DNA from: an uncultured Lachnospiraceae bacterium
Lineage (GTDB): Bacteria; Bacillota; Clostridia; Lachnospirales; Lachnospiraceae
Assembly: GCA_949840805.1 (NCBI GenBank)
Contig: CATKXR010000013.1
Span: 1 to 64,000 of the forward strand
DNA length: 64,000 nucleotides
Reading direction: 5' to 3'
Positions 1 to 64,000 of this stretch are shown here, in pieces. How positions within the stretch are numbered: the stretch's first letter is position 1; the number at the start of each line of letters is the position of its first letter. Made by a program: the position numbers and the translations under genes. The notes under the pieces were generated by a model. It saw only the letters and a program-made list of their open reading frames with translations, searched no databases and was not told where the DNA came from.

Positions 1-8
1 TATAATAA

Positions 9-99
9 GCGGTAGATACAAACTCATCTCTTTTCGTGTGGATTTTTGTTTCGACGCTTAAATTATACCGCAAAGAGACTGAGTTTGTATTTTATTTTT
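9..99 (+). terminator. Large stem-loop with U-tract at the left edge
   Basis: Bases 16-33 pair with 72-90 (18 pairs, one bulged C at 79), and a T-rich run follows at 90-99. This fits an intrinsic terminator for a gene left of the window. The 38-base loop is long for a terminator. GCGGTA (9-14) can also pair with TACCGC (66-71), which would cross the main stem and so form a pseudoknot or a competing fold. No gene upstream is visible, so the role is inferred. Confidence 0.5.
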
Positions 100-190
100 C
101 AAAAATTAAAAAGTTGTAAACTGGTGTTTAATAAATGAAAAATATCTGTAAAAAAACATAACAGATGTATAAATTATGGAGGAAAGAGCA

Positions 191-412
191 ATGGATATTA
201 AAGAAAAGATCAACGAGATTGTAGAGGAAATTTCAAAGAATCCTAATATTAAAGAGCAGTTTGAAAAGGAACCCGTAAAAGTAATAGAAAAAGTAATTGG
301 CATTGACCTGCCGGATGATGTTGTGATGAAAATTATTGATGGAGTAAAGGCCAAGCTGACTATGGACGGAGTATTTAAAGCCGCTGATGCTTTGAAGGAT
401 ATATTTAAGTAA
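191..412 (+). CDS. Small leader-peptide-like protein (73 aa), function unknown
   Basis: The ATG at 191 is chosen over the in-frame ATG at 176 because GGAGGAAA (178-185) sits five bases before it. The 73-residue product is helical and charged. It contains a block reading roughly NPxIKEQFEKEPVKxIEKVIGIDLPDD, followed by a hydrophobic helix and DGVKAKL. The arrangement of an FxxxP turn, an amphipathic helix and a G-I-D-L-P step resembles the Nif11/nitrile-hydratase-like leader peptides of some RiPP precursors. There is no cysteine-rich or GG-terminated core and no modifying enzyme nearby, so it may simply be a stand-alone relative. A terminator follows at 488-511. I do not assign a function. Confidence 0.65.
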   Translation: MDIKEKINEIVEEISKNPNIKEQFEKEPVKVIEKVIGIDLPDDVVMKIIDGVKAKLTMDGVFKAADALKDIFK

Positions 413-487
413 ATGTTGCTTTTTTGAAAGGTAAATGATTTTAGGTTTTTACTTGAATAGGGGATGTCTGAGAATCATAAAACTAAG

Positions 488-516
488 GCCAGCCCTGATT
501 AAAGGGCTGGCTGTCT
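488..516. terminator. Bidirectional stem-loop between convergent genes
   Basis: GCCAGCCCT (488-496) pairs perfectly with AGGGCTGGC (503-511) around a six-base loop. On the minus strand the stem is followed by CCTTAGTTTT, a usable U-tract for the coiled-coil gene. On the plus strand TGTCTTGATT is weaker. It lies between two convergent genes. Confidence 0.7.
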
Positions 517-535
517 TGATTGATTAGATGGATAA

Positions 536-1066
536 TTAACCTGTAGCCTGATTGTGTTCAAGCCATGTTCTATTTTCCGTACTTTGACCCCATGCTTCAA
601 GAGCTAAATCATAAGTATCAGAAACTTTGTCTTTGATTTCCCTCATTTCCTTTCTTAAATCTCGTTGACCGACTTTTAAAGCAGATATATCCGCTTCTAT
701 TTTGATATTGCTGTCTTTTAAAGAGGAAATACCCGCTTCCATTTTGATATTGCTGTCTTTTAAAGAGGAAATATCCGTTTCCATTTTGATATTGCTGTCT
801 TTTAAAGAGGAAATATCCGCTTCCATTTTGATATTGCTGTCTTTTAAAAAGGAAATATCCGTTTCTATTTTGATATTGCTGTCTTTTAAAGAGGAAATAT
901 CCGTTTCTATTTTGATATTGCTGTCTTTTAAAGAGGAAATATCCGCTTCCATTTTGATATTGCTGTCTTTTAAAGAGGAAATATCCGTTTCTATTTTGTC
1001 AAGTCTGCTATTGATAGGCTGTAATAGTGTTGCAATAGCTTGTAAATCTTCATTTGTCAAGGCCAT
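536..1066 (-). CDS. Coiled-coil protein made of 14-residue tandem repeats (176 aa)
   Basis: The start is supported by AGGAGAG (1074-1080, minus strand). After a 27-residue head beginning MALTNEDLQAI, the protein has seven consecutive 14-residue units of the form DISSLKDSNIK(M/I)E(A/T), then a charged helical tail ending in a Trp-containing segment. Each unit is two heptads: I and L take a and d in the first, N and M/I take a and d in the second. A buried Asn therefore recurs every 14 residues, which fits a parallel trimer or dimer rod. No signal peptide or membrane segment is seen, so it is probably cytoplasmic. Function unknown. Near-identical DNA repeats suggest that repeat number could vary between strains. 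Confidence 0.75.
   Translation of the reverse strand: MALTNEDLQAIATLLQPINSRLDKIETDISSLKDSNIKMEADISSLKDSNIKIETDISSLKDSNIKIETDISFLKDSNIKMEADISSLKDSNIKMETDISSLKDSNIKMEAGISSLKDSNIKIEADISALKVGQRDLRKEMREIKDKVSDTYDLALEAWGQSTENRTWLEHNQATG
692..985 (-). repeat. Seven in-frame 42-bp tandem repeats
   Basis: 294 bp made of seven 42-bp units within the coiled-coil gene. Differences between units fall mainly in the codons for M/I and A/T, with one S-to-F and one D-to-G change. There are no spacers, so this is a coding minisatellite and not a CRISPR array. Confidence 0.9.
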
Positions 1067-1578
1067 TTTATCACTCTCCTTTATTTTTTATGTAGATGTT
1101 TGCCTAAGCCAACTCTTGCAATTTATCACTATAATCAACTACTGTTTTTTATGATATCAATATTAGCGTGTATGTTACCAATTTGTTCAATATTTATCAG
1201 GCATATCAGATATTACTAACAACAAGTTATTATCATTCATCCGGGTATATCCCCTTTTTTAAGCTGAGAACATTGTATCACATCCAAAGCGCGAAGTCCA
1301 GTATTGAAAGACAGGCTGTTATTAAAGGCTGTTTAAGGGTTGTTGTTTAGGCGCCTTGCTATTCACAATTAAAATACTGGCACTCTTTTTTCAGAGGATT
1401 CGCTTTTTCCCAAGGATCTTGGTATACTGTTTACAGAAAGCAGATGGAGAAACGGACGCTTTACGCAAAAGGGGGAGCTGGATCATGGATTAGGCAGAAT
1501 AGAAAATTATCACCCGAAAACGCCTGAAATACAAGAAAAACAGCCAACTTTCAATTATTCCTCAAAGATAACAAAAAA
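1067..1578. other. Intergenic stretch with no supported gene
   Basis: About 510 bases separate the coiled-coil gene from the tRNA. The only plus-strand ORF of note (1168-1350) has no ribosome site and no recognisable product. CCAGTATT (1298-1305) recurs inverted at 1373-1380, but the 67-base gap makes a functional hairpin doubtful. A possible -10, TATACT, lies near 1422. I see nothing else. Confidence 0.5.
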
Positions 1579-1650
1579 TGCGTCTGAGAGGAATCGAACC
1601 TCCGCGCATGGCTCCGGAGGCCATCGCTCTATCCACTGAGCTACAGACGC
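1579..1650 (-). tRNA. tRNA-Arg, anticodon CCG
   Basis: Read on the minus strand, this folds into a full cloverleaf. A seven-pair acceptor stem (GCGTCTG with CAGACGC) encloses a D arm with GCTC/GAGC, an anticodon stem ATGGC/GCCAT with loop CTCCGGA, and a T arm with the loop TTCGATT. The anticodon CCG reads the arginine codon CGG. The discriminator base is A, CCA is not encoded, and TTTTTTG follows the 3' end, consistent with intrinsic termination. Confidence 0.95.
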
Positions 1651-1696
1651 ATTTCTTTCATTATACACGATTTTTTGGGAATTGCAAGAGGATTTA

Positions 1697-1725
1697 TTGA
1701 TTTTCTATGGTTATTTTGCTATGAT
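1697..1725 (+). promoter_or_regulatory. Sigma-A type promoter
   Basis: TTGATT (1697-1702) and TATGAT (1720-1725) are 17 bases apart, about 30 bases before the start of the anchored protein at 1758. Confidence 0.6.
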
Positions 1726-1757
1726 AAGGTGTGAAACCTTTTCAGGAGGAAATTTGA

Positions 1758-2864
1758 ATGGACAAAAGACCAGGGGGCCGGCAGGGATTAAAGCCGAACC
1801 AGGAGCAGAGGGCGTTTTGGCAGATAATGGCGATTCCACTGATTGTGGTGATATTGATCGTGGTGATACGGATTGCCGACCGTCCGGATAAAGTGAAAAA
1901 GGAACAGGCAAAGTCACCTGTGCCAACAGTAGCGGCATTGGAGACAGGGGTAACGGCCGCAGTGATAATAGAGGAGGAGCTGGAGCGTCTGCCGGAGGAG
2001 CCGGGGGATGAGCCGGATGAAGAATCATCTACAGAAGCAGAGAATGAGACGAAGCCGGAAGAATCGGATCCGTTTGCTACGGAACGTTTTCAGAGAGATG
2101 GTGTTCCGGAGATACTGGATTTGATGAAGAACTATTTCCAGGCAAGAATTTCGGCAGATGCCGAAGGGATGAATCGTCTTTATGGTATTGAAGGACTTTC
2201 CTCTCAGGAATTGGATGCCCAGACTGTCCGGATGAGGAGCAATTCCAAATATATACAGGACTTTGAGAATATTGCTACTTATGTAATGGAGAGTACAGAG
2301 CCGGATTCCTGGCTGGTGTATGCAGTGACAGATATTAATTTTTACACATCAAAAACCAGGGCGCCTATGGTTATGTGGTGCTATGTAAAAAAGGGAGAAG
2401 ACGGCGTTTACCGGATTGTAAATAACCGTGACGTGTCGCCCCAGGCATTACAATTTATACAGGAAGCTAATTATTCTGCCGAAGTGAGAAATCTGGCAGC
2501 AGATGTAAACAGACGGCTCAGGGAAGCATTGACATCGGACGAAAACCTGAATCAGGTATATGGCGTGCTGAGGGACGGCTCACCGGTTTGGGATGGCACA
2601 AAAGAAACGGAGCCGGAAGTATCGATTATGGGGGAAACTGCCGGGACGGGGCAGGAGAGCGGTTCGGATAGTGTTTCGGTAAGCAGTTTGGAAGAAACAG
2701 AGGGAGTGACCGCAGGAGAGCCGGAAGGAGAGTCAGGCGACGAGGCAGCAGGCTCAGGCAGCGAGGAAGGAGGATCAGGCGACGAGGCAATAGGCTCAGG
2801 TAGCGAGGCAGCAGGATCGGATGGCGAAACAGAAGCCGGAATGGAAAATGGGCCGACAGAGTGA
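1758..2864 (+). CDS. Membrane-anchored extracellular protein with acidic Gly/Ser/Glu tail (368 aa)
   Basis: The start follows a strong AGGAGG site ending eight bases upstream. Residues about 21-40 form one hydrophobic segment after a basic N-terminus, so the rest should lie outside the membrane. An acidic, low-complexity stretch (about 50-105) precedes a compact domain (about 110-270). That domain begins [12 protein letters not shown] and carries VYAVTDIN and MVMWCYVK strands, reminiscent of an NTF2-like fold, though I cannot confirm this. The last 80 residues are Glu/Gly/Ser repeats of the GSGSE type. It lies directly upstream of queA but no shared function is evident. Confidence 0.75.
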
Positions 2865-2923
2865 CCATAGGAGAGAATTGTGCAATAATCGGCCGGAAGG
2901 CTTTGTGTATCATGGAGAAAAGA

Positions 2924-3961
2924 ATGAATAATAGTATGGATGTAAAAGATTTTTATTTCGATTTGCCTCAGGAGCTGATTGCCCAGGATCCTTTGGAAGA
3001 CCGTTCGGCGTCCCGGCTTCTGGTGATGGACAAGAATACAGGTGAGATCTGGCATCGGGGATTTCGCGATATTACAGAGTACCTTTATCCGGGAGACTGC
3101 CTGGTGATTAATGACACGAAAGTGATCCCGGCCAGGCTGTTTGGCGTGAAGGAGGATACAGGGGCAAAAATTGAGGTTTTACTTCTTGTCCGGAGAGATA
3201 AGGATATTTGGGAGACTTTAGTAAAGCCGGGCAAAAAATGCAGGGAAGGAACAGTGCTTTCCTTTGGTGACGGTTTACTGAAGGGAACGGTACTTGACGT
3301 GGTGGAGGAAGGGAACCGATTGATCCGGTTTCAATATGAGGGGATTTTTGAAGAGGTGTTAGACCAGTTGGGACAGATGCCCCTTCCGCCTTATATCACT
3401 CATGAATTGAAAGATAAGAATCGCTACCAGACCGTGTATGCCAGGCATGACGGTTCGGCGGCGGCTCCTACGGCCGGACTGCATTTTACAGAGGATATTC
3501 TGAAAAAGATTCAGGATATGGGAGTGGAGATCGCCCACGTGACACTGCATGTAGGCCTCGGCACTTTTCGTCCGGTAAAAGTGGAAAACGTGTTGGAACA
3601 CCACATGCATTCGGAATTTTATATGGTGGAGGAGCAGGAGGCAGATAAGATCAACCGGGTGAAGGCGTCCGGGGGAAAAGTGGTATGTGTGGGAACCACA
3701 AGCTGCCGGACAATCGAATCGGCTGCCGGAGAAGACGGTGTCCTGAAAGCGGGAAGCGGATGGACGGATATTTTTATTTATCCAGGATACCAATTTAAAA
3801 TTTTGGATAGGCTGATCACGAATTTTCATTTGCCGGAGTCTACTTTGGTGATGTTGGTGTCAGCACTGGCCGGGAGGGAACAGGTGATGCATGCATATCA
3901 GGAAGCGATTCGGGAAAAATACCGGTTTTTCAGTTTTGGGGATGCGATGCTCATTCAGTAA
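2924..3961 (+). CDS. queA: tRNA preQ1(34) S-adenosylmethionine ribosyltransferase-isomerase
   Basis: QueA transfers the ribosyl group of SAM to preQ1 in the wobble position of Asp, Asn, His and Tyr tRNAs, giving epoxyqueuosine. Family blocks are all present: the opening [50 protein letters not shown] and HHMHSEFY. The ATG at 2924 is chosen because GGAG (2914-2917) is spaced six bases away; in-frame ATGs at 2912 and 2936 fit less well. The 345-residue length is normal. A terminator follows at 4031. No other queuosine gene is in the window, so the cell may salvage precursors or make them elsewhere. Confidence 0.95.
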
Positions 3962-4030
3962 AAACCAATAATGCATATTTGTGAACAGAATAATGGATGT
4001 CGGATTTTGCCAGAAGTCCTTATGCTTAAC

Positions 4031-4072
4031 AAAAGAGATTTGAAATAGAACATTTTAAATCTCTTTTATTTT
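4031..4072 (+). terminator. Intrinsic terminator after queA
   Basis: AAAAGAGATTT (4031-4041) pairs with AAATCTCTTTT (4057-4067). The stem extends inward through a G-U pair and four A-U pairs to a five-base loop. A T-rich stretch follows. The stem is AT-rich but long. Confidence 0.7.
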
Positions 4073-4075
4073 GTA

Positions 4076-4104
4076 TTGACACATGAGAGCTAATAAGCTA
4101 TCAT
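4076..4104 (+). promoter_or_regulatory. Promoter of the toxin-antitoxin pair
   Basis: A consensus TTGACA (4076-4081) is 17 bases from TATCAT (4099-4104). The spacer holds AGCTAATAAGCT, a short symmetric element where the antitoxin could bind for autoregulation; that part is inference. Confidence 0.75.
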
Positions 4105-4129
4105 ATAAACAGATGAAGGAGAAAGCATA

Positions 4130-4498
4130 ATGTACGAGGTTCATTTTTATCGGGATGCTAATGGGAATCAGCCAGTCAAAGAATACCTTGACAAATTGGA
4201 AGAAAAGTCCTTAAAAAGCAAAGACGCAAGAATAAAATATAATAAAATCGACCAATATATCGGAATATTAATGGAACATGGGACAGCGGCAGGAGAGCCG
4301 TATGTAAAACATTTAGATGGGGAAATATGGGAACTGCGTCCGCTGAGAGACAGGATTCTGTTTTTTGCATGGGATGGAAATTCATTTATTTTGTTAAGCT
4401 ATTTTGTGAAAAGCACACAAAAGACGCCAAAAAGAGAGATTGAAAAGGCGAAAAGGTTAATGGAAGATTTCAGGGAAAGGAGCCGGGAGAATGGATAA
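4130..4498 (+). CDS. HigB/RelE-like toxin, phage Gp49 family (122 aa)
   Basis: The gene starts eight bases after AAGGAG (4116-4121). The product opens YEVHFYRDANGNQPVKEYLDKL and carries GEIWELRPLRDRILFF and a basic C-terminal FVKSTQKTPKREIEKAKRL. This pattern is typical of the Gp49/HigB branch of RelE-fold mRNA interferases, which cut mRNA on the ribosome. It overlaps the downstream XRE gene by eight bases, the toxin-first order of HigBA modules. Base composition is more AT-rich than the neighbours, suggesting acquisition. Cleavage activity is inferred from family only. Confidence 0.85.
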   Translation: MYEVHFYRDANGNQPVKEYLDKLEEKSLKSKDARIKYNKIDQYIGILMEHGTAAGEPYVKHLDGEIWELRPLRDRILFFAWDGNSFILLSYFVKSTQKTPKREIEKAKRLMEDFRERSRENG

Positions 4499-4796
4499 TG
4501 GAAAGAAAATCTCTCCAATGGGGGAAAGTTGGAGCGAATACCGAAAGAAGCATTATACGGCGGAAGAAATTGCAGAAAATGATTTGATGGTTAAGCTGGT
4601 TGGGGAAGTAATAAAGACTAGAAAGGAAAAGCATATATCGCAAAGGGAATTGGAGAATATGACAGGGGTTAAGCAGTCTGTGATTGCAAGAATGGAAAGT
4701 GGAAAAACGGACCCCCAGCTATCAACAATTTTAAAATTGTTGGTATCTATGGGAAAAACGCTTACAATTGTTCCTCTGGAGCTGCCTGAAAAATAG
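4491..4796 (+). CDS. HigA-like XRE-family antitoxin (101 aa)
   Basis: A helix-turn-helix of the Cro/XRE type spans about residues 42-95, with SQRELENMTGVKQSVIARMESG as its core. The N-terminal 40 residues may hold the toxin-binding part. It starts inside the toxin gene (overlap 4491-4498) after AAAGGAG, so the two are translationally coupled. The expected role is to neutralise the upstream toxin and repress the promoter at 4076. Confidence 0.85.
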   Translation: MDNGKKISPMGESWSEYRKKHYTAEEIAENDLMVKLVGEVIKTRKEKHISQRELENMTGVKQSVIARMESGKTDPQLSTILKLLVSMGKTLTIVPLELPEK

Positions 4797-5037
4797 GATG
4801 CTTTCTTAATATTTCAGGATGTATAGTCCTTGTAACTTCCCAAACGTGCATTTTGGGGTGTAACCGTACAACATAGGGGGTGCCATGCTCATATATTAGT
4901 CTTAAAATCGTATATTTATAGAGGTTGCCTGTATTCTAGCCTATTGGCATTTATGGTAAATGGATGATTTTGTGAGATAAAATGGCGCAAATTTATAGGA
5001 GCATATCTTGTTAAGCGAAATCGGGAAAGGAATCGCT

Positions 5038-5772
5038 ATGGAATCCGTCCGTCTGAATAAATATTTAAGTACACAGGGAATCTGCTCCCGCAGGGAAGCG
5101 GACCGGAGAATTGAAGCAGGAGAGATTACGATAGATGGCAGACCGGCAAAAATGGGGGAGCGGGTCACTGGCCAGGAGAGGATTTGCTGGAAGGGAAAGA
5201 TGATTGGAGATGCTGGCAGCGGACAAAAGGCCGAGCCGGTTCTTTTGGTGGTAAATAAGCCAAGAGGAGTGGTCTGTACGGTCTCCGATAAGGACCGGGC
5301 GCCTAATATAGCAGAGCTGGTGGGATATCCGTCCCGCATCTATCCGGTGGGAAGGCTGGATAAGGATTCGGAAGGCATGGTTCTTATGACAAACCAGGGA
5401 GAACTGGCCAATCAGATCATGCATGCGGGAAATTTTCATGAAAAGGAATATCTGGTGACAGTGGATCACCCTTATAATGAAGCGTTTCTGAAACAAATGC
5501 GGGAAGGCGTGAACCTGGAGGAATTAGGGGAGGTCACTCGTCCCTGCGTGGTTGAGCCGGAAGGGACAAGGCAATTTCGGATTATACTGACCCAAGGTCT
5601 GAACCGGCAGATCCGGAGAATGTGCGAGGCATTGGGATTTCATGTGGTAAGCCTGAAGAGAGTGCGTATTATGAATATCCGTTTGGGAAAACTGAAAACA
5701 GGAGATTTTCGGAAGGTGACAACAGAGGAATGGAGAGAGCTGAAGCAAAGAGTGGGAGAAGTAAAAAGCTGA
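5038..5772 (+). CDS. rluF: 23S rRNA pseudouridine synthase, RluF type
   Basis: The protein has an N-terminal S4 RNA-binding domain (RLNKYLSTQGICSRREADR) followed by a RsuA/RluF-type catalytic domain. GRLDKDSEGM carries the catalytic Asp at residue 108. KEYLVTVDHPYNEAFL and QGLNRQIRRMCEALGF match RluF, which modifies U2604 in E. coli 23S rRNA. The ATG at 5038 has AAAGGA (5026-5031). A TTG at 5008 has an equally good AGGAG (4997-5001) and would add ten residues. ligA follows almost at once, so the two are probably cotranscribed. Confidence 0.9.
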   Translation: MESVRLNKYLSTQGICSRREADRRIEAGEITIDGRPAKMGERVTGQERICWKGKMIGDAGSGQKAEPVLLVVNKPRGVVCTVSDKDRAPNIAELVGYPSRIYPVGRLDKDSEGMVLMTNQGELANQIMHAGNFHEKEYLVTVDHPYNEAFLKQMREGVNLEELGEVTRPCVVEPEGTRQFRIILTQGLNRQIRRMCEALGFHVVSLKRVRIMNIRLGKLKTGDFRKVTTEEWRELKQRVGEVKS

Positions 5773-5824
5773 TATGAGAAATATGGAGACCTGTGCAGAA
5801 AAGCCGTACAGGATGGAGGGAAAA

Positions 5825-7822
5825 ATGGCGGAAAACAGGGAAAAAGCCGTAAAGCGGATGAAAGAGCTGATCGCTTTGCTTTTGCCGGCGGCAAGGGCAT
5901 ATTATCAGGAAAGCCGGGAACTTATGAGCAATCTGGAATATGACCGGCTGTATGATGAGCTTTCGGAGCTGGAGAAAAATACGGGAATTGTGTTGGCAGG
6001 AAGTCCTACTCAAAAAGTAGGATATGAGGTTTTAAGCGAGCTTCCCAAGGAAGCTCACGAGTCTCCTATGTTGTCTCTTGATAAAACCAAGGAAGTTACA
6101 GCGCTGCAGGACTGGCTGGGGGACCAGAAGGGAATTCTGTCCTGGAAGCTGGACGGGCTGACCATCGTGCTGACTTATGAGGGCGGGGAACTGGTGAAGG
6201 CAGTTACCCGGGGAAACGGGGAAATCGGAGAGGTGATCACCAATAATGCCAGGGTATTTGCCAACGTACCTTTAAGGATCCGCTATGAAGGACAGTTGAT
6301 TTTGCGGGGAGAGGCTGTGATACGGTATTCAGATTTCGAGCATATTAACGAGGCAATAGGGGATGCAGATGCCAGATATAAGAATCCGAGAAACTTATGC
6401 AGCGGTTCCGTGCGTCAGCTTAATAATGAGATCACGGCACGCCGGAATGTAAATTTTGAAGCATTTATGCTGGTGAAAGCAGATGGGGTTGATTTTCATA
6501 ATTCCCGGAAAGAGCAGTTTGAATGGCTTTGCAGCCAGGGATTTGATGTGGTAGAATACAGGGAGGTGACAAGGGAGACACTGCCGGATGCGGTATCTTT
6601 TTTCTCTGAGGCAGTTGTTTCCAGCGATATGCCGTCAGACGGCCTGGTGCTTTTGATGGATGATATCGCATATGGGGAATCTTTGGGACGGACGGCTAAA
6701 TTCCCCCGGAATTCCATAGCTTTTAAGTGGGCGGATGAGATTCGGGAGACAAAGCTTTTGGAGATTGAGTGGAGCGCGTCCCGAACCGGGCTTATTAATC
6801 CGGTGGCGATTTTTGAGCCGGTGGAGCTGGAAGGCACCACAGTCAGCCGGGCCAGTGTCCATAACATCAGCATTATGGAGGCACTAAAGCTGGGAGAGGG
6901 GGACACGATCACAGTCTATAAGGCAAATATGATTATTCCTCAGATCGCGGAGAACCTGACAGAGAGCGGAACCGTAAAAATTCCGGAAATGTGTCCGGTA
7001 TGCCAGGGAAAGACAGAGATCCGCCAGGTAAATGACGTGCGTTCTTTATATTGTACCAATCCGGACTGCCAGGCAAAAAAGATTAAAAGTTTTACCCTCC
7101 TGGTGAGCCGGGATGCCCTGAATATTGACGGGCTCTCAGAGGCTACGCTGGAAAAGTTTATTGCGGCCGGTTTTATTCACGAGTATGCGGATATTTTCCA
7201 TCTGGACCGTCATGAGGAAGCCATTATTACTATGGAAGGATTTGGCAAAAAGTCTTATGACAATCTTATGGCTGCCATAAAAAATGCTTCTCACACGACG
7301 CTTCCCAGGATGATTTATGGACTGGGCATTACAGGAATCGGTCTTGCCAATGCGAAGATGCTGTGCCGCACCTTCCGTTCGGATTTTGACGCTATGAGAA
7401 AGGCAGAGAAGGAAGAACTTATGGACACGGACGGTATCGGGGAGGTTCTTGCAGACGCATGGATCGGTTATTTCGCATCGGAGAAGAATAACCGCCTGGT
7501 GGACGGATTGCTGGCAGAGCTGACCATCGAGCAGGAACCAGAGAGTGAGGAGGAGGCCATATTTGCAGGAAAGGTCTTTGTGATTACCGGGTCAATGGAA
7601 CATTTTGCCAACCGCAAGGCGCTGCAGGCGGAGATCGAGAAGCGGGGCGGAAAGGCCACAGGCTCTGTGACGGCAAAGACTAGCTATCTCATCAACAATG
7701 ATGTCACGTCCAATTCGTCAAAAAACAAAAAGGCGAAGGAACTGGGAATCCCCATCATTTCGGAGACGGATTTCCTGAATATGCTGGGAGGGAACGATAA
7801 TGCCGATCAAAGTACAGAATGA
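5825..7822 (+). CDS. ligA: NAD-dependent DNA ligase
   Basis: LigA seals nicks during replication and repair using NAD+. The order is complete: Ia domain (YYQESRELMSNLEYDRLYDEL), adenylation domain with the KLDG lysine at residue 108, OB fold, a four-cysteine zinc finger (CPVC...CTNPDC), helix-hairpin-helix repeats and a C-terminal BRCT domain (FAGKVFVITGSMEHF). The start at 5825 follows GGAGGG; upstream in-frame ATGs at 5774 and 5813 lack better sites. The motif usually reading NPRNAAAGSLRQ is KNPRNLCSGSVRQ here. The end overlaps metA by 23 bases. Confidence 0.95.
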   Translation: MAENREKAVKRMKELIALLLPAARAYYQESRELMSNLEYDRLYDELSELEKNTGIVLAGSPTQKVGYEVLSELPKEAHESPMLSLDKTKEVTALQDWLGDQKGILSWKLDGLTIVLTYEGGELVKAVTRGNGEIGEVITNNARVFANVPLRIRYEGQLILRGEAVIRYSDFEHINEAIGDADARYKNPRNLCSGSVRQLNNEITARRNVNFEAFMLVKADGVDFHNSRKEQFEWLCSQGFDVVEYREVTRETLPDAVSFFSEAVVSSDMPSDGLVLLMDDIAYGESLGRTAKFPRNSIAFKWADEIRETKLLEIEWSASRTGLINPVAIFEPVELEGTTVSRASVHNISIMEALKLGEGDTITVYKANMIIPQIAENLTESGTVKIPEMCPVCQGKTEIRQVNDVRSLYCTNPDCQAKKIKSFTLLVSRDALNIDGLSEATLEKFIAAGFIHEYADIFHLDRHEEAIITMEGFGKKSYDNLMAAIKNASHTTLPRMIYGLGITGIGLANAKMLCRTFRSDFDAMRKAEKEELMDTDGIGEVLADAWIGYFASEKNNRLVDGLLAELTIEQEPESEEEAIFAGKVFVITGSMEHFANRKALQAEIEKRGGKATGSVTAKTSYLINNDVTSNSSKNKKAKELGIPIISETDFLNMLGGNDNADQSTE

Positions 7823-8714
7823 TCTGCCGGCCAGGGCGATCCTGGAGTCGGAAAATATATTTGTGATGGATGAGAAACGTGCTTTAAGCCAGGACATCCG
7901 TCCTCTGCAGATTTTGATTTTAAACCTGATGCCGGTTAAGGAGGAGACAGAGACGCAGCTTCTGCGGGCTCTTTCCAACACGCCCCTGCAGGTGGACTGC
8001 ACTTTTTTAATGCTGAGTACCCATGTTTCCAAAAATACATCGGCAAGCCATCTGAATAAGTTTTATTTGACTTTTAATGAGATCAGCAAACGGAAATTTG
8101 ACGGGATGATCATCACAGGCGCGCCGGTGGAGCATTTGGAATTTGAGGAAGTGTATTACTGGGAGGAATTAAAGATGATTATGGAATGGACGAAAACACA
8201 TGTCCATTCTACCTTCTACATCTGCTGGGGAGCCCAGGCAGGGCTGTATTACCATTATGGAATTCAGAAGCATAAACGGGAGAAAAAACTGTCAGGCATT
8301 TACGAGCATCAGGTGCTGCACCACAAGGTTCCTCTGGTGAGGGGGATGGATGATTACGTGATGGCGCCTCATTCCCGGTATACGGAGGTTTTGCGCAGGG
8401 ATATTGAGAGACATCCGGAATTGAATATTCTGGCAGAATCACGGGAGGCGGGAGTGCTGTTGGTGATGAAAAGGGACGGAAGCCAGATCTTTGTCCAGGG
8501 TCATCCGGAATATGACCGTATGACTCTGAATAATGAATATCATCGGGATCTGAAGAAAGGGCTGTCTCCGGAGGTGCCTTGCAATTATTATGAGGATAAT
8601 GATCCTTTTGGAAGGCCGATGCTTACCTGGAGAAACGTCTGCAACACGCTCTATGCCAATTGGCTTAATTATTATGTGTATCAGACTACGGATTATATTC
8701 TGGATAATGAATAA
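7800..8714 (+). CDS. metA: Homoserine O-acyltransferase, probably acetyl-CoA-specific
   Basis: MetA acylates homoserine in the first committed step of methionine synthesis. The catalytic Cys142 lies in YICWGAQAG, and QGHPEYD supplies the His and Glu. Residue 111 is Glu (GAPVEHLEF). In characterised family members a Glu here favours acetyl-CoA and a Gly favours succinyl-CoA, so acetylation is predicted despite the older succinyltransferase name. The start lies within the last codons of ligA after GGGAGGG (7786-7792), an unusual coupling of methionine synthesis to a ligase gene. Confidence 0.93.
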   Translation: MPIKVQNDLPARAILESENIFVMDEKRALSQDIRPLQILILNLMPVKEETETQLLRALSNTPLQVDCTFLMLSTHVSKNTSASHLNKFYLTFNEISKRKFDGMIITGAPVEHLEFEEVYYWEELKMIMEWTKTHVHSTFYICWGAQAGLYYHYGIQKHKREKKLSGIYEHQVLHHKVPLVRGMDDYVMAPHSRYTEVLRRDIERHPELNILAESREAGVLLVMKRDGSQIFVQGHPEYDRMTLNNEYHRDLKKGLSPEVPCNYYEDNDPFGRPMLTWRNVCNTLYANWLNYYVYQTTDYILDNE

Positions 8715-8793
8715 ATTGCCGGCAAACGGCATATACTTCTACCAATGGGATAACTTACCAACCATAACAAGATTCTAAGGAGGGAGTATAACT

Positions 8794-9039
8794 ATGGCGA
8801 GAAGAGCGAGAAGAACGCCGTTGGAAAAATGTCAGGATGAGCTCTTGGAGGTACAAGCCAGTATCCGTCAGTACGAGGACTGTCTGGAGACCCTTCGGGA
8901 GAGGGAAAAGGAACTTCAGGGACAGATTATGATGGAAAAGTTTAAGGAAGTAAATGAACTGCTGGAGGTCCAGAATATGTCCCTGGATGACCTGAAGGAG
9001 CTGCTGGCAGCAGAGGGAAAAAGCGTACAGATCGCGTAA
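8794..9039 (+). CDS. Small basic coiled-coil protein (81 aa), function unknown
   Basis: A strong AAGGAGGGAG site precedes the ATG. The first 10 residues are Arg-rich. Residues 10-50 form a predicted coiled coil (KCQDELLEVQASIRQYEDCLETL). The rest is a short helical region with MSLDDLKELLAAEGK. The layout resembles small helical proteins such as DUF4315, but I cannot assign a family. No terminator follows, and 230 bases separate it from pcrA, which has its own promoter. Confidence 0.7.
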   Translation: MARRARRTPLEKCQDELLEVQASIRQYEDCLETLREREKELQGQIMMEKFKEVNELLEVQNMSLDDLKELLAAEGKSVQIA

Positions 9040-9159
9040 ACAAAAGGTGCGGGACATTACAGTCCGCCTGATGAATAGCGAACCGCAATTATGGAATTTA
9101 TTGGAATTTCCACCGGCAGGGGTGCAGAGGCTGTAAACAGTATTGCAGCGTCTGTTCCC

Positions 9160-9188
9160 TTGCCTTCTGTGTTTTGGCATGCTATAAT
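9160..9188 (+). promoter_or_regulatory. Promoter of pcrA
   Basis: TTGCCT (9160-9165) lies 17 bases from a perfect TATAAT (9183-9188), which also has an extended -10 TGC just before it. The transcript would begin with the hairpin described at 9183-9227. Confidence 0.75.
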
Positions 9189-9227
9189 AGGAACACTCAG
9201 CGAGAGTGATTTTCTGAGAGTGAAGGA
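9183..9227 (+). repeat. Promoter/5'-hairpin module, copy A
   Basis: The stretch from TATAAT through AAGGA is closely similar to 11600-11646. The shared core is AGGAACACT(C/T)AGCGAG followed by a U-rich bend and an arm related to CTNAGTG. The RNA can fold CACTCAG against a downstream CTGA..GTG arm with a two-base bulge. It forms the first bases of the pcrA leader. Confidence 0.55.
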
Positions 9228-9273
9228 TATATGGATTTGCAGGTTACTGGAAGGAAAGGATTAGGAAATACAT

Positions 9274-11547
9274 ATGGAAATAAGCGATACATTGAATCCA
9301 AAGCAGAGAGAAGCCGTTTTGCATACAGAGGGTCCACTTCTGATTCTGGCAGGCGCCGGTTCTGGCAAAACCCGGGTACTGACACACAGGATTGCCTGCC
9401 TGATAGAAGAAAAGGGCGTAAATCCCTGGAATATCCTTGCCATTACGTTCACCAACAAGGCGGCGGGAGAGATGCGGGAGAGGGTGGACAGCCTGGTAAA
9501 ATCAGGGGCGGGAAGTGTCTGGGTCAGTACGTTCCATTCTCTTTGTGTGCGGATATTGCGGCGTTTTATCGAATATCTGGGGTATGAAAATAATTTCAGT
9601 ATTTATGATGCCGATGACCAGAAGACCCTGATGAAGCAGGTGATTAAGAAGCTGAACCTGGATCCGAAGCAGTATCGGGAAAGACCTATGATGTCGATCA
9701 TTTCCAGTGCAAAAAATGAATTGATTGATACGGAAACATTTCGGAAAAAAAGCGGAGGCGACTGGAAACTGGGAAAGGCGGCGGATGTCTATGAGGCATA
9801 TCAGGCGGAACTAAAGAAGAATAATGCCCTGGACTTTGACGACCTGATTTTTAAAACCGTGGATTTGTTCCGGGTTAATGCAGAGGTGCTGGATTATTAT
9901 CGGGAACGGTTTCGCTATATCATGGTGGACGAGTACCAGGATACCAATACGGCTCAGTTTGAACTTATTGCCTTGCTGGCGGGAAAATATGGAAACCTCT
10001 GTGTGGTGGGAGACGACGACCAGTCGATTTATAAGTTCAGGGGAGCCGATATCGGCAATATTTTAAATTTTGAGGAAACGTTTCCAGGAACAAAGGTTAT
10101 TAAGCTGGAGCAGAACTACCGTTCCACGGCCCATATACTGGATGCGGCCAACGCGGTGATCTGCAACAATAAGGGACGGAAGCAAAAGACCTTATGGACG
10201 GCCAATGAAGACGGCCCTTTGGTAATGTTCCGGCAATACGGGCAGGCTTATGAGGAGGCAGAAGGAATTGTGCGTGATATGCTGGCACAAGGACGAAATC
10301 TGCGGGATTTTGCGGTGCTGTACCGGACAAATGCCCAGTCCCGGCTTTTAGAGGAAAAATGCATTTCTTATAATATCCCTTATCGGCTTGTGGGCGGGGT
10401 GAATTTCTATCAACGCAGGGAGATCAAGGATATTTTATGCTACTTGAAGACGATTGCCAATGGGAGGGACGATCTGGCAGTCCAGAGGATCATCAATGTT
10501 CCCAAACGGGGAATCGGCGCATCTTCCATTGGAAAAGTCATGGAATGGGCCGGAAGGCAGGAAACAAGCTTTTATGAGGGATGTGTCCATGCTGCGTCCA
10601 TACCGGGAATGGGAAAGGCTGCAGGCAAAATTCAGGGATTCGTAAGCCAGATTCAGGATTTTGCCAGAAGAAACCAGGCATGGGAGCTTGGCATACGGCA
10701 GGAGGAAGACGTTCCCCAAAACAGAAGATATGGTCTTGAGGGATTGATTCGGGATATTCTGGAAGAGACAGGCTATCGCAGTGAACTGCAGGCAGAGGGA
10801 GAAGAGGAGGCAAAGGCACGGCTGGAAAATATCGATGAGCTGATTAATAAAGCCGCCAGCTATTGTGCGGAAAATGAGGAACCAAGTCTCAATGGATTCT
10901 TAGAAGAAGTTTCTTTGGTGGCGGATGTTGACCGTATGGACGATTCGCAGGACAGGGTGACGCTGATGACTCTGCACAGCGCCAAGGGGCTGGAATTTCC
11001 GGTGGTCTATTTAAGCGGTATGGAGGACGGGTTGTTTCCCAGTTCCATGTCCATTATGTCAGACGACCCTACCGACATAGAGGAAGAACGAAGGCTCTGT
11101 TATGTGGGAATCACCCGCGCCAGAGAACGCCTGACCATGACGGCGGCCAGGATGCGTATGAGTAAAGGAGAAACACGTTATTCTAAGGTCAGCCGCTTTG
11201 TGGAGGAGATTCCCGGTGATCTTGTGGACACCATGTCGCCAGGCGCAAGAGCTAATGCTAATGCTTCCTCAAATGCAAGGTATGAGGAAAAAAAGTTTGA
11301 CGGCAGGCAGTTTAAGCCTCAGACGGTTGTCGGAGGCAGGACGCCGGGATTCGGAAAAGAGTTCACCATTCAAAAAGCATCAGCCTTGGAGTATGGAGCC
11401 GGAGACCGGGTACGCCATGGGAGATTTGGAGACGGAACAGTGCAGTCGGTGACAGACGGGGCAAGAGATTTTGAGGTAGCAGTGGAATTTGACCGGTTTG
11501 GAGTAAAGAAAATGTTTGCTTCCATTGCCAAGTTGGAGAAATTGTGA
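9274..11547 (+). CDS. pcrA: ATP-dependent DNA helicase PcrA (UvrD/Rep family)
   Basis: PcrA is a 3'-5' superfamily 1 helicase for repair and rolling-circle replication. The 757 residues hold every helicase motif: Walker A AGAGSGKT at 26-33, DEYQDT near 219, GDDDQSIYKFRGAD, TLHSAKGLEFPVVYLSGMEDGLFP and VGITRARE. A C-terminal Tudor-like segment (GDRVRHGRFGDGTVQSV), which in this family contacts RNA polymerase, is intact. The start is preceded by TTAGGA. It is transcribed from the promoter at 9160. Confidence 0.97.
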   Translation: MEISDTLNPKQREAVLHTEGPLLILAGAGSGKTRVLTHRIACLIEEKGVNPWNILAITFTNKAAGEMRERVDSLVKSGAGSVWVSTFHSLCVRILRRFIEYLGYENNFSIYDADDQKTLMKQVIKKLNLDPKQYRERPMMSIISSAKNELIDTETFRKKSGGDWKLGKAADVYEAYQAELKKNNALDFDDLIFKTVDLFRVNAEVLDYYRERFRYIMVDEYQDTNTAQFELIALLAGKYGNLCVVGDDDQSIYKFRGADIGNILNFEETFPGTKVIKLEQNYRSTAHILDAANAVICNNKGRKQKTLWTANEDGPLVMFRQYGQAYEEAEGIVRDMLAQGRNLRDFAVLYRTNAQSRLLEEKCISYNIPYRLVGGVNFYQRREIKDILCYLKTIANGRDDLAVQRIINVPKRGIGASSIGKVMEWAGRQETSFYEGCVHAASIPGMGKAAGKIQGFVSQIQDFARRNQAWELGIRQEEDVPQNRRYGLEGLIRDILEETGYRSELQAEGEEEAKARLENIDELINKAASYCAENEEPSLNGFLEEVSLVADVDRMDDSQDRVTLMTLHSAKGLEFPVVYLSGMEDGLFPSSMSIMSDDPTDIEEERRLCYVGITRARERLTMTAARMRMSKGETRYSKVSRFVEEIPGDLVDTMSPGARANANASSNARYEEKKFDGRQFKPQTVVGGRTPGFGKEFTIQKASALEYGAGDRVRHGRFGDGTVQSVTDGARDFEVAVEFDRFGVKKMFASIAKLEKL

Positions 11548-11599
11548 TATTTTTTTATTTTTTGAATAAAATAGGATAGTAAAAAAGGAAAAGTAATGG

Positions 11600-11646
11600 T
11601 ATAATAGGAACACTTAGCGAGGTGTTTCACGAGCTTAGTGTAAGGA
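11600..11646 (+). repeat. Promoter/5'-hairpin module, copy B
   Basis: This copy has an extended -10 (TGG before TATAAT at 11600-11605) and the same AGGAACACTTAGCGAG start as copy A. CACTTAGC pairs with GCTTAGTG apart from one T-T mismatch. The stem sequence differs from copy A but the hairpin is kept. It precedes the small membrane protein at 11842. Confidence 0.55.
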
Positions 11647-11712
11647 ATGCCTGTCCATATGGAATCCGGAGTTATATGGTAAGTGAGAGGACATGGCATT
11701 CATCAGCACATT

Positions 11713-11805
11713 TATACCCGTGAGCCGGATGATTTGCCAGCACAGTTCTCATATTTCCATGGAATATACCTAATCATTTGGCAAATAAGTATACTCGCGA
11801 GTATA
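11713..11805. repeat. Imperfect palindromic repeat, copy 1
   Basis: The left arm begins TATACCCGTGAGCC and includes ATTTGCCA. The right arm has TGGCAAAT and ends in TATACTCGCGAGTATA, a 16-bp perfect palindrome. The 27-base arms match at 18 positions when inverted. The centre holds ATATTTCCATGGAATAT. A second copy lies at 52715-52782. Confidence 0.75.
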
Positions 11806-11841
11806 AAAATGTGTCATGACGATAGAAAGGACGTGAATGAG

Positions 11842-12150
11842 ATGGGAAGGTTTGACACGGTGAGCAAGGATGCGCTGAATCGTGTGGAAGAGATCATTAA
11901 TTCTACCAAGCTGAATGATTTCTTGCACAGAAAAGAGGAAGAGGAGAAGAAGAAGAATTGTATTCTTTGGGTATTAGCTATTATTGGTGCGGTTGCAGCG
12001 ATTGCAGCAATTGCATATGGCGTGTACCGTTTCTTTACTCCGGATTATCTGGAAGATTTTGAAGACGATTTTGACGATGATTTTGATGATGACTTCTTTG
12101 AAGACGAGGAGGACAATACAGCCGCCGAGGATAAGAAAGAGGAAGAATAA
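11842..12150 (+). CDS. Small single-pass membrane protein with Asp/Phe-rich tail (102 aa)
   Basis: The ATG at 11842 follows AAAGGA (11826-11831); a GTG at 11833 is too close to that site. A helical N-terminus (GRFDTVSKDALNRVEEIINSTKL) and a charged KEEEEKKK patch precede a hydrophobic segment at about residues 41-63. The C-terminal tail is strongly acidic and repeats a DDFDDDF pattern. Such short proteins are familiar in Lachnospiraceae but have no known function to me. An intrinsic terminator follows at once. Confidence 0.75.
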   Translation: MGRFDTVSKDALNRVEEIINSTKLNDFLHRKEEEEKKKNCILWVLAIIGAVAAIAAIAYGVYRFFTPDYLEDFEDDFDDDFDDDFFEDEEDNTAAEDKKEEE

Positions 12151-12157
12151 GGACGGG

Positions 12158-12194
12158 GCGTGTCTCATTTGATGGGGACACGCTTTTTCTTTTT
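12158..12194 (+). terminator. Intrinsic terminator
   Basis: GCGTGTC (12158-12164) pairs with GACACGC (12177-12183), extended by a T-G and a C-G pair, and TTTTTCTTTTT follows. Confidence 0.88.
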
Positions 12195-12248
12195 ACGGCA
12201 GAGGATGTTTTGCGAAACGGATAGAAAGAATATGGGAGGGACTTAGAA

Positions 12249-13682
12249 ATGAAAAAAGGAGAAATACATGAGGGAATTGTGGAATCCATTGATTTTCCAA
12301 ACAAGGGGATTCTTTTGACGGATGGGGAGAGGGTGATTGTCAAAAATGCTCTTCCCGGGCAGAGAATCAGATTTGCCGTCAACAAAAGACAAAAGGGCAG
12401 GGCTGAAGGCCGGTTGCTGGAAGTTCTGGAAAAGGCAGCCCTGGAGAAAGAAACGGGCATATGCCCTCACTTCGGAATTTGCGGGGGTTGTTTGTATCAG
12501 AGTCTTCCCTATGAGGAGCAGTTGAAAATAAAAGCCAGACAGGTGAAAGAGATGGTGGAAAAGGCCTGTGGGAACTGGAATTTTGAAGGAATAAAGGGAA
12601 GCCCGGTTTCTGAAGGTTATCGGAATAAGATGGAATTTTCTTTTGGCGATGAATATAAGGACGGTCCCCTGGCATTGGGAATGCACCGGCGGGGCAGTTT
12701 TTATGATATTGTGACAACACGTGATTGCCAGATCGTGCATCCTGATTTTTGTCGCATTCTGGAAGTGACGCTGGATTATTTTGCAGGCGCGGGAATACCA
12801 TATTATAAGAAACTGCAGCATAGGGGATATCTTCGCCATCTTCTGGTGCGCAGGGCAGTGAAGACAGGAGAAATCCTGGCAGGATTGGTGACGACAACAC
12901 AGACGGATTGGCAGACAGAAGGAGAGGGTGTTTTCCAGGGTACGGATACACATCTGAAGATACAGGAAGAGAAGAGAGAAAAGGAGCTGTTGGCCGGATG
13001 GAGGCAGGCCCTTGAAAAGGCGGAGCTGGCCGGTACATTTGCCGGGATTCTTCATATTAAAAATGACAGCTTGTCAGATGTGGTCCGCAGTGACGAGGTG
13101 GAAGTATTATCTGGCAGGGACTATTTTTATGAGGAACTTTTGGGGACGAAATTTAAGATTACTCCGTTTTCTTTTTTTCAGACGAATTCCCTGGGGGCTG
13201 AGGTCCTGTATGAGACAGTCCGGGAGTATGTGGGGGACACCAAAGATAAGGTAGTGTTTGATCTGTACAGCGGAACCGGGACGATTGCACAGATCACTTC
13301 TCTGGTGGCTGACCGGGTTGTGGGGGTGGAGATTGTAGAGGAGGCTGTGGAGGCGGCGCGGGAGAATGCCCTGGCCAACGGGTTCAATAACTGTGAATTT
13401 ATTGCAGGGGATGTGCTGAAGGTGGTGGGAGAGATCGAGGAAAAGCCAGATGTGATTATACTGGATCCGCCTCGTGACGGGATTCATCCAAAGGCGCTGC
13501 AGAAGATCATTGGATTCGGGGTGGAACAGATCGTCTATGTGTCGTGTAAGCCTACCAGCCTGGTGAGAGATCTGGAGGTGCTGATGGGGAATGGGTATCA
13601 GGTGGAGAAGGGGTGCTGCGTGGACATGTTTCCGCATACCGGGAATATAGAAACTATAGTGGCTTTAAGGCGCATAAAATAA
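12249..13682 (+). CDS. rlmD: 23S rRNA (uracil-5-)-methyltransferase, RlmD/RlmCD family
   Basis: A TRAM RNA-binding domain spans about residues 1-60, and a cysteine cluster (CPHFGICGGC plus a later Cys) should hold a 4Fe-4S centre. The C-terminal methyltransferase part has the SAM loop DLYSGTGT, the DPPRDG motif, and the catalytic nucleophile Cys433 in VSCKPTSL. These enzymes make m5U in 23S rRNA (U1939, and in some Firmicutes also U747). GGGAGGG precedes the ATG. The choice between one- and two-site activity cannot be made from sequence. Confidence 0.93.
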   Translation: MKKGEIHEGIVESIDFPNKGILLTDGERVIVKNALPGQRIRFAVNKRQKGRAEGRLLEVLEKAALEKETGICPHFGICGGCLYQSLPYEEQLKIKARQVKEMVEKACGNWNFEGIKGSPVSEGYRNKMEFSFGDEYKDGPLALGMHRRGSFYDIVTTRDCQIVHPDFCRILEVTLDYFAGAGIPYYKKLQHRGYLRHLLVRRAVKTGEILAGLVTTTQTDWQTEGEGVFQGTDTHLKIQEEKREKELLAGWRQALEKAELAGTFAGILHIKNDSLSDVVRSDEVEVLSGRDYFYEELLGTKFKITPFSFFQTNSLGAEVLYETVREYVGDTKDKVVFDLYSGTGTIAQITSLVADRVVGVEIVEEAVEAARENALANGFNNCEFIAGDVLKVVGEIEEKPDVIILDPPRDGIHPKALQKIIGFGVEQIVYVSCKPTSLVRDLEVLMGNGYQVEKGCCVDMFPHTGNIETIVALRRIK

Positions 13683-13825
13683 GAGTTTTCAAGGGTTTTC
13701 AGGATGCAAAAGGATAGTTTGCAACCATATTTATGAAAATGTGCCATGGGTATAAAAATAACGCTGAACTATTAAGCTTTGGTGGATTCTATAGTAGTAG
13801 GAGAATATAAATACGGGAGAAGAAC

Positions 13826-14083
13826 ATGGCGGAATTAACATCTATGATGAATATTGGCAGGGAGATGGCAAAAAAGCTGGATTCCGTGGGAATTGATTCG
13901 GCGGAAGAATTGCTCCGTTTGGGCGCGGAGCAGGCTTTCCTGAAATTGAAGGGACGGTATCCGAATGTCTGCCTGGTTCATTTATATGCGCTGGAAGGTG
14001 CGGTCTGCAATTTGGAGTTCAACAGCCTTTCGGAAAGCAGGAAAAAGGAACTGAAAGAGTTCAGTGATTTTTTGAAGAGCTGA
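13826..14083 (+). CDS. TfoX C-terminal domain protein (85 aa)
   Basis: The whole protein is one TfoX C-terminal domain, a helix-hairpin-helix-like fold: MNIGREMAKKLDSVGIDSAEELLRLG, then AFLKLKGRYPNVCLVHLYALEGAV. The N-terminal half found in proteobacterial TfoX competence regulators is absent, as is usual for stand-alone Firmicute versions. The role is unknown; DNA binding is only a family-based possibility. A GGGAGAAG site precedes the ATG. Confidence 0.88.
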   Translation: MAELTSMMNIGREMAKKLDSVGIDSAEELLRLGAEQAFLKLKGRYPNVCLVHLYALEGAVCNLEFNSLSESRKKELKEFSDFLKS

Positions 14084-14251
14084 CACCGGGGCTCAATGTA
14101 AAAATTTCTTGAACTCGAGATAGGAATGTTATATAATTTAGACAGTCAGATAACAACGGTTCAGCTTTTTCATTAAAATGAAAAGTGAATATAGTTGAAG
14201 AAAACAGTTATACGGCGGTAATTGGTGTAGAAAGCAGAGAGGGAGATTCAC

Positions 14252-15400
14252 ATGAAAAGAAAGATTTTAACAGCCATTTTGGCAGGAGCCATGACATTTT
14301 CCATGGGGATGGCAGCTTTTGCCGAATTGGAACAGGACGGAGCCGAGGTTGTAAATGGTGCGGTCCAGGAAGAGAATGCAGAGGCAGCCGATTCTGGAAA
14401 CACAGAAACAGTTAATACCGGAAGTTATGACCCACAGTATCCTCTGGCAGGCATGCTGGATCAGTTAGGACTGAATTTTGCAAGGGATTCTGCTGGTGCG
14501 GATATGTTGTACTGGTCAAAAATGTACCAGAACTGGATGATTGGTTATGACGAGGGGCCTGAATTTATATGGAAAAAATGTAAGGAAGAAAACACTCTGA
14601 AATATTGGCATGTGCCGGAAAACTATGACGAAATGCTTGCGATAGCAAAATTGGCAGGAAGGACAGATATCCATCTTCCTTATGCAGACGAGGCAAAGGC
14701 AGAAGCTCTGGCTAATAATATCCGGGAATTTATGAAGACATTTCCCGATTGGAAAACAGCGTCTGAGTATGATAAGGCGGTACATATTTTCAAATGGATT
14801 ACGCAGGCAGAGTACGATAAACAAACTCACAATGAAATGTATAATCCTGATGAATATAATCCGGAAGAAGTCGGAAAAAACATATACAGCTCTTATGGAT
14901 GCCTGATTGACAAACAATGTGTGTGCAGCGGTTATACCAGCGCTGCCCAATTGCTGGCCGCATGTGTGGGCCTGGAATATATGCCGGCTGTTGAGCTGGT
15001 ATTTAAAGGCCATGTATACCCGGTATTTAAAATTAATGGGGTCTGGCTGTCTTGTGAACCTACTAACGGCTCTGATTATCAGTTTTTTGAAATATATGAT
15101 GTTTATTATCAACCTCCCAATGATGCAGCTACCGGCGGAAAGAGGGGGAGCGAAGAAGATGTAAAAACTGACCGTGCATATAATATAAAGAACTTTTTAT
15201 ATAACCAGGGTTATGTTGTTCCGACCAAGCTGAAGGGCAAATTTGGTTTTGATTCTTCGCTCATTTCTTCTGCAGGAAGGTACAGAGACCATCTTGACTT
15301 TGGCCTTTACGAAAACAGCGGGGAAACATCTTCAGAAGAAACCGTCAAGATAATCGATCCATGCGGGCATTTTCCGGCAGAAAAACTGTGGAAAAAGTAA
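14252..15400 (+). CDS. Secreted transglutaminase-like superfamily protein (382 aa)
   Basis: Residues 1-24 are a clear signal peptide ending AAFA. After an acidic linker, a transglutaminase-like domain (about 125-290) presents CSGYTSAAQLL with the nucleophile Cys225, GHVYPVFKING with His254, and CEPT with Glu269. Glu replaces the Asp usual at the third position. Surrounding SSYGCLIDKQ and GLEYMPAVEL fit the bacterial cell-surface members, whose action as peptidases, transglutaminases or inactive binders is mostly untested. AGGGAG lies upstream. It is probably monocistronic. Confidence 0.82.
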   Translation: MKRKILTAILAGAMTFSMGMAAFAELEQDGAEVVNGAVQEENAEAADSGNTETVNTGSYDPQYPLAGMLDQLGLNFARDSAGADMLYWSKMYQNWMIGYDEGPEFIWKKCKEENTLKYWHVPENYDEMLAIAKLAGRTDIHLPYADEAKAEALANNIREFMKTFPDWKTASEYDKAVHIFKWITQAEYDKQTHNEMYNPDEYNPEEVGKNIYSSYGCLIDKQCVCSGYTSAAQLLAACVGLEYMPAVELVFKGHVYPVFKINGVWLSCEPTNGSDYQFFEIYDVYYQPPNDAATGGKRGSEEDVKTDRAYNIKNFLYNQGYVVPTKLKGKFGFDSSLISSAGRYRDHLDFGLYENSGETSSEETVKIIDPCGHFPAEKLWKK

Positions 15401-15461
15401 CAGGATTTGGAAAAACGGATCATTGACGGACTTTAATTGATTTGACATCTTGACATCGCAT

Positions 15462-15543
15462 GGAAGGGACTGCTGCACGATATATCGTGTAGAACTGTTA
15501 TTTTGCGACAGTCCCTTTCTGTCTGTGTGCGCCTGCGGCACAC
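15462..15543. repeat. Nested palindromic element between convergent genes
   Basis: AAGGGACTG (15464-15472) pairs with CAGTCCCTT (15509-15517). Inside lies the perfect 14-bp palindrome CACGATATATCGTG (15476-15489). A second hairpin follows, GTGTGC (15525-15530) with GCACAC (15538-15543). No convincing U-tract follows on either strand, so it is not a clear terminator. It may be a dispersed genomic repeat or a transcription barrier. Confidence 0.55.
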
Positions 15544-15580
15544 GTTTCTGGAGCAAAATTGCTTATAGGGAGCGATTATT

Positions 15581-16807
15581 TTACCGGGATTCCGGCGATG
15601 CCGCAGCAGGAACCGTTTCTGTGTATCTTACAGTTCCGTCTTCTTTATAACTGGTTCCATAAGAGATCTGTTCCATATATTGAAAAAATTCACGCCGTTT
15701 TTCTTCCTCTGACAGCATTTTCGTGTATCCTGCCCCGGAGGTTCCCGGAAGCAGGCGCAATGTGGGCTCTGTGTCATCCTGGCAGTTTTCCCATGTCACC
15801 TGCAGGAGTGCTGTGCGGGGAATGGAACTTCCAAAAATAAAATTCCCCAGGCTGTATACAATCGCTTTTCCCTTGTAATATTCAATGCCCTGCAGCACAT
15901 GGGGATGGGAGCCTACTACCAGATCTGCCCCTGCATCGATCATCTGTTTTCCCATGGCTCTCTGATATTCCTGCGGCCTTTCATCTCGTTCGATTCCCCA
16001 GTGGATACATACCACAACAATATCATGGTCCTGTTTTCTGGCCTTTATCTCTTCTAAGAGTATTGTCATGTCATAAGCTGACAGCATTCCTGGATGCTGC
16101 CTTCCGGCAGCCCAATCTGCCACAGGTATTACTCTGGTTGCCCCGATCACGGCGATTTTCTTCCCTTTCCTTTCTATCGATATGGGGCGTCTGGCTTCCT
16201 CCAGGTCGGCTCCTGCTCCTGTGTGCAGAATACCGGCGCCATCCAGGATCTCACAGGAATCCAAAAGGGCTTCCTGGCCGAAATCCAAGGCATGGTTGTT
16301 GGCTAACGTCACCCCCTGGATGCCGATTTCCTGAAAGATAGAGATTCGTTTTGGTGGCAGCCGGAAAGTATACTGCTTATCTGCTGCTGCGGTTCCCCGG
16401 TCACTAAAAGGGAATTCCTGGTTGACCAGGAAAAAGTCAGCCTTTCTGATCTGGTCCTGGTATCCTTCATCCAATACTCCCTGGATGCCTCCGGCCTTAT
16501 CATAGGCAATCAATACATGGTCAGAAAGCAGCACATCTCCAGAAAACAAGAGTGTGAGTGTTTCTTTCTCTAAAGTTTCTCCGTCTCCTGAGACGGTTTC
16601 TGTTTCCCGGTCCGGTTCAAGCCCATCCGGATTATTGCCTGTATTTTGTGCTTCTGTCTGTGAGTCGTCAATAATAATAATTTCTGTCTCTTGCTCTTTA
16701 TAGGTTTCTTCGATTTCCGGGATTTTCTCATATGTTTTTTTATTGCATCCGGGTATCAACACTGCTGCAGCGATTGCCAGCAAAATAATATAGTTTTGTT
16801 TTCTCAT
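15581..16807 (-). CDS. CapA-family (PGA_cap) metallophosphatase-like lipoprotein (408 aa)
   Basis: The N-terminus is a lipoprotein signal with the lipobox IPGC at about residue 21. An acidic Thr/Glu-rich linker follows, then the CapA/PgsA domain from about residue 85: LLFSGDVLLSD, NQEFPFSD, TLANNHALDFG, CIHWGIE and GSHPHVLQG. The GD, NH, HWG and HPH motifs are those of the calcineurin-like fold. CapA proteins help make or export poly-gamma-glutamate, but no capBC homologue is nearby, so that role is unproved. GGAG lies ten bases before the start. Confidence 0.88.
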   Translation of the reverse strand: MRKQNYIILLAIAAAVLIPGCNKKTYEKIPEIEETYKEQETEIIIIDDSQTEAQNTGNNPDGLEPDRETETVSGDGETLEKETLTLLFSGDVLLSDHVLIAYDKAGGIQGVLDEGYQDQIRKADFFLVNQEFPFSDRGTAAADKQYTFRLPPKRISIFQEIGIQGVTLANNHALDFGQEALLDSCEILDGAGILHTGAGADLEEARRPISIERKGKKIAVIGATRVIPVADWAAGRQHPGMLSAYDMTILLEEIKARKQDHDIVVVCIHWGIERDERPQEYQRAMGKQMIDAGADLVVGSHPHVLQGIEYYKGKAIVYSLGNFIFGSSIPRTALLQVTWENCQDDTEPTLRLLPGTSGAGYTKMLSEEEKRREFFQYMEQISYGTSYKEDGTVRYTETVPAAASPESR

Positions 16808-17198
16808 TCTATTTAATCTCCATACGAGGGCAGATGTCCTTAATGTTTTTTATAATCAATGTTTTTTCCTGAAATGGCTGACAGGATTTGGATAAGGAAC
16901 AATTATATTTTACTATAAATGATTCTTATTTCCTACCATATTTTATTTGAATTTTTCATGACATTCACAAACGTCTCTTTTTTCAGATGCTTTTCAGGTG
17001 TTTTCTGTATTTAACGGATTGACATATATACCGGAACTATTGTAGTATTTGTATGGTACACAGTTGTTTTCCCCTGATGGTCAGTCAGCAGCTTGGATTT
17101 GAAAACATCTGTAAATTGTAAAATAAATCATATATGGTTTCATAAACATGTCTTGTAAAGCGCGGACAGGTAAAAGGAAACCAGGAAAAGGAGACAAG
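16808..17198. other. Divergent intergenic region
   Basis: About 390 AT-rich bases separate the CapA-like gene (minus) from ridA (plus). A good promoter for ridA is at 17019-17048. I cannot place the minus-strand promoter with confidence. No small gene is supported. Confidence 0.5.
17019..17048 (+). promoter_or_regulatory. Promoter of ridA
   Basis: TTGACA (17019-17024) and TAGTAT (17043-17048) are 18 bases apart, leaving a leader of about 145 bases before the ridA start. Confidence 0.55.
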
Positions 17199-17567
17199 AT
17201 GAAAGTATTGGAAACAAAGAAAGCCCCTGGCGCTATCGGCCCTTATTCCCAGGGCTATGAAGTTGGTGGAATGGTCTATACTTCCGGCCAGATTCCCGTA
17301 GACCCGGAAAGCGGCCAGATTCCGGAAGGCATCGCTGCTCAGGCAAGGCAGAGCTGCCTGAATGTAGGGGCTATTTTAGAAGCAGCAGGCACAGGGTTTG
17401 ACCGTGTGTTTAAGACAACCTGCTTTTTGGCTGATATGGGAGATTTTGCGGAATTCAATAAAGTATATGCCGAGTACTTTACATCTAAGCCTGCCAGAAG
17501 CTGTGTGGCGGTAAAGAGCCTGCCAAAAGATGTTTTGTGTGAGATTGAAGCGATTGCGGTTAAGTAG
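17199..17567 (+). CDS. ridA: RidA family reactive-enamine deaminase
   Basis: RidA hydrolyses reactive enamine/imine intermediates made by PLP enzymes, protecting other PLP enzymes. The 122-residue protein shows the full pattern: APGAIGPYSQG, VYTSGQIP, RSCVAVKSLPKDVLCEIEAIA with the conserved Arg and Glu. The ATG at 17199 is preceded by AAGGAG; the 17 residues upstream in the same frame are unlike the family. A strong terminator separates it from the ATPase gene. Confidence 0.95.
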   Translation: MKVLETKKAPGAIGPYSQGYEVGGMVYTSGQIPVDPESGQIPEGIAAQARQSCLNVGAILEAAGTGFDRVFKTTCFLADMGDFAEFNKVYAEYFTSKPARSCVAVKSLPKDVLCEIEAIAVK

Positions 17568-17587
17568 GTTTTGGTGAAATATGACAG

Positions 17588-17626
17588 GGGCGTTTTTTCA
17601 ATATCTGAAAAAACGTCCTTTATTTT
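17588..17626 (+). terminator. Intrinsic terminator of ridA
   Basis: A 13-pair stem (17588-17600 with 17606-17618, one G-U) and a five-base loop are followed by TTTATTTT. Confidence 0.9.
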
Positions 17627-17656
17627 GTGTTTCTATAATTTTTCATCATTTTCTTA

Positions 17657-17686
17657 TTGTCTATAAAACCAATGAAGTGATAGTAT
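17657..17686 (+). promoter_or_regulatory. Probable promoter of the ATPase-HNH cassette
   Basis: TTGTCT (17657-17662) and TAGTAT (17681-17686) are 18 bases apart, about 43 bases before the ATPase start. The cassette therefore seems to be its own transcription unit. Confidence 0.5.
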
Positions 17687-17729
17687 ATGGATATAGATAA
17701 TGACAGAATGAAAACCAGGAGCAAAACTT

Positions 17730-20573
17730 ATGAAGTTAAAGAGAAATCCGGATCAAATTACAGAAGGGGTCATAAGGTTAGCAGAACATTATAAAGACAG
17801 CCTTTCCCCAAACAAGGTGCTTTTAAAAAAGAATCTTCCTGAAAATCAGGACGAGGCAATTTGTTTTTTGCTGGAGCTATTTGACGAAGCGGAAAAAATA
17901 ATTCTGGAAGAGCATAAGAAGACGTTTGTTACAGATACTTATGAAAATAATGTACGGGAATTTGCGGCGGCGCTGATGAAATTTTTAATACCTTATCATT
18001 CCCGGCTGAAAAATAAGAAACCTTATAAAGATTTGTGCAGGAAGAGGCATATCGGCTATGGATATTATAAAACAGTCAACAACAGGAATTTTCAGGGGCA
18101 GGTTATCTCGGACGATCCGTACCGGGAATTGTTGTATCTTGGCCTGGCAGAGTTTTATAACAATTTTTACGGGAAATTTTTCGATAACGAAGAAGCCATA
18201 GAATTACTGTGTAAATATTATCCGAAGAATATGAATATGGAACGGCATGTGGAAGAAATATCTTCCGCGCTCTACATCCATATTTCAAATGCAGGAACAC
18301 CAGGCGATCTGGGTTATGCGTACCAGGGAATAAAAATGATTGAGAAGTATATAAGCAACTTACCTGAGAATATCGTGTACGCGGTACTGGATAAATATTC
18401 TTTATATGATCTTGTCAACAGTAAGATGCGCCGTCATCAGTTGTTTGCCATAATTGACCATGCAGGTTTTCATATGGCAGATAAAAAGGTACTGAAGTTC
18501 TGGTATTTGGATTCTGTGATTGCAGGAGAAATGATTGGTCAGTTGGTTTTGGAAAATTTAAAAGAAGAGGGAACGGAAATAAGTTCCCATAATAATTATT
18601 ATGATTACAGGCTGTCTGATGAGGAGTATATTGTTCTTAATGAGCCGTTTACATATTGGAAAAATGATTTGTCTGAAAGAGAGCGGGTTTTGCTTTTGGG
18701 TGACAGACTGGCCATTATTATATATTTGAAGGATGATAAGATTAAAGTACATAATCAAATAACAGGACAGTATGAAAGCTTCCCATATAAATATGAAGAC
18801 TGGTTAGTGGAAAGCTTTTATCGTGATCAAAATGAAAAAAAGCTGCAAAGCCTGGTATCAGGGCCGGGAAGCAGGGGGAAAATGCCTTACGGTTCCATGA
18901 TGTTTTCATTGGCATACTTAGATCATTACAGGGGTCTGCAGGATCAGGTTATTGACTTTGATCACAGGTTTGTTTTTGGCAGCAGAGATAAATTATTAAA
19001 GAAAAAGGATACTGTTACGAATAAAATCCCCCATATTTATGGAAAATCCGTATATTCTTTATCGTGTATTGTAGGAAAAAATGCAACGGGAAAAACAAGT
19101 ATCATTGACTTTCTCAGGGAGGCATTTTTCAAAATTTTAAAGTTTATACAAGAAGGCCGGCTGACTTGCGAAAACGGATATATCAGGGAAGAAGAATATG
19201 AGGATTATAATATTCTGGATAAAAGCGCAAGGTTTTTGGTGGCTTTTTCCTTGGGTGAGAGTATTTATTTTGTTACTAATATCCAGGGAGTGCAGGCAAG
19301 CGATGCAGAGCCTTTTTACAAAGGCGCTTATAACAGGATAAGGCAATTGAGCAAAGTTGCTTATTTTTCCAGTCAGTTAAGAAGCGATCAGGGAGAGCTT
19401 CTGTGGGATGAACAGAACCAGGTGGTTTATGATGAAGAAAAGAGAAGAAAGCAGGATATATCAAAAGTAAACAGTGATTTCAGGCAGGCTGATTATTCAG
19501 AAAAAGCAAGTTTTATCAGAAAGAGAAAAACGCTCAGGCTGTCGGAGAACATGAAGGAAACAGAGGAGCCTATACAGTATACGGCAGGAAATATAAATAA
19601 GGATATTTGTTTTCAGCTTACGTTTCTGAAGAAATCCCGTCCCGGAAAAATACAGGAATATCTTGACGAAAAAGAGCAAAAGGAATTCAGGATAATAAGC
19701 CGGTTGTATGGCGAAAGATATGAAAGTTTTTTCTTAAAAGAACTGGAAGGCCAGGCGGATAAAGAACACAGCCAGGAAAGAATGGCAAGAAGCCGGGAGG
19801 AAATATGGAGAAAACTGGAAGAATTTGTAAAGCTTCCGGACGCGGCAATAGAATATTTTTCAGCAGGCCAGTATGCTAAATTTTCTTTTTTGGCAAAACT
19901 CCAGTGGTTTTTGGATGGCGATAAAGAAGAAATCCAAAGATATAATGAGCTGGCAGGAGATTTTATGTTCAGCGAGGAAGAAGTATTGCTAGATGGGGAA
20001 ACCGCACTGATTTTTATTGATGAAGGGGAAATCTATTATCATCCGGAGTGGCAGCGTGGATATATAAAGCTTCTGCTGGAAATGGTAAATGCGAGACAGA
20101 AAAAAGTGCAGATTATAGTAACAACAAATTCACCATTTATTATATCGGATATTCTGGGCGAGGACATCACTTATCTGTCAGAGGACAAGATCAATGAAAA
20201 TAACAAAAAGAGGGACGGGGAATGCACCCTGGGGCAGAATATCCATAAGCTTTTGAGAGATAATTTTTTTATGCAGTATACCATAGGCGAATATGCCAGA
20301 GAGTTCATAGAAAATATTATGCTTTGCCTGAATGAGGAAAAAGAGCATGATGAGAGTAACAGGGCAGAGAAGATCTTAAAGCTTTATTTTGATGAAATCC
20401 GAAACTACTATGATGCGTTTCATTTGCTGATCGACCAGATCGGAGAACCTGTTTATAAGAACACTTTAAAGAAAATGCTGGATTTATCTCCCTTTGCAGA
20501 AGAAAATAAGGATATCGAGAAGCAGATACGTGAATTGGAGGAAAAGATACAAAAGCTGAAGGAGAGAAGATAA
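17730..20573 (+). CDS. Large AAA/ABC-type ATPase of a Septu-like defence cassette (947 aa)
   Basis: Residues about 1-400 match nothing I recognise; they are helical and charged. The ATPase half begins near 420. It has Walker A GKNATGKT (449-456), an ABC-signature-like SAGQ (711-714), Walker B IFIDEGE with D764/E765, and TTNSPFIISDI (798 onward). That is the AAA15/AAA21 'overcoming lysogenization defect' type of ATPase seen in PtuA, RloC and retron partners. The H-loop His expected in TTHSPF is Asn800. The last 30 residues form a coiled coil. An HNH nuclease gene follows two bases later. PtuA proteins are usually much shorter, so this would be a long variant. Codon use is AT-rich compared with the neighbours, suggesting transfer. 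Confidence 0.85.
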   Translation: MKLKRNPDQITEGVIRLAEHYKDSLSPNKVLLKKNLPENQDEAICFLLELFDEAEKIILEEHKKTFVTDTYENNVREFAAALMKFLIPYHSRLKNKKPYKDLCRKRHIGYGYYKTVNNRNFQGQVISDDPYRELLYLGLAEFYNNFYGKFFDNEEAIELLCKYYPKNMNMERHVEEISSALYIHISNAGTPGDLGYAYQGIKMIEKYISNLPENIVYAVLDKYSLYDLVNSKMRRHQLFAIIDHAGFHMADKKVLKFWYLDSVIAGEMIGQLVLENLKEEGTEISSHNNYYDYRLSDEEYIVLNEPFTYWKNDLSERERVLLLGDRLAIIIYLKDDKIKVHNQITGQYESFPYKYEDWLVESFYRDQNEKKLQSLVSGPGSRGKMPYGSMMFSLAYLDHYRGLQDQVIDFDHRFVFGSRDKLLKKKDTVTNKIPHIYGKSVYSLSCIVGKNATGKTSIIDFLREAFFKILKFIQEGRLTCENGYIREEEYEDYNILDKSARFLVAFSLGESIYFVTNIQGVQASDAEPFYKGAYNRIRQLSKVAYFSSQLRSDQGELLWDEQNQVVYDEEKRRKQDISKVNSDFRQADYSEKASFIRKRKTLRLSENMKETEEPIQYTAGNINKDICFQLTFLKKSRPGKIQEYLDEKEQKEFRIISRLYGERYESFFLKELEGQADKEHSQERMARSREEIWRKLEEFVKLPDAAIEYFSAGQYAKFSFLAKLQWFLDGDKEEIQRYNELAGDFMFSEEEVLLDGETALIFIDEGEIYYHPEWQRGYIKLLLEMVNARQKKVQIIVTTNSPFIISDILGEDITYLSEDKINENNKKRDGECTLGQNIHKLLRDNFFMQYTIGEYAREFIENIMLCLNEEKEHDESNRAEKILKLYFDEIRNYYDAFHLLIDQIGEPVYKNTLKKMLDLSPFAEENKDIEKQIRELEEKIQKLKERR

Positions 20574-20574
20574 G

Positions 20575-21501
20575 TTGATAAAAATGGACAGCTATTCTTC
20601 GGAATTCGAGGAAGAGTATTGGAACACGGTTAATAAGAAAATAGGAGAGGAAATTCAGAAAGATATATTAAAAAGCTGTAAGAAATTTTTGCCGGAGAAT
20701 TTTTTTGTCCCCGGAACCTCATCCTTTGAGTCCGTTGTGCGCGCGCCTTTTGCAAAGCTTAAAAGGGCAAAACAGTATATAGATTCTGTGTCCGCAAAAA
20801 TAATGAAAGAAGAATGTTTTGATCCGTCATGCAAAAATAAATCCGATATCAATGATCTGTATATTGAGATCTATAATGCATTTGAAAGTGTGGCAAAAGC
20901 ACAGAAAAATAAAACTTCCATGAGAGTGAGAATGGTAAGGGAGGCCGGATTTACCGTATGTCCTTATTGCAACCGGGATTATATAAACTGCAGGGCGGAT
21001 ACGGTGTCAGGGGCTCAGTTGGACCATTTTTTCAGCAGATCGGAATACCCTGTCTTTGCCGTGTCTTTGTACAATCTTGTTCCGGTATGCGGAAACTGCA
21101 ACAGAGTCAAAAGCGACAGAAATACAGAATTTGCCTCCCCTTTTGACGAAACGATCGATTGGGAGAATGATGTCAGATTTACCTATCATCACGGAAGCCT
21201 GGGACAGATTAAGATCCGGATTTTGTCGTCAAACGAGGCTGTCCGGCATAATATCAGCGCAATGCGCATAGAGGAGGCCTATCAGATCCATGATCTTGAA
21301 ATTTTAGAAATAGAGGACAGGCGTCAGGCATACTCGGAAAGCCAGAAGCAGGAGATCCGGGAGGTCCTGAAAAAAATAAAAATCACGGATGATGAAATAA
21401 AGCGGATCATATTCGGGCCAAAGATTACCCCAGGGGAAATGAAGAAAAAACCCCTGGGAAAGATGATAAGCGATATACACAAGGAATTAGAAATATATTA
21501 G
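20575..21501 (+). CDS. HNH endonuclease partner, PtuB-like (308 aa)
   Basis: The start is a TTG ten bases after AAGGAG (20559-20564); an ATG three codons later is too far from that site. A zinc-ribbon HNH module has C129PYC132, L-D150-H151-F, Asn167 in SLYNLVP, and C172GNC175. The Asp-His pair, the Asn and the four Cys are what an active HNH nuclease needs. Residues 1-120 are helical and may bind the ATPase. The gene is coupled to the ATPase and ends tail-to-tail with the next gene, overlapping it by four bases. The expected role is nicking or cutting nucleic acid when the ATPase senses infection; this is inferred from Septu. Confidence 0.85.
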   Translation: MIKMDSYSSEFEEEYWNTVNKKIGEEIQKDILKSCKKFLPENFFVPGTSSFESVVRAPFAKLKRAKQYIDSVSAKIMKEECFDPSCKNKSDINDLYIEIYNAFESVAKAQKNKTSMRVRMVREAGFTVCPYCNRDYINCRADTVSGAQLDHFFSRSEYPVFAVSLYNLVPVCGNCNRVKSDRNTEFASPFDETIDWENDVRFTYHHGSLGQIKIRILSSNEAVRHNISAMRIEEAYQIHDLEILEIEDRRQAYSESQKQEIREVLKKIKITDDEIKRIIFGPKITPGEMKKKPLGKMISDIHKELEIY

Positions 21502-22490
21502 GACAGGCAGGCGCAGCCCTGGGTGATTCCCCTCTCCCGAAAGCGTTTGGCCATGGCATTTAAAACCCGGCGTTTGTCAGCGCTCCATAAGGGAGCAAGG
21601 AGCAGGCGCCTGGGGCCGTCGCCGGTAAGGCGGTGGATGATAATTTCAGGAGGCAGAAGGGCGATACAGTCAAGGACCAGGTCAATGTATTCATCCATGG
21701 AAAGGACAGGGAAGGGGCTTTTTTGGTATTGTATGGCAAGGTCGGTTCCGGAGAGAACGTGGAGGAGCTGAAGCTTGATTCCCTGAATATCCTGACGGCT
21801 CAGGTATCGGACGGTTTCCAGCATTTGTGTGCGGGTTTCTCCGGGCAGCCCTAAGATCACGTGGACGATGCATTCCAGATTGCGGCGGCGCAGCCGGCGG
21901 AGGGCGTCTTCAAAGCAGGGGAGGCCGTAACCCCGTCGGATCCGGGCAGCGGTTTTTTCGTGAACGGTCTGAAGTCCCAGTTCCAGCCATACGGGTTTGA
22001 TCCGGTTTAATTCCTCGCAGAGATTCAGCGCCTCATCAGAAAGACAGTCAGGCCGGGTGGCGATGGAGAGAACCCGGATGTCCGGATGATTGAGGGCAGC
22101 GGTGAACAGGGCGCGCAGGTAAGAAACAGGGGCATAGGTGTTGGTGTAAGACTGGAAGTAGGCAATGTAGGCATCCGGAAAGGAGCCGAGCTTTGCGTGG
22201 ATTCTGGCGGCGGCGTGACCGATCTGGCTGTGTATGGATTGAGAAAGCTCGTCCGGATGGAGCTTGTGGCGTGTTCCGGAAACGGCAATTCCAGCCGTGC
22301 TGCAGGAAAGTGGTTCTGCAAATTCTCCAGAGCCTCCGGCGCTGCAGAAGATGCAGCCGCGGGTGCCTAAGGTTCCGTCCCGGTTGGGGCAGGTCATGCC
22401 GCCGTCTAAAGCGATCTTATAGACTTTTGTGCCAAAGCGCTGTTTCATCTCGTAATCTAAGGAGTGATAAGGTTTTTCATTCCAATACAT
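21498..22490 (-). CDS. Radical SAM protein, YhcC/TIGR01212 family (330 aa)
   Basis: The N-terminal half carries the atypical cluster motif CPNRDGTLGTRGCIFC, whose first two cysteines are widely separated, as in the TIGR01212 family. FQSYTNTYAP, IATRPDCL, WLELGLQT and HVILGLPGE are also family blocks. These enzymes should bind a 4Fe-4S cluster and cleave SAM, but their substrate is not known to me. AAAGGA precedes the ATG. The stop codon overlaps the end of the HNH gene with no visible terminator between, so read-through antisense transcripts are possible. Confidence 0.9.
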   Translation of the reverse strand: MYWNEKPYHSLDYEMKQRFGTKVYKIALDGGMTCPNRDGTLGTRGCIFCSAGGSGEFAEPLSCSTAGIAVSGTRHKLHPDELSQSIHSQIGHAAARIHAKLGSFPDAYIAYFQSYTNTYAPVSYLRALFTAALNHPDIRVLSIATRPDCLSDEALNLCEELNRIKPVWLELGLQTVHEKTAARIRRGYGLPCFEDALRRLRRRNLECIVHVILGLPGETRTQMLETVRYLSRQDIQGIKLQLLHVLSGTDLAIQYQKSPFPVLSMDEYIDLVLDCIALLPPEIIIHRLTGDGPRRLLLAPLWSADKRRVLNAMAKRFRERGITQGCACLS

Positions 22491-22864
22491 GGCAGGAGTC
22501 CTTTCACGGCAAGGGATATCCGGTTTGTGTTTTTTGAAATTCCCTTTTATAATTCAATTATAGACCAAAGCAGGCGGAGATGGCAAGCATGGCTTTAAAG
22601 TGCAGGATGCATGTAATAACCGGAATACGGGCCGCTTGTTATTGCAGGTGATTTAAAACGGCTCTCGTGAATAGTAACAATATTTATAAGAATGGCCTAA
22701 TAAATGGAATCTGGTATTGTATCTCCGGCCTTTTTTATGGTATACTTTTCCGTGATATTCCTTCATTCATGTTCTGGCAGGGCAGGGTACGGGCTTTATG
22801 TTACAGAACAGAGATCCTATTAACGGAGGGGAAGCGGGATTTTTTAGACGCAGAAAGGAGAAAA

Positions 22865-24166
22865 ATGAGAGCAGACGAGACATTGCAGCTTTTAAGCAGC
22901 GAACAGGCAAGGAATTTGATGGTAAAGCTTTACGGGGAAAAGCAGGCGGAAGAGAATACCGGGCGTTACCGGGAATTGATAAAGAAATTTAAAGAAACCT
23001 ATGGAGACAAAGAGATTCTGATGTTCAGCTCCCCCGGAAGGACAGAGATCAGCGGCAACCACACGGACCACAACCACGGCAAAGTACTGGCGGGCAGCAT
23101 TAATCTGGACTGTGTGGGGATCGCGGCAAAGAATGATTCTTCCGTGGTAAATCTGGTCAGTGAGACTTTTAACCAGAAAATGAGCATTGACCTGGCAGAT
23201 CTGGAACCCAGCGAGAGGAAGGCGGGGACAGAAGATCTGGTGAGAGGGCTTTTACAGGGCTTTAAAGAGTCGGGATATGAGATAGGTGGATTTGATGCAT
23301 ATATTACCAGTAATGTGATTAGCTCTGCGGGAGTCAGTTCATCAGCGTCTTTTGAGATGCTTTTATGTTCCATGATCAATACCTTTTTTAACAATGGGCG
23401 AATGGATACGGTGGCTTATTCTCATGTGGGAAAGTTTGCGGAGAATGTTTACTGGGATAAGGCATCCGGGTTGTTAGACCAGATGGCCTGTGCAGTGGGC
23501 GGGCTGATCACGATTGATTTTAAGGATCCGGCGGCTCCCGTGGTGGAGAAGGTGGATTTTGATTTTGCATCTCAGGGACACAGTTTGATCATTGTCCAGA
23601 CAGGGAAGGGCCATGCCGATTTAAGCGCGGATTATTCTTCCGTACCCAGTGAGATGAAGAAGGTGGCAGAGTATTTTGGAAAAGAGGTCTGTGCAGAGAT
23701 CACAGAGGAGCAGGTAATAAAGAACTTAAAGGGCGTCCGGGAGTTTGCCGGCGACCGTTCCGTAATGCGGGCCCTTCATTTCTTTGAGGAGAATAAGCGG
23801 GTGGAGGCTGAGGTGAAGGCCTTAAGGGAAGGCAGGTTCCAGGATTTTCTGGAAGGGATCACGGCTTCCGGCAATTCTTCCTGGAAGTGGCTTCAGAACT
23901 GTTATACAAACGCGGCTTATCAGGAGCAGGGGATCACGGTGGCCCTGGCCCTGACAGAGCTGTTTATCGCAGACAAAAGGAAAGGCGCCTGCCGGGTTCA
24001 CGGCGGTGGATTTGCCGGTGTGATCATGGCCATGCTGCCAGACGATATTGTAAATGAATATGTGGCTTACATGGAAGCAGCTTTAGGAGAGGGAAGCGCC
24101 TATCGGATGAGCATCCGCCCATACGGGGCTATCTGTGTGAATGATGAGATATGCCCGAGAGTATAA
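22865..24166 (+). CDS. galK: GHMP kinase, galactokinase-like (433 aa)
   Basis: The ATG at 22865 is chosen because AAGGAG (22855-22860) precedes it; 66 residues of upstream open frame are unlike the family. The galactokinase signature appears as SPGRTEISGNHTDHNHGK near residues 56-73. The phosphate loop is SSAGVSSSASFE, and the third GHMP motif is RVHGGGFAGVIMAM. Galactokinase makes galactose-1-phosphate for the Leloir pathway, but no galT or galE lies nearby. A different sugar specificity within the GHMP family is possible. Confidence 0.82.
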   Translation: MRADETLQLLSSEQARNLMVKLYGEKQAEENTGRYRELIKKFKETYGDKEILMFSSPGRTEISGNHTDHNHGKVLAGSINLDCVGIAAKNDSSVVNLVSETFNQKMSIDLADLEPSERKAGTEDLVRGLLQGFKESGYEIGGFDAYITSNVISSAGVSSSASFEMLLCSMINTFFNNGRMDTVAYSHVGKFAENVYWDKASGLLDQMACAVGGLITIDFKDPAAPVVEKVDFDFASQGHSLIIVQTGKGHADLSADYSSVPSEMKKVAEYFGKEVCAEITEEQVIKNLKGVREFAGDRSVMRALHFFEENKRVEAEVKALREGRFQDFLEGITASGNSSWKWLQNCYTNAAYQEQGITVALALTELFIADKRKGACRVHGGGFAGVIMAMLPDDIVNEYVAYMEAALGEGSAYRMSIRPYGAICVNDEICPRV

Positions 24167-24185
24167 ATTAATTTTGTAAAAACCA

Positions 24186-24222
24186 TGCCATATGCCGGCG
24201 GAATTTTTGCAGGCATATGGCA
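24186..24222 (+). other. Stem-loop without U-tract after the galactokinase gene
   Basis: TGCCATATGCC (24186-24196) pairs perfectly with GGCATATGGCA (24212-24222) around a 15-base loop. No T run follows, so it may stabilise the upstream mRNA or partly attenuate transcription. Confidence 0.5.
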
Positions 24223-24269
24223 GTATGCTGTGGTGAGAAGCTGTATGAAGAGCGGCAATGAAGGAAATT

Positions 24270-25805
24270 ATGAGATGGAAAAAATACATACCTGTTCTGA
24301 TTTATCTGCTGCTCTTTCTGATGTGTCTGGCTGTTGTGGTCCTGATAGGGAGATTCACGGGAAGTAAAGAGGAAGATGAGACGTCTTCTTCCTGGGAAGA
24401 GCCTGCGTCCACGGCTCCGGAACAAAAAGAAGAGCCATCGAGAGAGCAGGAAGAATCAGAGGAAGAAAAAACGGAACCGCCTTCAGATACGGCTGAGGAA
24501 AGATGGGACCGCTGGCGGGACATAGACAGGGAACCGCCGGAAGAGACGGAGCCGGAGGAAGAACCTTATGTGCCGCCGGTAATCATGCTGGCATCGGATT
24601 TGCATTATATGAGCCAGGATACCCATGACGACGGGATTGCTTTTTGGGACTTTGTGGCACAGGATGACGGGAAAGTAAGCCAGTACAGTGATATAATGGT
24701 GGATACACTGGCAGAAACCGCGGTCAGGACAGCGCCGTCAGCCCTGGTGCTGACAGGAGATATTACTTTAAACGGGGAGAAGGAAAATCATTTAAAATTA
24801 GCAGAAAAGCTGCACAAAGTTGCAGAAGCAGGGATTCCCGTTCTGGTGATTCCAGGTAATCATGATATTAAAAACGAAAATGCAGCAGAGTATTTTGGAG
24901 AAGAAAAGGCAGAGGCAGAGTACCTGGAAACAGGAGAGGATTTTGCGGAAATATATCATGAGTTTGGCTATGACCAGGCATTCAGCCGGGATGAGGCTTC
25001 TCTTAGCTATCTCTATGCCCTGGATGACACCCATTGGATGGCCATGCTGGATACCTGCCAGTATGAAGACCGCAACCATGTGGAGGGAAGAATCAAGGAG
25101 GAGACTTTGGACTGGCTGGACGGGTATCTGGCACAGGCCAGAGAACAAGGGATAGAAGTGCTTCCTGTCGGCCATCACAATCTTCTTTCAGAGAGCAGGC
25201 TTTATACCATACAGTGTACTATGGAAAACCATCAGGATATTATCCGGCTGTTTGAAGAGTATGAGCTTCCTTTATACATCAGCGGCCATCTCCATGCCCA
25301 GCGGATTAAGAAGCATAAATGGGAGCCCGGGGCGGCGGAGGATGCTTATGGGATCAGCGAGATCGTATTGCCGCCTTACAGTATTCCTCCGTGCCAGTAT
25401 GGCCGGATAAAATGGGAGGAAGATGGCGGCATGGCTTTTGAGACCAGCAGGGCGGATGTGGAGTCCTGTGCGGCAGCCTGGGGCTGTGAGGACGAGAATC
25501 TGCTTCAGTTTGGCCGGTATGGGCCGGAGTTTATGAAGAATGTCATAAAGGAGCAGGTGAAAAAGAGCTTTGGAACCATTCCGGACTATTTAAAGGATGA
25601 GATGGCTGACTTGTACAGCGGGTTATATTATGATTACTGTGCAGGAAACAGGATGGAATGGGATGACGTGCGGTTTACAAGGGCATTCCGGCTTTGGGAA
25701 CGGTTTGAGTCGGACAGCCGGTATAAAAAGAATATGAGCCAGATGGTTGAAGATGTTAAACAGGATTTGCATGGCTGGAGACGGGAGAAAGCAGAAAAAG
25801 AATAA
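24270..25805 (+). CDS. Membrane-anchored calcineurin-like phosphoesterase (about 511 aa)
   Basis: One hydrophobic segment (about residues 7-27) acts as a signal anchor, followed by an acidic Glu/Ser/Pro linker to about 95. The metallophosphoesterase motifs are complete and ordered: SDLHY, TGDITLNGEKENH, IPGNHDIKN, PVGHHNL and SGHLHAQR. These bind two metal ions and hydrolyse phosphoesters outside the membrane; the substrate is unknown. The ATG at 24270 has AAGGA four bases before it. The ATG at 24258 is an alternative, with a weaker site. It stands between galactokinase and glycogen phosphorylase without evident functional linkage. Confidence 0.85.
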   Translation: MRWKKYIPVLIYLLLFLMCLAVVVLIGRFTGSKEEDETSSSWEEPASTAPEQKEEPSREQEESEEEKTEPPSDTAEERWDRWRDIDREPPEETEPEEEPYVPPVIMLASDLHYMSQDTHDDGIAFWDFVAQDDGKVSQYSDIMVDTLAETAVRTAPSALVLTGDITLNGEKENHLKLAEKLHKVAEAGIPVLVIPGNHDIKNENAAEYFGEEKAEAEYLETGEDFAEIYHEFGYDQAFSRDEASLSYLYALDDTHWMAMLDTCQYEDRNHVEGRIKEETLDWLDGYLAQAREQGIEVLPVGHHNLLSESRLYTIQCTMENHQDIIRLFEEYELPLYISGHLHAQRIKKHKWEPGAAEDAYGISEIVLPPYSIPPCQYGRIKWEEDGGMAFETSRADVESCAAAWGCEDENLLQFGRYGPEFMKNVIKEQVKKSFGTIPDYLKDEMADLYSGLYYDYCAGNRMEWDDVRFTRAFRLWERFESDSRYKKNMSQMVEDVKQDLHGWRREKAEKE

Positions 25806-25878
25806 GATGCCATAAGAATAAAAGAGCAGAAAAGTGTTTAAGATCAATAGAAAGTAAGGTAAGCAAGGAGGAAACAGA

Positions 25879-28134
25879 ATGAAACTTCCGGAAGAGTTAA
25901 AGAAGAAATGCGGCAAGGAATTGTCTGCGTGCAGTAACCGAGAGTTGTATGAGGCTTTGATGGCGCTGGTGCAGGAGGAAGCCATAAAGCGGGAGAGCAA
26001 TGAGGGAAAGAAAAAGGTTTACTATATTTCGGCAGAGTTTTTGATCGGGAAACTGCTGTCCAATAACCTGATCAATCTGGGGTGGTATGACGAGGTCAGA
26101 GATACCCTGAAGGCCAATGGAAAGGACCTCTGTGAGGTGGAGGAAGCGGAACCGGAGCCGTCTCTCGGCAATGGGGGATTGGGACGTCTTGCCGCCTGTT
26201 TTCTGGACTCCATGGCAGGGCTTGGCCTTAACGGTGCGGGGATTGGCTTGAATTACCATTTAGGGCTGTTTAAACAGGAGTTTGAGAAGGAACTGCAGAA
26301 GGAAACACCCAATCCCTGGATTGAGGAGAAGAGCTGGCTGATCCGAAGGGAGGTTTCCTATCCGGTGCGGTTCGGCAGCCTTACGGTCCATTCCCGCCTT
26401 TATGATATTGCTGTGACCGGCTACCGGAACAGGACCAACTGGCTTCATCTGTTTGATGTGGAAAGTGTGGATGAGGGAATTGTAGAGGAAGGAATTTCCT
26501 TTGACAAGGAAGACATTGCCAGGAACCTGACCCTGTTTTTGTATCCGGACGACAGCGATGAGGCGGGACGGAAGCTGCGGATCTATCAGCAGTATTTTAT
26601 GGTAAGTAATGGGGCAAGGCTGATTCTGGACGAGTGTGTGAAAAAAGGGTGCAATCTCCATGATCTTCCGGATTATGCGGTGATCCAGATTAATGACACC
26701 CATCCTTCCATGGTGATCCCGGAGCTGATCCGGCTTCTGACAGAGCGGGGGATTGATTTTGACGAGGCGGTTGAGATTGTGAAAAAGACCTGTGCCTATA
26801 CCAATCATACGATCCTGGCAGAGGCTCTGGAAAAGTGGCCGGTTTCCTATCTGAAAGAGGTAGTGCCCCAGTTGGTGCCGGTTATTGAGATTCTGGACGA
26901 CCGGATCCGCCGTAAGTACGGCAGCGAGGCTGTGGCAGTCATTGACCGGAATGATCTGGTGCATATGGCGCATATGGATATCCATTATGGATTCAGCGTC
27001 AACGGGGTGGCTTATCTCCACACGGAGATTTTAAAGAATACGGAACTGAAAGATTTTTATGAGCTGTACCCGGAGAAGTTTAACAATAAGACCAACGGTA
27101 TTACGTTTCGGCGCTGGCTCCTCCACTGCAACCATCCGCTGGCAGATTATATTACGAAAAAGATCGGGGCAGAGTACAAGCGCGATGTGGAAGAACTCAA
27201 GAAGCTGGGGGCTTTTGATGACGAGGCGTCTTTAAAGGAGCTTTTGGAGATTAAACATCAGAATAAGCTGGCTTTGAAGCATTATCTGATGGAAACCCAG
27301 GGGATTGACGTGAATGAGAATTCCATATTTGATATTCAGATCAAGCGGCTTCATGAGTACAAGAGACAGCAGATGAATGCGTTGTATGTGATCCACAAGT
27401 ATCTGGAGATCAAAAAGGGCAGGCTGCCTTCCACTCCCATCACGGTCATATTCGGGGCAAAGGCAGCTCCGGCCTATGTGATCGCAAAAGATATTATCCA
27501 TCTGATTTTGTGCCTGGAGAAGCTGATCGGCAGCGATCCACAGGTCAGCCCTTATCTGAATGTGGTGATGGTAGAAAATTATAATGTGACCAAGGCAGAG
27601 AAACTGATCCCGGCCTGTGACATTTCCCAGCAGATTTCTCTTGCGTCTAAGGAGGCCAGCGGTACCGGCAACATGAAATTTATGCTGAACGGGGCTGTCA
27701 CACTAGGAACTATGGATGGCGCCAATGTGGAGATTGCGGAGCTGGTAGGCAAGGAGAATATCTATATCTTCGGGGAAACCAGCGAGACGGTTATCGAACA
27801 TTATGATAAGGCTGATTATGTGTCCAGGGATTACTATGAGAAGAATGAGGACATCAAAGAGGCTGTGGATTTTATTGTGGGTGATGAACTGATGGAGCTG
27901 GGGAATGAGGAGAATCTGAAACGGCTTCATGACGAGCTTTTAAAGAAGGACTGGTTTATGACGCTTCTTGATTATGAAAGCTATGCCCAGGCCAGGGAGC
28001 AGGCATATAAGGATTACGAGGACCGGATGGAATGGGCGAAAAAAATGCTGGTAAATATCAGCAGTGCAGGATTTTTCTCCTCGGACCGGACGATTGCGGA
28101 ATATAACCGGGATATCTGGAAACTGGATGTTTAA
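25879..28134 (+). CDS. glgP: Glycogen/starch phosphorylase
   Basis: GlgP releases glucose-1-phosphate from alpha-1,4-glucans by phosphorolysis. The 751-residue protein shows [18 protein letters not shown] near the N-terminus, [23 protein letters not shown], and [14 protein letters not shown] with the PLP-binding Lys600. Its length fits the shorter bacterial group lacking the N-terminal regulatory extension of muscle phosphorylase. An AAGGAGG site precedes the ATG and a clean terminator follows. No other glycogen gene is in the window. Confidence 0.97.
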
Positions 28135-28160
28135 ACAGGTTTTGGATTTTTAATGGAAGA

Positions 28161-28199
28161 GGCGGATGTATTAGGAAATGGTACATCCGCCGGATTTTT
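28161..28199 (+). terminator. Intrinsic terminator of glgP
   Basis: GGCGGATGTA (28161-28170) pairs perfectly with TACATCCGCC (28182-28191), and TTTTT follows at 28195-28199, just before the stop codon of the convergent gene. Confidence 0.9.
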
Positions 28200-28201
28200 G
28201 C

Positions 28202-28798
28202 CTATGGCCGGTTTACCGTCACTTGTTCCAGCGAGGAACCACGGATTATCTCCCGCAAAGCCTGTTCCTTTGCTTCGTCATATTTCCGGAAAGTCCGCTC
28301 TGCTTCGGGCCGGTTATGGTATACTTTCCAGTATCGTGCAGCCAGGCTTTTTTGCCCTCGGTTGGCAATAAATCCCTCCACATCCTCCACCGGATATTCT
28401 AAAAGTACTCCCAGCTCATGGGGAAACGTTCTTCCTGCCCCGACATACTGTTGATACCGGTTTCGCATATGCTTCAGTACAAAAGCAACCTCACAGCTCT
28501 CATAGCCAAACCCCTCAAGAAACATCTGTACCTTTTTGTTTTTTAAGTGTGCCTCCAACCGGTTATACCGGTATAAGAACAGTACTTCTTTTTTTTCATC
28601 CATATAAAGAGGAATGCAGATGACGGGGCTCTTTTTAAGCCTCCGCCTGATCTCCTGCCAGTATCCGGGTTTTACGGTCATAAGATTGGATATTTTTACA
28701 TCCTTTAATACCGGTGCGCATTGTACCGCTACCTGAAATCCCAAAAGCATTTCCGGACTGCAGCTTTGTATAAAAGAAATCATCATTTCTGCCGACAT
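28202..28798 (-). CDS. DUF3793 family protein (198 aa)
   Basis: The sequence fits the DUF3793 family of Clostridia: CSPEMLLGFQVAVQCAPVLKDVKISNL, then PVICIPLYMDEKKEVLFLYR and FLEGFGYESCEVAFVLKHM. It is a soluble single-domain protein of unknown function; relatives often sit beside FeoA/FeoB iron transport or flavodoxin genes. GAGGAGGAA precedes the start. The promoter at 28939-28967 contains a palindrome of the kind bound by DtxR-type metal regulators, which would fit iron-responsive expression. No Feo gene is in this window. Confidence 0.85.
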   Translation of the reverse strand: MSAEMMISFIQSCSPEMLLGFQVAVQCAPVLKDVKISNLMTVKPGYWQEIRRRLKKSPVICIPLYMDEKKEVLFLYRYNRLEAHLKNKKVQMFLEGFGYESCEVAFVLKHMRNRYQQYVGAGRTFPHELGVLLEYPVEDVEGFIANRGQKSLAARYWKVYHNRPEAERTFRKYDEAKEQALREIIRGSSLEQVTVNRP

Positions 28799-29116
28799 AC
28801 CAATTCCTCCTCAATTCAATTCATTTCGTTCTGGTTTTCCTCACAGATTCACAGATTCGTTGTCTTCCATTTAATATTTCCGGTATGTTTGTTTCTATGC
28901 CGGAAATAATCTTCCTTAAGTTGAAGATATCTCCTTATATGTTAGCCTTAGCTAACTTATATGTCAAGAATCCTTGCCGCGCAATATTTCTCAATACGGC
29001 ATTTACACAATTCTTAATTCCATTTTTATTCTCTCTTACATTTTATTACGGTTTTATTACCTGTATTGATTTTCGCGTTTATTCCTGTTATACCAATAAC
29101 TGGAGGTGGCAACATT
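28799..29116. other. Divergent intergenic region between DUF3793 and MerR genes
   Basis: The first 140 bases are the DUF3793 leader. It contains a hairpin (ATTTCCGG near 28874 with CCGGAAAT near 28899). The promoter and operator lie at 28939-28967. The remainder, to 29100, is AT-rich with a possible weak promoter for the MerR gene near 29066-29094 (TTGATT, TATACC). Confidence 0.5.
28939..28967 (-). promoter_or_regulatory. Promoter with embedded palindromic operator for the DUF3793 gene
   Basis: On the minus strand TTGACA (28962-28967) and TAACAT (28939-28944) are exactly 17 bases apart. Between and over them lies GTTAGC-CTTA-GCTAAC (28941-28956), a perfect 6+6 inverted repeat. A repressor bound there would block RNA polymerase. 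The sequence resembles DtxR/IdeR/MntR-type boxes built on TTAGGTTAG...CTAA; the regulator's identity is inference. Confidence 0.75.
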
Positions 29117-29929
29117 ATGGAAAATGCGAGATACTTGATTGGTGATGTGGCAGACCTGATGGGCCTTAGCCGCGACACACTCCGCTACTACGAAAAACGC
29201 GGCATCCTGTCATCACAGAGAGGAGACAATGGATACCGTTACTATACAGAACAGGATATTTCCCGTTTGATCAGCATACTCTATCAGAGAAAGATGGATA
29301 TCCGCCTGAAGGATATGGAGATTCTCCGGTCTTCAGAGAATTCCATTGATGACCTGACTGCCATTATGGACGGACGTTTGAGGGAGGAAGAGAAGGCGAT
29401 CCGGCTTCATCAGCAGAATATTGCCCGGCTTCAGATGACAAAAGCTGACTGTGAGGATATCCGGCGCAATTTGGGGCAGATTTCCCTGCGGGATTTTCCG
29501 GCGGCATATATTATTATCCCTCATACGGACCTGCCTGGAAGCATTGAACAATGGTTCAGCTATTCCAGACGATATCCCGGCCTGGATATGATGTACACCT
29601 TCAGTGAATTTTCGTGGAACCGTAAGGAGGATACCATACATATGGAGCACAAGAATTCACAGCTTGTACTCTATGAGAAGTTGAAAGATTATGTGGATTA
29701 TCCGATTTCAGACAGCACTCCTCGAACGGCGGGCTCTATGCTGTGCGTGTCTTCCTGCTGCGCCTGCAGTTCTATCACCCCTTCGCCAAAGGATCTGCTT
29801 CCCATGATTACCTGGGCGGAGAAGCAGGGGTTTATGGTTTCCCAGCAGTTTTATTCCACCTATGCTTCCCATGGGCGCCTGGATGGGCTGGATACTTGTT
29901 TTGTGCGGATTTATATTCCGGTTTTTTGA
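29117..29929 (+). CDS. MerR-family transcriptional regulator (270 aa)
   Basis: The ATG at 29117 lies nine bases after GGAGGT. The first 75 residues are a winged helix of the MerR type: YLIGDVADLMGLSRDTLRYYEKRGIL, then GYRYYTEQDISRL. A coiled coil (about 75-118) would form the dimer. The C-terminal 150 residues (YIIIPHTDLPGSIEQWF onward) look like a ligand-sensing domain, perhaps GyrI-like, including a CCACSSIT segment. The inducer is unknown. A bidirectional terminator follows. Confidence 0.88.
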   Translation: MENARYLIGDVADLMGLSRDTLRYYEKRGILSSQRGDNGYRYYTEQDISRLISILYQRKMDIRLKDMEILRSSENSIDDLTAIMDGRLREEEKAIRLHQQNIARLQMTKADCEDIRRNLGQISLRDFPAAYIIIPHTDLPGSIEQWFSYSRRYPGLDMMYTFSEFSWNRKEDTIHMEHKNSQLVLYEKLKDYVDYPISDSTPRTAGSMLCVSSCCACSSITPSPKDLLPMITWAEKQGFMVSQQFYSTYASHGRLDGLDTCFVRIYIPVF

Positions 29930-29993
29930 TTTATAATACTTTGTCCTACAGTTCCTTAGCATGGCTGGCAGGGGCAGAGAGTTTAAGCAGGAA

Positions 29994-30026
29994 AAAAGAG
30001 CGGCTCCGGGGAAGAGCCGCTCTTTT
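29994..30026. terminator. Bidirectional intrinsic terminator
   Basis: AAAAGAGCGGCTC (29994-30006) pairs perfectly with GAGCCGCTCTTTT (30014-30026). T-runs are present on both strands, so it serves the MerR gene and the convergent small gene, whose stop codon it touches. Confidence 0.9.
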
Positions 30027-30168
30027 AGGGTGCTTTGCTATCGTCTTTCAGGCCTTTGTCAATTCGTCTGATAGCATTTTCAATGACTGTTTTTGCCCTG
30101 TCGTTATTATTCGTTTCAAGTAATGCAAGCAGTGATTCAAGTAGAATACATAATTCCTGATTAGACAT
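30025..30168 (-). CDS. Small hypothetical protein (47 aa)
   Basis: The start at 30168 is chosen because AAGGTGAT precedes it; a longer reading from 30252 has no ribosome site. The product is a helical, Leu-rich peptide (MSNQELCILLESLLALLETNN) with a basic middle (RAKTVIENAIRRIDKGL). The strong terminator directly at its stop codon supports a real transcription unit. Function unknown. Confidence 0.55.
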   Translation of the reverse strand: MSNQELCILLESLLALLETNNNDRAKTVIENAIRRIDKGLKDDSKAP

Positions 30169-30370
30169 GGCATATATCACCTTCTTTCTGAAGTTTTTAA
30201 GTCCACGTTTTATTTTATTATAAAGGTTTTTAAATAAGGACGCAACCCCCAAGTGAATTTTTCGTCAGCATCAGCCGGAACGAGCGAAAGGATTTGTCTG
30301 TTGACAATAAAAATCGATTCCATTACAATGGTCATCAGGAAAACCAAAGGAAACCAGGGAGGATGCAGGG

Positions 30371-33300
30371 ATGAAAATATGTAAATTTTGCGGCCGGGAA
30401 TTGACGGACGAGTCATTGTTCTGCGGATACTGCGGGAACCGGTGTGAGGACGGTGCAGAAGACGGCGCTTTGGATAAAGGGGAAGGGCAGGAAGAAATCC
30501 AAAAGGAAAGCCAGGACGGGAACCAGCGCTCAGATCAGTCCAAGGAGTACGGCTCCGGCATGAAAAAGAAATCTTTTATACCTGTTATTGTCGGAGGGAT
30601 TGCGCTGGCAGCGGCAGGAGGGACTTTTTTCGCCATGAAACATTTTGCGGGATCTGGTATTTTAGGACAGAAGGAAGCCGGAGCGGAAAATATCTTTGAC
30701 TTAAGCCAGGCGGAGCTGGCAGAGCAGTATGAGGAGCCTGAGGGGCTGGGCGTGATTGACCTTGTGGCCAGAAATCACCAGCCTGCGGCCAGGGATGTTT
30801 CAGCCAAGTGGGATAAGGGGCTTTTTTATCGTCTGGAGGATATAGGGGGAGAGGATGATAACCACATCGCGGATTATTTTGTCACCAGGATGGAACTTGT
30901 GCGTTCGGACAGCGGGAAGCTGGTTGAATATGAGGTTTACCGGGAACCGGAGACAGGGCAGGTCGAAAAGATTGTTTCCATAGAGACAAAGGAGGACGGG
31001 AGCCTGGAGCTGAGTGATTATTATTATCTGGACGGAAAGCCTGATTTTGTGTTCCGCCGCAGCGACAGTGTCTATACGCCGTCTTATGCAACCATTGACA
31101 AGACAGGGGAGCGGTATTATTTTTCCGGGGATCAGATGGTGAAATGGCGCTGGATCTATGAACCATCGGTGGTGAAGCAGTGGATTCTGGAACCGGAAGA
31201 CACCTGGTATACCCAATGGGGTTATGGGGAGATATCGGAAGGGGAACAGGGGCAGTATGACGAGAAGGAAATGCAGGTTCTTAATGAAGCCTACAATACT
31301 TATGAAGCCATTGCTGCCAATGAGCCTGTGAACGTCCTCCGGGGCTGTGTAGTGGACAGGGCAGGTAAGCCCTTGGAAGGCGTGGAGGTAGGGATTGGAA
31401 AGATCGTCGGGGGAGAGATCCAAAAGCCGAAGGTAAAGGTTGTGACGAGTAAAGAAGGGAAATATGCATGGGCCGTGGGGGAAGAACCTGAGGAAACGGC
31501 AGAGAAAACGGAATATTTCCTGGTCTTTTGTAAGGACGGATGGATTCCTTCCGTGATGAAGCTTGCAGATATGGGAACAAAGTACCAGATAATGCAGGCC
31601 GCCCAGGATGATATGATACTTTTAGAGGAAGATGGAGAGAAGGCGGAAGAGAAAAATATCGTAACCTTCAATACATACCAGGTGGAAGCCCAGGGGGAGG
31701 AGGAGATTCTGGAAAGGGCGTTTGCGGATAATGCCAGAGAAGAGAAGGCCCCGGCTCTGGGAGGAGCCACGGTCACAGTCTATCCGGGAGTAAACTGGAT
31801 TTTGGGTAGCCCGGCGGCAGAGGGGGAAAGCTCCGCGGACGGGAAGACGAATCTGGAACTGGCGCCAGGGGTTTATACTGCAGTGGTGGAGAAAGAAGGA
31901 TTTTTGTGTTCGAGGAAGGTATTTTTTGTGGAAGGAAGGGATGAGGAGCAGGTGATCTATGCCATGGCTTCTGAAAACAGCATGGACGGAGCGGAAGAGG
32001 AATGGAAGATCCTTTTAAGCTGGAATGCTTCAGAGGCAGATCCCATGGATCTGGACAGTTCCCTGTTTACGCCGGATAAGGCGTCAATGGGAGACAGGAA
32101 CTGCATTTACACCCTGAACCGGAGTGATGATGCAGGCGCGCGGCTGCTTTATGACGGGGAGGGATGCAACGCCTGCGAGATCATTACCCTGTCCGCTCCG
32201 AAGCGGGGAAGCTATAAGTATTACGTGACCAATTATACTGACATCCAGGCGGGGAACAAGGATTCTGCAAACCTGGCGGATTCCGGCGCGTTGGTAACGG
32301 TGTTCCATAATGGTGTCCCTGTCAGGACCTTTTCCGTGCCAAAAAAGGCGGGGACAGTGTGGGAGGTATTTGAGCTGAGAAACCAGGATATCGTGCCGGT
32401 CCAGGAGGTATATGGAAACGTAGAAGGCAAGGGGTGGTGGACAGAGGATAAGAAGCTGGCAAGGCTTTCCGAGAGGGGCCTGAGGGCGGACTGGATCCAG
32501 TCAGACGGGGAATGGCTGTATTTTTCCAATCCGGCAGATGAGGGGAAATTGTATTACTGCCGCAAGGACGGAAGCGGGCTGACGAAATTCAGTGACAATG
32601 ATGTGTGGGATTCAAGGATTATTCTGGCAGGCGACCAGGTGTATTATGTCGGGGACCGGTCTATTGCCAGAATAAAGAATGACGGGACAGGATACACTGT
32701 GATAAAAGACGGTTTTCAATTGGCGGAGACAGCAGAACCTTCCTTATATCTTTTGGGCTATGCGGACGGGATGCTTTATTATTATAACGCGCCAGAAAGT
32801 TTCGGGGGTGTGGGGGCGCTGTTCGTGGGAGAAGAAGAAAACCTCCCTGCGTGGCCTGCAAAGGAGGAAGGTACAAATGGCAGCCCTTCAAGATACTCCT
32901 TTGGGGAGATGCCTGTCAATGCGATGACAGCAGGGCATTACCTTTACTATCTGGACAGGGATTATAATAATATCGGCGACAGTTTGTCTTTCTGCAGAAA
33001 AGACCTGGAGAGCGGCCAGGAGGAGTGTTTGAAAGCGGCAATCGACTGGGATCCATGGTCCTGGAGGATCTATAAAGGCTGGGTCTATTATAAGGAAAAC
33101 GGGGCGTTTAAAAGGACAAGGCTTTTAGGACAGGGAAGCTTTACTGAGGAGGATACCCTGGTTGAAAGCGGAGCCGGCTATGGAAGCGGGCAAATAATTT
33201 CATTTTATGATGACAAGTGCTATTACACGGGAGAGGACGGGCAGATATGCGTCATGGATCCGGACGGAAGCAGCCAGAAGGCGCTTCCTGTTTCCGGCGG

Positions 33301-33931
33301 TTCTTCCACAATCTTAGACGGAGAGCTGTATAGGGCAATGGGGTATGGCGGCACCCCTGTTATGGTATGTGATAGAAACGGAGAGAACCAGAGGGCGCTT
33401 TTCGACGCAATCCCTTTGATGAACCAGGGAGCTATGCAGGCTTATAGACGCTATTTGGAGAATTATGTTCCGGATGTGTTTGAATCCGGAGAAGGTTCCC
33501 AGTATAATATGGGACCTGATTTTGCCTGCCAGGATATTGACGGTGACGGGATCGTGGAATTGTTTGTGTGGTATGGGCATTATCGGGACAGTTATATGGA
33601 CTATTGCAGGTATGGCACGAGCGGGATTCAGACAATATGGAAAACACAGCCATGTTCAAAAATCGTTTTTAATGAAAACGCAAAAGAAATTGCGATAGAG
33701 GATGTGGTTGGGAACTACCATGCAAGGGTGGCGCGTTTTCAGTATGACGGCAGTCTGATTGAGAAAATCTATGGTGATCCAATCAGTATTGACCCATCGG
33801 GTATGGAAGCGTTTAACAGGGCATATGAATCCTATGTGGAGCCTTATCCCACATTAAATTTTGTAGAAAACACCCCGGAAAATCGCCAGAAGTACCTGTC
33901 CGGCGATGAAAAGACCGGATGGGCTCCATAA
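30371..33931 (+). CDS. Large zinc-ribbon, membrane-anchored surface protein with propeller-like domain (1186 aa)
   Basis: The N-terminus has a zinc ribbon with two CxxC pairs (CKFC, CGYC). A single membrane segment (about residues 66-88) follows, and the rest should be outside. A carboxypeptidase-regulatory-like beta module (GCVVDRAGKPLEGVEVGIG) starts near 325, and a second similar stretch near 465. From about 705 to 1010 repeated WLYFSNP, GDQVYYVGD and GWVYYKENG strands resemble the DUF5050 propeller type. Near 1055 DIDGDGIVELFVW looks like a calcium-binding or FG-GAP loop. GGGAGG precedes the start. The next gene has the same zinc-ribbon-plus-anchor plan. Function unknown. Confidence 0.8.
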   Translation: MKICKFCGRELTDESLFCGYCGNRCEDGAEDGALDKGEGQEEIQKESQDGNQRSDQSKEYGSGMKKKSFIPVIVGGIALAAAGGTFFAMKHFAGSGILGQKEAGAENIFDLSQAELAEQYEEPEGLGVIDLVARNHQPAARDVSAKWDKGLFYRLEDIGGEDDNHIADYFVTRMELVRSDSGKLVEYEVYREPETGQVEKIVSIETKEDGSLELSDYYYLDGKPDFVFRRSDSVYTPSYATIDKTGERYYFSGDQMVKWRWIYEPSVVKQWILEPEDTWYTQWGYGEISEGEQGQYDEKEMQVLNEAYNTYEAIAANEPVNVLRGCVVDRAGKPLEGVEVGIGKIVGGEIQKPKVKVVTSKEGKYAWAVGEEPEETAEKTEYFLVFCKDGWIPSVMKLADMGTKYQIMQAAQDDMILLEEDGEKAEEKNIVTFNTYQVEAQGEEEILERAFADNAREEKAPALGGATVTVYPGVNWILGSPAAEGESSADGKTNLELAPGVYTAVVEKEGFLCSRKVFFVEGRDEEQVIYAMASENSMDGAEEEWKILLSWNASEADPMDLDSSLFTPDKASMGDRNCIYTLNRSDDAGARLLYDGEGCNACEIITLSAPKRGSYKYYVTNYTDIQAGNKDSANLADSGALVTVFHNGVPVRTFSVPKKAGTVWEVFELRNQDIVPVQEVYGNVEGKGWWTEDKKLARLSERGLRADWIQSDGEWLYFSNPADEGKLYYCRKDGSGLTKFSDNDVWDSRIILAGDQVYYVGDRSIARIKNDGTGYTVIKDGFQLAETAEPSLYLLGYADGMLYYYNAPESFGGVGALFVGEEENLPAWPAKEEGTNGSPSRYSFGEMPVNAMTAGHYLYYLDRDYNNIGDSLSFCRKDLESGQEECLKAAIDWDPWSWRIYKGWVYYKENGAFKRTRLLGQGSFTEEDTLVESGAGYGSGQIISFYDDKCYYTGEDGQICVMDPDGSSQKALPVSGGSSTILDGELYRAMGYGGTPVMVCDRNGENQRALFDAIPLMNQGAMQAYRRYLENYVPDVFESGEGSQYNMGPDFACQDIDGDGIVELFVWYGHYRDSYMDYCRYGTSGIQTIWKTQPCSKIVFNENAKEIAIEDVVGNYHARVARFQYDGSLIEKIYGDPISIDPSGMEAFNRAYESYVEPYPTLNFVENTPENRQKYLSGDEKTGWAP

Positions 33932-33940
33932 CAATGATTT

Positions 33941-33968
33941 CCCAGGCTCCCGGAATCGGGAGCCTGGG
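33941..33968 (+). other. Perfect 12-bp intergenic stem-loop without U-tract
   Basis: CCCAGGCTCCCG (33941-33952) pairs with CGGGAGCCTGGG (33957-33968) across the four-base loop GAAT. ACCGGAAAAA follows, so it is not a classical terminator. It lies between two same-strand genes and may protect the upstream message or set relative expression. Confidence 0.65.
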
Positions 33969-34006
33969 ACCGGAAAAACAAAAATTAAAATAATCAGGAG
34001 GAAACC

Positions 34007-35206
34007 ATGTATTGTCCAAAGTGTGGGAGCCATACAGACAATGAAGAAGCAAAATTCTGCGGAAACTGCGGAGCCTTATTAAAAAATGAACCAGGTTCCC
34101 AAAATCGAGACACACAGGAAAATTTGGGGAAACTAAGGCAGGGAGAATATCAGGCAGGGCAGAATAAGGGAGGAAAGAATACACAGAAAAAGAAAAACGG
34201 GTCTTTATCCCGGGGAACCGTCCTGATTGCGGGCGGCGTAATAGCTGCCCTTGCGGTGGCGGGAATCGTTATCTTTGCCTGCTATTTCCTGGATAAAAAA
34301 AATGAGGATTCCGTATTACAGGAAAGCACAGAGGAAACGGGATCGCTTCCTGATTTGGAGGAGCAGGAAGAGAATGTGGAAGGAAATGGGGAGACAGAGG
34401 GAGAAGAGGAAAAAGCTATGGCAGATTCTTCTGAAACCGAGGCTGTGATTATTAGCGGCTGGCAGCAGAATGATGGTAAATGGTATTATTATGATGACCA
34501 GGGAACCATGATGACGGATACATGGGTAGAGAACTACTATGTGGGGCCGGACGGAGCCATGCAGGTTCATACGTTGACATCTGATGGATACTGGCTTGGT
34601 GAAGATGGCCTGGCAAGTGAGGAGAAACGGATTTACGGAAAATGTCTATTTGCGCCTGTCAGTTATACCGTAGATGGGGATCAGGTTTTGATTACGGGAT
34701 ATCTTTGTGATTCCGGGTATGCTTCCCAGGAGTATATCGACTCTTTGGAAGTCGGGGATACGATAATGAGGCCGGATGATTATGACAGAGTTTGTGAGTT
34801 CAACACAGAATCCGTAATTACCAATGTGAGCTACGAGCCTTGCTTTATGGTTGGTGCGGAAGGCGAGGCGGAGACGCTAAAAACGGTATATGCATATACG
34901 CTGGGAAGCCCGGATCAGATGGATTCATATATTTATTATCGAATGAATTCCGCGGAAATGGTTTTTGATTCCGATGACAGCATGCCTGAGCCGCTTTACC
35001 GGATTATTCAGAAAGATGCGGTATTAGTATGTGACAGAAATGTAAATTTCGAATCGATGGGCCAGGAATATACGCCGGCTTCCCTGATGGACTTTTTAGA
35101 AAGATGTGCGCAGGGCGGGGAGAATACCTTTTCTGTCATCGAAATCGGGTTGACTGGAAACCATATAGACTGGGCAAAAGATGTTTTTATGAATTATGCA
35201 GGATAA
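34007..35206 (+). CDS. Zinc-ribbon, membrane-anchored protein with cell-wall-binding-like repeat (399 aa)
   Basis: Two CxxC pairs (CPKC, CGNC) form an N-terminal zinc ribbon. A membrane segment spans about residues 66-88, followed by an acidic Glu-rich linker. Near residue 150 GWQQNDGKWYYYDDQGTM and a second partial unit look like choline-binding/cell-wall-binding repeats. The remaining 200 residues are a beta-rich domain I do not recognise. AGGAGGAAA precedes the ATG. It probably follows the 1186-residue protein in one operon. Confidence 0.8.
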   Translation: MYCPKCGSHTDNEEAKFCGNCGALLKNEPGSQNRDTQENLGKLRQGEYQAGQNKGGKNTQKKKNGSLSRGTVLIAGGVIAALAVAGIVIFACYFLDKKNEDSVLQESTEETGSLPDLEEQEENVEGNGETEGEEEKAMADSSETEAVIISGWQQNDGKWYYYDDQGTMMTDTWVENYYVGPDGAMQVHTLTSDGYWLGEDGLASEEKRIYGKCLFAPVSYTVDGDQVLITGYLCDSGYASQEYIDSLEVGDTIMRPDDYDRVCEFNTESVITNVSYEPCFMVGAEGEAETLKTVYAYTLGSPDQMDSYIYYRMNSAEMVFDSDDSMPEPLYRIIQKDAVLVCDRNVNFESMGQEYTPASLMDFLERCAQGGENTFSVIEIGLTGNHIDWAKDVFMNYAG

Positions 35207-35238
35207 ATAAATGGATAAATTAAGCAAGCAGTTTTAAA

Positions 35239-35283
35239 AGGCGGAAGGCATTTCCAAAAGGATGGGATGCCTTCCGCCTGCTT
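35239..35283. terminator. Bidirectional stem-loop between convergent genes
   Basis: A perfect 13-pair stem joins 35239-35251 and 35267-35279. On the minus strand TTTTAAAAC follows; on the plus strand only GCTTTGG. Confidence 0.7.
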
Positions 35284-35324
35284 TGGCGGATGGGCAGTAT
35301 AATCGGATGAAGAGCCGTGCAGGC

Positions 35325-35969
35325 CTAGAAGCCAAGCTCTGCGCCCACCAGTACTACCTTGATCTTTCCGGCCGGGCGGCTGATCCTGGTGCGGAGCATG
35401 GAAGCGCAGATGCTGGTCGGGCTCAGGCAGTCGGCACAGGTGCCGGTAATGCCGCAAGGGGTGTTATTGTCAAACCGCTGGGCATTAATAGGAGCGGCTA
35501 TGTACCGGGCGCGGGCTTCGGCGTCTTCTATGGTTTTGGTGACTTTGTTCATGCCGGCCACTACGATAACGCTTTTCGGGCCAAAGACCAGGGCGGCCAC
35601 CCGGTTTCCGTTGCCGTCAATGTTGTAGAGCTGTCCGTCCTCGCTGATGGCATTGCTGCTCATTAAGTAGGTGTCGCACAGAAGGGCTTTCCGCATCAGT
35701 TCCTGGCCTTCTTCCCGGGTAGAAGCGGCGGCCCGGTCGATGACCGGATTGGTCTGTTTTACCTTTTCGAGGATTCCAAGCTGTGCCAAGGTGGCGGAGC
35801 CGCCCCAGGCGACAACGTCTCCTGCAGGGATCAGGGAAAGAACCTTTTCCAGCGCCTCTTCTTTGGTGGGGCAGTAGTAGGCATCGAAATGACGGCGTTT
35901 TAAGGCCTCCACTACCTTCGGGCCTCTTTTGTCATAGTGTTTCTCCATGGGGTTTGTGCGTTCGCTCAT
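35325..35969 (-). CDS. LUD-domain protein (LutC/YkgG-like, 214 aa)
   Basis: The protein is a single LUD (former DUF162) domain: VVAWGGSATLAQLGILEKV, then LMSSNAISEDGQLYNIDGNGNRVAALVFGPKSVIVVAG. The C-terminus has a cysteine pattern CGITGTCADCLSPTSICASM. LUD proteins are linked to lactate utilisation when beside LutA/LutB, but no such iron-sulfur partners are here. Stand-alone Clostridial versions are functionally uncharacterised. AGGAGGT precedes the start. It probably shares a transcript with nfo, 30 bases upstream. Confidence 0.85.
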   Translation of the reverse strand: MSERTNPMEKHYDKRGPKVVEALKRRHFDAYYCPTKEEALEKVLSLIPAGDVVAWGGSATLAQLGILEKVKQTNPVIDRAAASTREEGQELMRKALLCDTYLMSSNAISEDGQLYNIDGNGNRVAALVFGPKSVIVVAGMNKVTKTIEDAEARARYIAAPINAQRFDNNTPCGITGTCADCLSPTSICASMLRTRISRPAGKIKVVLVGAELGF

Positions 35970-35999
35970 AAGCTTACCTCCTGATTGTTATGTTTTATT

Positions 36000-36842
36000 C
36001 TATTCCTCTTCATCCTGGTAATGTCCCCGCAGCAGGGCAATTTCTTCTGCATAGCCGTCTAGCTCGTTTGGTGTTTCCAGGTAAAAAGGAAGATGCTTTA
36101 AAGCAGGGTGGTTGATAACCCGGATCAGCGCGTCTTTTCCGATATGGCCTTCTCCGATCCGCGCGTGGCGGTCCTTGTGGGCACCTAATGGGTTCAGGCT
36201 GTCATTTAAGTGGACAGCCTTTAAATATTTCAGACCGATAACCCGGTCAAATTCGGCTAAGACTTCATCCAGATGATTGACAATATCATATCCGCCGTCC
36301 CATACATGGCAGGTATCCAGGCAGACTCCCATATGGCCGGATAAAGTGACCCGGTCAAGGATTTCACGCAGCTCCTCAAAATTCCTGCCGATCTCGCTTC
36401 CTTTGCCTGCCATAGTCTCCAACAGGACCGTGGTAGTCTGTTCCGGCTTTAGGATCTGGTTTAACATCTCGGAAATATAGGCAATGCCGGCCTCCACGCC
36501 TTGTTTTACATGACTGCCCGGATGGAAGTTATAACAGTTCCCAGGGGTGTATTCCAGGCGGCGCAGGTCGTCGGCCATAGTCTCCCGGGCAAAATCCCGC
36601 AGGTGCGCATCGGCGGAGCAGGCATTGAGCGTGTACGGTGCATGAGCCAGGATCCGGTTGATTTTGTGGTCTTTGGCATAGGCGAGGAACGCTTCTATGT
36701 CAGCAGGATTTAATTCCTTGGCATTGCCTCCCCGTGGGTTCCTGGTGAAAAACTGGAAGGTGTTGGCGTTTATCTTTACTGCGTCCTTCCCCATGGCCAG
36801 GTAGCCTTTGGAAGAGGACAGATGACATCCGATAGTCAGCAT
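36000..36842 (-). CDS. nfo: Endonuclease IV
   Basis: Nfo cuts DNA 5' to abasic sites using three zinc ions. The metal-binding motifs are present in order: [58 protein letters not shown] with GEGHIG, and the final ETP. The 280-residue length is normal. AAAGGA precedes the start. It is divergent from a HAD phosphatase gene. Confidence 0.96.
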
Positions 36843-36966
36843 AAGAAAATCCTTTCATGGGTTATTGTAAAAGCGGGCTGCAAAAACAGGCCTGCATATA
36901 CTATAGCGTAAATGCGCCGGAAAGTAAAGAGACAGAGATATCTGTGGACAGGAATCAGTTCCTTAC

Positions 36967-36995
36967 TTGTCTGTAAAAAGAAAAAGAGGTATAAT
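36967..36995 (+). promoter_or_regulatory. Promoter of the HAD phosphatase gene
   Basis: TTGTCT (36967-36972) and a perfect TATAAT (36990-36995) are 17 bases apart, about 40 bases before the start. Confidence 0.7.
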
Positions 36996-37037
36996 CAGAT
37001 AATATTATGGCAGATGCCATAAAGATTGGAGGATAAA

Positions 37038-37691
37038 ATGATTCGATGCTGTATATTTGATTTGGACGGGACGCTGCTGAATACCCTGAAGGCGCTGACA
37101 TATACCACAAGCCTGGTACTGGAGCACTTTGGATACGGCCCGGTGGATGAAGAACATATGAAGCAATTTGTGGGAGACGGCTATAAGATGCAGCTTAAGC
37201 GGGCTTTGCGCTTTGCCGGGGACGAGGCTTTGAAATATCACGAGGAAAGCCTGCCTTTGTACACGGAATTGTTTGCAAAGTACTGTATGTATCAGGTAAA
37301 GCCATATGAAGGAATCTGCGGGCTGCTGGACGGGTTAAAGGAGAGGGGCATTATGCTTGCGGTGCTGTCCAACAAACCTCATGCACGGACTGTGGAAAAT
37401 ATTGAAGGGATATTTGGAAAGGGATTCTTTGATTTTATCGCAGGGGAAACGCCCGGGGTGCCGAAAAAACCAGATCCTGCGGGGGTGATCAGAATCTTGG
37501 AAGCGCTTGAAGTAAAGCCGGATGAATGCCTGTATTTCGGAGATACCAATACGGATATGAGAACCGGGCTGGGAGCCGGGCTGGTGACGGTAGGCGTGAC
37601 CTGGGGGTTTCGGGGCAGGGAGGAACTGGAGGCGTTCCATCCGCAGTTCATCATCGACCATCCGCAGGAGGTCTTTGACAGGATTCTTTAA
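37038..37691 (+). CDS. HAD-superfamily phosphatase, phosphoglycolate phosphatase-like (217 aa)
   Basis: The HAD motifs are clear: CIFDLDGTLLNT (motif I with the nucleophile Asp), VLSNKPH (motif II), KPDPAGV (motif III Lys) and YFGDTNTDMRTG (motif IV). The helical cap between motifs I and II is of the small C1 type found in Gph and PpaX. The substrate could be phosphoglycolate or pyrophosphate and cannot be settled by sequence. GGAGGA precedes the ATG; a TTG at 37026 is unlikely because that site overlaps it. Confidence 0.88.
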   Translation: MIRCCIFDLDGTLLNTLKALTYTTSLVLEHFGYGPVDEEHMKQFVGDGYKMQLKRALRFAGDEALKYHEESLPLYTELFAKYCMYQVKPYEGICGLLDGLKERGIMLAVLSNKPHARTVENIEGIFGKGFFDFIAGETPGVPKKPDPAGVIRILEALEVKPDECLYFGDTNTDMRTGLGAGLVTVGVTWGFRGREELEAFHPQFIIDHPQEVFDRIL

Positions 37692-37750
37692 AATGCAGCG
37701 ATGTGCCAGGCGTGATCCCTGAAGGGGCATACCCTGAAGGAGGAATCCGT

Positions 37751-37787
37751 ATAAAAAGGCAGCAGCCCGGTTACGGGAACTGCTGCC
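37751..37787 (-). terminator. Intrinsic terminator of the downstream minus-strand gene
   Basis: GGCAGCAG (37758-37765) pairs with CTGCTGCC (37780-37787). Read on the minus strand the stem is followed by TTTTTAT, right after the zinc-ribbon gene ending at 37826. Confidence 0.8.
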
Positions 37788-37825
37788 GGAGAAACCGGAG
37801 AAAAGAAAAGGCCAAAAGGGCTGTT

Positions 37826-39379
37826 TTATCCTGCGATCTGCCCCTCAATGATGATTACATACCCGTCCTTGTCAACACGGAAGTTCATGGCGGAAATATA
37901 TCCCATATTCGTGTTTTTCATAGCTGACAGATAATCGGCGGCGTTATAGGTTCCGATGTCATAAGACACAGGATGGAATCCCATGATATTTCCGTCTTTC
38001 CTGACCCACAGGGATCCTGTATAGATGGTTTCCGTCAGGGGATCGTCAGAAGATTGTTCAATGGTATAATGCCTGCCGTCTTTTGTGGGAATCAGGGAAT
38101 GGATCTCATTGGGCGGCCCGGAAAGGGAAATGCTGTACCAGGGCGCGGCGATGTAGCTGTCTTCCTGTTTTTCAATCGTGCTCAGGGTGTAAGTGGCGCC
38201 GCAGAGATTTAAGGTGTCTCCGGGACGCAGCTTATTTACCTGCTCCGTATCCAGATAAACTTTTCTTACAATGGTGATGCCGGACAATTCAAAATAATCT
38301 CCCTTATCTTCTATGGATAGAGGAATTTTGTTATCGTAAAAGGTGTCGGATCCCCAAAACATAAGCCGGTCCATATCTTCTGCATAAGGATCAAGGGCAG
38401 CCTTGGAGGGAGCAGGAGGCCTTTGGGATATCTGCTGCCCGTCCCGTGGGGCAGAGAAATACCTTCGGATATTATCTTCTGTTACAGGAAGCCACTGGAT
38501 CTGCGGAGGCTGTCCCAAAAGGGCGTCCTGTGCATTGGCTTCGTCTTCTGAGACCTCCCTGTCATCGATCAGAAAATGGCCGACAGCAGACCAATATATG
38601 CAGGAAATCTCATCAAGGGTTCCCTGCAGGTTGAGCTTTAGATAGCTGTGGTAGCTTCCGCCGGAACGTTCTTCTATTTTCAGGTTCATGTCTTTTACGA
38701 AGGTGTAATAATTGTTGTATTCTGACATATCGCTTCTGTCCAGAGAAATGACCAGATTCCCGTCTATGCAGGAATAAATGCCTTCTGCAATGGATTGATT
38801 GGTCCACCAGGAGGGGCAGGAGGACACATAAAGCTCGTCTTCTCCGTCCTGGTTGCCGTCATAGAAGGCGAAATAGTATTCAAACCGGCCTGTCTGGGGA
38901 TTTAACCCGACTTTGGCATTATAGTCTAAGTGGAGCCCGTCAAATTCCATTGACATTCCATAAGAGGCGCCACGTTTTCCGTCCAGGTATTCTCTTAATA
39001 TCTGCCCGTACTCAAAGGCATAAAGATCGGGTGCGGCTTCTTCTTTCGTTTCCGGACGGAGGGAGCCTGTGTCCTGCTGATCATTTTTTCCGGAGTTTTT
39101 GTCGGGGTCGGATGTATTTTCAGGGCCAGACAGTTTTTGGGGAGTACGGCCGGTCTCCTGTATGGTGTCTGGTTCTCTGCTTTTTGTGTTTCTTACCGAC
39201 AGGAATGTTACAGTACTCACAGCAGATACTGCCACAAGAATCCCTGCCAGTATGATTTTTAAAATAATCCTGTCAGGTGTTTTTTCAGGGGAAGGAGAAC
39301 TATCGGTTAAAGGGGCGCCGCATTGGATGCAGAATTTTACGTTATCCTTATTTTCTTTCCCGCATTTTGAACAGTACAT
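37826..39379 (-). CDS. Zinc-ribbon, membrane-anchored protein (517 aa)
   Basis: This is the third protein here with the same plan: an N-terminal zinc ribbon (CSKC, CIQC), a membrane segment at about residues 38-62, a Ser/Asp/Glu-rich linker to about 120, and a large outer region. GNQDGEDELYVS near residue 195 resembles the calcium-loop-like DIDGDGIVELFVW of the 1186-residue protein. The remaining ectodomain is beta-rich and unassigned. AGGAGGAAA precedes the start. It is separated from the other two by nfo, LUD and HAD genes. Confidence 0.8.
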   Translation of the reverse strand: MYCSKCGKENKDNVKFCIQCGAPLTDSSPSPEKTPDRIILKIILAGILVAVSAVSTVTFLSVRNTKSREPDTIQETGRTPQKLSGPENTSDPDKNSGKNDQQDTGSLRPETKEEAAPDLYAFEYGQILREYLDGKRGASYGMSMEFDGLHLDYNAKVGLNPQTGRFEYYFAFYDGNQDGEDELYVSSCPSWWTNQSIAEGIYSCIDGNLVISLDRSDMSEYNNYYTFVKDMNLKIEERSGGSYHSYLKLNLQGTLDEISCIYWSAVGHFLIDDREVSEDEANAQDALLGQPPQIQWLPVTEDNIRRYFSAPRDGQQISQRPPAPSKAALDPYAEDMDRLMFWGSDTFYDNKIPLSIEDKGDYFELSGITIVRKVYLDTEQVNKLRPGDTLNLCGATYTLSTIEKQEDSYIAAPWYSISLSGPPNEIHSLIPTKDGRHYTIEQSSDDPLTETIYTGSLWVRKDGNIMGFHPVSYDIGTYNAADYLSAMKNTNMGYISAMNFRVDKDGYVIIIEGQIAG

Positions 39380-39480
39380 AAAAATTTCCTCCTGGGATTG
39401 ATGGATATGATTATACAGGATTTGCTGGATTTTGGCAATGGAAAGACTTTTTACTTGCAGATTTATTCAGATAAACATAC

Positions 39481-39509
39481 TTGACTATCCGGAAATGTCA
39501 GCATATAAT
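39481..39509 (+). promoter_or_regulatory. Promoter of the PTS gene
   Basis: TTGACT (39481-39486) and TATAAT (39504-39509) are 17 bases apart, leaving a leader of about 90 bases. Confidence 0.75.
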
Positions 39510-39605
39510 GAATCCGTAATTTTGCTGCATATAATAATCTGATATTTTCTGATTATTGCCTGTGTTCTTTGTGGGAAGAAAGTATTAAGCGAGGTGGTGG
39601 TAAGT

Positions 39606-41228
39606 ATGGAGATTGGTTTTATTCAATGTGTTTTGATTGGCATCTGGACGGGGATCTGTATAACCGGCATGCTGACCGGGACTTATCTGACCCGGTGCCT
39701 GGTGATGGCGGCAGGGGTCGGCGTGATCCTGGGAGATGTAAAGACAGGACTGCTGATGGGCGCTGTCGGGGAGCTGGCTTTTCTGGGATTTGGTGTATCT
39801 TCCGGCGGGGCGGTGCCGCCTAATCCGGTGGGACCCGGGGTCATAGGGACGGTCATTGCCATTACCATGAAGGATAAGGGGGTGGATACAGGGGCGGCAT
39901 TGGCGTATTCGTTTCCTTTTGCGGTACTGATCCAGTTTTTGATTACAGGGATCTATACGGCGGCGACGGGAGCGGCTTTTCAGGCAGAAAAGGCGGTAGA
40001 GAAGGGACAGTACGGGCGGTTTTGGATGCTGGCTAACAGCACGCTGCTGATGTTTGTCATGAGCGGATTTTTGATTGGTTTTTCTGCGGCTTTTCATGTA
40101 GAAGGGCTGGAAAAGATAATCAGCGCCATACCCCAATGGCTGACAGAAGGGCTGGGGACAGCAGGAAAAATGCTTCCTGCCGTGGGATTTGCCGTGATCC
40201 TTAATGTGATGGCCTGTGGGGATGTGGTTCCATTTGTGGTCATGGGATATGTGACGGCGGCTTATCTGAATCTTCCCGTTCTGGCCGTGGCTTTGGTTTC
40301 TGCGGCATTGGCGTGGATCATTCTGGAAATAAAAGACGGAACCGGGGCGGATGTGGCCGGACATGTGGAGGAACCGGGGATTTTGGGAAGGGAAGAGGAG
40401 ACTGCGCCAAAAGGGGACGGAGGACATTTTTCCCGGCTTCCGGAGCGGGAATTGAGACGGCTTTCCCGAAGGACGGCGCTTCGGGCTTATTTTTTGCAGA
40501 ATGGTTATAACTATGGGAACTATGAGGGATTGTCCTATGCCAATATATTATTTCCTGCGCTTCGGCGCCTGTGTCCGGATGAGGATATGTTTCGCCGGGA
40601 ACTGAAGGAGAGCATGGGGTACTGCAGTGTGAATCCTAATTTTCTCCCTATCCTTACCAGCATTCATCTGGTGACTATGAACCAGGGGATTTCCGGCAGG
40701 GAGAGCAGGGATATCCGCGTGGCCCTTATGGGACCCCTGGCCGGAATCGGGGATTCCCTGGTCCAGTTTTGTTTTGCTCCCGTGTTCTCCACCATAGGAG
40801 CTATGATGGCCCAAAAGGGGATGATGGCAGGCCCGGTTGTATTTCTGCTGGGAATGAACGGGCTGCTTTTGGGAATGAAACTTTTCAGCGAGAGCCTGGG
40901 GTACGGTCTTGGGACATCACTGGCAGGAAGCCTGCGAGGCCGCCTGGATTCCCTGTCCGGGGCGGCAAGGAGAGTGGGGGCGGCAGTGATCACCGGGCTT
41001 GCCGTAAATTGCGTAGATATCCGCATGGTTTTAAGATTTGGGAGCGCGGGAGAAGAGATATTGGATCTGCAGGAATTTTTAGATCTGCTGCTTCCGGGGG
41101 CTTTGCCGGTCTTGTATACAGGGCTGCTTTTCTATCTGATCCGGGTAAAAGAATGGAGTATGTACCGGCTGGTAGGATTAACATTGGCGGCAGGGATATT
41201 TTTTCGGACAGCAGGAATTTTAGGATAA
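39606..41228 (+). CDS. Mannose-family PTS permease, fused IIC and IID (540 aa)
   Basis: Residues about 1-260 are an EIIC of the mannose/sorbose family: a multi-spanning region with GVGVILGDVKTGLLMGAVGELAFLGF and PPNPVGPGVIGT. After a hydrophilic linker (about 260-290), residues to the end are an EIID: LQNGYNYGNYEGLSYANILFPAL, ALMGPLAGIGDSLVQF and C-terminal membrane segments. IIC and IID are normally separate polypeptides. No IIA or IIB gene adjoins, so phosphorylation would rely on proteins encoded elsewhere. GAGGTG precedes the ATG at 39606; GTG at 39594 overlaps that site. The next gene has its own operator, so the PTS may not belong to that regulon. Confidence 0.88.
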   Translation: MEIGFIQCVLIGIWTGICITGMLTGTYLTRCLVMAAGVGVILGDVKTGLLMGAVGELAFLGFGVSSGGAVPPNPVGPGVIGTVIAITMKDKGVDTGAALAYSFPFAVLIQFLITGIYTAATGAAFQAEKAVEKGQYGRFWMLANSTLLMFVMSGFLIGFSAAFHVEGLEKIISAIPQWLTEGLGTAGKMLPAVGFAVILNVMACGDVVPFVVMGYVTAAYLNLPVLAVALVSAALAWIILEIKDGTGADVAGHVEEPGILGREEETAPKGDGGHFSRLPERELRRLSRRTALRAYFLQNGYNYGNYEGLSYANILFPALRRLCPDEDMFRRELKESMGYCSVNPNFLPILTSIHLVTMNQGISGRESRDIRVALMGPLAGIGDSLVQFCFAPVFSTIGAMMAQKGMMAGPVVFLLGMNGLLLGMKLFSESLGYGLGTSLAGSLRGRLDSLSGAARRVGAAVITGLAVNCVDIRMVLRFGSAGEEILDLQEFLDLLLPGALPVLYTGLLFYLIRVKEWSMYRLVGLTLAAGIFFRTAGILG

Positions 41229-41241
41229 GCAGTAAAACCTG

Positions 41242-41293
41242 TTGACAAACTGATAAAATGTGGTAATATAAGCTATATACACACGTGTTTATA
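41242..41293 (+). promoter_or_regulatory. Promoter and LacI-type operator 1
   Basis: TTGACA (41242-41247) is 16 bases from TAATAT (41264-41269). Just downstream lies TATACACACGTGTTTATA (41276-41293), symmetric except at one position pair, with core ACACGTGT. A repressor here would cover the transcription start of the isomerase-like gene. It matches the boxes at 42740 and 43872. Confidence 0.75.
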
Positions 41294-41331
41294 AAAATAA
41301 AATTGTGCAGAATATGAAAGAGGAGGGTTTT

Positions 41332-42675
41332 ATGAGGAACAACTTAAATGTTGGATTTGTTGTAACCTGTTCCGGAAGGTGGCCCAGGGAGCTGCCAGAG
41401 AAGCGTAAGGCGGAATATGGAAAGTGGCTTTCCGGCGAGATGAGCCAGGTACAGGTGGTGGAAGCAGAGCAGATTGTATGCGACAAGGAGACTTTAGAAG
41501 GAGCTGTCAGAAAGTTTAAGGAAGCCCGGGCCGATGTGATCGTTATGGTATATGGCGCTTTTACGGGTGATGATGTGGCAGCTTATCTGGCCGAGATGGT
41601 GAAGGTGCCGATTATTTTATGGGCGCCTTACGAGGTTCCTTTTGAAAAAAATACCAGGCTTTATGCCAATGCCCTTTGCTCCATGACTATGAATGCGGCG
41701 GCGCTTCACCGCCTGGGGGCGGTATGCCACACGGTTTACGGGAGCCTGGAGGATGAGAGGGCTGTCTTAAAAGTGCGGGGGCTGATCCTTGCCTATCATA
41801 CCGTTAAGGCCATGCGCCATACGAACCTGGGGCTTTTGGGGTATCGTCCTACGGCTTTTTATAATTGCGCCTTCGACGAGGGACTGATCCGCAGAACTTT
41901 TGGGGTGAAGATCGAGGAGACGGATTTAAAGGTGGTATTTGATAAGATGGCGGAGATTCCGCAGAATGTATGCCAGGAGGAGATGGCAAAGGTCAGGGAC
42001 ATTTACGATGTGGAACTGCCGGAAGGCCATCTGGAGAATCATGCCCGGCTTTACCTGGCCTTAAAGGAGGTCATGGGACAGCAGGGATATGATTTTGGCG
42101 TGATCAAGTGCTGGCCGGAGATGGGCAATCTTCATGCCACTCCCTGCGCGGTGCTGGGGCGGCTGGCAGATGACGGAATCCACATCGGATGCGAGGGGGA
42201 CGTGGATGCAGAGCTGGCCCAGATTGCCCAAAATTATCTGACCGGCCTGCCTACATTTATTACGGATATGATCAACATTGATGAGGAGGAGAACCAGATG
42301 ACATTCTGGCATTGCGGCAACGCTGCCCCGTCACTGGCCAATCCGGAATACGAGCTGTGGATGCGCAACCATCCGCTGGCAGGACAGGGAAGCGCTTTTT
42401 GGGGCGCGTTAAAGCCGGGAATCGTGACCATCGCCCGGTTCTGCAACCTGGGAGGCGCCTACAAGCTGTTTTTGATGAGAGGAGAGGCCGTGAACCGGGA
42501 CCGGTATACACGAGGCATCATGGCCAATGTAAAGGTGGAACGTCCGGTGCGGGAGGTGATTGAGCAGATCATGGAAAACGGAGTGCCTCATCACTACAGT
42601 CTGGTATGGGCAGATGTGGCGGAAGAGATGAAGCGGCTTTGTGAACTTTTAGGGATACCTGTGATTGAACTGTAA
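41332..42675 (+). CDS. L-fucose/L-arabinose isomerase-like protein (447 aa)
   Basis: Sequence blocks VGFVVTCSGRWP, VIVMVYGAFTGDDVAAYLAEMVKVPIILWAPYEVP and LLGYRPTAFYNCAFDE fit the two N-terminal domains of the fucose/arabinose isomerase superfamily. The C-terminal part keeps likely metal ligands: Glu263 in KCWPEMGN, an acidic GCEGDVDA and a His in PHHYSLVW, matching the Glu-Asp-His set of FucI. It is shorter than FucI (near 590), so it belongs to a less studied branch. AGGAGGG precedes the ATG. An aldose-ketose isomerisation is expected, but the sugar is unknown. Confidence 0.8.
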   Translation: MRNNLNVGFVVTCSGRWPRELPEKRKAEYGKWLSGEMSQVQVVEAEQIVCDKETLEGAVRKFKEARADVIVMVYGAFTGDDVAAYLAEMVKVPIILWAPYEVPFEKNTRLYANALCSMTMNAAALHRLGAVCHTVYGSLEDERAVLKVRGLILAYHTVKAMRHTNLGLLGYRPTAFYNCAFDEGLIRRTFGVKIEETDLKVVFDKMAEIPQNVCQEEMAKVRDIYDVELPEGHLENHARLYLALKEVMGQQGYDFGVIKCWPEMGNLHATPCAVLGRLADDGIHIGCEGDVDAELAQIAQNYLTGLPTFITDMINIDEEENQMTFWHCGNAAPSLANPEYELWMRNHPLAGQGSAFWGALKPGIVTIARFCNLGGAYKLFLMRGEAVNRDRYTRGIMANVKVERPVREVIEQIMENGVPHHYSLVWADVAEEMKRLCELLGIPVIEL

Positions 42676-42703
42676 GAAAAATTAAAAAAATCACTAAAAC
42701 ATA

Positions 42704-42755
42704 TTGACATTTTCCCACTCTTGTTGTAGACTATTAATAGTACATACGAGTGTAC
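42704..42755 (+). promoter_or_regulatory. Promoter and LacI-type operator 2 (autoregulation)
   Basis: TTGACA (42704-42709) and TAGACT (42727-42732) are 17 bases apart. GTACATACGAGTGTAC (42740-42755) follows at the expected start of transcription, 25 bases before the regulator gene. This fits negative autoregulation. Confidence 0.75.
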
Positions 42756-42779
42756 ATTACAAACAGGAGAGCTAACAGG

Positions 42780-43793
42780 ATGGGTGAGACCAGAGAGCGG
42801 GTCACAAGGGCAGACGTGGCAAAGCTGGCAGGAGTCAGTGAGACGATTGTGTCTTATGTGATCAACAACAACCGTTATGTGGCTAAGGAAAAGCGGCAGA
42901 GGGTGGAGGAGGCAGTCCGGCTTTTGAATTACCGTCCTAACAATGTGGCGCGTGCCCTGAAGGGAAAGCGGAGCAATCAGATCATTTTCATTGCCGACCA
43001 TATTACCAATGAGTATTTCAGCAGCATCGTCAGTGAGATGGACAAGTATGCTTATGATTCCGGCTATTTGATTTCCCTGTGTTCCAACCGGAACACGCCG
43101 GAGTTCATTTCCCAGGTGATCAGCCGTCAGTTTGACGGGATTATTGTCAGTTCCGCCAGCTTTCCCACGGAATATGTGGAACAGTTCAGCCAGGCGGGGA
43201 TCCCGGTGGTAGTGTTCAGGCGATGGAGGCATCAGAAGACGTTAGCGCATGTGGCTTATCTGGGTACAGGGCTGTACACAGGGGCAAGAGAAGCGGTCAG
43301 GCATCTCATTCAAAAAGGATGCCAAAATGTGGTGTATGTGGACCGGATCAGCGCCAGAGGCCACGTCAGCCCCCCGGATGATATGCGTTTCGGCGGTTTT
43401 GTAGATGAGATGGAAGCGAACGGATTTTCCGTGGGGCCTGACAACATTGTCTGCGGATGCCGCAGCCAGGAAGAATTGGCGGAGGAGGTCAAAAGACGGC
43501 TTCGGACCGGTTCCCGGGTGGACGGGATCTTTGGAAGGAATGACATGCTTGCCTGCATTGCCATGACCGCGGCGGTACAGACCGGTATTCAGGTGCCGGG
43601 GCAGTTAAAGGTGATCGGTTTTGATGATTCCAGTATCAGCCGTCTGATTACTCCCGGCCTTTCGACGATTCAGATGAAAAAGAATGAGATCGCCGGGGCG
43701 GCCATTGATATGCTGACGCAGATGATTGCCGGCAGGCAGCCGGAGGACAGGAATTTTGAGACATTGCTGATCGAAAGGGAGAGCACAAAATAA
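42780..43793 (+). CDS. LacI-family transcriptional regulator (337 aa)
   Basis: The helix-turn-helix and hinge helix are complete: TRADVAKLAGVSETIVSYVINNNRYV and YRPNNVARALKGKRSN. The effector-binding region follows the periplasmic-binding-protein fold (FIADHITNEYFSSIV, DGIIVSSASFP, DGIFGRNDMLACIAM, VIGFDDSSISRLITPGLSTIQ). The ATG at 42780 has AGGAGA nine bases upstream; an in-frame GTG at 42750 lies inside the operator. Boxes at 41276, 42740 and 43872 are the likely targets. The effector is presumably the transported sugar or its phosphate. Confidence 0.92.
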   Translation: MGETRERVTRADVAKLAGVSETIVSYVINNNRYVAKEKRQRVEEAVRLLNYRPNNVARALKGKRSNQIIFIADHITNEYFSSIVSEMDKYAYDSGYLISLCSNRNTPEFISQVISRQFDGIIVSSASFPTEYVEQFSQAGIPVVVFRRWRHQKTLAHVAYLGTGLYTGAREAVRHLIQKGCQNVVYVDRISARGHVSPPDDMRFGGFVDEMEANGFSVGPDNIVCGCRSQEELAEEVKRRLRTGSRVDGIFGRNDMLACIAMTAAVQTGIQVPGQLKVIGFDDSSISRLITPGLSTIQMKKNEIAGAAIDMLTQMIAGRQPEDRNFETLLIERESTK

Positions 43794-43871
43794 CCGTTTT
43801 TTCTGCTCGGAATGGTGGGATCAGAAAAGTATTGTGAGCACGGATCTTGGTGCTCCTTCCCTTTTCGACAA

Positions 43872-43890
43872 TATACACACGAGTGTACAC
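43872..43890 (+). promoter_or_regulatory. LacI-type operator 3, before the ABC transporter
   Basis: TATACACACGAGTGTACAC shares the TACACACGNGTGTA core with the other two boxes and lies 58 bases before the binding-protein start. The promoter itself is less clear; TTGGTG near 43847 and an AT-rich hexamer near 43870 are candidates. Confidence 0.7.
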
Positions 43891-43947
43891 ATTCACAGGC
43901 ATTCTGTGAAAAATAAGAAAACAATAAAAAGAGAGGAAGGTAATATT

Positions 43948-45306
43948 ATGAGAAAACAGACATTGGCATTGGCAATGGCAGCGCTTATGGGTCTTACCAC
44001 GGCATGTTCCGGAGGAGGAGGACAGGGGAGCCAGACTACGGCAGCCCCGGCTCAGGCAGCAGACGCGGCAAAAGGGGCGGAAAGTGAGACAAAAGCGCCT
44101 GCAGATGCGGAGATCACGGAGCCGGTCACGATCAAGTTTGCTAACTATGCGGTTTTAGAGGCGGGATATGATGTGTACTGGAACCAGCTTCTGGAGGAGT
44201 TTGCGGCAGAAAATCCGAATATCACCGTAGAGCTGGTGACGGCTCCTTACGGGGAGATTGTAAATACCGTCATCAATATGGCAGGCGGCGGGGATATGGT
44301 AGATTTGATGTACGGAGAACTGGACTGGATTCCCACTATGGTGGAAGCGGGGATGGCAGCGCCGGCGGCAGACGTGTTAAGCCCGGAGCTGATGGAGGAC
44401 ATTTACCCCAGCATTTTGGAGGCCTGTTCCATCGATGGCGTGGCCTATGGAGTTCCCATGTATGTGTCCCCGTTCCTGATGTATTACAACAAGGATTTGT
44501 TTGAGAAGGCCGGATTGGATCCGGAAGCTCCGCCAACTACATATGACGAGATGCTGGAGATAGCCCCCAAGCTTGCGGCATTGACTACGGATGACGGCAA
44601 CAAGGTGTATGCTTTTGGCCTGACCACGGCATCGGTTCCGGTATCCGGCGCGTGCCTGACTTCCTCAATCCACAATTTTGGCGGGACCGTCCTGGATGGA
44701 GACGGAAACCTGGCAGTGGACCAGGGCTTTAAGGATGCGGTAGCCATGTGGAAGACTCTTCATGAAAAAGGCTATAATCCGGAAAACAGCAAATTGAAAG
44801 ATCTGAGAAATCTTTTTGCATTAGGGCAGCTTGCTATGTACTACGACCAGTCCTGGGGATTTAACGGCGTGAAGTCTATTAATCCGGATGCCGCTGATTT
44901 TATTGCATCGGCTCCTCCTCTTGCAGGCGGAAGCGGAAGCGGTGAGTCTGTGCTGCAGGCAGGAACCCTGATGGTAATGAATAATGACGATGCCAGAAAA
45001 GCGGCCACGGCAAAACTTGTAGATTATATTCTGTCGGAAAAGAAAATTTCAGAATATTTTGAGACGGTAACTCCCGCGTATCCCTCCAGGCAGTCTATGG
45101 AGGGACTGGCAGTGGTGAAGGATTCGGCGCTTTTGGCAGGAGCCGCAGGTTCCGTGGGCAATGTGAAGCCGGTCACTTTTATCCCTACCCTGTCAGATCT
45201 GAACCTGGAGCTTTGCACTCTGGCCCAGGCCGTTACTTTGAGCGGTAAGGATGTGGATACCGCGGTTGCGGAGTTTGAAGCGGCTGCAGCGAATGTGATT
45301 CAATAG
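43948..45306 (+). CDS. ABC sugar transporter substrate-binding lipoprotein (452 aa)
   Basis: The ATG at 43948 follows AGGAAGG. The signal has a lipobox TTAC at about residues 17-20, then a Gly/Ala/Thr linker. The rest is a family 1 extracellular solute-binding protein: VTIKFANYAVLEAGYDVYWNQLLEEF, GGGDMVDLMYGELDW, YGVPMYVSPFLMYYNKDLFEKAG. An in-frame extension upstream to 43834 runs through the operator and is rejected. With the next two genes it forms a CUT1-type importer. Confidence 0.92.
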   Translation: MRKQTLALAMAALMGLTTACSGGGGQGSQTTAAPAQAADAAKGAESETKAPADAEITEPVTIKFANYAVLEAGYDVYWNQLLEEFAAENPNITVELVTAPYGEIVNTVINMAGGGDMVDLMYGELDWIPTMVEAGMAAPAADVLSPELMEDIYPSILEACSIDGVAYGVPMYVSPFLMYYNKDLFEKAGLDPEAPPTTYDEMLEIAPKLAALTTDDGNKVYAFGLTTASVPVSGACLTSSIHNFGGTVLDGDGNLAVDQGFKDAVAMWKTLHEKGYNPENSKLKDLRNLFALGQLAMYYDQSWGFNGVKSINPDAADFIASAPPLAGGSGSGESVLQAGTLMVMNNDDARKAATAKLVDYILSEKKISEYFETVTPAYPSRQSMEGLAVVKDSALLAGAAGSVGNVKPVTFIPTLSDLNLELCTLAQAVTLSGKDVDTAVAEFEAAAANVIQ

Positions 45307-45339
45307 GATAGTTAAACAGGAAAGGATGACTGGTGTACT

Positions 45340-46269
45340 ATGGGAAAAAATGTACAGGTAAGAGTCCCCATGACTGCCAGAGAACGGAATGATCGGATCT
45401 TTGCGGGAGCATTATTGCTCCCGTCCGTTCTGATAACGGTTATTTTTATTCTGGTTCCGGTGGCGGATTCGGTGGTGAAAAGCTTTCTGGACTTTAAAGT
45501 GAAGAATATTATTTCCGGTACGCCGGGAAGCTGGAATAATTTTGAGAATTATATCAAGCTTTTTAACAGCGGCAGGCTGGGAATGGCAGTGATGCATACC
45601 CTGACGTTTGTGGCGGCAGTGGTGATCGCCCAGTTTATATTGGGTATGATATTGGCGCTGATCCTCAATTCGGATATCCGTTTTACCCGGTTTGTCCGCA
45701 GCATCATGATGGCGCCCTGGGTGGTGCCTACGATCATATCGGGCCTGATCTGGATGTGGATGTATCAGCCTCAGTATGGTTTGCTGAAGTTTCTGGCAGG
45801 GGTTTTCAGCGGCGGCAGAGTGACGGATTTTGCAATTTTAAATGATCCCAATACGGCGCTTTTGGGAATCACCATAGCGGCTCTTTGGAAGCAGATCCCT
45901 TTAACGACACTTCTTTTGGTGTCAGGGCTTACCAACGTATCCACAGATCTTTTGGAGGCGGCTACCATTGATGGGGCAAACGGGGTGGAAAGGTTTCTCT
46001 ATATTACGATTCCCAGTATTATGAGTGTGATCAAGATCACGGTGTCCATGGCAATTATTGAGAATTTCAAACAGTTTCCGCTGTTCTGGACCATGACCGG
46101 CGGAGGCCCGGACAATGCCACCACTACTTTGGCCATTTTGAGTTACCGGGAGGCATTTGTCTCCAACAACTTAGGCAGCGGCGCGGCAGTGACCACCGTA
46201 TGGATGCTTCTGATGATTGTGGTAGTGTTTGTATACAATCATGTGTTTAAAGATGTGGAAATGAGTTAG
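45340..46269 (+). CDS. ABC sugar transporter permease, MalF/UgpA type (309 aa)
   Basis: Six membrane segments are visible, starting at about residue 20. The cytoplasmic EAA loop reads EAATIDGANGVERFLYITIP, the docking site for the ATPase. It follows the binding protein by 33 bases and precedes the second permease by nine. It imports the same unknown sugar. Confidence 0.93.
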   Translation: MGKNVQVRVPMTARERNDRIFAGALLLPSVLITVIFILVPVADSVVKSFLDFKVKNIISGTPGSWNNFENYIKLFNSGRLGMAVMHTLTFVAAVVIAQFILGMILALILNSDIRFTRFVRSIMMAPWVVPTIISGLIWMWMYQPQYGLLKFLAGVFSGGRVTDFAILNDPNTALLGITIAALWKQIPLTTLLLVSGLTNVSTDLLEAATIDGANGVERFLYITIPSIMSVIKITVSMAIIENFKQFPLFWTMTGGGPDNATTTLAILSYREAFVSNNLGSGAAVTTVWMLLMIVVVFVYNHVFKDVEMS

Positions 46270-46278
46270 GAGGCGGCT

Positions 46279-47124
46279 ATGGGAGCTAAAGGAAAAAAGA
46301 AAATATGGATCCTTGCAGAATATGGGATCCTGGCTGTTATTCTGCTGTTTTTAATGTTTCCTCTCTACTGGGTGTTAATGACCTCCTTTAAGACCAACAT
46401 GGAAGCTTATCGTTTTCCGCCAACCATGGTGCCGGAGGCCCCTAATATAAACAGTTATATTTCCCTGTTTACGGAGGATAACTTTTTCTTCATTTATTAT
46501 AAGAACAACTTTATTGTATCGGGAATTACGGCGGGCATTACCCTGATTCTGGCTATAATGTCCGGTTATGCATTATCTCGTTTTAAGATCCGGTGGAACA
46601 AATGGATCGTGGCGGCATTTTTGTCGGCGCAGATGTTTCCCATTGTCAGCAGGATGATTTCCCTGTATGATTTGCTGGGAAAAATTCATTTGATCAACAC
46701 CCGGGCAGGACTGATCCTGGCGCTGACAGCGGCAATGCTGCCTTTTACCATTACTCTGATGGCCAGTTTTTTTGACGGGATTCCCAGGGAGCTGGAAGAA
46801 GCGGCCATTGTGGACGGGGCAGGAAGGATTCAGACTTTGTTTCAGATCGTCATGCCGCTTGTGAAGTCCGGTATGGTGGCAGTGGGAATCTATGCATTCC
46901 TGATGACCTGGGATGATTACCTGCATGCCGTCACCCTGATTCAGAATGACAGCCTGCGGACGTTATCTGCAGGTGTGGCTTTGCGGTATCTGGGAGAATT
47001 GTCTTATGACTGGTCCAAGGTCAACACGATTTCCGTAGTGGGAATCCTTCCGATCATGTTTTTGTTCTTTTTCTTCCAGAAGTACATGGTAAAGGGTCTG
47101 GTGGCAGGCGCGGTGAAGGGATAA
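46279..47124 (+). CDS. ABC sugar transporter permease, MalG/UgpE type (281 aa)
   Basis: This is the second half of the heterodimeric channel, with six membrane segments and the EAA loop EEAAIVDGAGRIQTLFQIVM. AGGAGG precedes the ATG. No ATP-binding gene follows, so energy must come from a shared MsmX/UgpC-type ATPase encoded elsewhere, which is common in Firmicutes. Confidence 0.93.
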   Translation: MGAKGKKKIWILAEYGILAVILLFLMFPLYWVLMTSFKTNMEAYRFPPTMVPEAPNINSYISLFTEDNFFFIYYKNNFIVSGITAGITLILAIMSGYALSRFKIRWNKWIVAAFLSAQMFPIVSRMISLYDLLGKIHLINTRAGLILALTAAMLPFTITLMASFFDGIPRELEEAAIVDGAGRIQTLFQIVMPLVKSGMVAVGIYAFLMTWDDYLHAVTLIQNDSLRTLSAGVALRYLGELSYDWSKVNTISVVGILPIMFLFFFFQKYMVKGLVAGAVKG

Positions 47125-47224
47125 AAAGAATTAGAAAATGCGCAGCAGCTAAGGAATATACGGCAGATCCGGAGCGGATCATGGACCGCAAAGAAAAGCT
47201 GATGCAAATAATAAGGGGGATAAT

Positions 47225-48082
47225 ATGCTGTCAACAAGTAAAGAAATGCTTATGGAAGCGGCAAACGGCGGTTATGCGGTGCCGGCTATCAATACCCAGG
47301 GTGGGAATTATGATATTATATGGGCCATCTGTAAAGCGGCGGAGGATTTGGGGTCTCCGGTAATGCTGGCACATTATGTAAATACAGGAGCCTATTCCGG
47401 CCACGACTGGTTTGTGAACGTATGTAAATGGTGTGCAGAAAAGGTATCCGTACCGGTGGCAATCCATCTGGACCATGGGGACGGGTTTGCAATTTGTATG
47501 GAGGCCCTGAAGCTGGGATTTACTTCCTTGATGATTGACGGGTCTGCAAAGCCTGTTGAGGAGAATGCCAGGATGACCAACGAAGTCCTGAAGGTGGCAA
47601 GGTGTTTTGGCGTGCCTGTGGAGGCGGAGGTGGGAGAACTGCTGCGCCTGGACAATATGGGTGCGGTCATGGAGAATAAAAATATTGTGGACCCGGAAGA
47701 GGTGCGCAGGTTCCTCGGGCTGTGCCAGCCGGATTCGCTGGCAATCGGGATTGGAAATGCCCATGGATATTATAAGGGAGAGCCGGATATCCATCTGGAA
47801 ATTTTAGAAGAGGTAAGGAAGTTTACCGATATTCCTCTGGTGCTTCACGGATGTACGGGAATGAAGGATGAGATTATCCGGGAAGCAATCCGGATGGGAG
47901 TGGCGAAGATCAATTTCGGGACGGAAATCCGATATAAATATGTGGAACATTATGAGGAAGGATTAAGGACAATGGAGCATCAGGGACATTCGTGGAAGCT
48001 GTCCCAGTATGCCAATGAGCGGCTTCAGGAGGATGTGAGGAAGATCATACGGCTGGCAGGATCAGAGGGAAAAGCCCGGTAG
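47225..48082 (+). CDS. Class II ketose-bisphosphate aldolase (285 aa)
   Basis: The zinc and catalytic residues of class II aldolases are present: HLDHG with H81, D83 and H84, EAEVGEL, GIGNAHGYY and LVLHGCTG. The GatY/KbaY/FbaA family cleaves fructose- or tagatose-1,6-bisphosphate into dihydroxyacetone phosphate and an aldehyde. Its place beside a SIS protein and an ABC importer suggests action on a phosphorylated product of the imported sugar, not glycolytic FBP. A GGGGGAT site precedes the ATG. The exact substrate cannot be read from sequence. Confidence 0.9.
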   Translation: MLSTSKEMLMEAANGGYAVPAINTQGGNYDIIWAICKAAEDLGSPVMLAHYVNTGAYSGHDWFVNVCKWCAEKVSVPVAIHLDHGDGFAICMEALKLGFTSLMIDGSAKPVEENARMTNEVLKVARCFGVPVEAEVGELLRLDNMGAVMENKNIVDPEEVRRFLGLCQPDSLAIGIGNAHGYYKGEPDIHLEILEEVRKFTDIPLVLHGCTGMKDEIIREAIRMGVAKINFGTEIRYKYVEHYEEGLRTMEHQGHSWKLSQYANERLQEDVRKIIRLAGSEGKAR

Positions 48083-48114
48083 GAAAAAATGGAAGCGAAA
48101 AAAGGAGGCAAGTG

Positions 48115-49170
48115 ATGAAGAATAGCGAATTAACTTACAGGGAGATGTACGGACAACCAGAATCTTTTCAGGCGATCAACGATTCTCTGGAAGATATTTT
48201 TAAAGTGCTGGACAAGGTATTTGCGGAAGATTACGACGAGCTGATTTTTACCGGATGCGGGACGTCTCTGTATCTGGCTCAGGCTTCGGCCCACGCTTTT
48301 GCAAGCGCCACAGGGACTCCGGCCAAGGGGATGTGCTGTTCGGAATTGTATTATTTCCCGGAAACTTATGTGGGAAAGGGCCGGAAGGTGCTGGTACTGC
48401 CGATTACCAGGAAAAGCTATACTACGGAAGTGAGGATGGCCATTGACAAGGTCAGGAGTTTTGAAGGGGTGAAGACCCTGGCCATCACCTGTGACCCGGA
48501 CAGCGCCGCTTATAATGATTTTATGATCTTGTCTCCGGAGACGGCGGAGGACAGCGTGATCATGACCAGATCCTTTACCAGCATGGTATATCTGGCGGTA
48601 ATCCTCGCGTTTTATGCTGGAGGCCATTGGGAAAAAATCGAGGCTATGAAAGAGTACAGGAAGGAATCAGAAGAATTTTTAAAGGCTGCTGACCATATGG
48701 CGAAACGGATCGTGGGAGAGCATCCGGAGCTGAATCTTTTTATCACTTTGGGACAGGGAATCAATTATGGGATTGCCAATGAGTGTATGAATAAGATGAA
48801 AGAGATGAGCCTTAGCAATTCGGAAGCCTATTATACTCTGGAATACCGCCATGGACCGATGAGCCTGGTGGATGACAGGACCATGATCATTTTGCTGGGA
48901 AACGAGGATACGGTGGACGGAGATAAAAAGCTCTTGGAGGAGATGAAGCGCTATGGAGCGGTGATACTGGCGGCAGGGGCAAAGGCCGGGCAGTGTTATG
49001 GAGCGGCAGATTATACTTTGGAGCTGGATTATGGGTATGACAGCCTGCAGAAGGCAGCTATGATCGGGTTTATCGGGCAGATGATGGGATATTATCTGGC
49101 AGAGGCAAAGGGCCTGAATGCAGATACGCCCAGGCATTTGTCCCAGGCTATTGTGATTGAAGGGGAGTAG
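48115..49170 (+). CDS. SIS-domain sugar isomerase/deaminase-like protein (351 aa)
   Basis: Two SIS domains are seen: FTGCGTSLYLAQASAHAFAS with ITRKSYTTEVRMAI (first) and TLGQGINYGIANECMNKMKEMSLSNSEAY with EYRHGPMSLVD (second). This is the layout of AgaS, GlmS C-terminal domains and FrlB-type deglycases, which handle amino-sugar or sugar-amine phosphates. No kinase is linked, so the phosphate source is unexplained. ATG 48115 is preferred over GTG 48112 because AAGGAGG is better spaced. It ends the transporter operon. Confidence 0.88.
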   Translation: MKNSELTYREMYGQPESFQAINDSLEDIFKVLDKVFAEDYDELIFTGCGTSLYLAQASAHAFASATGTPAKGMCCSELYYFPETYVGKGRKVLVLPITRKSYTTEVRMAIDKVRSFEGVKTLAITCDPDSAAYNDFMILSPETAEDSVIMTRSFTSMVYLAVILAFYAGGHWEKIEAMKEYRKESEEFLKAADHMAKRIVGEHPELNLFITLGQGINYGIANECMNKMKEMSLSNSEAYYTLEYRHGPMSLVDDRTMIILLGNEDTVDGDKKLLEEMKRYGAVILAAGAKAGQCYGAADYTLELDYGYDSLQKAAMIGFIGQMMGYYLAEAKGLNADTPRHLSQAIVIEGE

Positions 49171-49189
49171 GGCAGCCGGATGAGATCCC

Positions 49190-49217
49190 TTGCATTGGGA
49201 CGGTAATATGGTATGAT
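49190..49217 (+). promoter_or_regulatory. Promoter of the 45-residue ORF
   Basis: TTGCAT (49190-49195) and TATGAT (49212-49217) are 16 bases apart, about 60 bases before the small gene. Confidence 0.55.
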
Positions 49218-49279
49218 AATATTGTCGAGAGACAAATCGCCGGGCAAGCGGAGAAAGGGGAACTACAGAGGATTTGAAT

Positions 49280-49417
49280 ATGACAGAAGTCGCAAGATTG
49301 TTATTGGGGCTAAGAGCGGCCGGATGGAGTGAAAAAGAGATTAATGATTTTATCCTTTATATTGAATCGGGAGAGGAGCAGTATAAACCAAAGCCGAGAA
49401 AGGAAAAGGATGAGTAA
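49280..49417 (+). CDS. Small conserved-looking protein (45 aa)
   Basis: An ATG at 49280, seven bases after AGAGGA, opens a 45-codon frame. The product has an amphipathic helix (MTEVARLLLGLRAAGWSEKE), then INDFILYIESGEEQY and a Lys-rich tail. The GLRAAGWSxxEIxDFxLYIESG pattern is one I associate with short orphan proteins of Lachnospiraceae, though I cannot verify it here. It has its own promoter and ends before the convergent thiZ. Function unknown. Confidence 0.6.
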   Translation: MTEVARLLLGLRAAGWSEKEINDFILYIESGEEQYKPKPRKEKDE

Positions 49418-49540
49418 TTCGGCATGGGAGAACAGGACAGGCAGTGAACTTGCCATAGCTGCCTTATGGAGCACAATGAGAATCCGGCAAAATGCATCTG
49501 CAGTGCATTTTACCGGGTTTTCATTGTACATTAGAAATGT

Positions 49541-50287
49541 TTAGCGGGATTTTTCCAGATGGGCCAAAATCTGGCGTTTATATTCCAGGAACTGCCCGGA
49601 AAGGGAAAATTCTTTTTTTCTTGGCCTTGGTTCTTCGATCACGATTTCCTTCGTGACAGTTCCCGGTTTTCCTGTCAGCAGGTAGATACGGTCAGACAAA
49701 AGAACTGCCTCATCGATGTCGTGGGTGACAAACAGGGTGGAGAGACGGATTTCTTCCATTACCTGCAGATACCAATCATGGACGCTGCTTTTGGTCAGCA
49801 TATCCAGGGCGGAAAACGGCTCGTCCAGCAAGGCGACTCTCTCGGAAAACAGATAAGTCCGCAGAAGGGCGGCTCTCTGTCTCATTCCGCCTGATAACTG
49901 GGCCGGATATTTTTTCTGTGTCCCCTCAAGCCCGAATTGTTTAAAATACGAGGATGCTTTTTGTCTTGCTTCTGTTTTCTTCATGCCCTTGATCAAAAGA
50001 GGAAGGATCACATTATCCAGGGTGGTGCGGTAAGGCAGGAGCAGGTCTTTTTGAAGCATGTAGCTGACCTGTCCCGGACTGCCTGTAATATCAACGCCGT
50101 CTAAGAAGACTTTCCCCTCGTCAGGCTGGCTCAAACCGGCAATAATATTAAATAAGGTGGTTTTTCCTCCTCCGCTGACACCCAGAAGGGAGACAAGCTC
50201 CCTCTCTTTAAGTTCCAGGGAAACCTGCCGGATGACGGCCTGCCCGTCAAAAGATTTGGTGATGCCTTCTGTTTTAAGAACAATCAT
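49541..50287 (-). CDS. thiZ: ABC transporter ATPase for thiamine precursor uptake, ThiZ-like
   Basis: All ABC motifs are present: Walker A GVSGGGKTT, Q-loop MLQKDLLLPY, signature LSGGMRQR, Walker B VALLDEPFSALD and the H-loop VTHDID. The protein is of the SsuB/TauB/ThiZ branch that powers importers of small organic nutrients. The substrate is inferred from the operon: thiY-like binding protein, thiX-like permease, a thiamine-binding protein and a TPP riboswitch. GGGAG precedes the start, nine bases after thiY. Confidence 0.92.
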   Translation of the reverse strand: MIVLKTEGITKSFDGQAVIRQVSLELKERELVSLLGVSGGGKTTLFNIIAGLSQPDEGKVFLDGVDITGSPGQVSYMLQKDLLLPYRTTLDNVILPLLIKGMKKTEARQKASSYFKQFGLEGTQKKYPAQLSGGMRQRAALLRTYLFSERVALLDEPFSALDMLTKSSVHDWYLQVMEEIRLSTLFVTHDIDEAVLLSDRIYLLTGKPGTVTKEIVIEEPRPRKKEFSLSGQFLEYKRQILAHLEKSR

Positions 50288-50296
50288 AAGCTCTCC

Positions 50297-51385
50297 CTAT
50301 TTTTCCTGTTGTGGCAGATAATCATTAGTAAAGCCGATATTTTCCGGAAGCGCTGGATCGGAAAGTCCGTTTTCGTTGAGCCAGGAATAAAAACCGTTCC
50401 AGCGCCGGGGATCCATATAGCCCCATGTGGGGGAGTCTGCCAGGTATCGGGGCGAAAGATATTGCTGGCTTGCCAGGGCAAGTTCCGGGTCCAATTCCGG
50501 CACGGCGCGGCACAGGATGCCGGCGGCTTCCTCCGGGTCTTTGGCAGCCTCTTCATAGCCTTTTGAAAGAGCAGACAGAAATGCCTTTGCCGTATCCGGC
50601 TCATCCTCCAGAAACCGGGTTCCCGAGATGATAACCGGGGTATAGTAGTCAAATACCGGATTTATGTCGGAAAATGCAAAATAATCGGTTTCCAGCTCTT
50701 CTAACTCTGTTTTTATGCCGGCCCAGCCGTAAAAGATCCAGATGGCGTCTACGGATTTTGTTTTCAGGGCGGAGACCTCATCCGTGACAGAGCTGGGAAC
50801 GAGCTGCACTTTGCCAAAATCGCCCCCGTCGCTTTCCACCACATTTTGAAGGGTGGCCAGCTCTATCGGAGATTCCCAGGTGGCGTATTTTTTCCCTTCG
50901 AGGCCTTTGGGGGTATTCATACCTTCTCCTTTGCGGGAGACGATGCCGGAGGTGTTATGCTGCAAGACGGCAGCTACCGCCTGAATAGGAAGAGCGCTGT
51001 CGCCTGTCAGGGCGGGAGCCATGGTATCCTGGAAACTTACGCCGAACTGGGCTTTTCCGGAAGCAACCAGGATCTCGGCTCCTCCTTCCGGCGGCTGGAC
51101 GACCTCCACTTCAAGGCCGGCCTCCTCAAAATATCCTTTTTCCAGGGCGACATAAAGTCCTGTATGGTTAGTGTTGGGAGTCCAGTCAAGGACAAAGGTG
51201 ATTTTTTTTAATTCACCGGAGGTTTTTGGTGGAGCCTCATCGGTTTTGAGGCCGCATGCAGACAGAGATAAAGCCGTGACAGCCGCCATGGCGGCGGCCC
51301 ATGTTCTGCGTTTGAGTGAAAGACGGGCAGCCGGCCTGCCGGAGGCGGGCGTTGAAAGTTGTTTGCAGAAGAATGCCTTTTTCAT
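50297..51385 (-). CDS. thiY: Thiamine-precursor (HMP-type) binding lipoprotein, ThiY-like
   Basis: The N-terminus is long and basic before a hydrophobic stretch ending in the lipobox SLSAC near residue 44. The mature part is of the NMT1/THI5 family: FVLDWTPNTNHTGLYVALEKGYF, GAEILVASGKAQFGVSFQD. In ThiY of Bacillus this fold binds formyl-aminopyrimidine, a breakdown product of thiamine. The regulatory element upstream supports that type of ligand. AAGGAG lies 11-12 bases before the start. Confidence 0.92.
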   Translation of the reverse strand: MKKAFFCKQLSTPASGRPAARLSLKRRTWAAAMAAVTALSLSACGLKTDEAPPKTSGELKKITFVLDWTPNTNHTGLYVALEKGYFEEAGLEVEVVQPPEGGAEILVASGKAQFGVSFQDTMAPALTGDSALPIQAVAAVLQHNTSGIVSRKGEGMNTPKGLEGKKYATWESPIELATLQNVVESDGGDFGKVQLVPSSVTDEVSALKTKSVDAIWIFYGWAGIKTELEELETDYFAFSDINPVFDYYTPVIISGTRFLEDEPDTAKAFLSALSKGYEEAAKDPEEAAGILCRAVPELDPELALASQQYLSPRYLADSPTWGYMDPRRWNGFYSWLNENGLSDPALPENIGFTNDYLPQQEK

Positions 51386-51422
51386 GTTTTTAGTGACTCC
51401 TTCCTGTTTGCCGGTATCTGTT

Positions 51423-52196
51423 TTATTTGCTTTTGCTGCCTTTATCCCAGGGCATGCACAGCCGTTGAAGAAGTTCTACTCCGTTCATCAGCAGGAGGCT
51501 GATTGCTGAGATGAGAAAGATTACGGCAAACATTTTGTCAAAAGAAAATGCTTTTTTTACTCTGGTCATATATACGCCAAGCCCTCCGAAGCCGCCCAGC
51601 CATTCGGAAATAACGGCGCCTACCACCGCGTAGGACACGGAGATCCGCAGACCGGAAAAAAACTGGCTTAAAGCGCCGGGCAGTTTGATGTAAAAAAAAA
51701 TCTGCCCCTGTCCGGCGCCCATGGCCCGCAGAAGGTTTAAGGCATCCGGGTCGGCCGAGCGAAAGCCGGTCAGAAGGCCTACAGTAATGGGAAAAAAGGT
51801 GGTAAGGACAATCAGGATTACCTTTGGCGTCATCTCGTATCCGAACCATAATACTAAAAGAGGCGCTACCGCTACGGTGGGAACGGTCTGTGTCAGCACC
51901 ACCAGGGGATAAAATGCCTGGTATAAAATTTCAAACCGGTCCATGGCCACAGCCATGAGAAATCCTAAAAGGATCCCCATAGCCAGGCCGATAAAAGCTT
52001 CTGACAGCGTGATGGCAGAATGGGCTCCCAAGGCCGGAAGCTCTGTGAAAAACGTTTTTAATACCTGAACGGGAGAGGGGAGAAGGAAAGCGTCCACAGC
52101 CCCGGTCCCCGTCACAAGCTGCCAGATAAAAAGAATGGCAAAAACAGCGGAACAAGACCACAGCTTATTGGTGATGTTTGGTGACTTTTTTGTCAA
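51423..52196 (-). CDS. thiX: ABC permease for thiamine precursor uptake, ThiX-like
   Basis: A multi-spanning protein of the BPD_transp_1 type: FLLPSPVQVLKTF near the first segment and a cytoplasmic loop ALNLLRAMGAGQGQIFFYIKLP, where ThiZ should dock. The start is a TTG at 52196, inside the preceding gene (32-base overlap), with AAGGAG about 12 bases upstream. This suggests translational coupling. Confidence 0.9.
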   Translation of the reverse strand: MTKKSPNITNKLWSCSAVFAILFIWQLVTGTGAVDAFLLPSPVQVLKTFFTELPALGAHSAITLSEAFIGLAMGILLGFLMAVAMDRFEILYQAFYPLVVLTQTVPTVAVAPLLVLWFGYEMTPKVILIVLTTFFPITVGLLTGFRSADPDALNLLRAMGAGQGQIFFYIKLPGALSQFFSGLRISVSYAVVGAVISEWLGGFGGLGVYMTRVKKAFSFDKMFAVIFLISAISLLLMNGVELLQRLCMPWDKGSKSK

Positions 52197-52461
52197 TGGT
52201 CAGCACATCTCCTTCCGGCCGGTAGGTGACTTTGATGTAGGCGGCTACAGAGGGAGCGCCTGCGCGGATGGCAATGTGCTGGCACTCTTTGACAATGTCC
52301 ATTAGCTCGTCATAATCTCCCTCAATGGCTGTCTCAAAAGGCCCTACATAGCAGGTTAAACCTGTACTTTTGATATAGGCGATCACCTCGTCAACAATGC
52401 GGATCAGTTCCTCGTCATCGGATGTTTCCGGTAAAGACTGGATGGCTACACTTGCGTTCAT
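52165..52461 (-). CDS. MTH1187-family thiamine-binding protein (98 aa)
   Basis: This small ferredoxin-like-fold protein matches the MTH1187/YkoF-type family (former DUF77): ASVAIQSLPETSDDEEL, IAYIKSTGLTCYVGPFETAIEGDYDELMDIVKECQ. Members bind thiamine or its hydroxymethylpyrimidine part in the cytoplasm. It is the first gene behind the TPP riboswitch, with AAAGGAG seven bases before the ATG, and overlaps thiX. Confidence 0.9.
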   Translation of the reverse strand: MNASVAIQSLPETSDDEELIRIVDEVIAYIKSTGLTCYVGPFETAIEGDYDELMDIVKECQHIAIRAGAPSVAAYIKVTYRPEGDVLTIDKKVTKHHQ

Positions 52462-52540
52462 AAAAAGCTCCTTTCCTGATTTAAGGGGGTATTTTGCAGG
52501 ATTTTATATTCACGGGCATAAACATAAATATGGATGGAAA

Positions 52541-52569
52541 CACAAAAAACCGCCTGGATGCCCAGACGG
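52541..52569 (-). terminator. Riboswitch-controlled terminator
   Basis: On the minus strand CCGTCTGG (52569-52562) pairs with CCAGGCGG (52557-52550) around four bases, with one T-G wobble, and TTTTTTGTG follows. It lies between the TPP aptamer and the first gene of the operon, as expected for ligand-dependent premature termination. Confidence 0.85.
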
Positions 52570-52618
52570 AAATCGATCGAATTTCTGTCATGAACGGAAC
52601 TTCCGCCCATGAAAGATG

Positions 52619-52706
52619 TTTTCCTACGCTGGCATTATCCAGATCAGGTTCCAGGGTTTAAAATAAAACCTATTTTATCTCAGCCGGACTATATCCAGCA
52701 CCCCTT
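52619..52706 (-). promoter_or_regulatory. TPP riboswitch (THI element)
   Basis: Read on the minus strand, the element starts GGGGTGCTGG, contains the conserved GGCTGAGATAAAA, then ACCCTGGAACCTGATCTGG, and closes with ATAATGCCAGCGTAGG. These are the invariant pyrimidine- and pyrophosphate-sensor arms of the TPP aptamer. It governs the four-gene uptake operon downstream, and the terminator at 52541-52569 is the likely expression platform. Confidence 0.97.
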
Positions 52707-52714
52707 TTTATTTT

Positions 52715-52782
52715 TATACCCGTGAGCCAAATGATCTGCCGGCACAGGAATGATTTGGCAAATAAGTGCGCTCGCGAGCATA
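52715..52782. repeat. Imperfect palindromic repeat, copy 2
   Basis: The left arm TATACCCGTGAGCC plus ATGAT(C)TGCC matches copy 1 (11713) almost base for base, as does the right arm ATTTGGCAAATAAGT. The terminal palindrome is GCTCGCGAGC here against ACTCGCGAGT in copy 1, a paired change that keeps symmetry. The 25-odd central bases of copy 1 are missing. Its outer TTTATA reads TATAAA on the minus strand, right before the TPP aptamer. Confidence 0.75.
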
Positions 52783-52918
52783 ATCAAGTTTATCACAGCC
52801 TGTCCGGGAAGTCAATAGAAAAAATGGCGGCAACTGAAATGTCCGTGAACTGTAATGAATGTAATGCATTACGGGATAAAAGACAAAAGATATCGTTATT
52901 ATTGTAAAGAAAGAAGTC

Positions 52919-52947
52919 TTGAGGATTTCTCCAATATATGGTATGAT
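52919..52947 (+). promoter_or_regulatory. Promoter of the HD-GYP signalling gene
   Basis: TTGAGG (52919-52924) and TATGAT (52942-52947) are 17 bases apart, about 65 bases before the chosen start at 53014. The longer reading frame from 52855 would begin upstream of this promoter. Confidence 0.6.
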
Positions 52948-53013
52948 AAAATAGCCATATCAGATTGGGGCTGTTATGACGGACATGGTATTATAATGGA
53001 ATGGAGGAAATGT

Positions 53014-55695
53014 ATGGCACTTGCAGACAAAGCAAATATTGGATTGTCGGAAAGACGGATGGATCTGAAATTTCTGGCTAAGATGTCCAATAAGATGAGC
53101 ACTCCGATTAATGTAGTCCTTGGCAATAACGAGATGATCATGCGGGAAACCAGGGAAAGTCATACTGCAACTTATGCTATCGGGATCGAGGCGGCAGGGA
53201 AGTCGCTTTCACTGGTCGTAAGCAATATTTTGGAGCTTATGAATATGGATAACGGAACTCTGAAACTGGAGGAGACGCCATATTCTATCTTGTCGTTATT
53301 GCAGGATGTGATGTCGTATGCGGAGTATAATGCAGAAAAAAAGAATCTGGAGTTTCATCTGGAGATCGGCGAAAATTTGCCCCAGGAGCTGTCGGGAGAC
53401 TGCACAAGGCTGGCACAGGTATTGAATAACCTTTTGTCTAATGCGATCAAATATACCCAGGAAGGTTTTGTAGGGCTTTCTGTCAGATGGCAGGAACCGA
53501 AAGAAGGAGAGCCGGAGGATTCCGGCGTGTTGGTAGTGAAGGTAAGGGATAGCGGAATCGGGTTAGAGAAAGAGCAGATTGACCGGATCATGGAAAGCTT
53601 TTCCGATCTGGACGACCGGAGTGCCTGTAATATGGGACGGTCGGGTCTTGGTCTTCCTGTCGTGGCCCGGCTGCTGCATTATATGGGAACCCGCCTGAAG
53701 GTGGAGAGCAGCAAGAAGGGGAGTGTTTTTTCCTTCTGGCTCCCTCAAAAGATCGTGGACGCCACACCTATAGGAAAGCTGGAGAATGGAGAGGACGGCT
53801 ATGTCCTGCCCCAGATGCGTACAGATCGTGAATTTACGGCTCCGGATGCCAGAATTCTTGTGGTGGATGACAATGTGATGAACCTGGATTTGTTCCGGGG
53901 AATGTTAAAAGGGACAAAAATACAGATTGATACGGCATTTAATGGAGAAGATGCCATAAGACAGTTAAAGTGGAAAAAGTACCATATGGTCTTTCTGGAT
54001 CATATTATGCCTGTAATGGACGGCCTGGAGACCCTGGACCATATCCGGTCAGAAGGGCTGTGTCCGGGTACATCGATGGTTGTGCTTACGGCCAATATGA
54101 TTCCTGACGCAAGAAAGCATTATCAGGAAAAGGGATTTGACGATTATCTTCCCAAACCGATCAGCAGCAGGCAATTACATATGCTGGTAAGGAAGTATCT
54201 TCCGGAGGAACTGATTCAGGAGAAGAAGGATTCCCAGTCAGAGCCGCAGCCGGCGGAGCCTTGTCAGTCCGGCCAGAGCAGGCAGCCGTTTCTGGCAAGG
54301 ATCTCTCCGTTTTTGGATGTGGCAACCGGCATGTCTTATTTTGCCGATGACGAGGAATTTTATCAGGAGATGCTTCAATGTTACCTAGATAATAGTTCCT
54401 ATGAGGAAATTCAGGGGTGTTATGACAGGGAGGACTGGGAGAATTACCGGATTCTGGTACATGCATTAAAGAGTACTTCTCTCTCCATTGGCGCGGTGGA
54501 GCTTTCCGGCCAGGCCAAGGAAATGGAGATGGCGTCTAAAGAGTCCAGGATCATGGATATCCATGCAGGCCATGAGGCTATGATGAAAAATTACGGCCGC
54601 ATGATGGAAAAGATTCAGGAAGCCCTGGATGAGCCTGCCAATGTTCCGCAGACCTTTTTGCAGATTCCGGAAGAGAAGGCCAGTATTCTGGTGGTGGATG
54701 ATGATGTGATGAATCTGCGGATTGCGGAGAAGATGCTGGAAGAGCGGTATCATATCGACTGTGTTAAATCAGGAAGGGAGGCCTTGGGATTTTTGGAAGT
54801 CTCCATCCCTAATCTGATTCTTTTGGATCTGCATATGCCTGAGATGGACGGTTTTGAGGTTCTGGAACGGCTTCAGTCGGAAGAGCGCTACAAAAACATT
54901 CCCGTTATCTTTCTGACAGCGGACAATGACCGGGAGACAGAGGTGAAGGGTTTCCGGAAGGGCGCTTTGGATTTTATCATCAAACCTTTTATTGCGGACA
55001 TTATGATCTCCCGTGTGGACCGTATTCTGGAATTGAGCCGTCTGCAGAAGGATCTGCAGCGGGAGGTGGAGAAGCAGACAAGGACGGCGGAGGAGCGGCG
55101 CCAGAAGGTGGAGCGTCTGTCCGCCCAGATTATGAAGACCCTGGCAGGAACCATCGATGCAAAGGATAAATATACAAAGGGACATTCGTCAAGAGTGGCG
55201 GAATACGCGGTAAAGATTGCAAAGAAACTGGGTAAGTCGCAGAAGGAGCAGGACGACATTTACTATCTGGGGCTGCTGCATGATATCGGAAAGATCGGCA
55301 TTCCGGATGGGATCATTAACAAGACTACCAGGCTGACAGATAAAGAGTATGAGATCATCAAGACCCATTCTGTTATCGGGGCGGAGATCCTGGAGAATAT
55401 TTCGGAGCTGCCGGAGTTGGTCCTGGGGGCAAGATGGCACCATGAACGGTATGACGGGAGCGGATACCCGGACGGGCTGAAGGGTACGGAGATTCCTGAG
55501 ATGTCCAGGATCATCGGGGTTGCGGATGCCTATGATGCCATGACCTCCAACCGCAGTTACCGGGATGTGCTTCCCCAGCAGGTGGTACGGGGAGAGATTG
55601 AGAAGGGAAAAGGAAACCAGTTTGATCCTTTATTTGCAGACAAGATGCTTGAGTTGATTGATGAGGATACCGAGTATCAGATGAGGGAAATCTGA
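53014..55695 (+). CDS. Soluble hybrid signalling protein: kinase-like, REC, HPt, REC, HD-GYP (893 aa)
   Basis: ATG 53014 follows GGAGGA. Residues 16-90 resemble a dimerisation/phospho-acceptor domain, but the H-box reads AKMSNKMSTPIN, with Asn26 where the His should be. The ATPase domain (about 130-260) keeps NNLLSNAIKYT, DSGIGL and GRSGLGL. REC1 has Asp329 (VFLDHIMPVMDG), the HPt domain His483 (LVHALKST), and REC2 Asp605 (LLDLHMPEMDGF). The end is an HD-GYP phosphodiesterase (HSSRVAEYA, LLHDIGKIGIP, HHERYDGSGYPDGL) with H756-D757, which should hydrolyse cyclic-di-GMP. No membrane segment or sensor domain is visible. It may be phosphorylated by another kinase. Confidence 0.9.
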   Translation: MALADKANIGLSERRMDLKFLAKMSNKMSTPINVVLGNNEMIMRETRESHTATYAIGIEAAGKSLSLVVSNILELMNMDNGTLKLEETPYSILSLLQDVMSYAEYNAEKKNLEFHLEIGENLPQELSGDCTRLAQVLNNLLSNAIKYTQEGFVGLSVRWQEPKEGEPEDSGVLVVKVRDSGIGLEKEQIDRIMESFSDLDDRSACNMGRSGLGLPVVARLLHYMGTRLKVESSKKGSVFSFWLPQKIVDATPIGKLENGEDGYVLPQMRTDREFTAPDARILVVDDNVMNLDLFRGMLKGTKIQIDTAFNGEDAIRQLKWKKYHMVFLDHIMPVMDGLETLDHIRSEGLCPGTSMVVLTANMIPDARKHYQEKGFDDYLPKPISSRQLHMLVRKYLPEELIQEKKDSQSEPQPAEPCQSGQSRQPFLARISPFLDVATGMSYFADDEEFYQEMLQCYLDNSSYEEIQGCYDREDWENYRILVHALKSTSLSIGAVELSGQAKEMEMASKESRIMDIHAGHEAMMKNYGRMMEKIQEALDEPANVPQTFLQIPEEKASILVVDDDVMNLRIAEKMLEERYHIDCVKSGREALGFLEVSIPNLILLDLHMPEMDGFEVLERLQSEERYKNIPVIFLTADNDRETEVKGFRKGALDFIIKPFIADIMISRVDRILELSRLQKDLQREVEKQTRTAEERRQKVERLSAQIMKTLAGTIDAKDKYTKGHSSRVAEYAVKIAKKLGKSQKEQDDIYYLGLLHDIGKIGIPDGIINKTTRLTDKEYEIIKTHSVIGAEILENISELPELVLGARWHHERYDGSGYPDGLKGTEIPEMSRIIGVADAYDAMTSNRSYRDVLPQQVVRGEIEKGKGNQFDPLFADKMLELIDEDTEYQMREI

Positions 55696-55741
55696 CAGGA
55701 AAAAAGGCGGCTGCCGGGATTTAAAAGAGCCGCAAAAACAG

Positions 55742-55778
55742 AAACGCTGCCGCAGACAGAAAAGCGGCAGCGTTTTTT
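55742..55778. terminator. Intrinsic terminator between convergent genes
   Basis: AAACGCTGCCGC (55742-55753) pairs perfectly with GCGGCAGCGTTT (55764-55775), and the T-run continues to 55778. The minus strand has CTGTTTTTG after the stem. A further small hairpin (GCGGCT/AGCCGC) lies upstream near 55707-55733. Confidence 0.88.
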
Positions 55779-55780
55779 GA

Positions 55781-56116
55781 TTAAAATTTTTCATAGCGTT
55801 CCACATCGGTCACAAAGATCGTGGCGCCCCCCAGCTCTACATTCACAGGTATCATCATATAACCGGCGGAGATGGAGCTGATATTAGGTGAGGGGATGTC
55901 ACAAGTAATCTTCTGGCGTTTTCCGCAGGTCTCCCGAATGAGATGGATGGCGTCATCGACCCGTTCTTCATCCGTACCGATCATCAGGGTTGCATTCCCC
56001 TTTTTCAAGAAGCCGCCGGTGGTGGCAAGCTTGGTCACGCTGAATTGGTGCTCGTTCAGCACGTCTGTTACCCGGTTGCCGTCATCGGAGCTTACAATTG
56101 CATAAATAATTTTCAT
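55781..56116 (-). CDS. darA: Cyclic-di-AMP receptor, PII-like (111 aa)
   Basis: The protein matches the DUF970/DarA (PstA) family: MKIIYAIVSSDDGNRVTDVLNEHQF, TKLATTGGFLKKGNATLMIG, ISAGYMMIPVNVELGGATIFV. These trimers have a PII-like fold and bind cyclic-di-AMP through the TTGGFL and GGATIFV regions. The effector output is poorly known. The ATG at 56116 lies six bases after GGAGGT; a GTG two codons upstream is directly adjacent to that site and so unlikely. Confidence 0.93.
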   Translation of the reverse strand: MKIIYAIVSSDDGNRVTDVLNEHQFSVTKLATTGGFLKKGNATLMIGTDEERVDDAIHLIRETCGKRQKITCDIPSPNISSISAGYMMIPVNVELGGATIFVTDVERYEKF

Positions 56117-56229
56117 AGCCACACCTCCATTAAAAAATCTGACTATATCTTAACATAGATCGGATTGTGTGTAAATAAATTTACGATTTTTGGCAGTAAG
56201 AAAAAACAGTACTAAAAATGAGGGAATCA

Positions 56230-56238
56230 TGATATAAT
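56230..56238 (+). promoter_or_regulatory. Extended -10 promoter of the dgt-dnaG-rpoD block
   Basis: TGATATAAT is an extended -10 element. No good -35 lies 17 bases upstream, as is usual for this class. It is about 68 bases before dgt. Confidence 0.55.
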
Positions 56239-56305
56239 GAACATAAGAGAGAGAATATGTGCGTTTTAGGAAAAGGGGTTCAAAAGTACAAAAGGGGGAG
56301 AGCGG

Positions 56306-57313
56306 ATGAATATCAGGGAAGCCCAGGAGGCATGGGAAGCCGAATATCTTAGCCCCTATGCGGCTCTGAGCAGGGATACAAAAGGGCGGGATGTACCAGA
56401 GCCTTTATGCGATATCCGCCCGGAGTATCAGAGAGACCGGGACAGGATTCTGCACAGCAAGGCATTTCGCAGGCTGAAGCATAAGACACAGGTGTTTCTG
56501 GCTCCGGAAGGAGATCATTACCGGACACGTCTGACCCATACCCTGGAAGTGTCACAGATAGCCAGAACCATTGCCCGGGCCCTTCGGATGAATGAAAACC
56601 TGACAGAGGCCATCGCTTTAGGCCACGACCTGGGCCATACGCCTTTTGGACATTCGGGAGAGAAGATTCTGGATGAATTGTGTCCGGACGGTTTTGCCCA
56701 TTACCGGCAAAGCGTGAGGGTGGTGGAGGTTCTTGAAAAGGACGGGGAAGGGCTCAATCTGACAAAAGAGGTACGGGACGGGATCTTAAACCATCGGACC
56801 AGCGGAAGTCCTTCTACTCTGGAAGGATGTATTGTTCGTCTTTCCGATAAGATCGCCTACATAAATCATGACATTGATGATGCCATTCGGGGGAGGATCT
56901 TTAAGGAGGAGGACATTCCGGGGGATTTTACGGCCATGCTGGGCCACAGTGTCAGGGAACGTCTGAACACGATGGTCCATGATATTATTGAAAGCAGCAT
57001 GGATATGCCGGAGATCAGGATGTCGCCAGGCATGCAGGAAGCCATGCAGGGACTGCGCGCCTGGCTGTTTGAACATATGTATCTGAACGAGATTCCCAAG
57101 GCGGAGGAGAAAAAAGCCCAGCAGCTTATCGGTTTTTTATACAACCATTATCTGGGACATCCCGGAGAGCTTCCGGAAGAATACCGGCTGATGATGGAGC
57201 GGCGCGGGGAAAAAAAGGAGTGGGTAGTCTGCGATTATATTGCAGGCATGAGCGACAGCTATGCCATTTACAAATTTGAGGAGCTGTTTGTGCCGCAGGC
57301 ATGGAAGGATTGA
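56306..57313 (+). CDS. dgt: Deoxyguanosinetriphosphate triphosphohydrolase-like protein
   Basis: An HD-domain dNTPase: TRLTHTLEVSQIARTIARAL supplies the first His, and GHDLGHTPFGHSGE the HD pair and active-site residues. FRRLKHKTQVF at the N-terminus and IVRLSDKIAYINHDIDDA are further family blocks. The 335-residue length fits the short Firmicute type. It heads a block with dnaG and rpoD, an order common in Lachnospiraceae and suited to balancing nucleotide pools with replication. GGGGGAG precedes the ATG. Confidence 0.94.
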   Translation: MNIREAQEAWEAEYLSPYAALSRDTKGRDVPEPLCDIRPEYQRDRDRILHSKAFRRLKHKTQVFLAPEGDHYRTRLTHTLEVSQIARTIARALRMNENLTEAIALGHDLGHTPFGHSGEKILDELCPDGFAHYRQSVRVVEVLEKDGEGLNLTKEVRDGILNHRTSGSPSTLEGCIVRLSDKIAYINHDIDDAIRGRIFKEEDIPGDFTAMLGHSVRERLNTMVHDIIESSMDMPEIRMSPGMQEAMQGLRAWLFEHMYLNEIPKAEEKKAQQLIGFLYNHYLGHPGELPEEYRLMMERRGEKKEWVVCDYIAGMSDSYAIYKFEELFVPQAWKD

Positions 57314-57405
57314 GGCGACTGTGAAAGCGTGAGAGGATAACAGGCTAAGGCGGCCTGTTGAGAAAGTAAAACAGTTTGCCGGGGACAGGCAGAAAGGAGT
57401 ACTTC

Positions 57406-59184
57406 ATGTATTATCCGGAGGAGATCATCGAAGAGGTGAGGATGAGAAATGATATTGTCGATGTGATTTCAGGCTATGTGAAGCTGCAGAAAAAGGGCAG
57501 CAATTATTTTGGCCTGTGTCCCTTCCACAATGAGAAGTCGCCGTCTTTTTCGGTATCGCCTGACAAGCAGATGTATTACTGCTTCGGATGCGGGGCAGGG
57601 GGGAACGCCATCACTTTTGTGATGGAATATGAAAACTTTACTTTTACAGAGACTTTGAAGCTTCTGGCAGACCGGGCAGGGGTGAAGCTGCCGGAGGCAG
57701 AGTATACGAAGGAAGAACGGGAGAAGGCGGACCGGCGTTCCACATTGCTGGAGATTAATAAGCTGGCAGCCAATTATTTCTATTACCAGCTTCGGCAGCC
57801 CCAGGGAAAGGCCGGATATGAGTATTTTAAAAGGCGGGAACTGACAGATGAGACGATCCGGCGGTTTGGCCTGGGATATTCCAATAAGACCAGCAACGAC
57901 TTGTACCAATATTTAAGGTCAAAAGGATATCGGGATGAGATTTTGAAAGAAAGCGGCCTCGTGACCATAGAGGAGCGGGGTACTTACGATAAATTCTGGA
58001 ACCGGGTCATGTTTCCCATTATGGATGTGAACAGCCGGGTGATAGGTTTTGGAGGCAGGGTTATGGGAGACGGGGAACCTAAATATTTAAATTCCCCGGA
58101 GACTTTTGTTTTTGATAAGAGCCGGAATCTTTATGGGATGAACTATGCACGGACAAGCAGGGAGAAATGTCTGCTGGTCTGTGAGGGCTATATGGATGTG
58201 ATTGCCCTGCATCAGGCAGGATTTACCAACGGTGTGGCATCCCTTGGGACGGCATTTACATCCCAGCATGCAATGCTGCTGAAACGGTACACACAGCAGG
58301 TAGTGCTGACTTATGACAGCGATGGCGCGGGGGTGAAAGCTGCCCTGCGTGCTATCCCGATTTTGAAAGATGCAGGGATCTCGGCCCGGGTACTGGATAT
58401 GAAACCTTATAAGGATCCGGATGAATTCATTAAAAATATGGGAGCCGAGGCTTTTCAGGAAAGAATAGACCAGGCTAAGAACAGCTTTCTGTTTGAGATT
58501 GAGGTGCTTAAGAGAGACTATCAGGTGGAAGATCCGGAACAGAAGACCCGGTTTTACAATGCCGTGGCGGAGAAACTTCTGGAATTTGACGAAGCCCTGG
58601 AGCGGGATAACTACATTCAGGCAGTGGCCAGGGAACAGATGATTCCTTATGAGGATCTCCGGCGTCTGGTGAACCGGCTGGGAAGTATGCCGGGGGCGGC
58701 TCAGAAAGCGGTACAGGCAAGAGCGTCGCAGACCGGCCGAATGGAGAGGCAGACGGACCGGAAGAAAGAGAAAGACGATGGTATTAAGAGGGCGCAGAGA
58801 CTTTTACTGACATGGCTCATAGAAAAAAAGGAATTGTTCGGGAAGGTGGAAGGGATCATCCGGCCGGCGGATTTTACGGAACCGCTCTACCGGCAGACAG
58901 CAGAACTGGTATTTGCAGGATACCATGAGGGGGAGGTAAATCCTGCAAAAATCCTGAATCATTTTATCAATGATGAAGAACAATACAAGGAAGTAGCCAG
59001 GCTGTTTCATGCCAGGCTGGAGGAAGCTTTGGGGAATGAAGAGCAGAACAAAGCCATTTCTGAAATCGTGTACCGGGTAAAAAAGAACAGCCTGGATCAG
59101 GCCAGCCGGAATGCGTCGGATATAGGCGAGCTTCAGAGAATCATTAAGGAACAGGCAGAACTGAGAAAGATTTCGGTTTTTTGA
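57406..59184 (+). CDS. dnaG: DNA primase
   Basis: DnaG makes RNA primers at the replication fork. A CHC2 zinc-binding domain opens the protein (CPFHNEKSPSFSVSP, YYCFGCGAGG). The catalytic core carries the TOPRIM motifs LVCEGYMDVIAL and YDSDGAG, and the C-terminal helical domain should bind DnaB helicase. The ATG at 57406 follows AAAGGAG; ten upstream in-frame residues are unlike the family. Confidence 0.96.
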   Translation: MYYPEEIIEEVRMRNDIVDVISGYVKLQKKGSNYFGLCPFHNEKSPSFSVSPDKQMYYCFGCGAGGNAITFVMEYENFTFTETLKLLADRAGVKLPEAEYTKEEREKADRRSTLLEINKLAANYFYYQLRQPQGKAGYEYFKRRELTDETIRRFGLGYSNKTSNDLYQYLRSKGYRDEILKESGLVTIEERGTYDKFWNRVMFPIMDVNSRVIGFGGRVMGDGEPKYLNSPETFVFDKSRNLYGMNYARTSREKCLLVCEGYMDVIALHQAGFTNGVASLGTAFTSQHAMLLKRYTQQVVLTYDSDGAGVKAALRAIPILKDAGISARVLDMKPYKDPDEFIKNMGAEAFQERIDQAKNSFLFEIEVLKRDYQVEDPEQKTRFYNAVAEKLLEFDEALERDNYIQAVAREQMIPYEDLRRLVNRLGSMPGAAQKAVQARASQTGRMERQTDRKKEKDDGIKRAQRLLLTWLIEKKELFGKVEGIIRPADFTEPLYRQTAELVFAGYHEGEVNPAKILNHFINDEEQYKEVARLFHARLEEALGNEEQNKAISEIVYRVKKNSLDQASRNASDIGELQRIIKEQAELRKISVF

Positions 59185-59275
59185 TTGTGGCAGCCAGGAT
59201 TTTCGGACTGCAGTGATACAGAAGTAACAGTTTACGAGGCTATCAGACTGTTACATACAGGAAAGGCGGACAGAG

Positions 59276-60394
59276 ATGGAAGAACGTACACAGACACTGG
59301 AGGAAAAGCTGATCTTGTTGCTGGAAACAGCCAGGAAGAAAAAGAACGTGTTGGAAAACCGGGAAATTCTGGACTTTTTTCGTGGTGAAATCTTAGACCC
59401 GGATAAACTGGACAGGATTTACGATTTTTTGGACCGGAATAAAGTGGACGTGCTGCGGATGGAAGAGGAAGAGGATATTGACCCGGAACTTTTTTTAGAA
59501 GAGGAAATAGAAGACGGGGAAGATATCAACGTGGAGGAGATCGACCTGTCTGTTCCGGACGGCGTGGGGGTGGAGGATCCGGTCCGGATGTATTTAAAGG
59601 AGATCGGCAAGATCCAGCTTTTGTCTATGGAGGAGGAGATTGAGCTGGCAAAGAGGATGGAGCAGGGAGATAAAGAGGCTGCAAAGCAGCTTGCAGAAGC
59701 CAATCTGCGGCTGGTAGTCAGCATTGCCAAGCGGTATGTGGGCAGGGGAATGCAGTTTCTTGACCTGATCCAGGAGGGAAACTTAGGGCTCATAAAGGCG
59801 GTGGAAAAGTTTGATTACCGGAAAGGCTATAAGTTCAGCACTTATGCTACCTGGTGGATTCGCCAGGCTATTACCCGGTCTATTGCGGACCAGGCAAGAA
59901 CCATCCGGATTCCGGTACACATGGTAGAAACTATTAACCGCCTGATCCGCACCCAAAGGCAGCTTGTCCAGGAGCTGGGGCGGGAGCCGTCAGTGGAGGA
60001 GATCGCGGCCAGGATGGATCTGCCCCCCGAGCGGGTGAGCGAGATCCAAAAGATCGCACAGGAGCCGGTTTCTTTAGAAACGCCTATCGGGGAGGAGGAG
60101 GACAGCCATCTGGGAGATTTTATCCAGGACGACCAGGTGGCAGTGCCGGCGGACCAGGCTACCTTTACTTTGCTGCGGGAACAGCTTATGGAAGCGCTGG
60201 AGACATTGACGGAGCGGGAACAAAAGGTGCTGCGGCTGCGGTTTGGTCTGGACGACGGCAGACCCAGGACCTTGGAGGAAGTCGGTAAGGTATTCTGCGT
60301 TACCAGAGAACGGATCCGGCAGATAGAGGCAAAAGCCCTTCGGAAACTGCGTCATCCCACCAGAAGCAAGAAGCTGAAGGACTATTTGGATTAA
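59276..60394 (+). CDS. rpoD: RNA polymerase primary sigma factor
   Basis: The main sigma factor has an acidic region 1.1 (to about 95), region 1.2 ([16 protein letters not shown]), region 2 with the -10-reading helices ([17 protein letters not shown]), region 3 ([11 protein letters not shown]) and region 4 with the -35-reading helix ([17 protein letters not shown]). The 372-residue length is normal for Firmicutes. It follows dnaG by 91 bases, the classic macromolecular-synthesis pairing. Confidence 0.97.
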
Positions 60395-60407
60395 AGGGTG
60401 GCAGGAA

Positions 60408-61148
60408 ATGAAGCTGTCAAAAAGACTGGAGGCAATCATAGGTATGGCGTCCCAATGGGCATCCTGCCATGGAGACGGACTTTCCATGGCAGATGTAGGC
60501 ACAGATCACGGGTTTGTGCCGATTTGCCTGGTGGAACGGGATATTGTAAAGAGAGCGTTGGCTATGGATATAGGAGAGGGGCCTCTTCTGCGGGCCAGAG
60601 AGCATGTGCGTGAGAGAGGATTGGAGGACAGGATCCAATTGCGGCTCAGTGACGGCCTGGAGCGTCTCTCCCCCCAAGAAGCAGATCTGGTGGTCATTGC
60701 CGGGATGGGGGGCGAGCTGATGCTCAAGATATTAAAAAACGGAAATCATGTAAGGCAGTCTGTCAAAGGGTGGATTTTTTCACCCCAGTCGGAGCTTTCA
60801 GCATTTCGCCGGGGGCTGAAGGAACTGGGTCTTGCGATACAAGACGAGGTGATGGTAGAGGAAGACGGGAAGTATTATGTGGTGATGACGGCAGAAAAAG
60901 GAGACATGGAGGAGGATTACTGTTATCGATACGGGGAGGTTCTGATCAGAAAGAAAGATCCGGTTTTAGGAAAATTTCTGGAAAGGGAGCTCAGGCAGCT
61001 TTCCATGATCCGGAAAAAACTTTTAGATTGCGGGACAGAGACGGCGAAAAGAAGGCTTGATCAGATAGAGAAAAAGATTCAGGAGGCAGAAGCGGCGCGG
61101 GAGCGTCTGGAAAGAGATAATACCAAAACGAGACAGAGGAGATTTTGA
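60408..61148 (+). CDS. trmK: tRNA (adenine(22)-N1)-methyltransferase
   Basis: TrmK methylates A22 in the D-arm of tRNAs. The SAM-binding motif is ADVGTDHGFVPI, and VVIAGMGGELM follows as the family-specific loop. FSPQSELSAFRRGL and a C-terminal coiled coil complete the pattern. It begins 14 bases after rpoD and its stop is one base before the next start, so it lies firmly within the operon. Confidence 0.94.
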   Translation: MKLSKRLEAIIGMASQWASCHGDGLSMADVGTDHGFVPICLVERDIVKRALAMDIGEGPLLRAREHVRERGLEDRIQLRLSDGLERLSPQEADLVVIAGMGGELMLKILKNGNHVRQSVKGWIFSPQSELSAFRRGLKELGLAIQDEVMVEEDGKYYVVMTAEKGDMEEDYCYRYGEVLIRKKDPVLGKFLERELRQLSMIRKKLLDCGTETAKRRLDQIEKKIQEAEAARERLERDNTKTRQRRF

Positions 61149-61149
61149 G

Positions 61150-61947
61150 ATGACATGCAGGGAACTGATGAGAAAGCTGGAGGAGCTGGCCCCGCTTGAA
61201 TATGCCTGTGAGTGGGACAATCCGGGATTTCTGGCAGGACGCGGGGATAAGGAGATCCGCAAGGTTTTTGTGGCTTTGGACGCCACAGACGAGGTGGTGG
61301 AGGCAGCCATAAGATATGGGGCGGATCTTTTGCTGACCCATCATCCGCTGATATTCAAAGCACTGAAAAAAGTCAATGATGAGGATTTTATCAGCAGGCG
61401 GATTCTGCGTCTGATCCAGGCTGATGTCTGTTATGTGGCCATGCATACAAATTTTGACATAGCCCCGGGATGCATGGCAGACCTGGCGGCAGAGCGTCTG
61501 GGACTTTTGGCAGAGAGGCCCCTTGAGGTGACTGGAGAAAAGGATGGTATCCCTGTAGGGGTGGGAAAAGCAGGCCATTTGAGAAGGCCTGTGGCGATAA
61601 AAGAGCTGGCAGAGCTTGTGAAGGAAAGGTTCGGCCTGCCTTTTGTGACGGTTTACGGCCTGGAACAGGTGACAGAGCCGATAACCCGGGTTGCCGTCTC
61701 GCCGGGAGCAGGCGGCAGTATGGTCAGACATGGAATCGCCTGGGGAGCCCAGGTGCTGATAACAGGAGATATCGGGCATCACAGCGGAATCGATGCGGCG
61801 GCCCAGGGGATGGCTGTGATCGATGCAGGACATTATGGTTTGGAACATATATTTATGCCGTTTATGAAGGAGTACTTACAGGGATTGCCAGGAAGGGAGC
61901 TTCAGGTGGAAACGGAGGATAAAAACCTGCCGGTAAAAGTTCTGTGA
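61150..61947 (+). CDS. Nif3-like dinuclear metal-centre protein (265 aa)
   Basis: The NIF3/DUF34 metal ligands are present: LTHHPLIF, AMHTNFD and the C-terminal GDIGHHSGIDAA with DAGHYGLEH. These proteins form hexameric rings with two metals per subunit. GTP cyclohydrolase I activity has been proposed for some, but the cellular role is uncertain. Its position directly behind trmK is conserved in many Firmicutes. The inserted PII-like domain seen in longer YqfO proteins is absent. Confidence 0.93.
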   Translation: MTCRELMRKLEELAPLEYACEWDNPGFLAGRGDKEIRKVFVALDATDEVVEAAIRYGADLLLTHHPLIFKALKKVNDEDFISRRILRLIQADVCYVAMHTNFDIAPGCMADLAAERLGLLAERPLEVTGEKDGIPVGVGKAGHLRRPVAIKELAELVKERFGLPFVTVYGLEQVTEPITRVAVSPGAGGSMVRHGIAWGAQVLITGDIGHHSGIDAAAQGMAVIDAGHYGLEHIFMPFMKEYLQGLPGRELQVETEDKNLPVKVL

Positions 61948-61963
61948 AAAAAGGAGGGTAAGT

Positions 61964-63619
61964 ATGGTACAGGTTACGGTAGAGAATGAGAGACGGGAAT
62001 ATGAGACGGGGACGCTTCTCAAGGATGTGGCAAGGGAATTTCAGCCTGGATTTGAGAATGAGATCCTGCTGGCATATGTGAACGGAAAGCTTCAGGAACT
62101 TCATAAGGTGGTCCGTGACGGGGCGGAGATTCATTTTCTGACAGCCAGAGATAAGCCGGGAATGCAGACCTATCAGCGGAGCGTGACGCTGATGATGATG
62201 AAGGCATTTTACGAGGTGGTGGGAGTGGAGGATCTGACCAATGTAACGGTGGATTTCTCCATTGGCGGAGGGCTTTTTGTGGAGCCGAAGGGGAATTTTG
62301 TACTGGACCAGGAACTGGTGAACCAGGTCAGGTCCAGAATGCGGCAATATGTAGATGCGAAAATGCCCATAATGAAGAGGAATATTAATACGGAGGAGGC
62401 TATTGAGCTGTTCCACCGATATAAAATGTATAACAAGGAGCGGCTGTTTACCTTCCGGCGGGTTTCCAGGGTGAATATTTACAATCTGGATGGTTTTGAG
62501 GATTACTATTATGGTTATATGGTCCAGAATACGGAATCTTTGAAATATTTTGACCTGATCCTCTATCAGCACGGGATTGTACTCTTGATGCCGGAGATGT
62601 CGGAGCCTGAAAAGGTACCTCAATTTGCGCCTAAAGAAAAACTTTTCCGGACTCTTTGCGAGTCAGAGGAGTGGGGCCGGAAGATGCAGGTGGCCAATGT
62701 AGGCGCCCTTAACGAGCGGATCACAAAGGGCCGGATGAATGAGCTGATCTTAATTCAGGAAGCGCTGATGGAGAAGAAAATGGGGGATATCGCAGAGCAG
62801 ATATCCTTAAGGCCGGGAGTGAAGTTTGTCATGGTGGCAGGACCGTCCTCCTCAGGAAAGACTACCTTTTCTCATCGTCTGTCCACCCAGCTTCAGGCAA
62901 AAGGATTTACTCCGCATCCGATCGGGGTGGATAATTATTTCGTGAACCGGTCAGACAGCCCAAGGGATGAGAACGGAAATTATGATTATGAATCCTTAAA
63001 ATGTATTGACATAAAGAAGTTTAATGAGGATATGCAGGACCTTCTGTCCGGCAAGACCGTAGAGCTGCCGGAGTATAATTTTATATCCGGAGAGAGGGAA
63101 TATAAAGGAAACAGGCTTTCTCTGGGGCCGGAGGATATCCTGGTGATCGAAGGGATCCATTGTCTGAACGAGGAGCTGTCCTACAGCCTTTCCAAGGAAA
63201 ATAAGTTTAAGATTTATATCAGCGCCCTGACCCAGCTTAACATTGACGACCACAACCGGATTCCCACTACGGACGGACGGCTGATCCGCCGTATGGTGCG
63301 GGATGCCAGAACCAGAGGGGCATCCGCCCAGGATACGATTCGCCGGTGGCCTTCTGTGCGGCGGGGGGAGGAGAGGAATATTTTCCCATATCAGGAAGAG
63401 GCGGATGTGATGTTTAATTCAGCGCTGGTATATGAACTGGCGGTGCTTAAGCAGTACGCGGAGCCAATCCTTTTCAGCGTACCCAGAAACAGCAGGGAAT
63501 ATCTGGAGGCAAAGCGGCTTCTAAAATTCCTGGATTATTTTCTTGGAGTCAGCAGTGAGGATATTCCGAAGAACTCTATTTTGCGGGAGTTTATTGGGGG
63601 GAGCTGTTTTAAAGTGTAA
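61964..63619 (+). CDS. TGS-domain uridine kinase-like nucleoside kinase (551 aa)
   Basis: A TGS-type domain (VQVTVENERREYETGTLLKDVA) and a threonyl-tRNA-synthetase-like second domain fill residues 1-200. The C-terminal half is a P-loop kinase of the uridine kinase/phosphoribulokinase family, with Walker A AGPSSSGKTTFSHRL, VDNYFVNR and VIEGIHCLN. Nucleoside phosphorylation is expected; the TGS part may sense a nucleotide or RNA. GGAGGG precedes the start, 16 bases after the Nif3-like gene. Confidence 0.88.
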   Translation: MVQVTVENERREYETGTLLKDVAREFQPGFENEILLAYVNGKLQELHKVVRDGAEIHFLTARDKPGMQTYQRSVTLMMMKAFYEVVGVEDLTNVTVDFSIGGGLFVEPKGNFVLDQELVNQVRSRMRQYVDAKMPIMKRNINTEEAIELFHRYKMYNKERLFTFRRVSRVNIYNLDGFEDYYYGYMVQNTESLKYFDLILYQHGIVLLMPEMSEPEKVPQFAPKEKLFRTLCESEEWGRKMQVANVGALNERITKGRMNELILIQEALMEKKMGDIAEQISLRPGVKFVMVAGPSSSGKTTFSHRLSTQLQAKGFTPHPIGVDNYFVNRSDSPRDENGNYDYESLKCIDIKKFNEDMQDLLSGKTVELPEYNFISGEREYKGNRLSLGPEDILVIEGIHCLNEELSYSLSKENKFKIYISALTQLNIDDHNRIPTTDGRLIRRMVRDARTRGASAQDTIRRWPSVRRGEERNIFPYQEEADVMFNSALVYELAVLKQYAEPILFSVPRNSREYLEAKRLLKFLDYFLGVSSEDIPKNSILREFIGGSCFKV

Positions 63620-63738
63620 TCATTGAACCATAATCGGGGATTAAAGGGGAGAAATCGAACTGATAAACTCAATGTTTTTTGCCTGTGATATGGTAAAACC
63701 ATGTCGGGCAAGATTGAATTCAACGGAGGTGGTTTTAA

Positions 63739-64000
63739 TTGACAATCGAAGGAAACCAAAAAGAGATTGACGCCATGAAGGAATTCCATAAAGGGAACAG
63801 GAAAAGGGGGATGGAACTTCAAGAAGAATTTGCCGCTGAATTCAGGGAAGAATATAAAGAGAAGGACCATTGTCCTTGTAAGAAAGCCTGCAGATATCAT
63901 GGCAATTGTAAAGAATGTGTCGCAATTCATCGTGCGCACCAGGAGCATGTGCCTAACTGTATGCGTCCGATTATTAATGCAAAGATTAAGCTGCTGTCGG
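63739..64000 (+). CDS. Cysteine-rich protein, partial at the right edge (at least 87 aa)
   Basis: A TTG at 63739 lies six bases after GGAGGTGG (63725-63732), a strong site, and the frame stays open to the window end. An ATG at 63775 has no comparable site. The first 45 residues are charged and helical (KEFHKGNRKRGMELQEEF). A Cys/His cluster follows: CPC, CRYHGNC, KECVAIHRAHQEH, then VPNC, suggesting a bound metal. I recall short Clostridial proteins with this kind of motif but no function. Confidence 0.65.
   Translation, partial: MTIEGNQKEIDAMKEFHKGNRKRGMELQEEFAAEFREEYKEKDHCPCKKACRYHGNCKECVAIHRAHQEHVPNCMRPIINAKIKLLS

Follow-up and report, generated by a model that had tools for sequence, protein, structure and literature searches.

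The ATPase PtuA and the HNH nuclease PtuB of Septu defense systems reportedly form an oligomer that is restrained by ATP. To our knowledge, it is not settled by what means Septu-like ATPase-HNH pairs that lack a retron recognize infection. According to PMC13096335, the Septu system EcB88 requires its Walker A, Walker B, and HNH residues and cleaves tRNA-Tyr. PMC11555353 describes depletion of tRNA-Tyr by the PtuAB of retron-Eco7, growth arrest when its PtuA and PtuB are expressed together, and neutralization of PtuAB by the reverse transcriptase (RT) plus msr/msd; it also cites the Septu PtuAB of ATCC25922 as acting on nicked DNA. The PtuAB of Eco4 is described as not lowering tRNA (PMC13096335 / PMC11555353).

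PDC-M62 has the status in PADLOC of phage-defense candidate M62, with genes A and B, and we found no test of its activity in the literature searched. The border between the names PDC-M62 and Septu is loose, since one study dropped PDC-M62 calls where the same proteins were also called Septu (PMC11811056). Here, we describe an ATPase-HNH cassette in a 64-kb stretch of DNA, the whole of which we refer to as the window. On balance, we favor reading it as a self-contained, horizontally variable, two-gene module against mobile elements, probably phages, that is PDC-M62 or Septu-like and would work as proposed in the Discussion.

Results

The ORF list of the window contains two co-directional genes: P0001, which encodes an ATPase of 947 aa (17730..20573, + strand), and P0002, which encodes an HNH nuclease of 308 aa from a TTG start (20575..21501, + strand). 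A single base (20574) separates the two, so that the HNH gene starts two positions beyond the end of the ATPase stop codon, an arrangement that would place the HNH gene for translational coupling. Upstream, the cassette is bounded by a terminator-like hairpin 3' of ridA (17586..17620, + strand), with a 15-pair stem followed by a T-rich tail. Downstream, the HNH gene converges on a radical-SAM gene with Radical_SAM and Radical_SAM_C matches (21498..22490, - strand), and the stops overlap by 4 nt (21498-21501). The cassette is AT-rich (GC of 0.387 versus 0.475 for the whole window), and the GC3 of the ATPase gene (0.41) is the joint lowest, with the gene at 14252-15400, of 40 ORFs longer than 200 aa. 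All of this agrees with a first-pass annotation of the same DNA, which had described the 947-residue ATPase and its closely spaced HNH partner, the ridA terminator, the tail-to-tail overlap, and the AT-rich composition. The same annotation had given the cassette its own promoter, and that claim was not supported: a sigma-70 scan listed no + strand site between the ridA hairpin and the ATPase start codon, and the 17 promoters counted on both strands of the region were near chance (shuffled mean of 13.3, sd of 3.4).

The catalytic motifs of both proteins are intact. The ABC-type core of the ATPase (residues 386-947; 18885..20573, + strand) carries Walker A (GKNATGKT, residues 449-456), the ABC signature SAGQ (711-714), and Walker B (FIDE, with D764/E765), and Asn800 occupies the H-loop position. 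Pfam assigns the ATPase to AAA_15 (5.4e-11), and its HNH match to P0002 is sub-threshold (0.0035). The best PADLOC profiles are PDC-M62A for the ATPase (2.4e-37; the top six matches are all PDC-M62A, among the best 25 listed of 80 families matched) and PDC-M62B for the HNH protein (9e-44 over residues 12-307 of 308; the top four are all PDC-M62B). The Septu profiles rank lower (PtuA1, 4.5e-18; PtuB1, 6.4e-9). PDC-M62A and PDC-M62B outrank PtuA and PtuB for both proteins, which makes PDC-M62, a PADLOC candidate, the closest kind that has a name. The pair also scored far below the NCBIfam cutoffs for PtuA (48.8 bits against 500) and PtuB (19.1 bits against 150), which are models of the retron Ec78 effectors. 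By sequence, the closest solved structure is PtuA (8ee4, 2.2e-5). Among PHROGs, the core matches phrog_8939, a phage-protein family of unknown function, at 8e-27; relatives of the ATPase core therefore do occur in phages.

To these two genes we can add five further long-form loci. An HNH-profile search of 392 genomes from the order recovered a locus with a 955-aa ATPase that is 33% identical to ours over residues 27-944. An alignment-based scan of genome contigs reduced 454 pattern matches to four full-length homologs, the 955-aa ATPase among them; these are L066, L067 (Clostridiales bacterium 1_7_47_FAA), L068 (UBA4039), and L069 (uncultured Lachnospiraceae). The sixth locus is in a congener, G1097 (L120), with 59% identity to the window in the ATPase and 63% in the HNH protein. 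Across the five loci, ATPase identity to the window ranges from 33 to 59%. In all six long ATPases Walker A falls at 447-473, and in all six cases the HNH gene lies directly 3'. The TTG start of the window's HNH gene matches the first codon exactly in three of the five homologous ORFs (L066, L067, and L120), and the longest HNH ORF begins five residues earlier in L068 and three earlier in L069.

In a tree of the ATPase core (59 ATPases, 364 columns), the six long ATPases formed one clade with support of 1.0. This clade fell among short ATPases of the PDC-M62A-like type and was separate from ATPases of ~350-480 aa, a group that, judged by size and HNH partner, is taken to be PtuA-like. A tree of 30 HNH sequences likewise placed the six long-form partners in one clade (support of 1.0), and eight residues expected of the HNH motif (C129, C132, D150, H151, N167, C172, C175, and N176) were unchanged in all six proteins. 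Read from the aligned column, the H-loop residue is Asn in 6/6 long ATPases versus 1/53 short ones (L023), the other 52 having His. Our first readings had covered fewer short ATPases: a motif pattern read 32 of the 53 and inspection by eye settled six of seven more, all of them His. As judged from these alignments, the H-loop Asn is a real trait of the long-form lineage. The first-pass annotation had thus read the Walker motifs, the Cys, Asp-His, and Asn residues of the nuclease, and the H-loop substitution correctly.

What sets the long ATPases apart is their N terminus. Walker A begins at residue 449 in the window, after ~385 extra residues (residues 1-385; 17730..18884, + strand). A comparison with 53 short ATPases did not find these residues in any of them (best E of 0.03). 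Among those 53, Walker A lies at 15-103 in the twelve best-scoring relatives and as far in as 198 in one distant relative. All five other loci carry the extension too, each with the same HNH gene after it, and 45 columns of residues 1-397 are invariant across the six proteins. By this measure of conservation, the extension is a genuine part of the long ATPases. Between the window and G1097, dN/dS by NG86 came to ~0.14 in the extension and ~0.09 in the core; both values are rough because dS was saturated (2.5 and 2.7).

AlphaFold modeled residues 1-397 (pLDDT of 72, pTM of 0.73) as helices over 1-279, a poorly resolved beta/strand-rich part at ~285-354, and then a short helical link; the model of the full-length ATPase was poor (pLDDT of 54). 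Structural searches with the extension returned a helical-repeat background with weak HEAT/ARM-like matches, and none against viral structures at E of ≤0.001. HEPN, TPR, and other named sensor folds were not prominent in the structural match lists, where absence proves nothing. In profile searches, PADLOC models matched the extension in none of the six homologs, Pfam gave no family for the window copy, and no PDB chain was matched up to E of 10. PHROGs yielded only stray single-member matches, the best at 0.004. The best stray Pfam match, Pesticin_RB (4.9e-4 in one of six members), was set aside because the other five members lacked it. The PADLOC result, from a kind of search that the first-pass annotation had suggested, supports its view that PtuA does not explain the first ~400 residues.

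Most likely, the extension serves to sense the trigger or to hold the nuclease in check. A different role is possible, although we think it doubtful: the cassette would be the same defense module, with the extension a purely structural element (an oligomer scaffold or a means of HNH recruitment) that senses nothing, and trigger sensing would fall to the ATPase core, as it does in Septu and in short PDC-M62. Helical-repeat domains often act as scaffolds, and both the weak HEAT/ARM-like matches and the absence of the extension from short PDC-M62-like relatives are consistent with such a part. Against it, H184, D193, R235-H236-Q237, K256, and D261 are polar residues that are invariant in 6/6 proteins, which suggests a specific site in the extension. 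In 14 of 15 pairs, divergence was also faster in the helical part than in the core, a pattern that a sensing surface might produce.

The long form is rare. It was present in 2 of 24 genus genomes, and among 397 family genomes, with at most two candidates scored in each, the full-length match was confined to the window's own genome; some match was made in 54 of the 397, for the most part to the C-terminal core. Outside that genome, the extension was not found in 391 class genomes by single-sequence search or in 398 phylum genomes by profile search, among the up to four candidates scored per genome in the rows listed. Single-sequence peptide patterns, searched with viral contigs included, found no relatives, and neither did alignment patterns scanned over viral contigs; a search of phage records with the extension gave no match. 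For plasmids, the best 30 of 33 matches were all confined to residues 703 onward.

We then compared 14 congener regions around the radical-SAM gene. Only G1097 has the cassette, which starts at the stop of a capA-like gene (junction TAATG) and ends 17 nt from the radical-SAM ORF. The site is empty in six regions, with capA directly beside radical-SAM (L122, L125, L126, L127, L128, and L133). One region (L124) holds a different three-gene cassette there, composed of an HTH gene, an IrrE-peptidase gene, and an unknown gene (7904-10015). Five have other genes beside radical-SAM (L121, L123, L129, L130, and L131), and the contig of the remaining one (L132) is too short to read the site. In the window, capA is in the opposite orientation with ridA in between, so its upstream side has been rearranged. 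The module is accessory and varies at one site.

The survey of neighborhoods that the first-pass annotation had proposed placed clear defense genes beside two of the six long-form loci, as a raw count. In L069, the upstream neighbor on the same strand is a Mrr_cat-NACHT gene (1043 aa) whose end lies 22 bp from the cassette; no PADLOC model matched its protein. In L068, the neighbors include a C5 methyltransferase (MTase_II, 1e-164) and a MutH-type REase_II (3.2e-109), with a ZorD-like SNF2 helicase and a NO VEIN C-terminal protein also nearby. The other four cassettes (L066, L067, G1097, and the window) stand alone, inserted among genes that have no defense character. The window is flanked by PGA_cap, RidA, and radical-SAM genes, which are housekeeping-like. 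PADLOC matches of ridA (PD-T4-2_B, 9.7e-32) and the radical-SAM gene (PDC-M51A, 1e-15) were set aside as common-domain matches because both genes look housekeeping. Two side observations concern these neighborhoods: the two ORFs adjoining the L068 cassette resemble an IS3 transposase, as judged by eye, and an Imm22-like gene lies 3' of the HNH gene in L066.

A low-GC accessory insertion could also be aimed mainly at plasmids or competing elements rather than phages, or be a selfish addiction module, and the HTH and IrrE-peptidase cassette at the same site in another congener would suit this, as would the growth arrest described for joint expression of retron-Eco7 PtuAB (PMC11555353). We regard this as unlikely, given the restriction-modification and NACHT genes that adjoin two loci and the classification of the family by PADLOC as a phage-defense candidate. 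A cellular DNA-repair or RNA-processing pair with no link to defense, for which the four lone loci might speak, is highly improbable in view of the low GC, the variable site, and a distribution limited to 2/24 genus genomes and, at full length, to one of 397 family genomes at up to two scored candidates each.

Discussion

We therefore return to the favored reading, a module against mobile elements and probably against phages, whose mechanism we propose by analogy with PtuAB. What the data show is the gene structure, the homology, intact catalytic motifs, monophyly, a conserved extension, an accessory distribution, and defense genes next to two loci; defense itself, complex formation, sensing, the substrate, and an abortive outcome are inferred. 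The ABC-type ATPase would assemble with the HNH nuclease and, until infection, hold it inactive. The helical and beta module fused at the N terminus would take the trigger or set the oligomeric state, filling in cis the role that type I-A retrons give to RT and msr/msd acting in trans. Once restraint was released, the HNH protein would cut nucleic acid, either tRNA or DNA, and this cutting would stop phage growth, probably through abortive infection. A bolder version, which we put forward only tentatively and consider rather unlikely, is that the extension represents a novel type of phage-sensing domain in cis that replaces the RNA/RT restraint of retrons, with the H-loop Asn locking the ATPase into the role of a slow safety catch held by ATP.

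Two features make this clade useful. Its single extra, separable domain offers a direct test of the part that the extension plays in triggering, and the near-exclusive H-loop Asn offers a natural test of whether ATP hydrolysis is needed or binding only.

Among known systems, type I-A retrons (Ec78/Eco7 and Ec83/Eco4), which have PtuA and PtuB as effectors, differ in carrying RT and msr-msd beside ptuAB. No RT was among the flanking genes scanned at the window locus and Rfam gave no match up to E of 0.1 in 16700-22700, and a retron or noncoding RNA reading was rejected on these grounds. Septu resembles the window in its pairing of an ABC ATPase with an HNH protein, and the Walker A/B and HNH residues are intact in the window pair. 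In contrast, PtuA lacks the ~385-residue extension, and the pair scores below PDC-M62 on the PtuA and PtuB profiles and does not reach the NCBIfam cutoffs. The first-pass label of Septu-like is thus apt for the ATPase-HNH pairing, but the nearest named family is PDC-M62. Like the window pair, PDC-M62 has an ATPase gene directly followed by an HNH gene, and it supplies the best profiles for both proteins. It does not share the architecture of the long form: the seven PDC-M62A profiles listed span 597-746 positions against 947 aa in the window, and in the twelve best-scoring short ATPases Walker A lies at 15-103 and the H-loop residue is His, against 449 and Asn. A new subtype had also been suggested, and what stands of it is a clade with a long N terminus next to or within PDC-M62 rather than any wider subtype. 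This clade is a rare, conserved variant of the PDC-M62 or Septu-like kind and not a wholly new system.

The capA/radical-SAM site, where the ATPase-HNH cassette inserts, may be a small insertion hotspot. In a congener region (L124), this site is filled by a low-GC cassette composed of an HTH gene, an IrrE-type peptidase gene, and a 311-aa gene of unknown function (L124:7904-10015). The window segment at 15581-17567 is a local rearrangement adjoining the cassette insertion. Here, unlike in congeners with capA beside radical-SAM, the capA-like gene runs in the opposite direction and is separated from the cassette by ridA.

The window carries other low-GC elements. A gene pair at 4130-4796 (GC 0.38-0.40) encodes an HTH antitoxin and a Gp49-like toxin of the RelE/HigB type. 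On the minus strand, a coiled-coil ORF (536-1066; GC 0.34) contains the tandem motif SSLKDSNIKIETDI, and a tRNA-Arg gene (1578-1651) lies ~500 bases from it.

A second PDC-M62-like pair, of the short type, is present in the window's own genome assembly (contig C51). Its ATPase (L052:6506-8479) is 657 aa long and has the Walker A motif at residue 84; its HNH protein (L052:8398-9606) is 402 aa long.

Among the 53 short ATPases compared, only L023 (448 aa) has Asn in the H-loop column. This protein was placed outside the long clade, the six ATPases with an N-terminal extension, and its Asn is an independent loss of His.

At L069, an uncultured Lachnospiraceae locus, the long ATPase-HNH pair begins 22 bp past the end of a same-strand gene encoding a 1043-aa Mrr_cat-NACHT protein (L069:3108-6236). 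No PADLOC model matched this protein. Together, the Mrr_cat-NACHT, ATPase, and HNH genes possibly constitute one three-gene defence operon.
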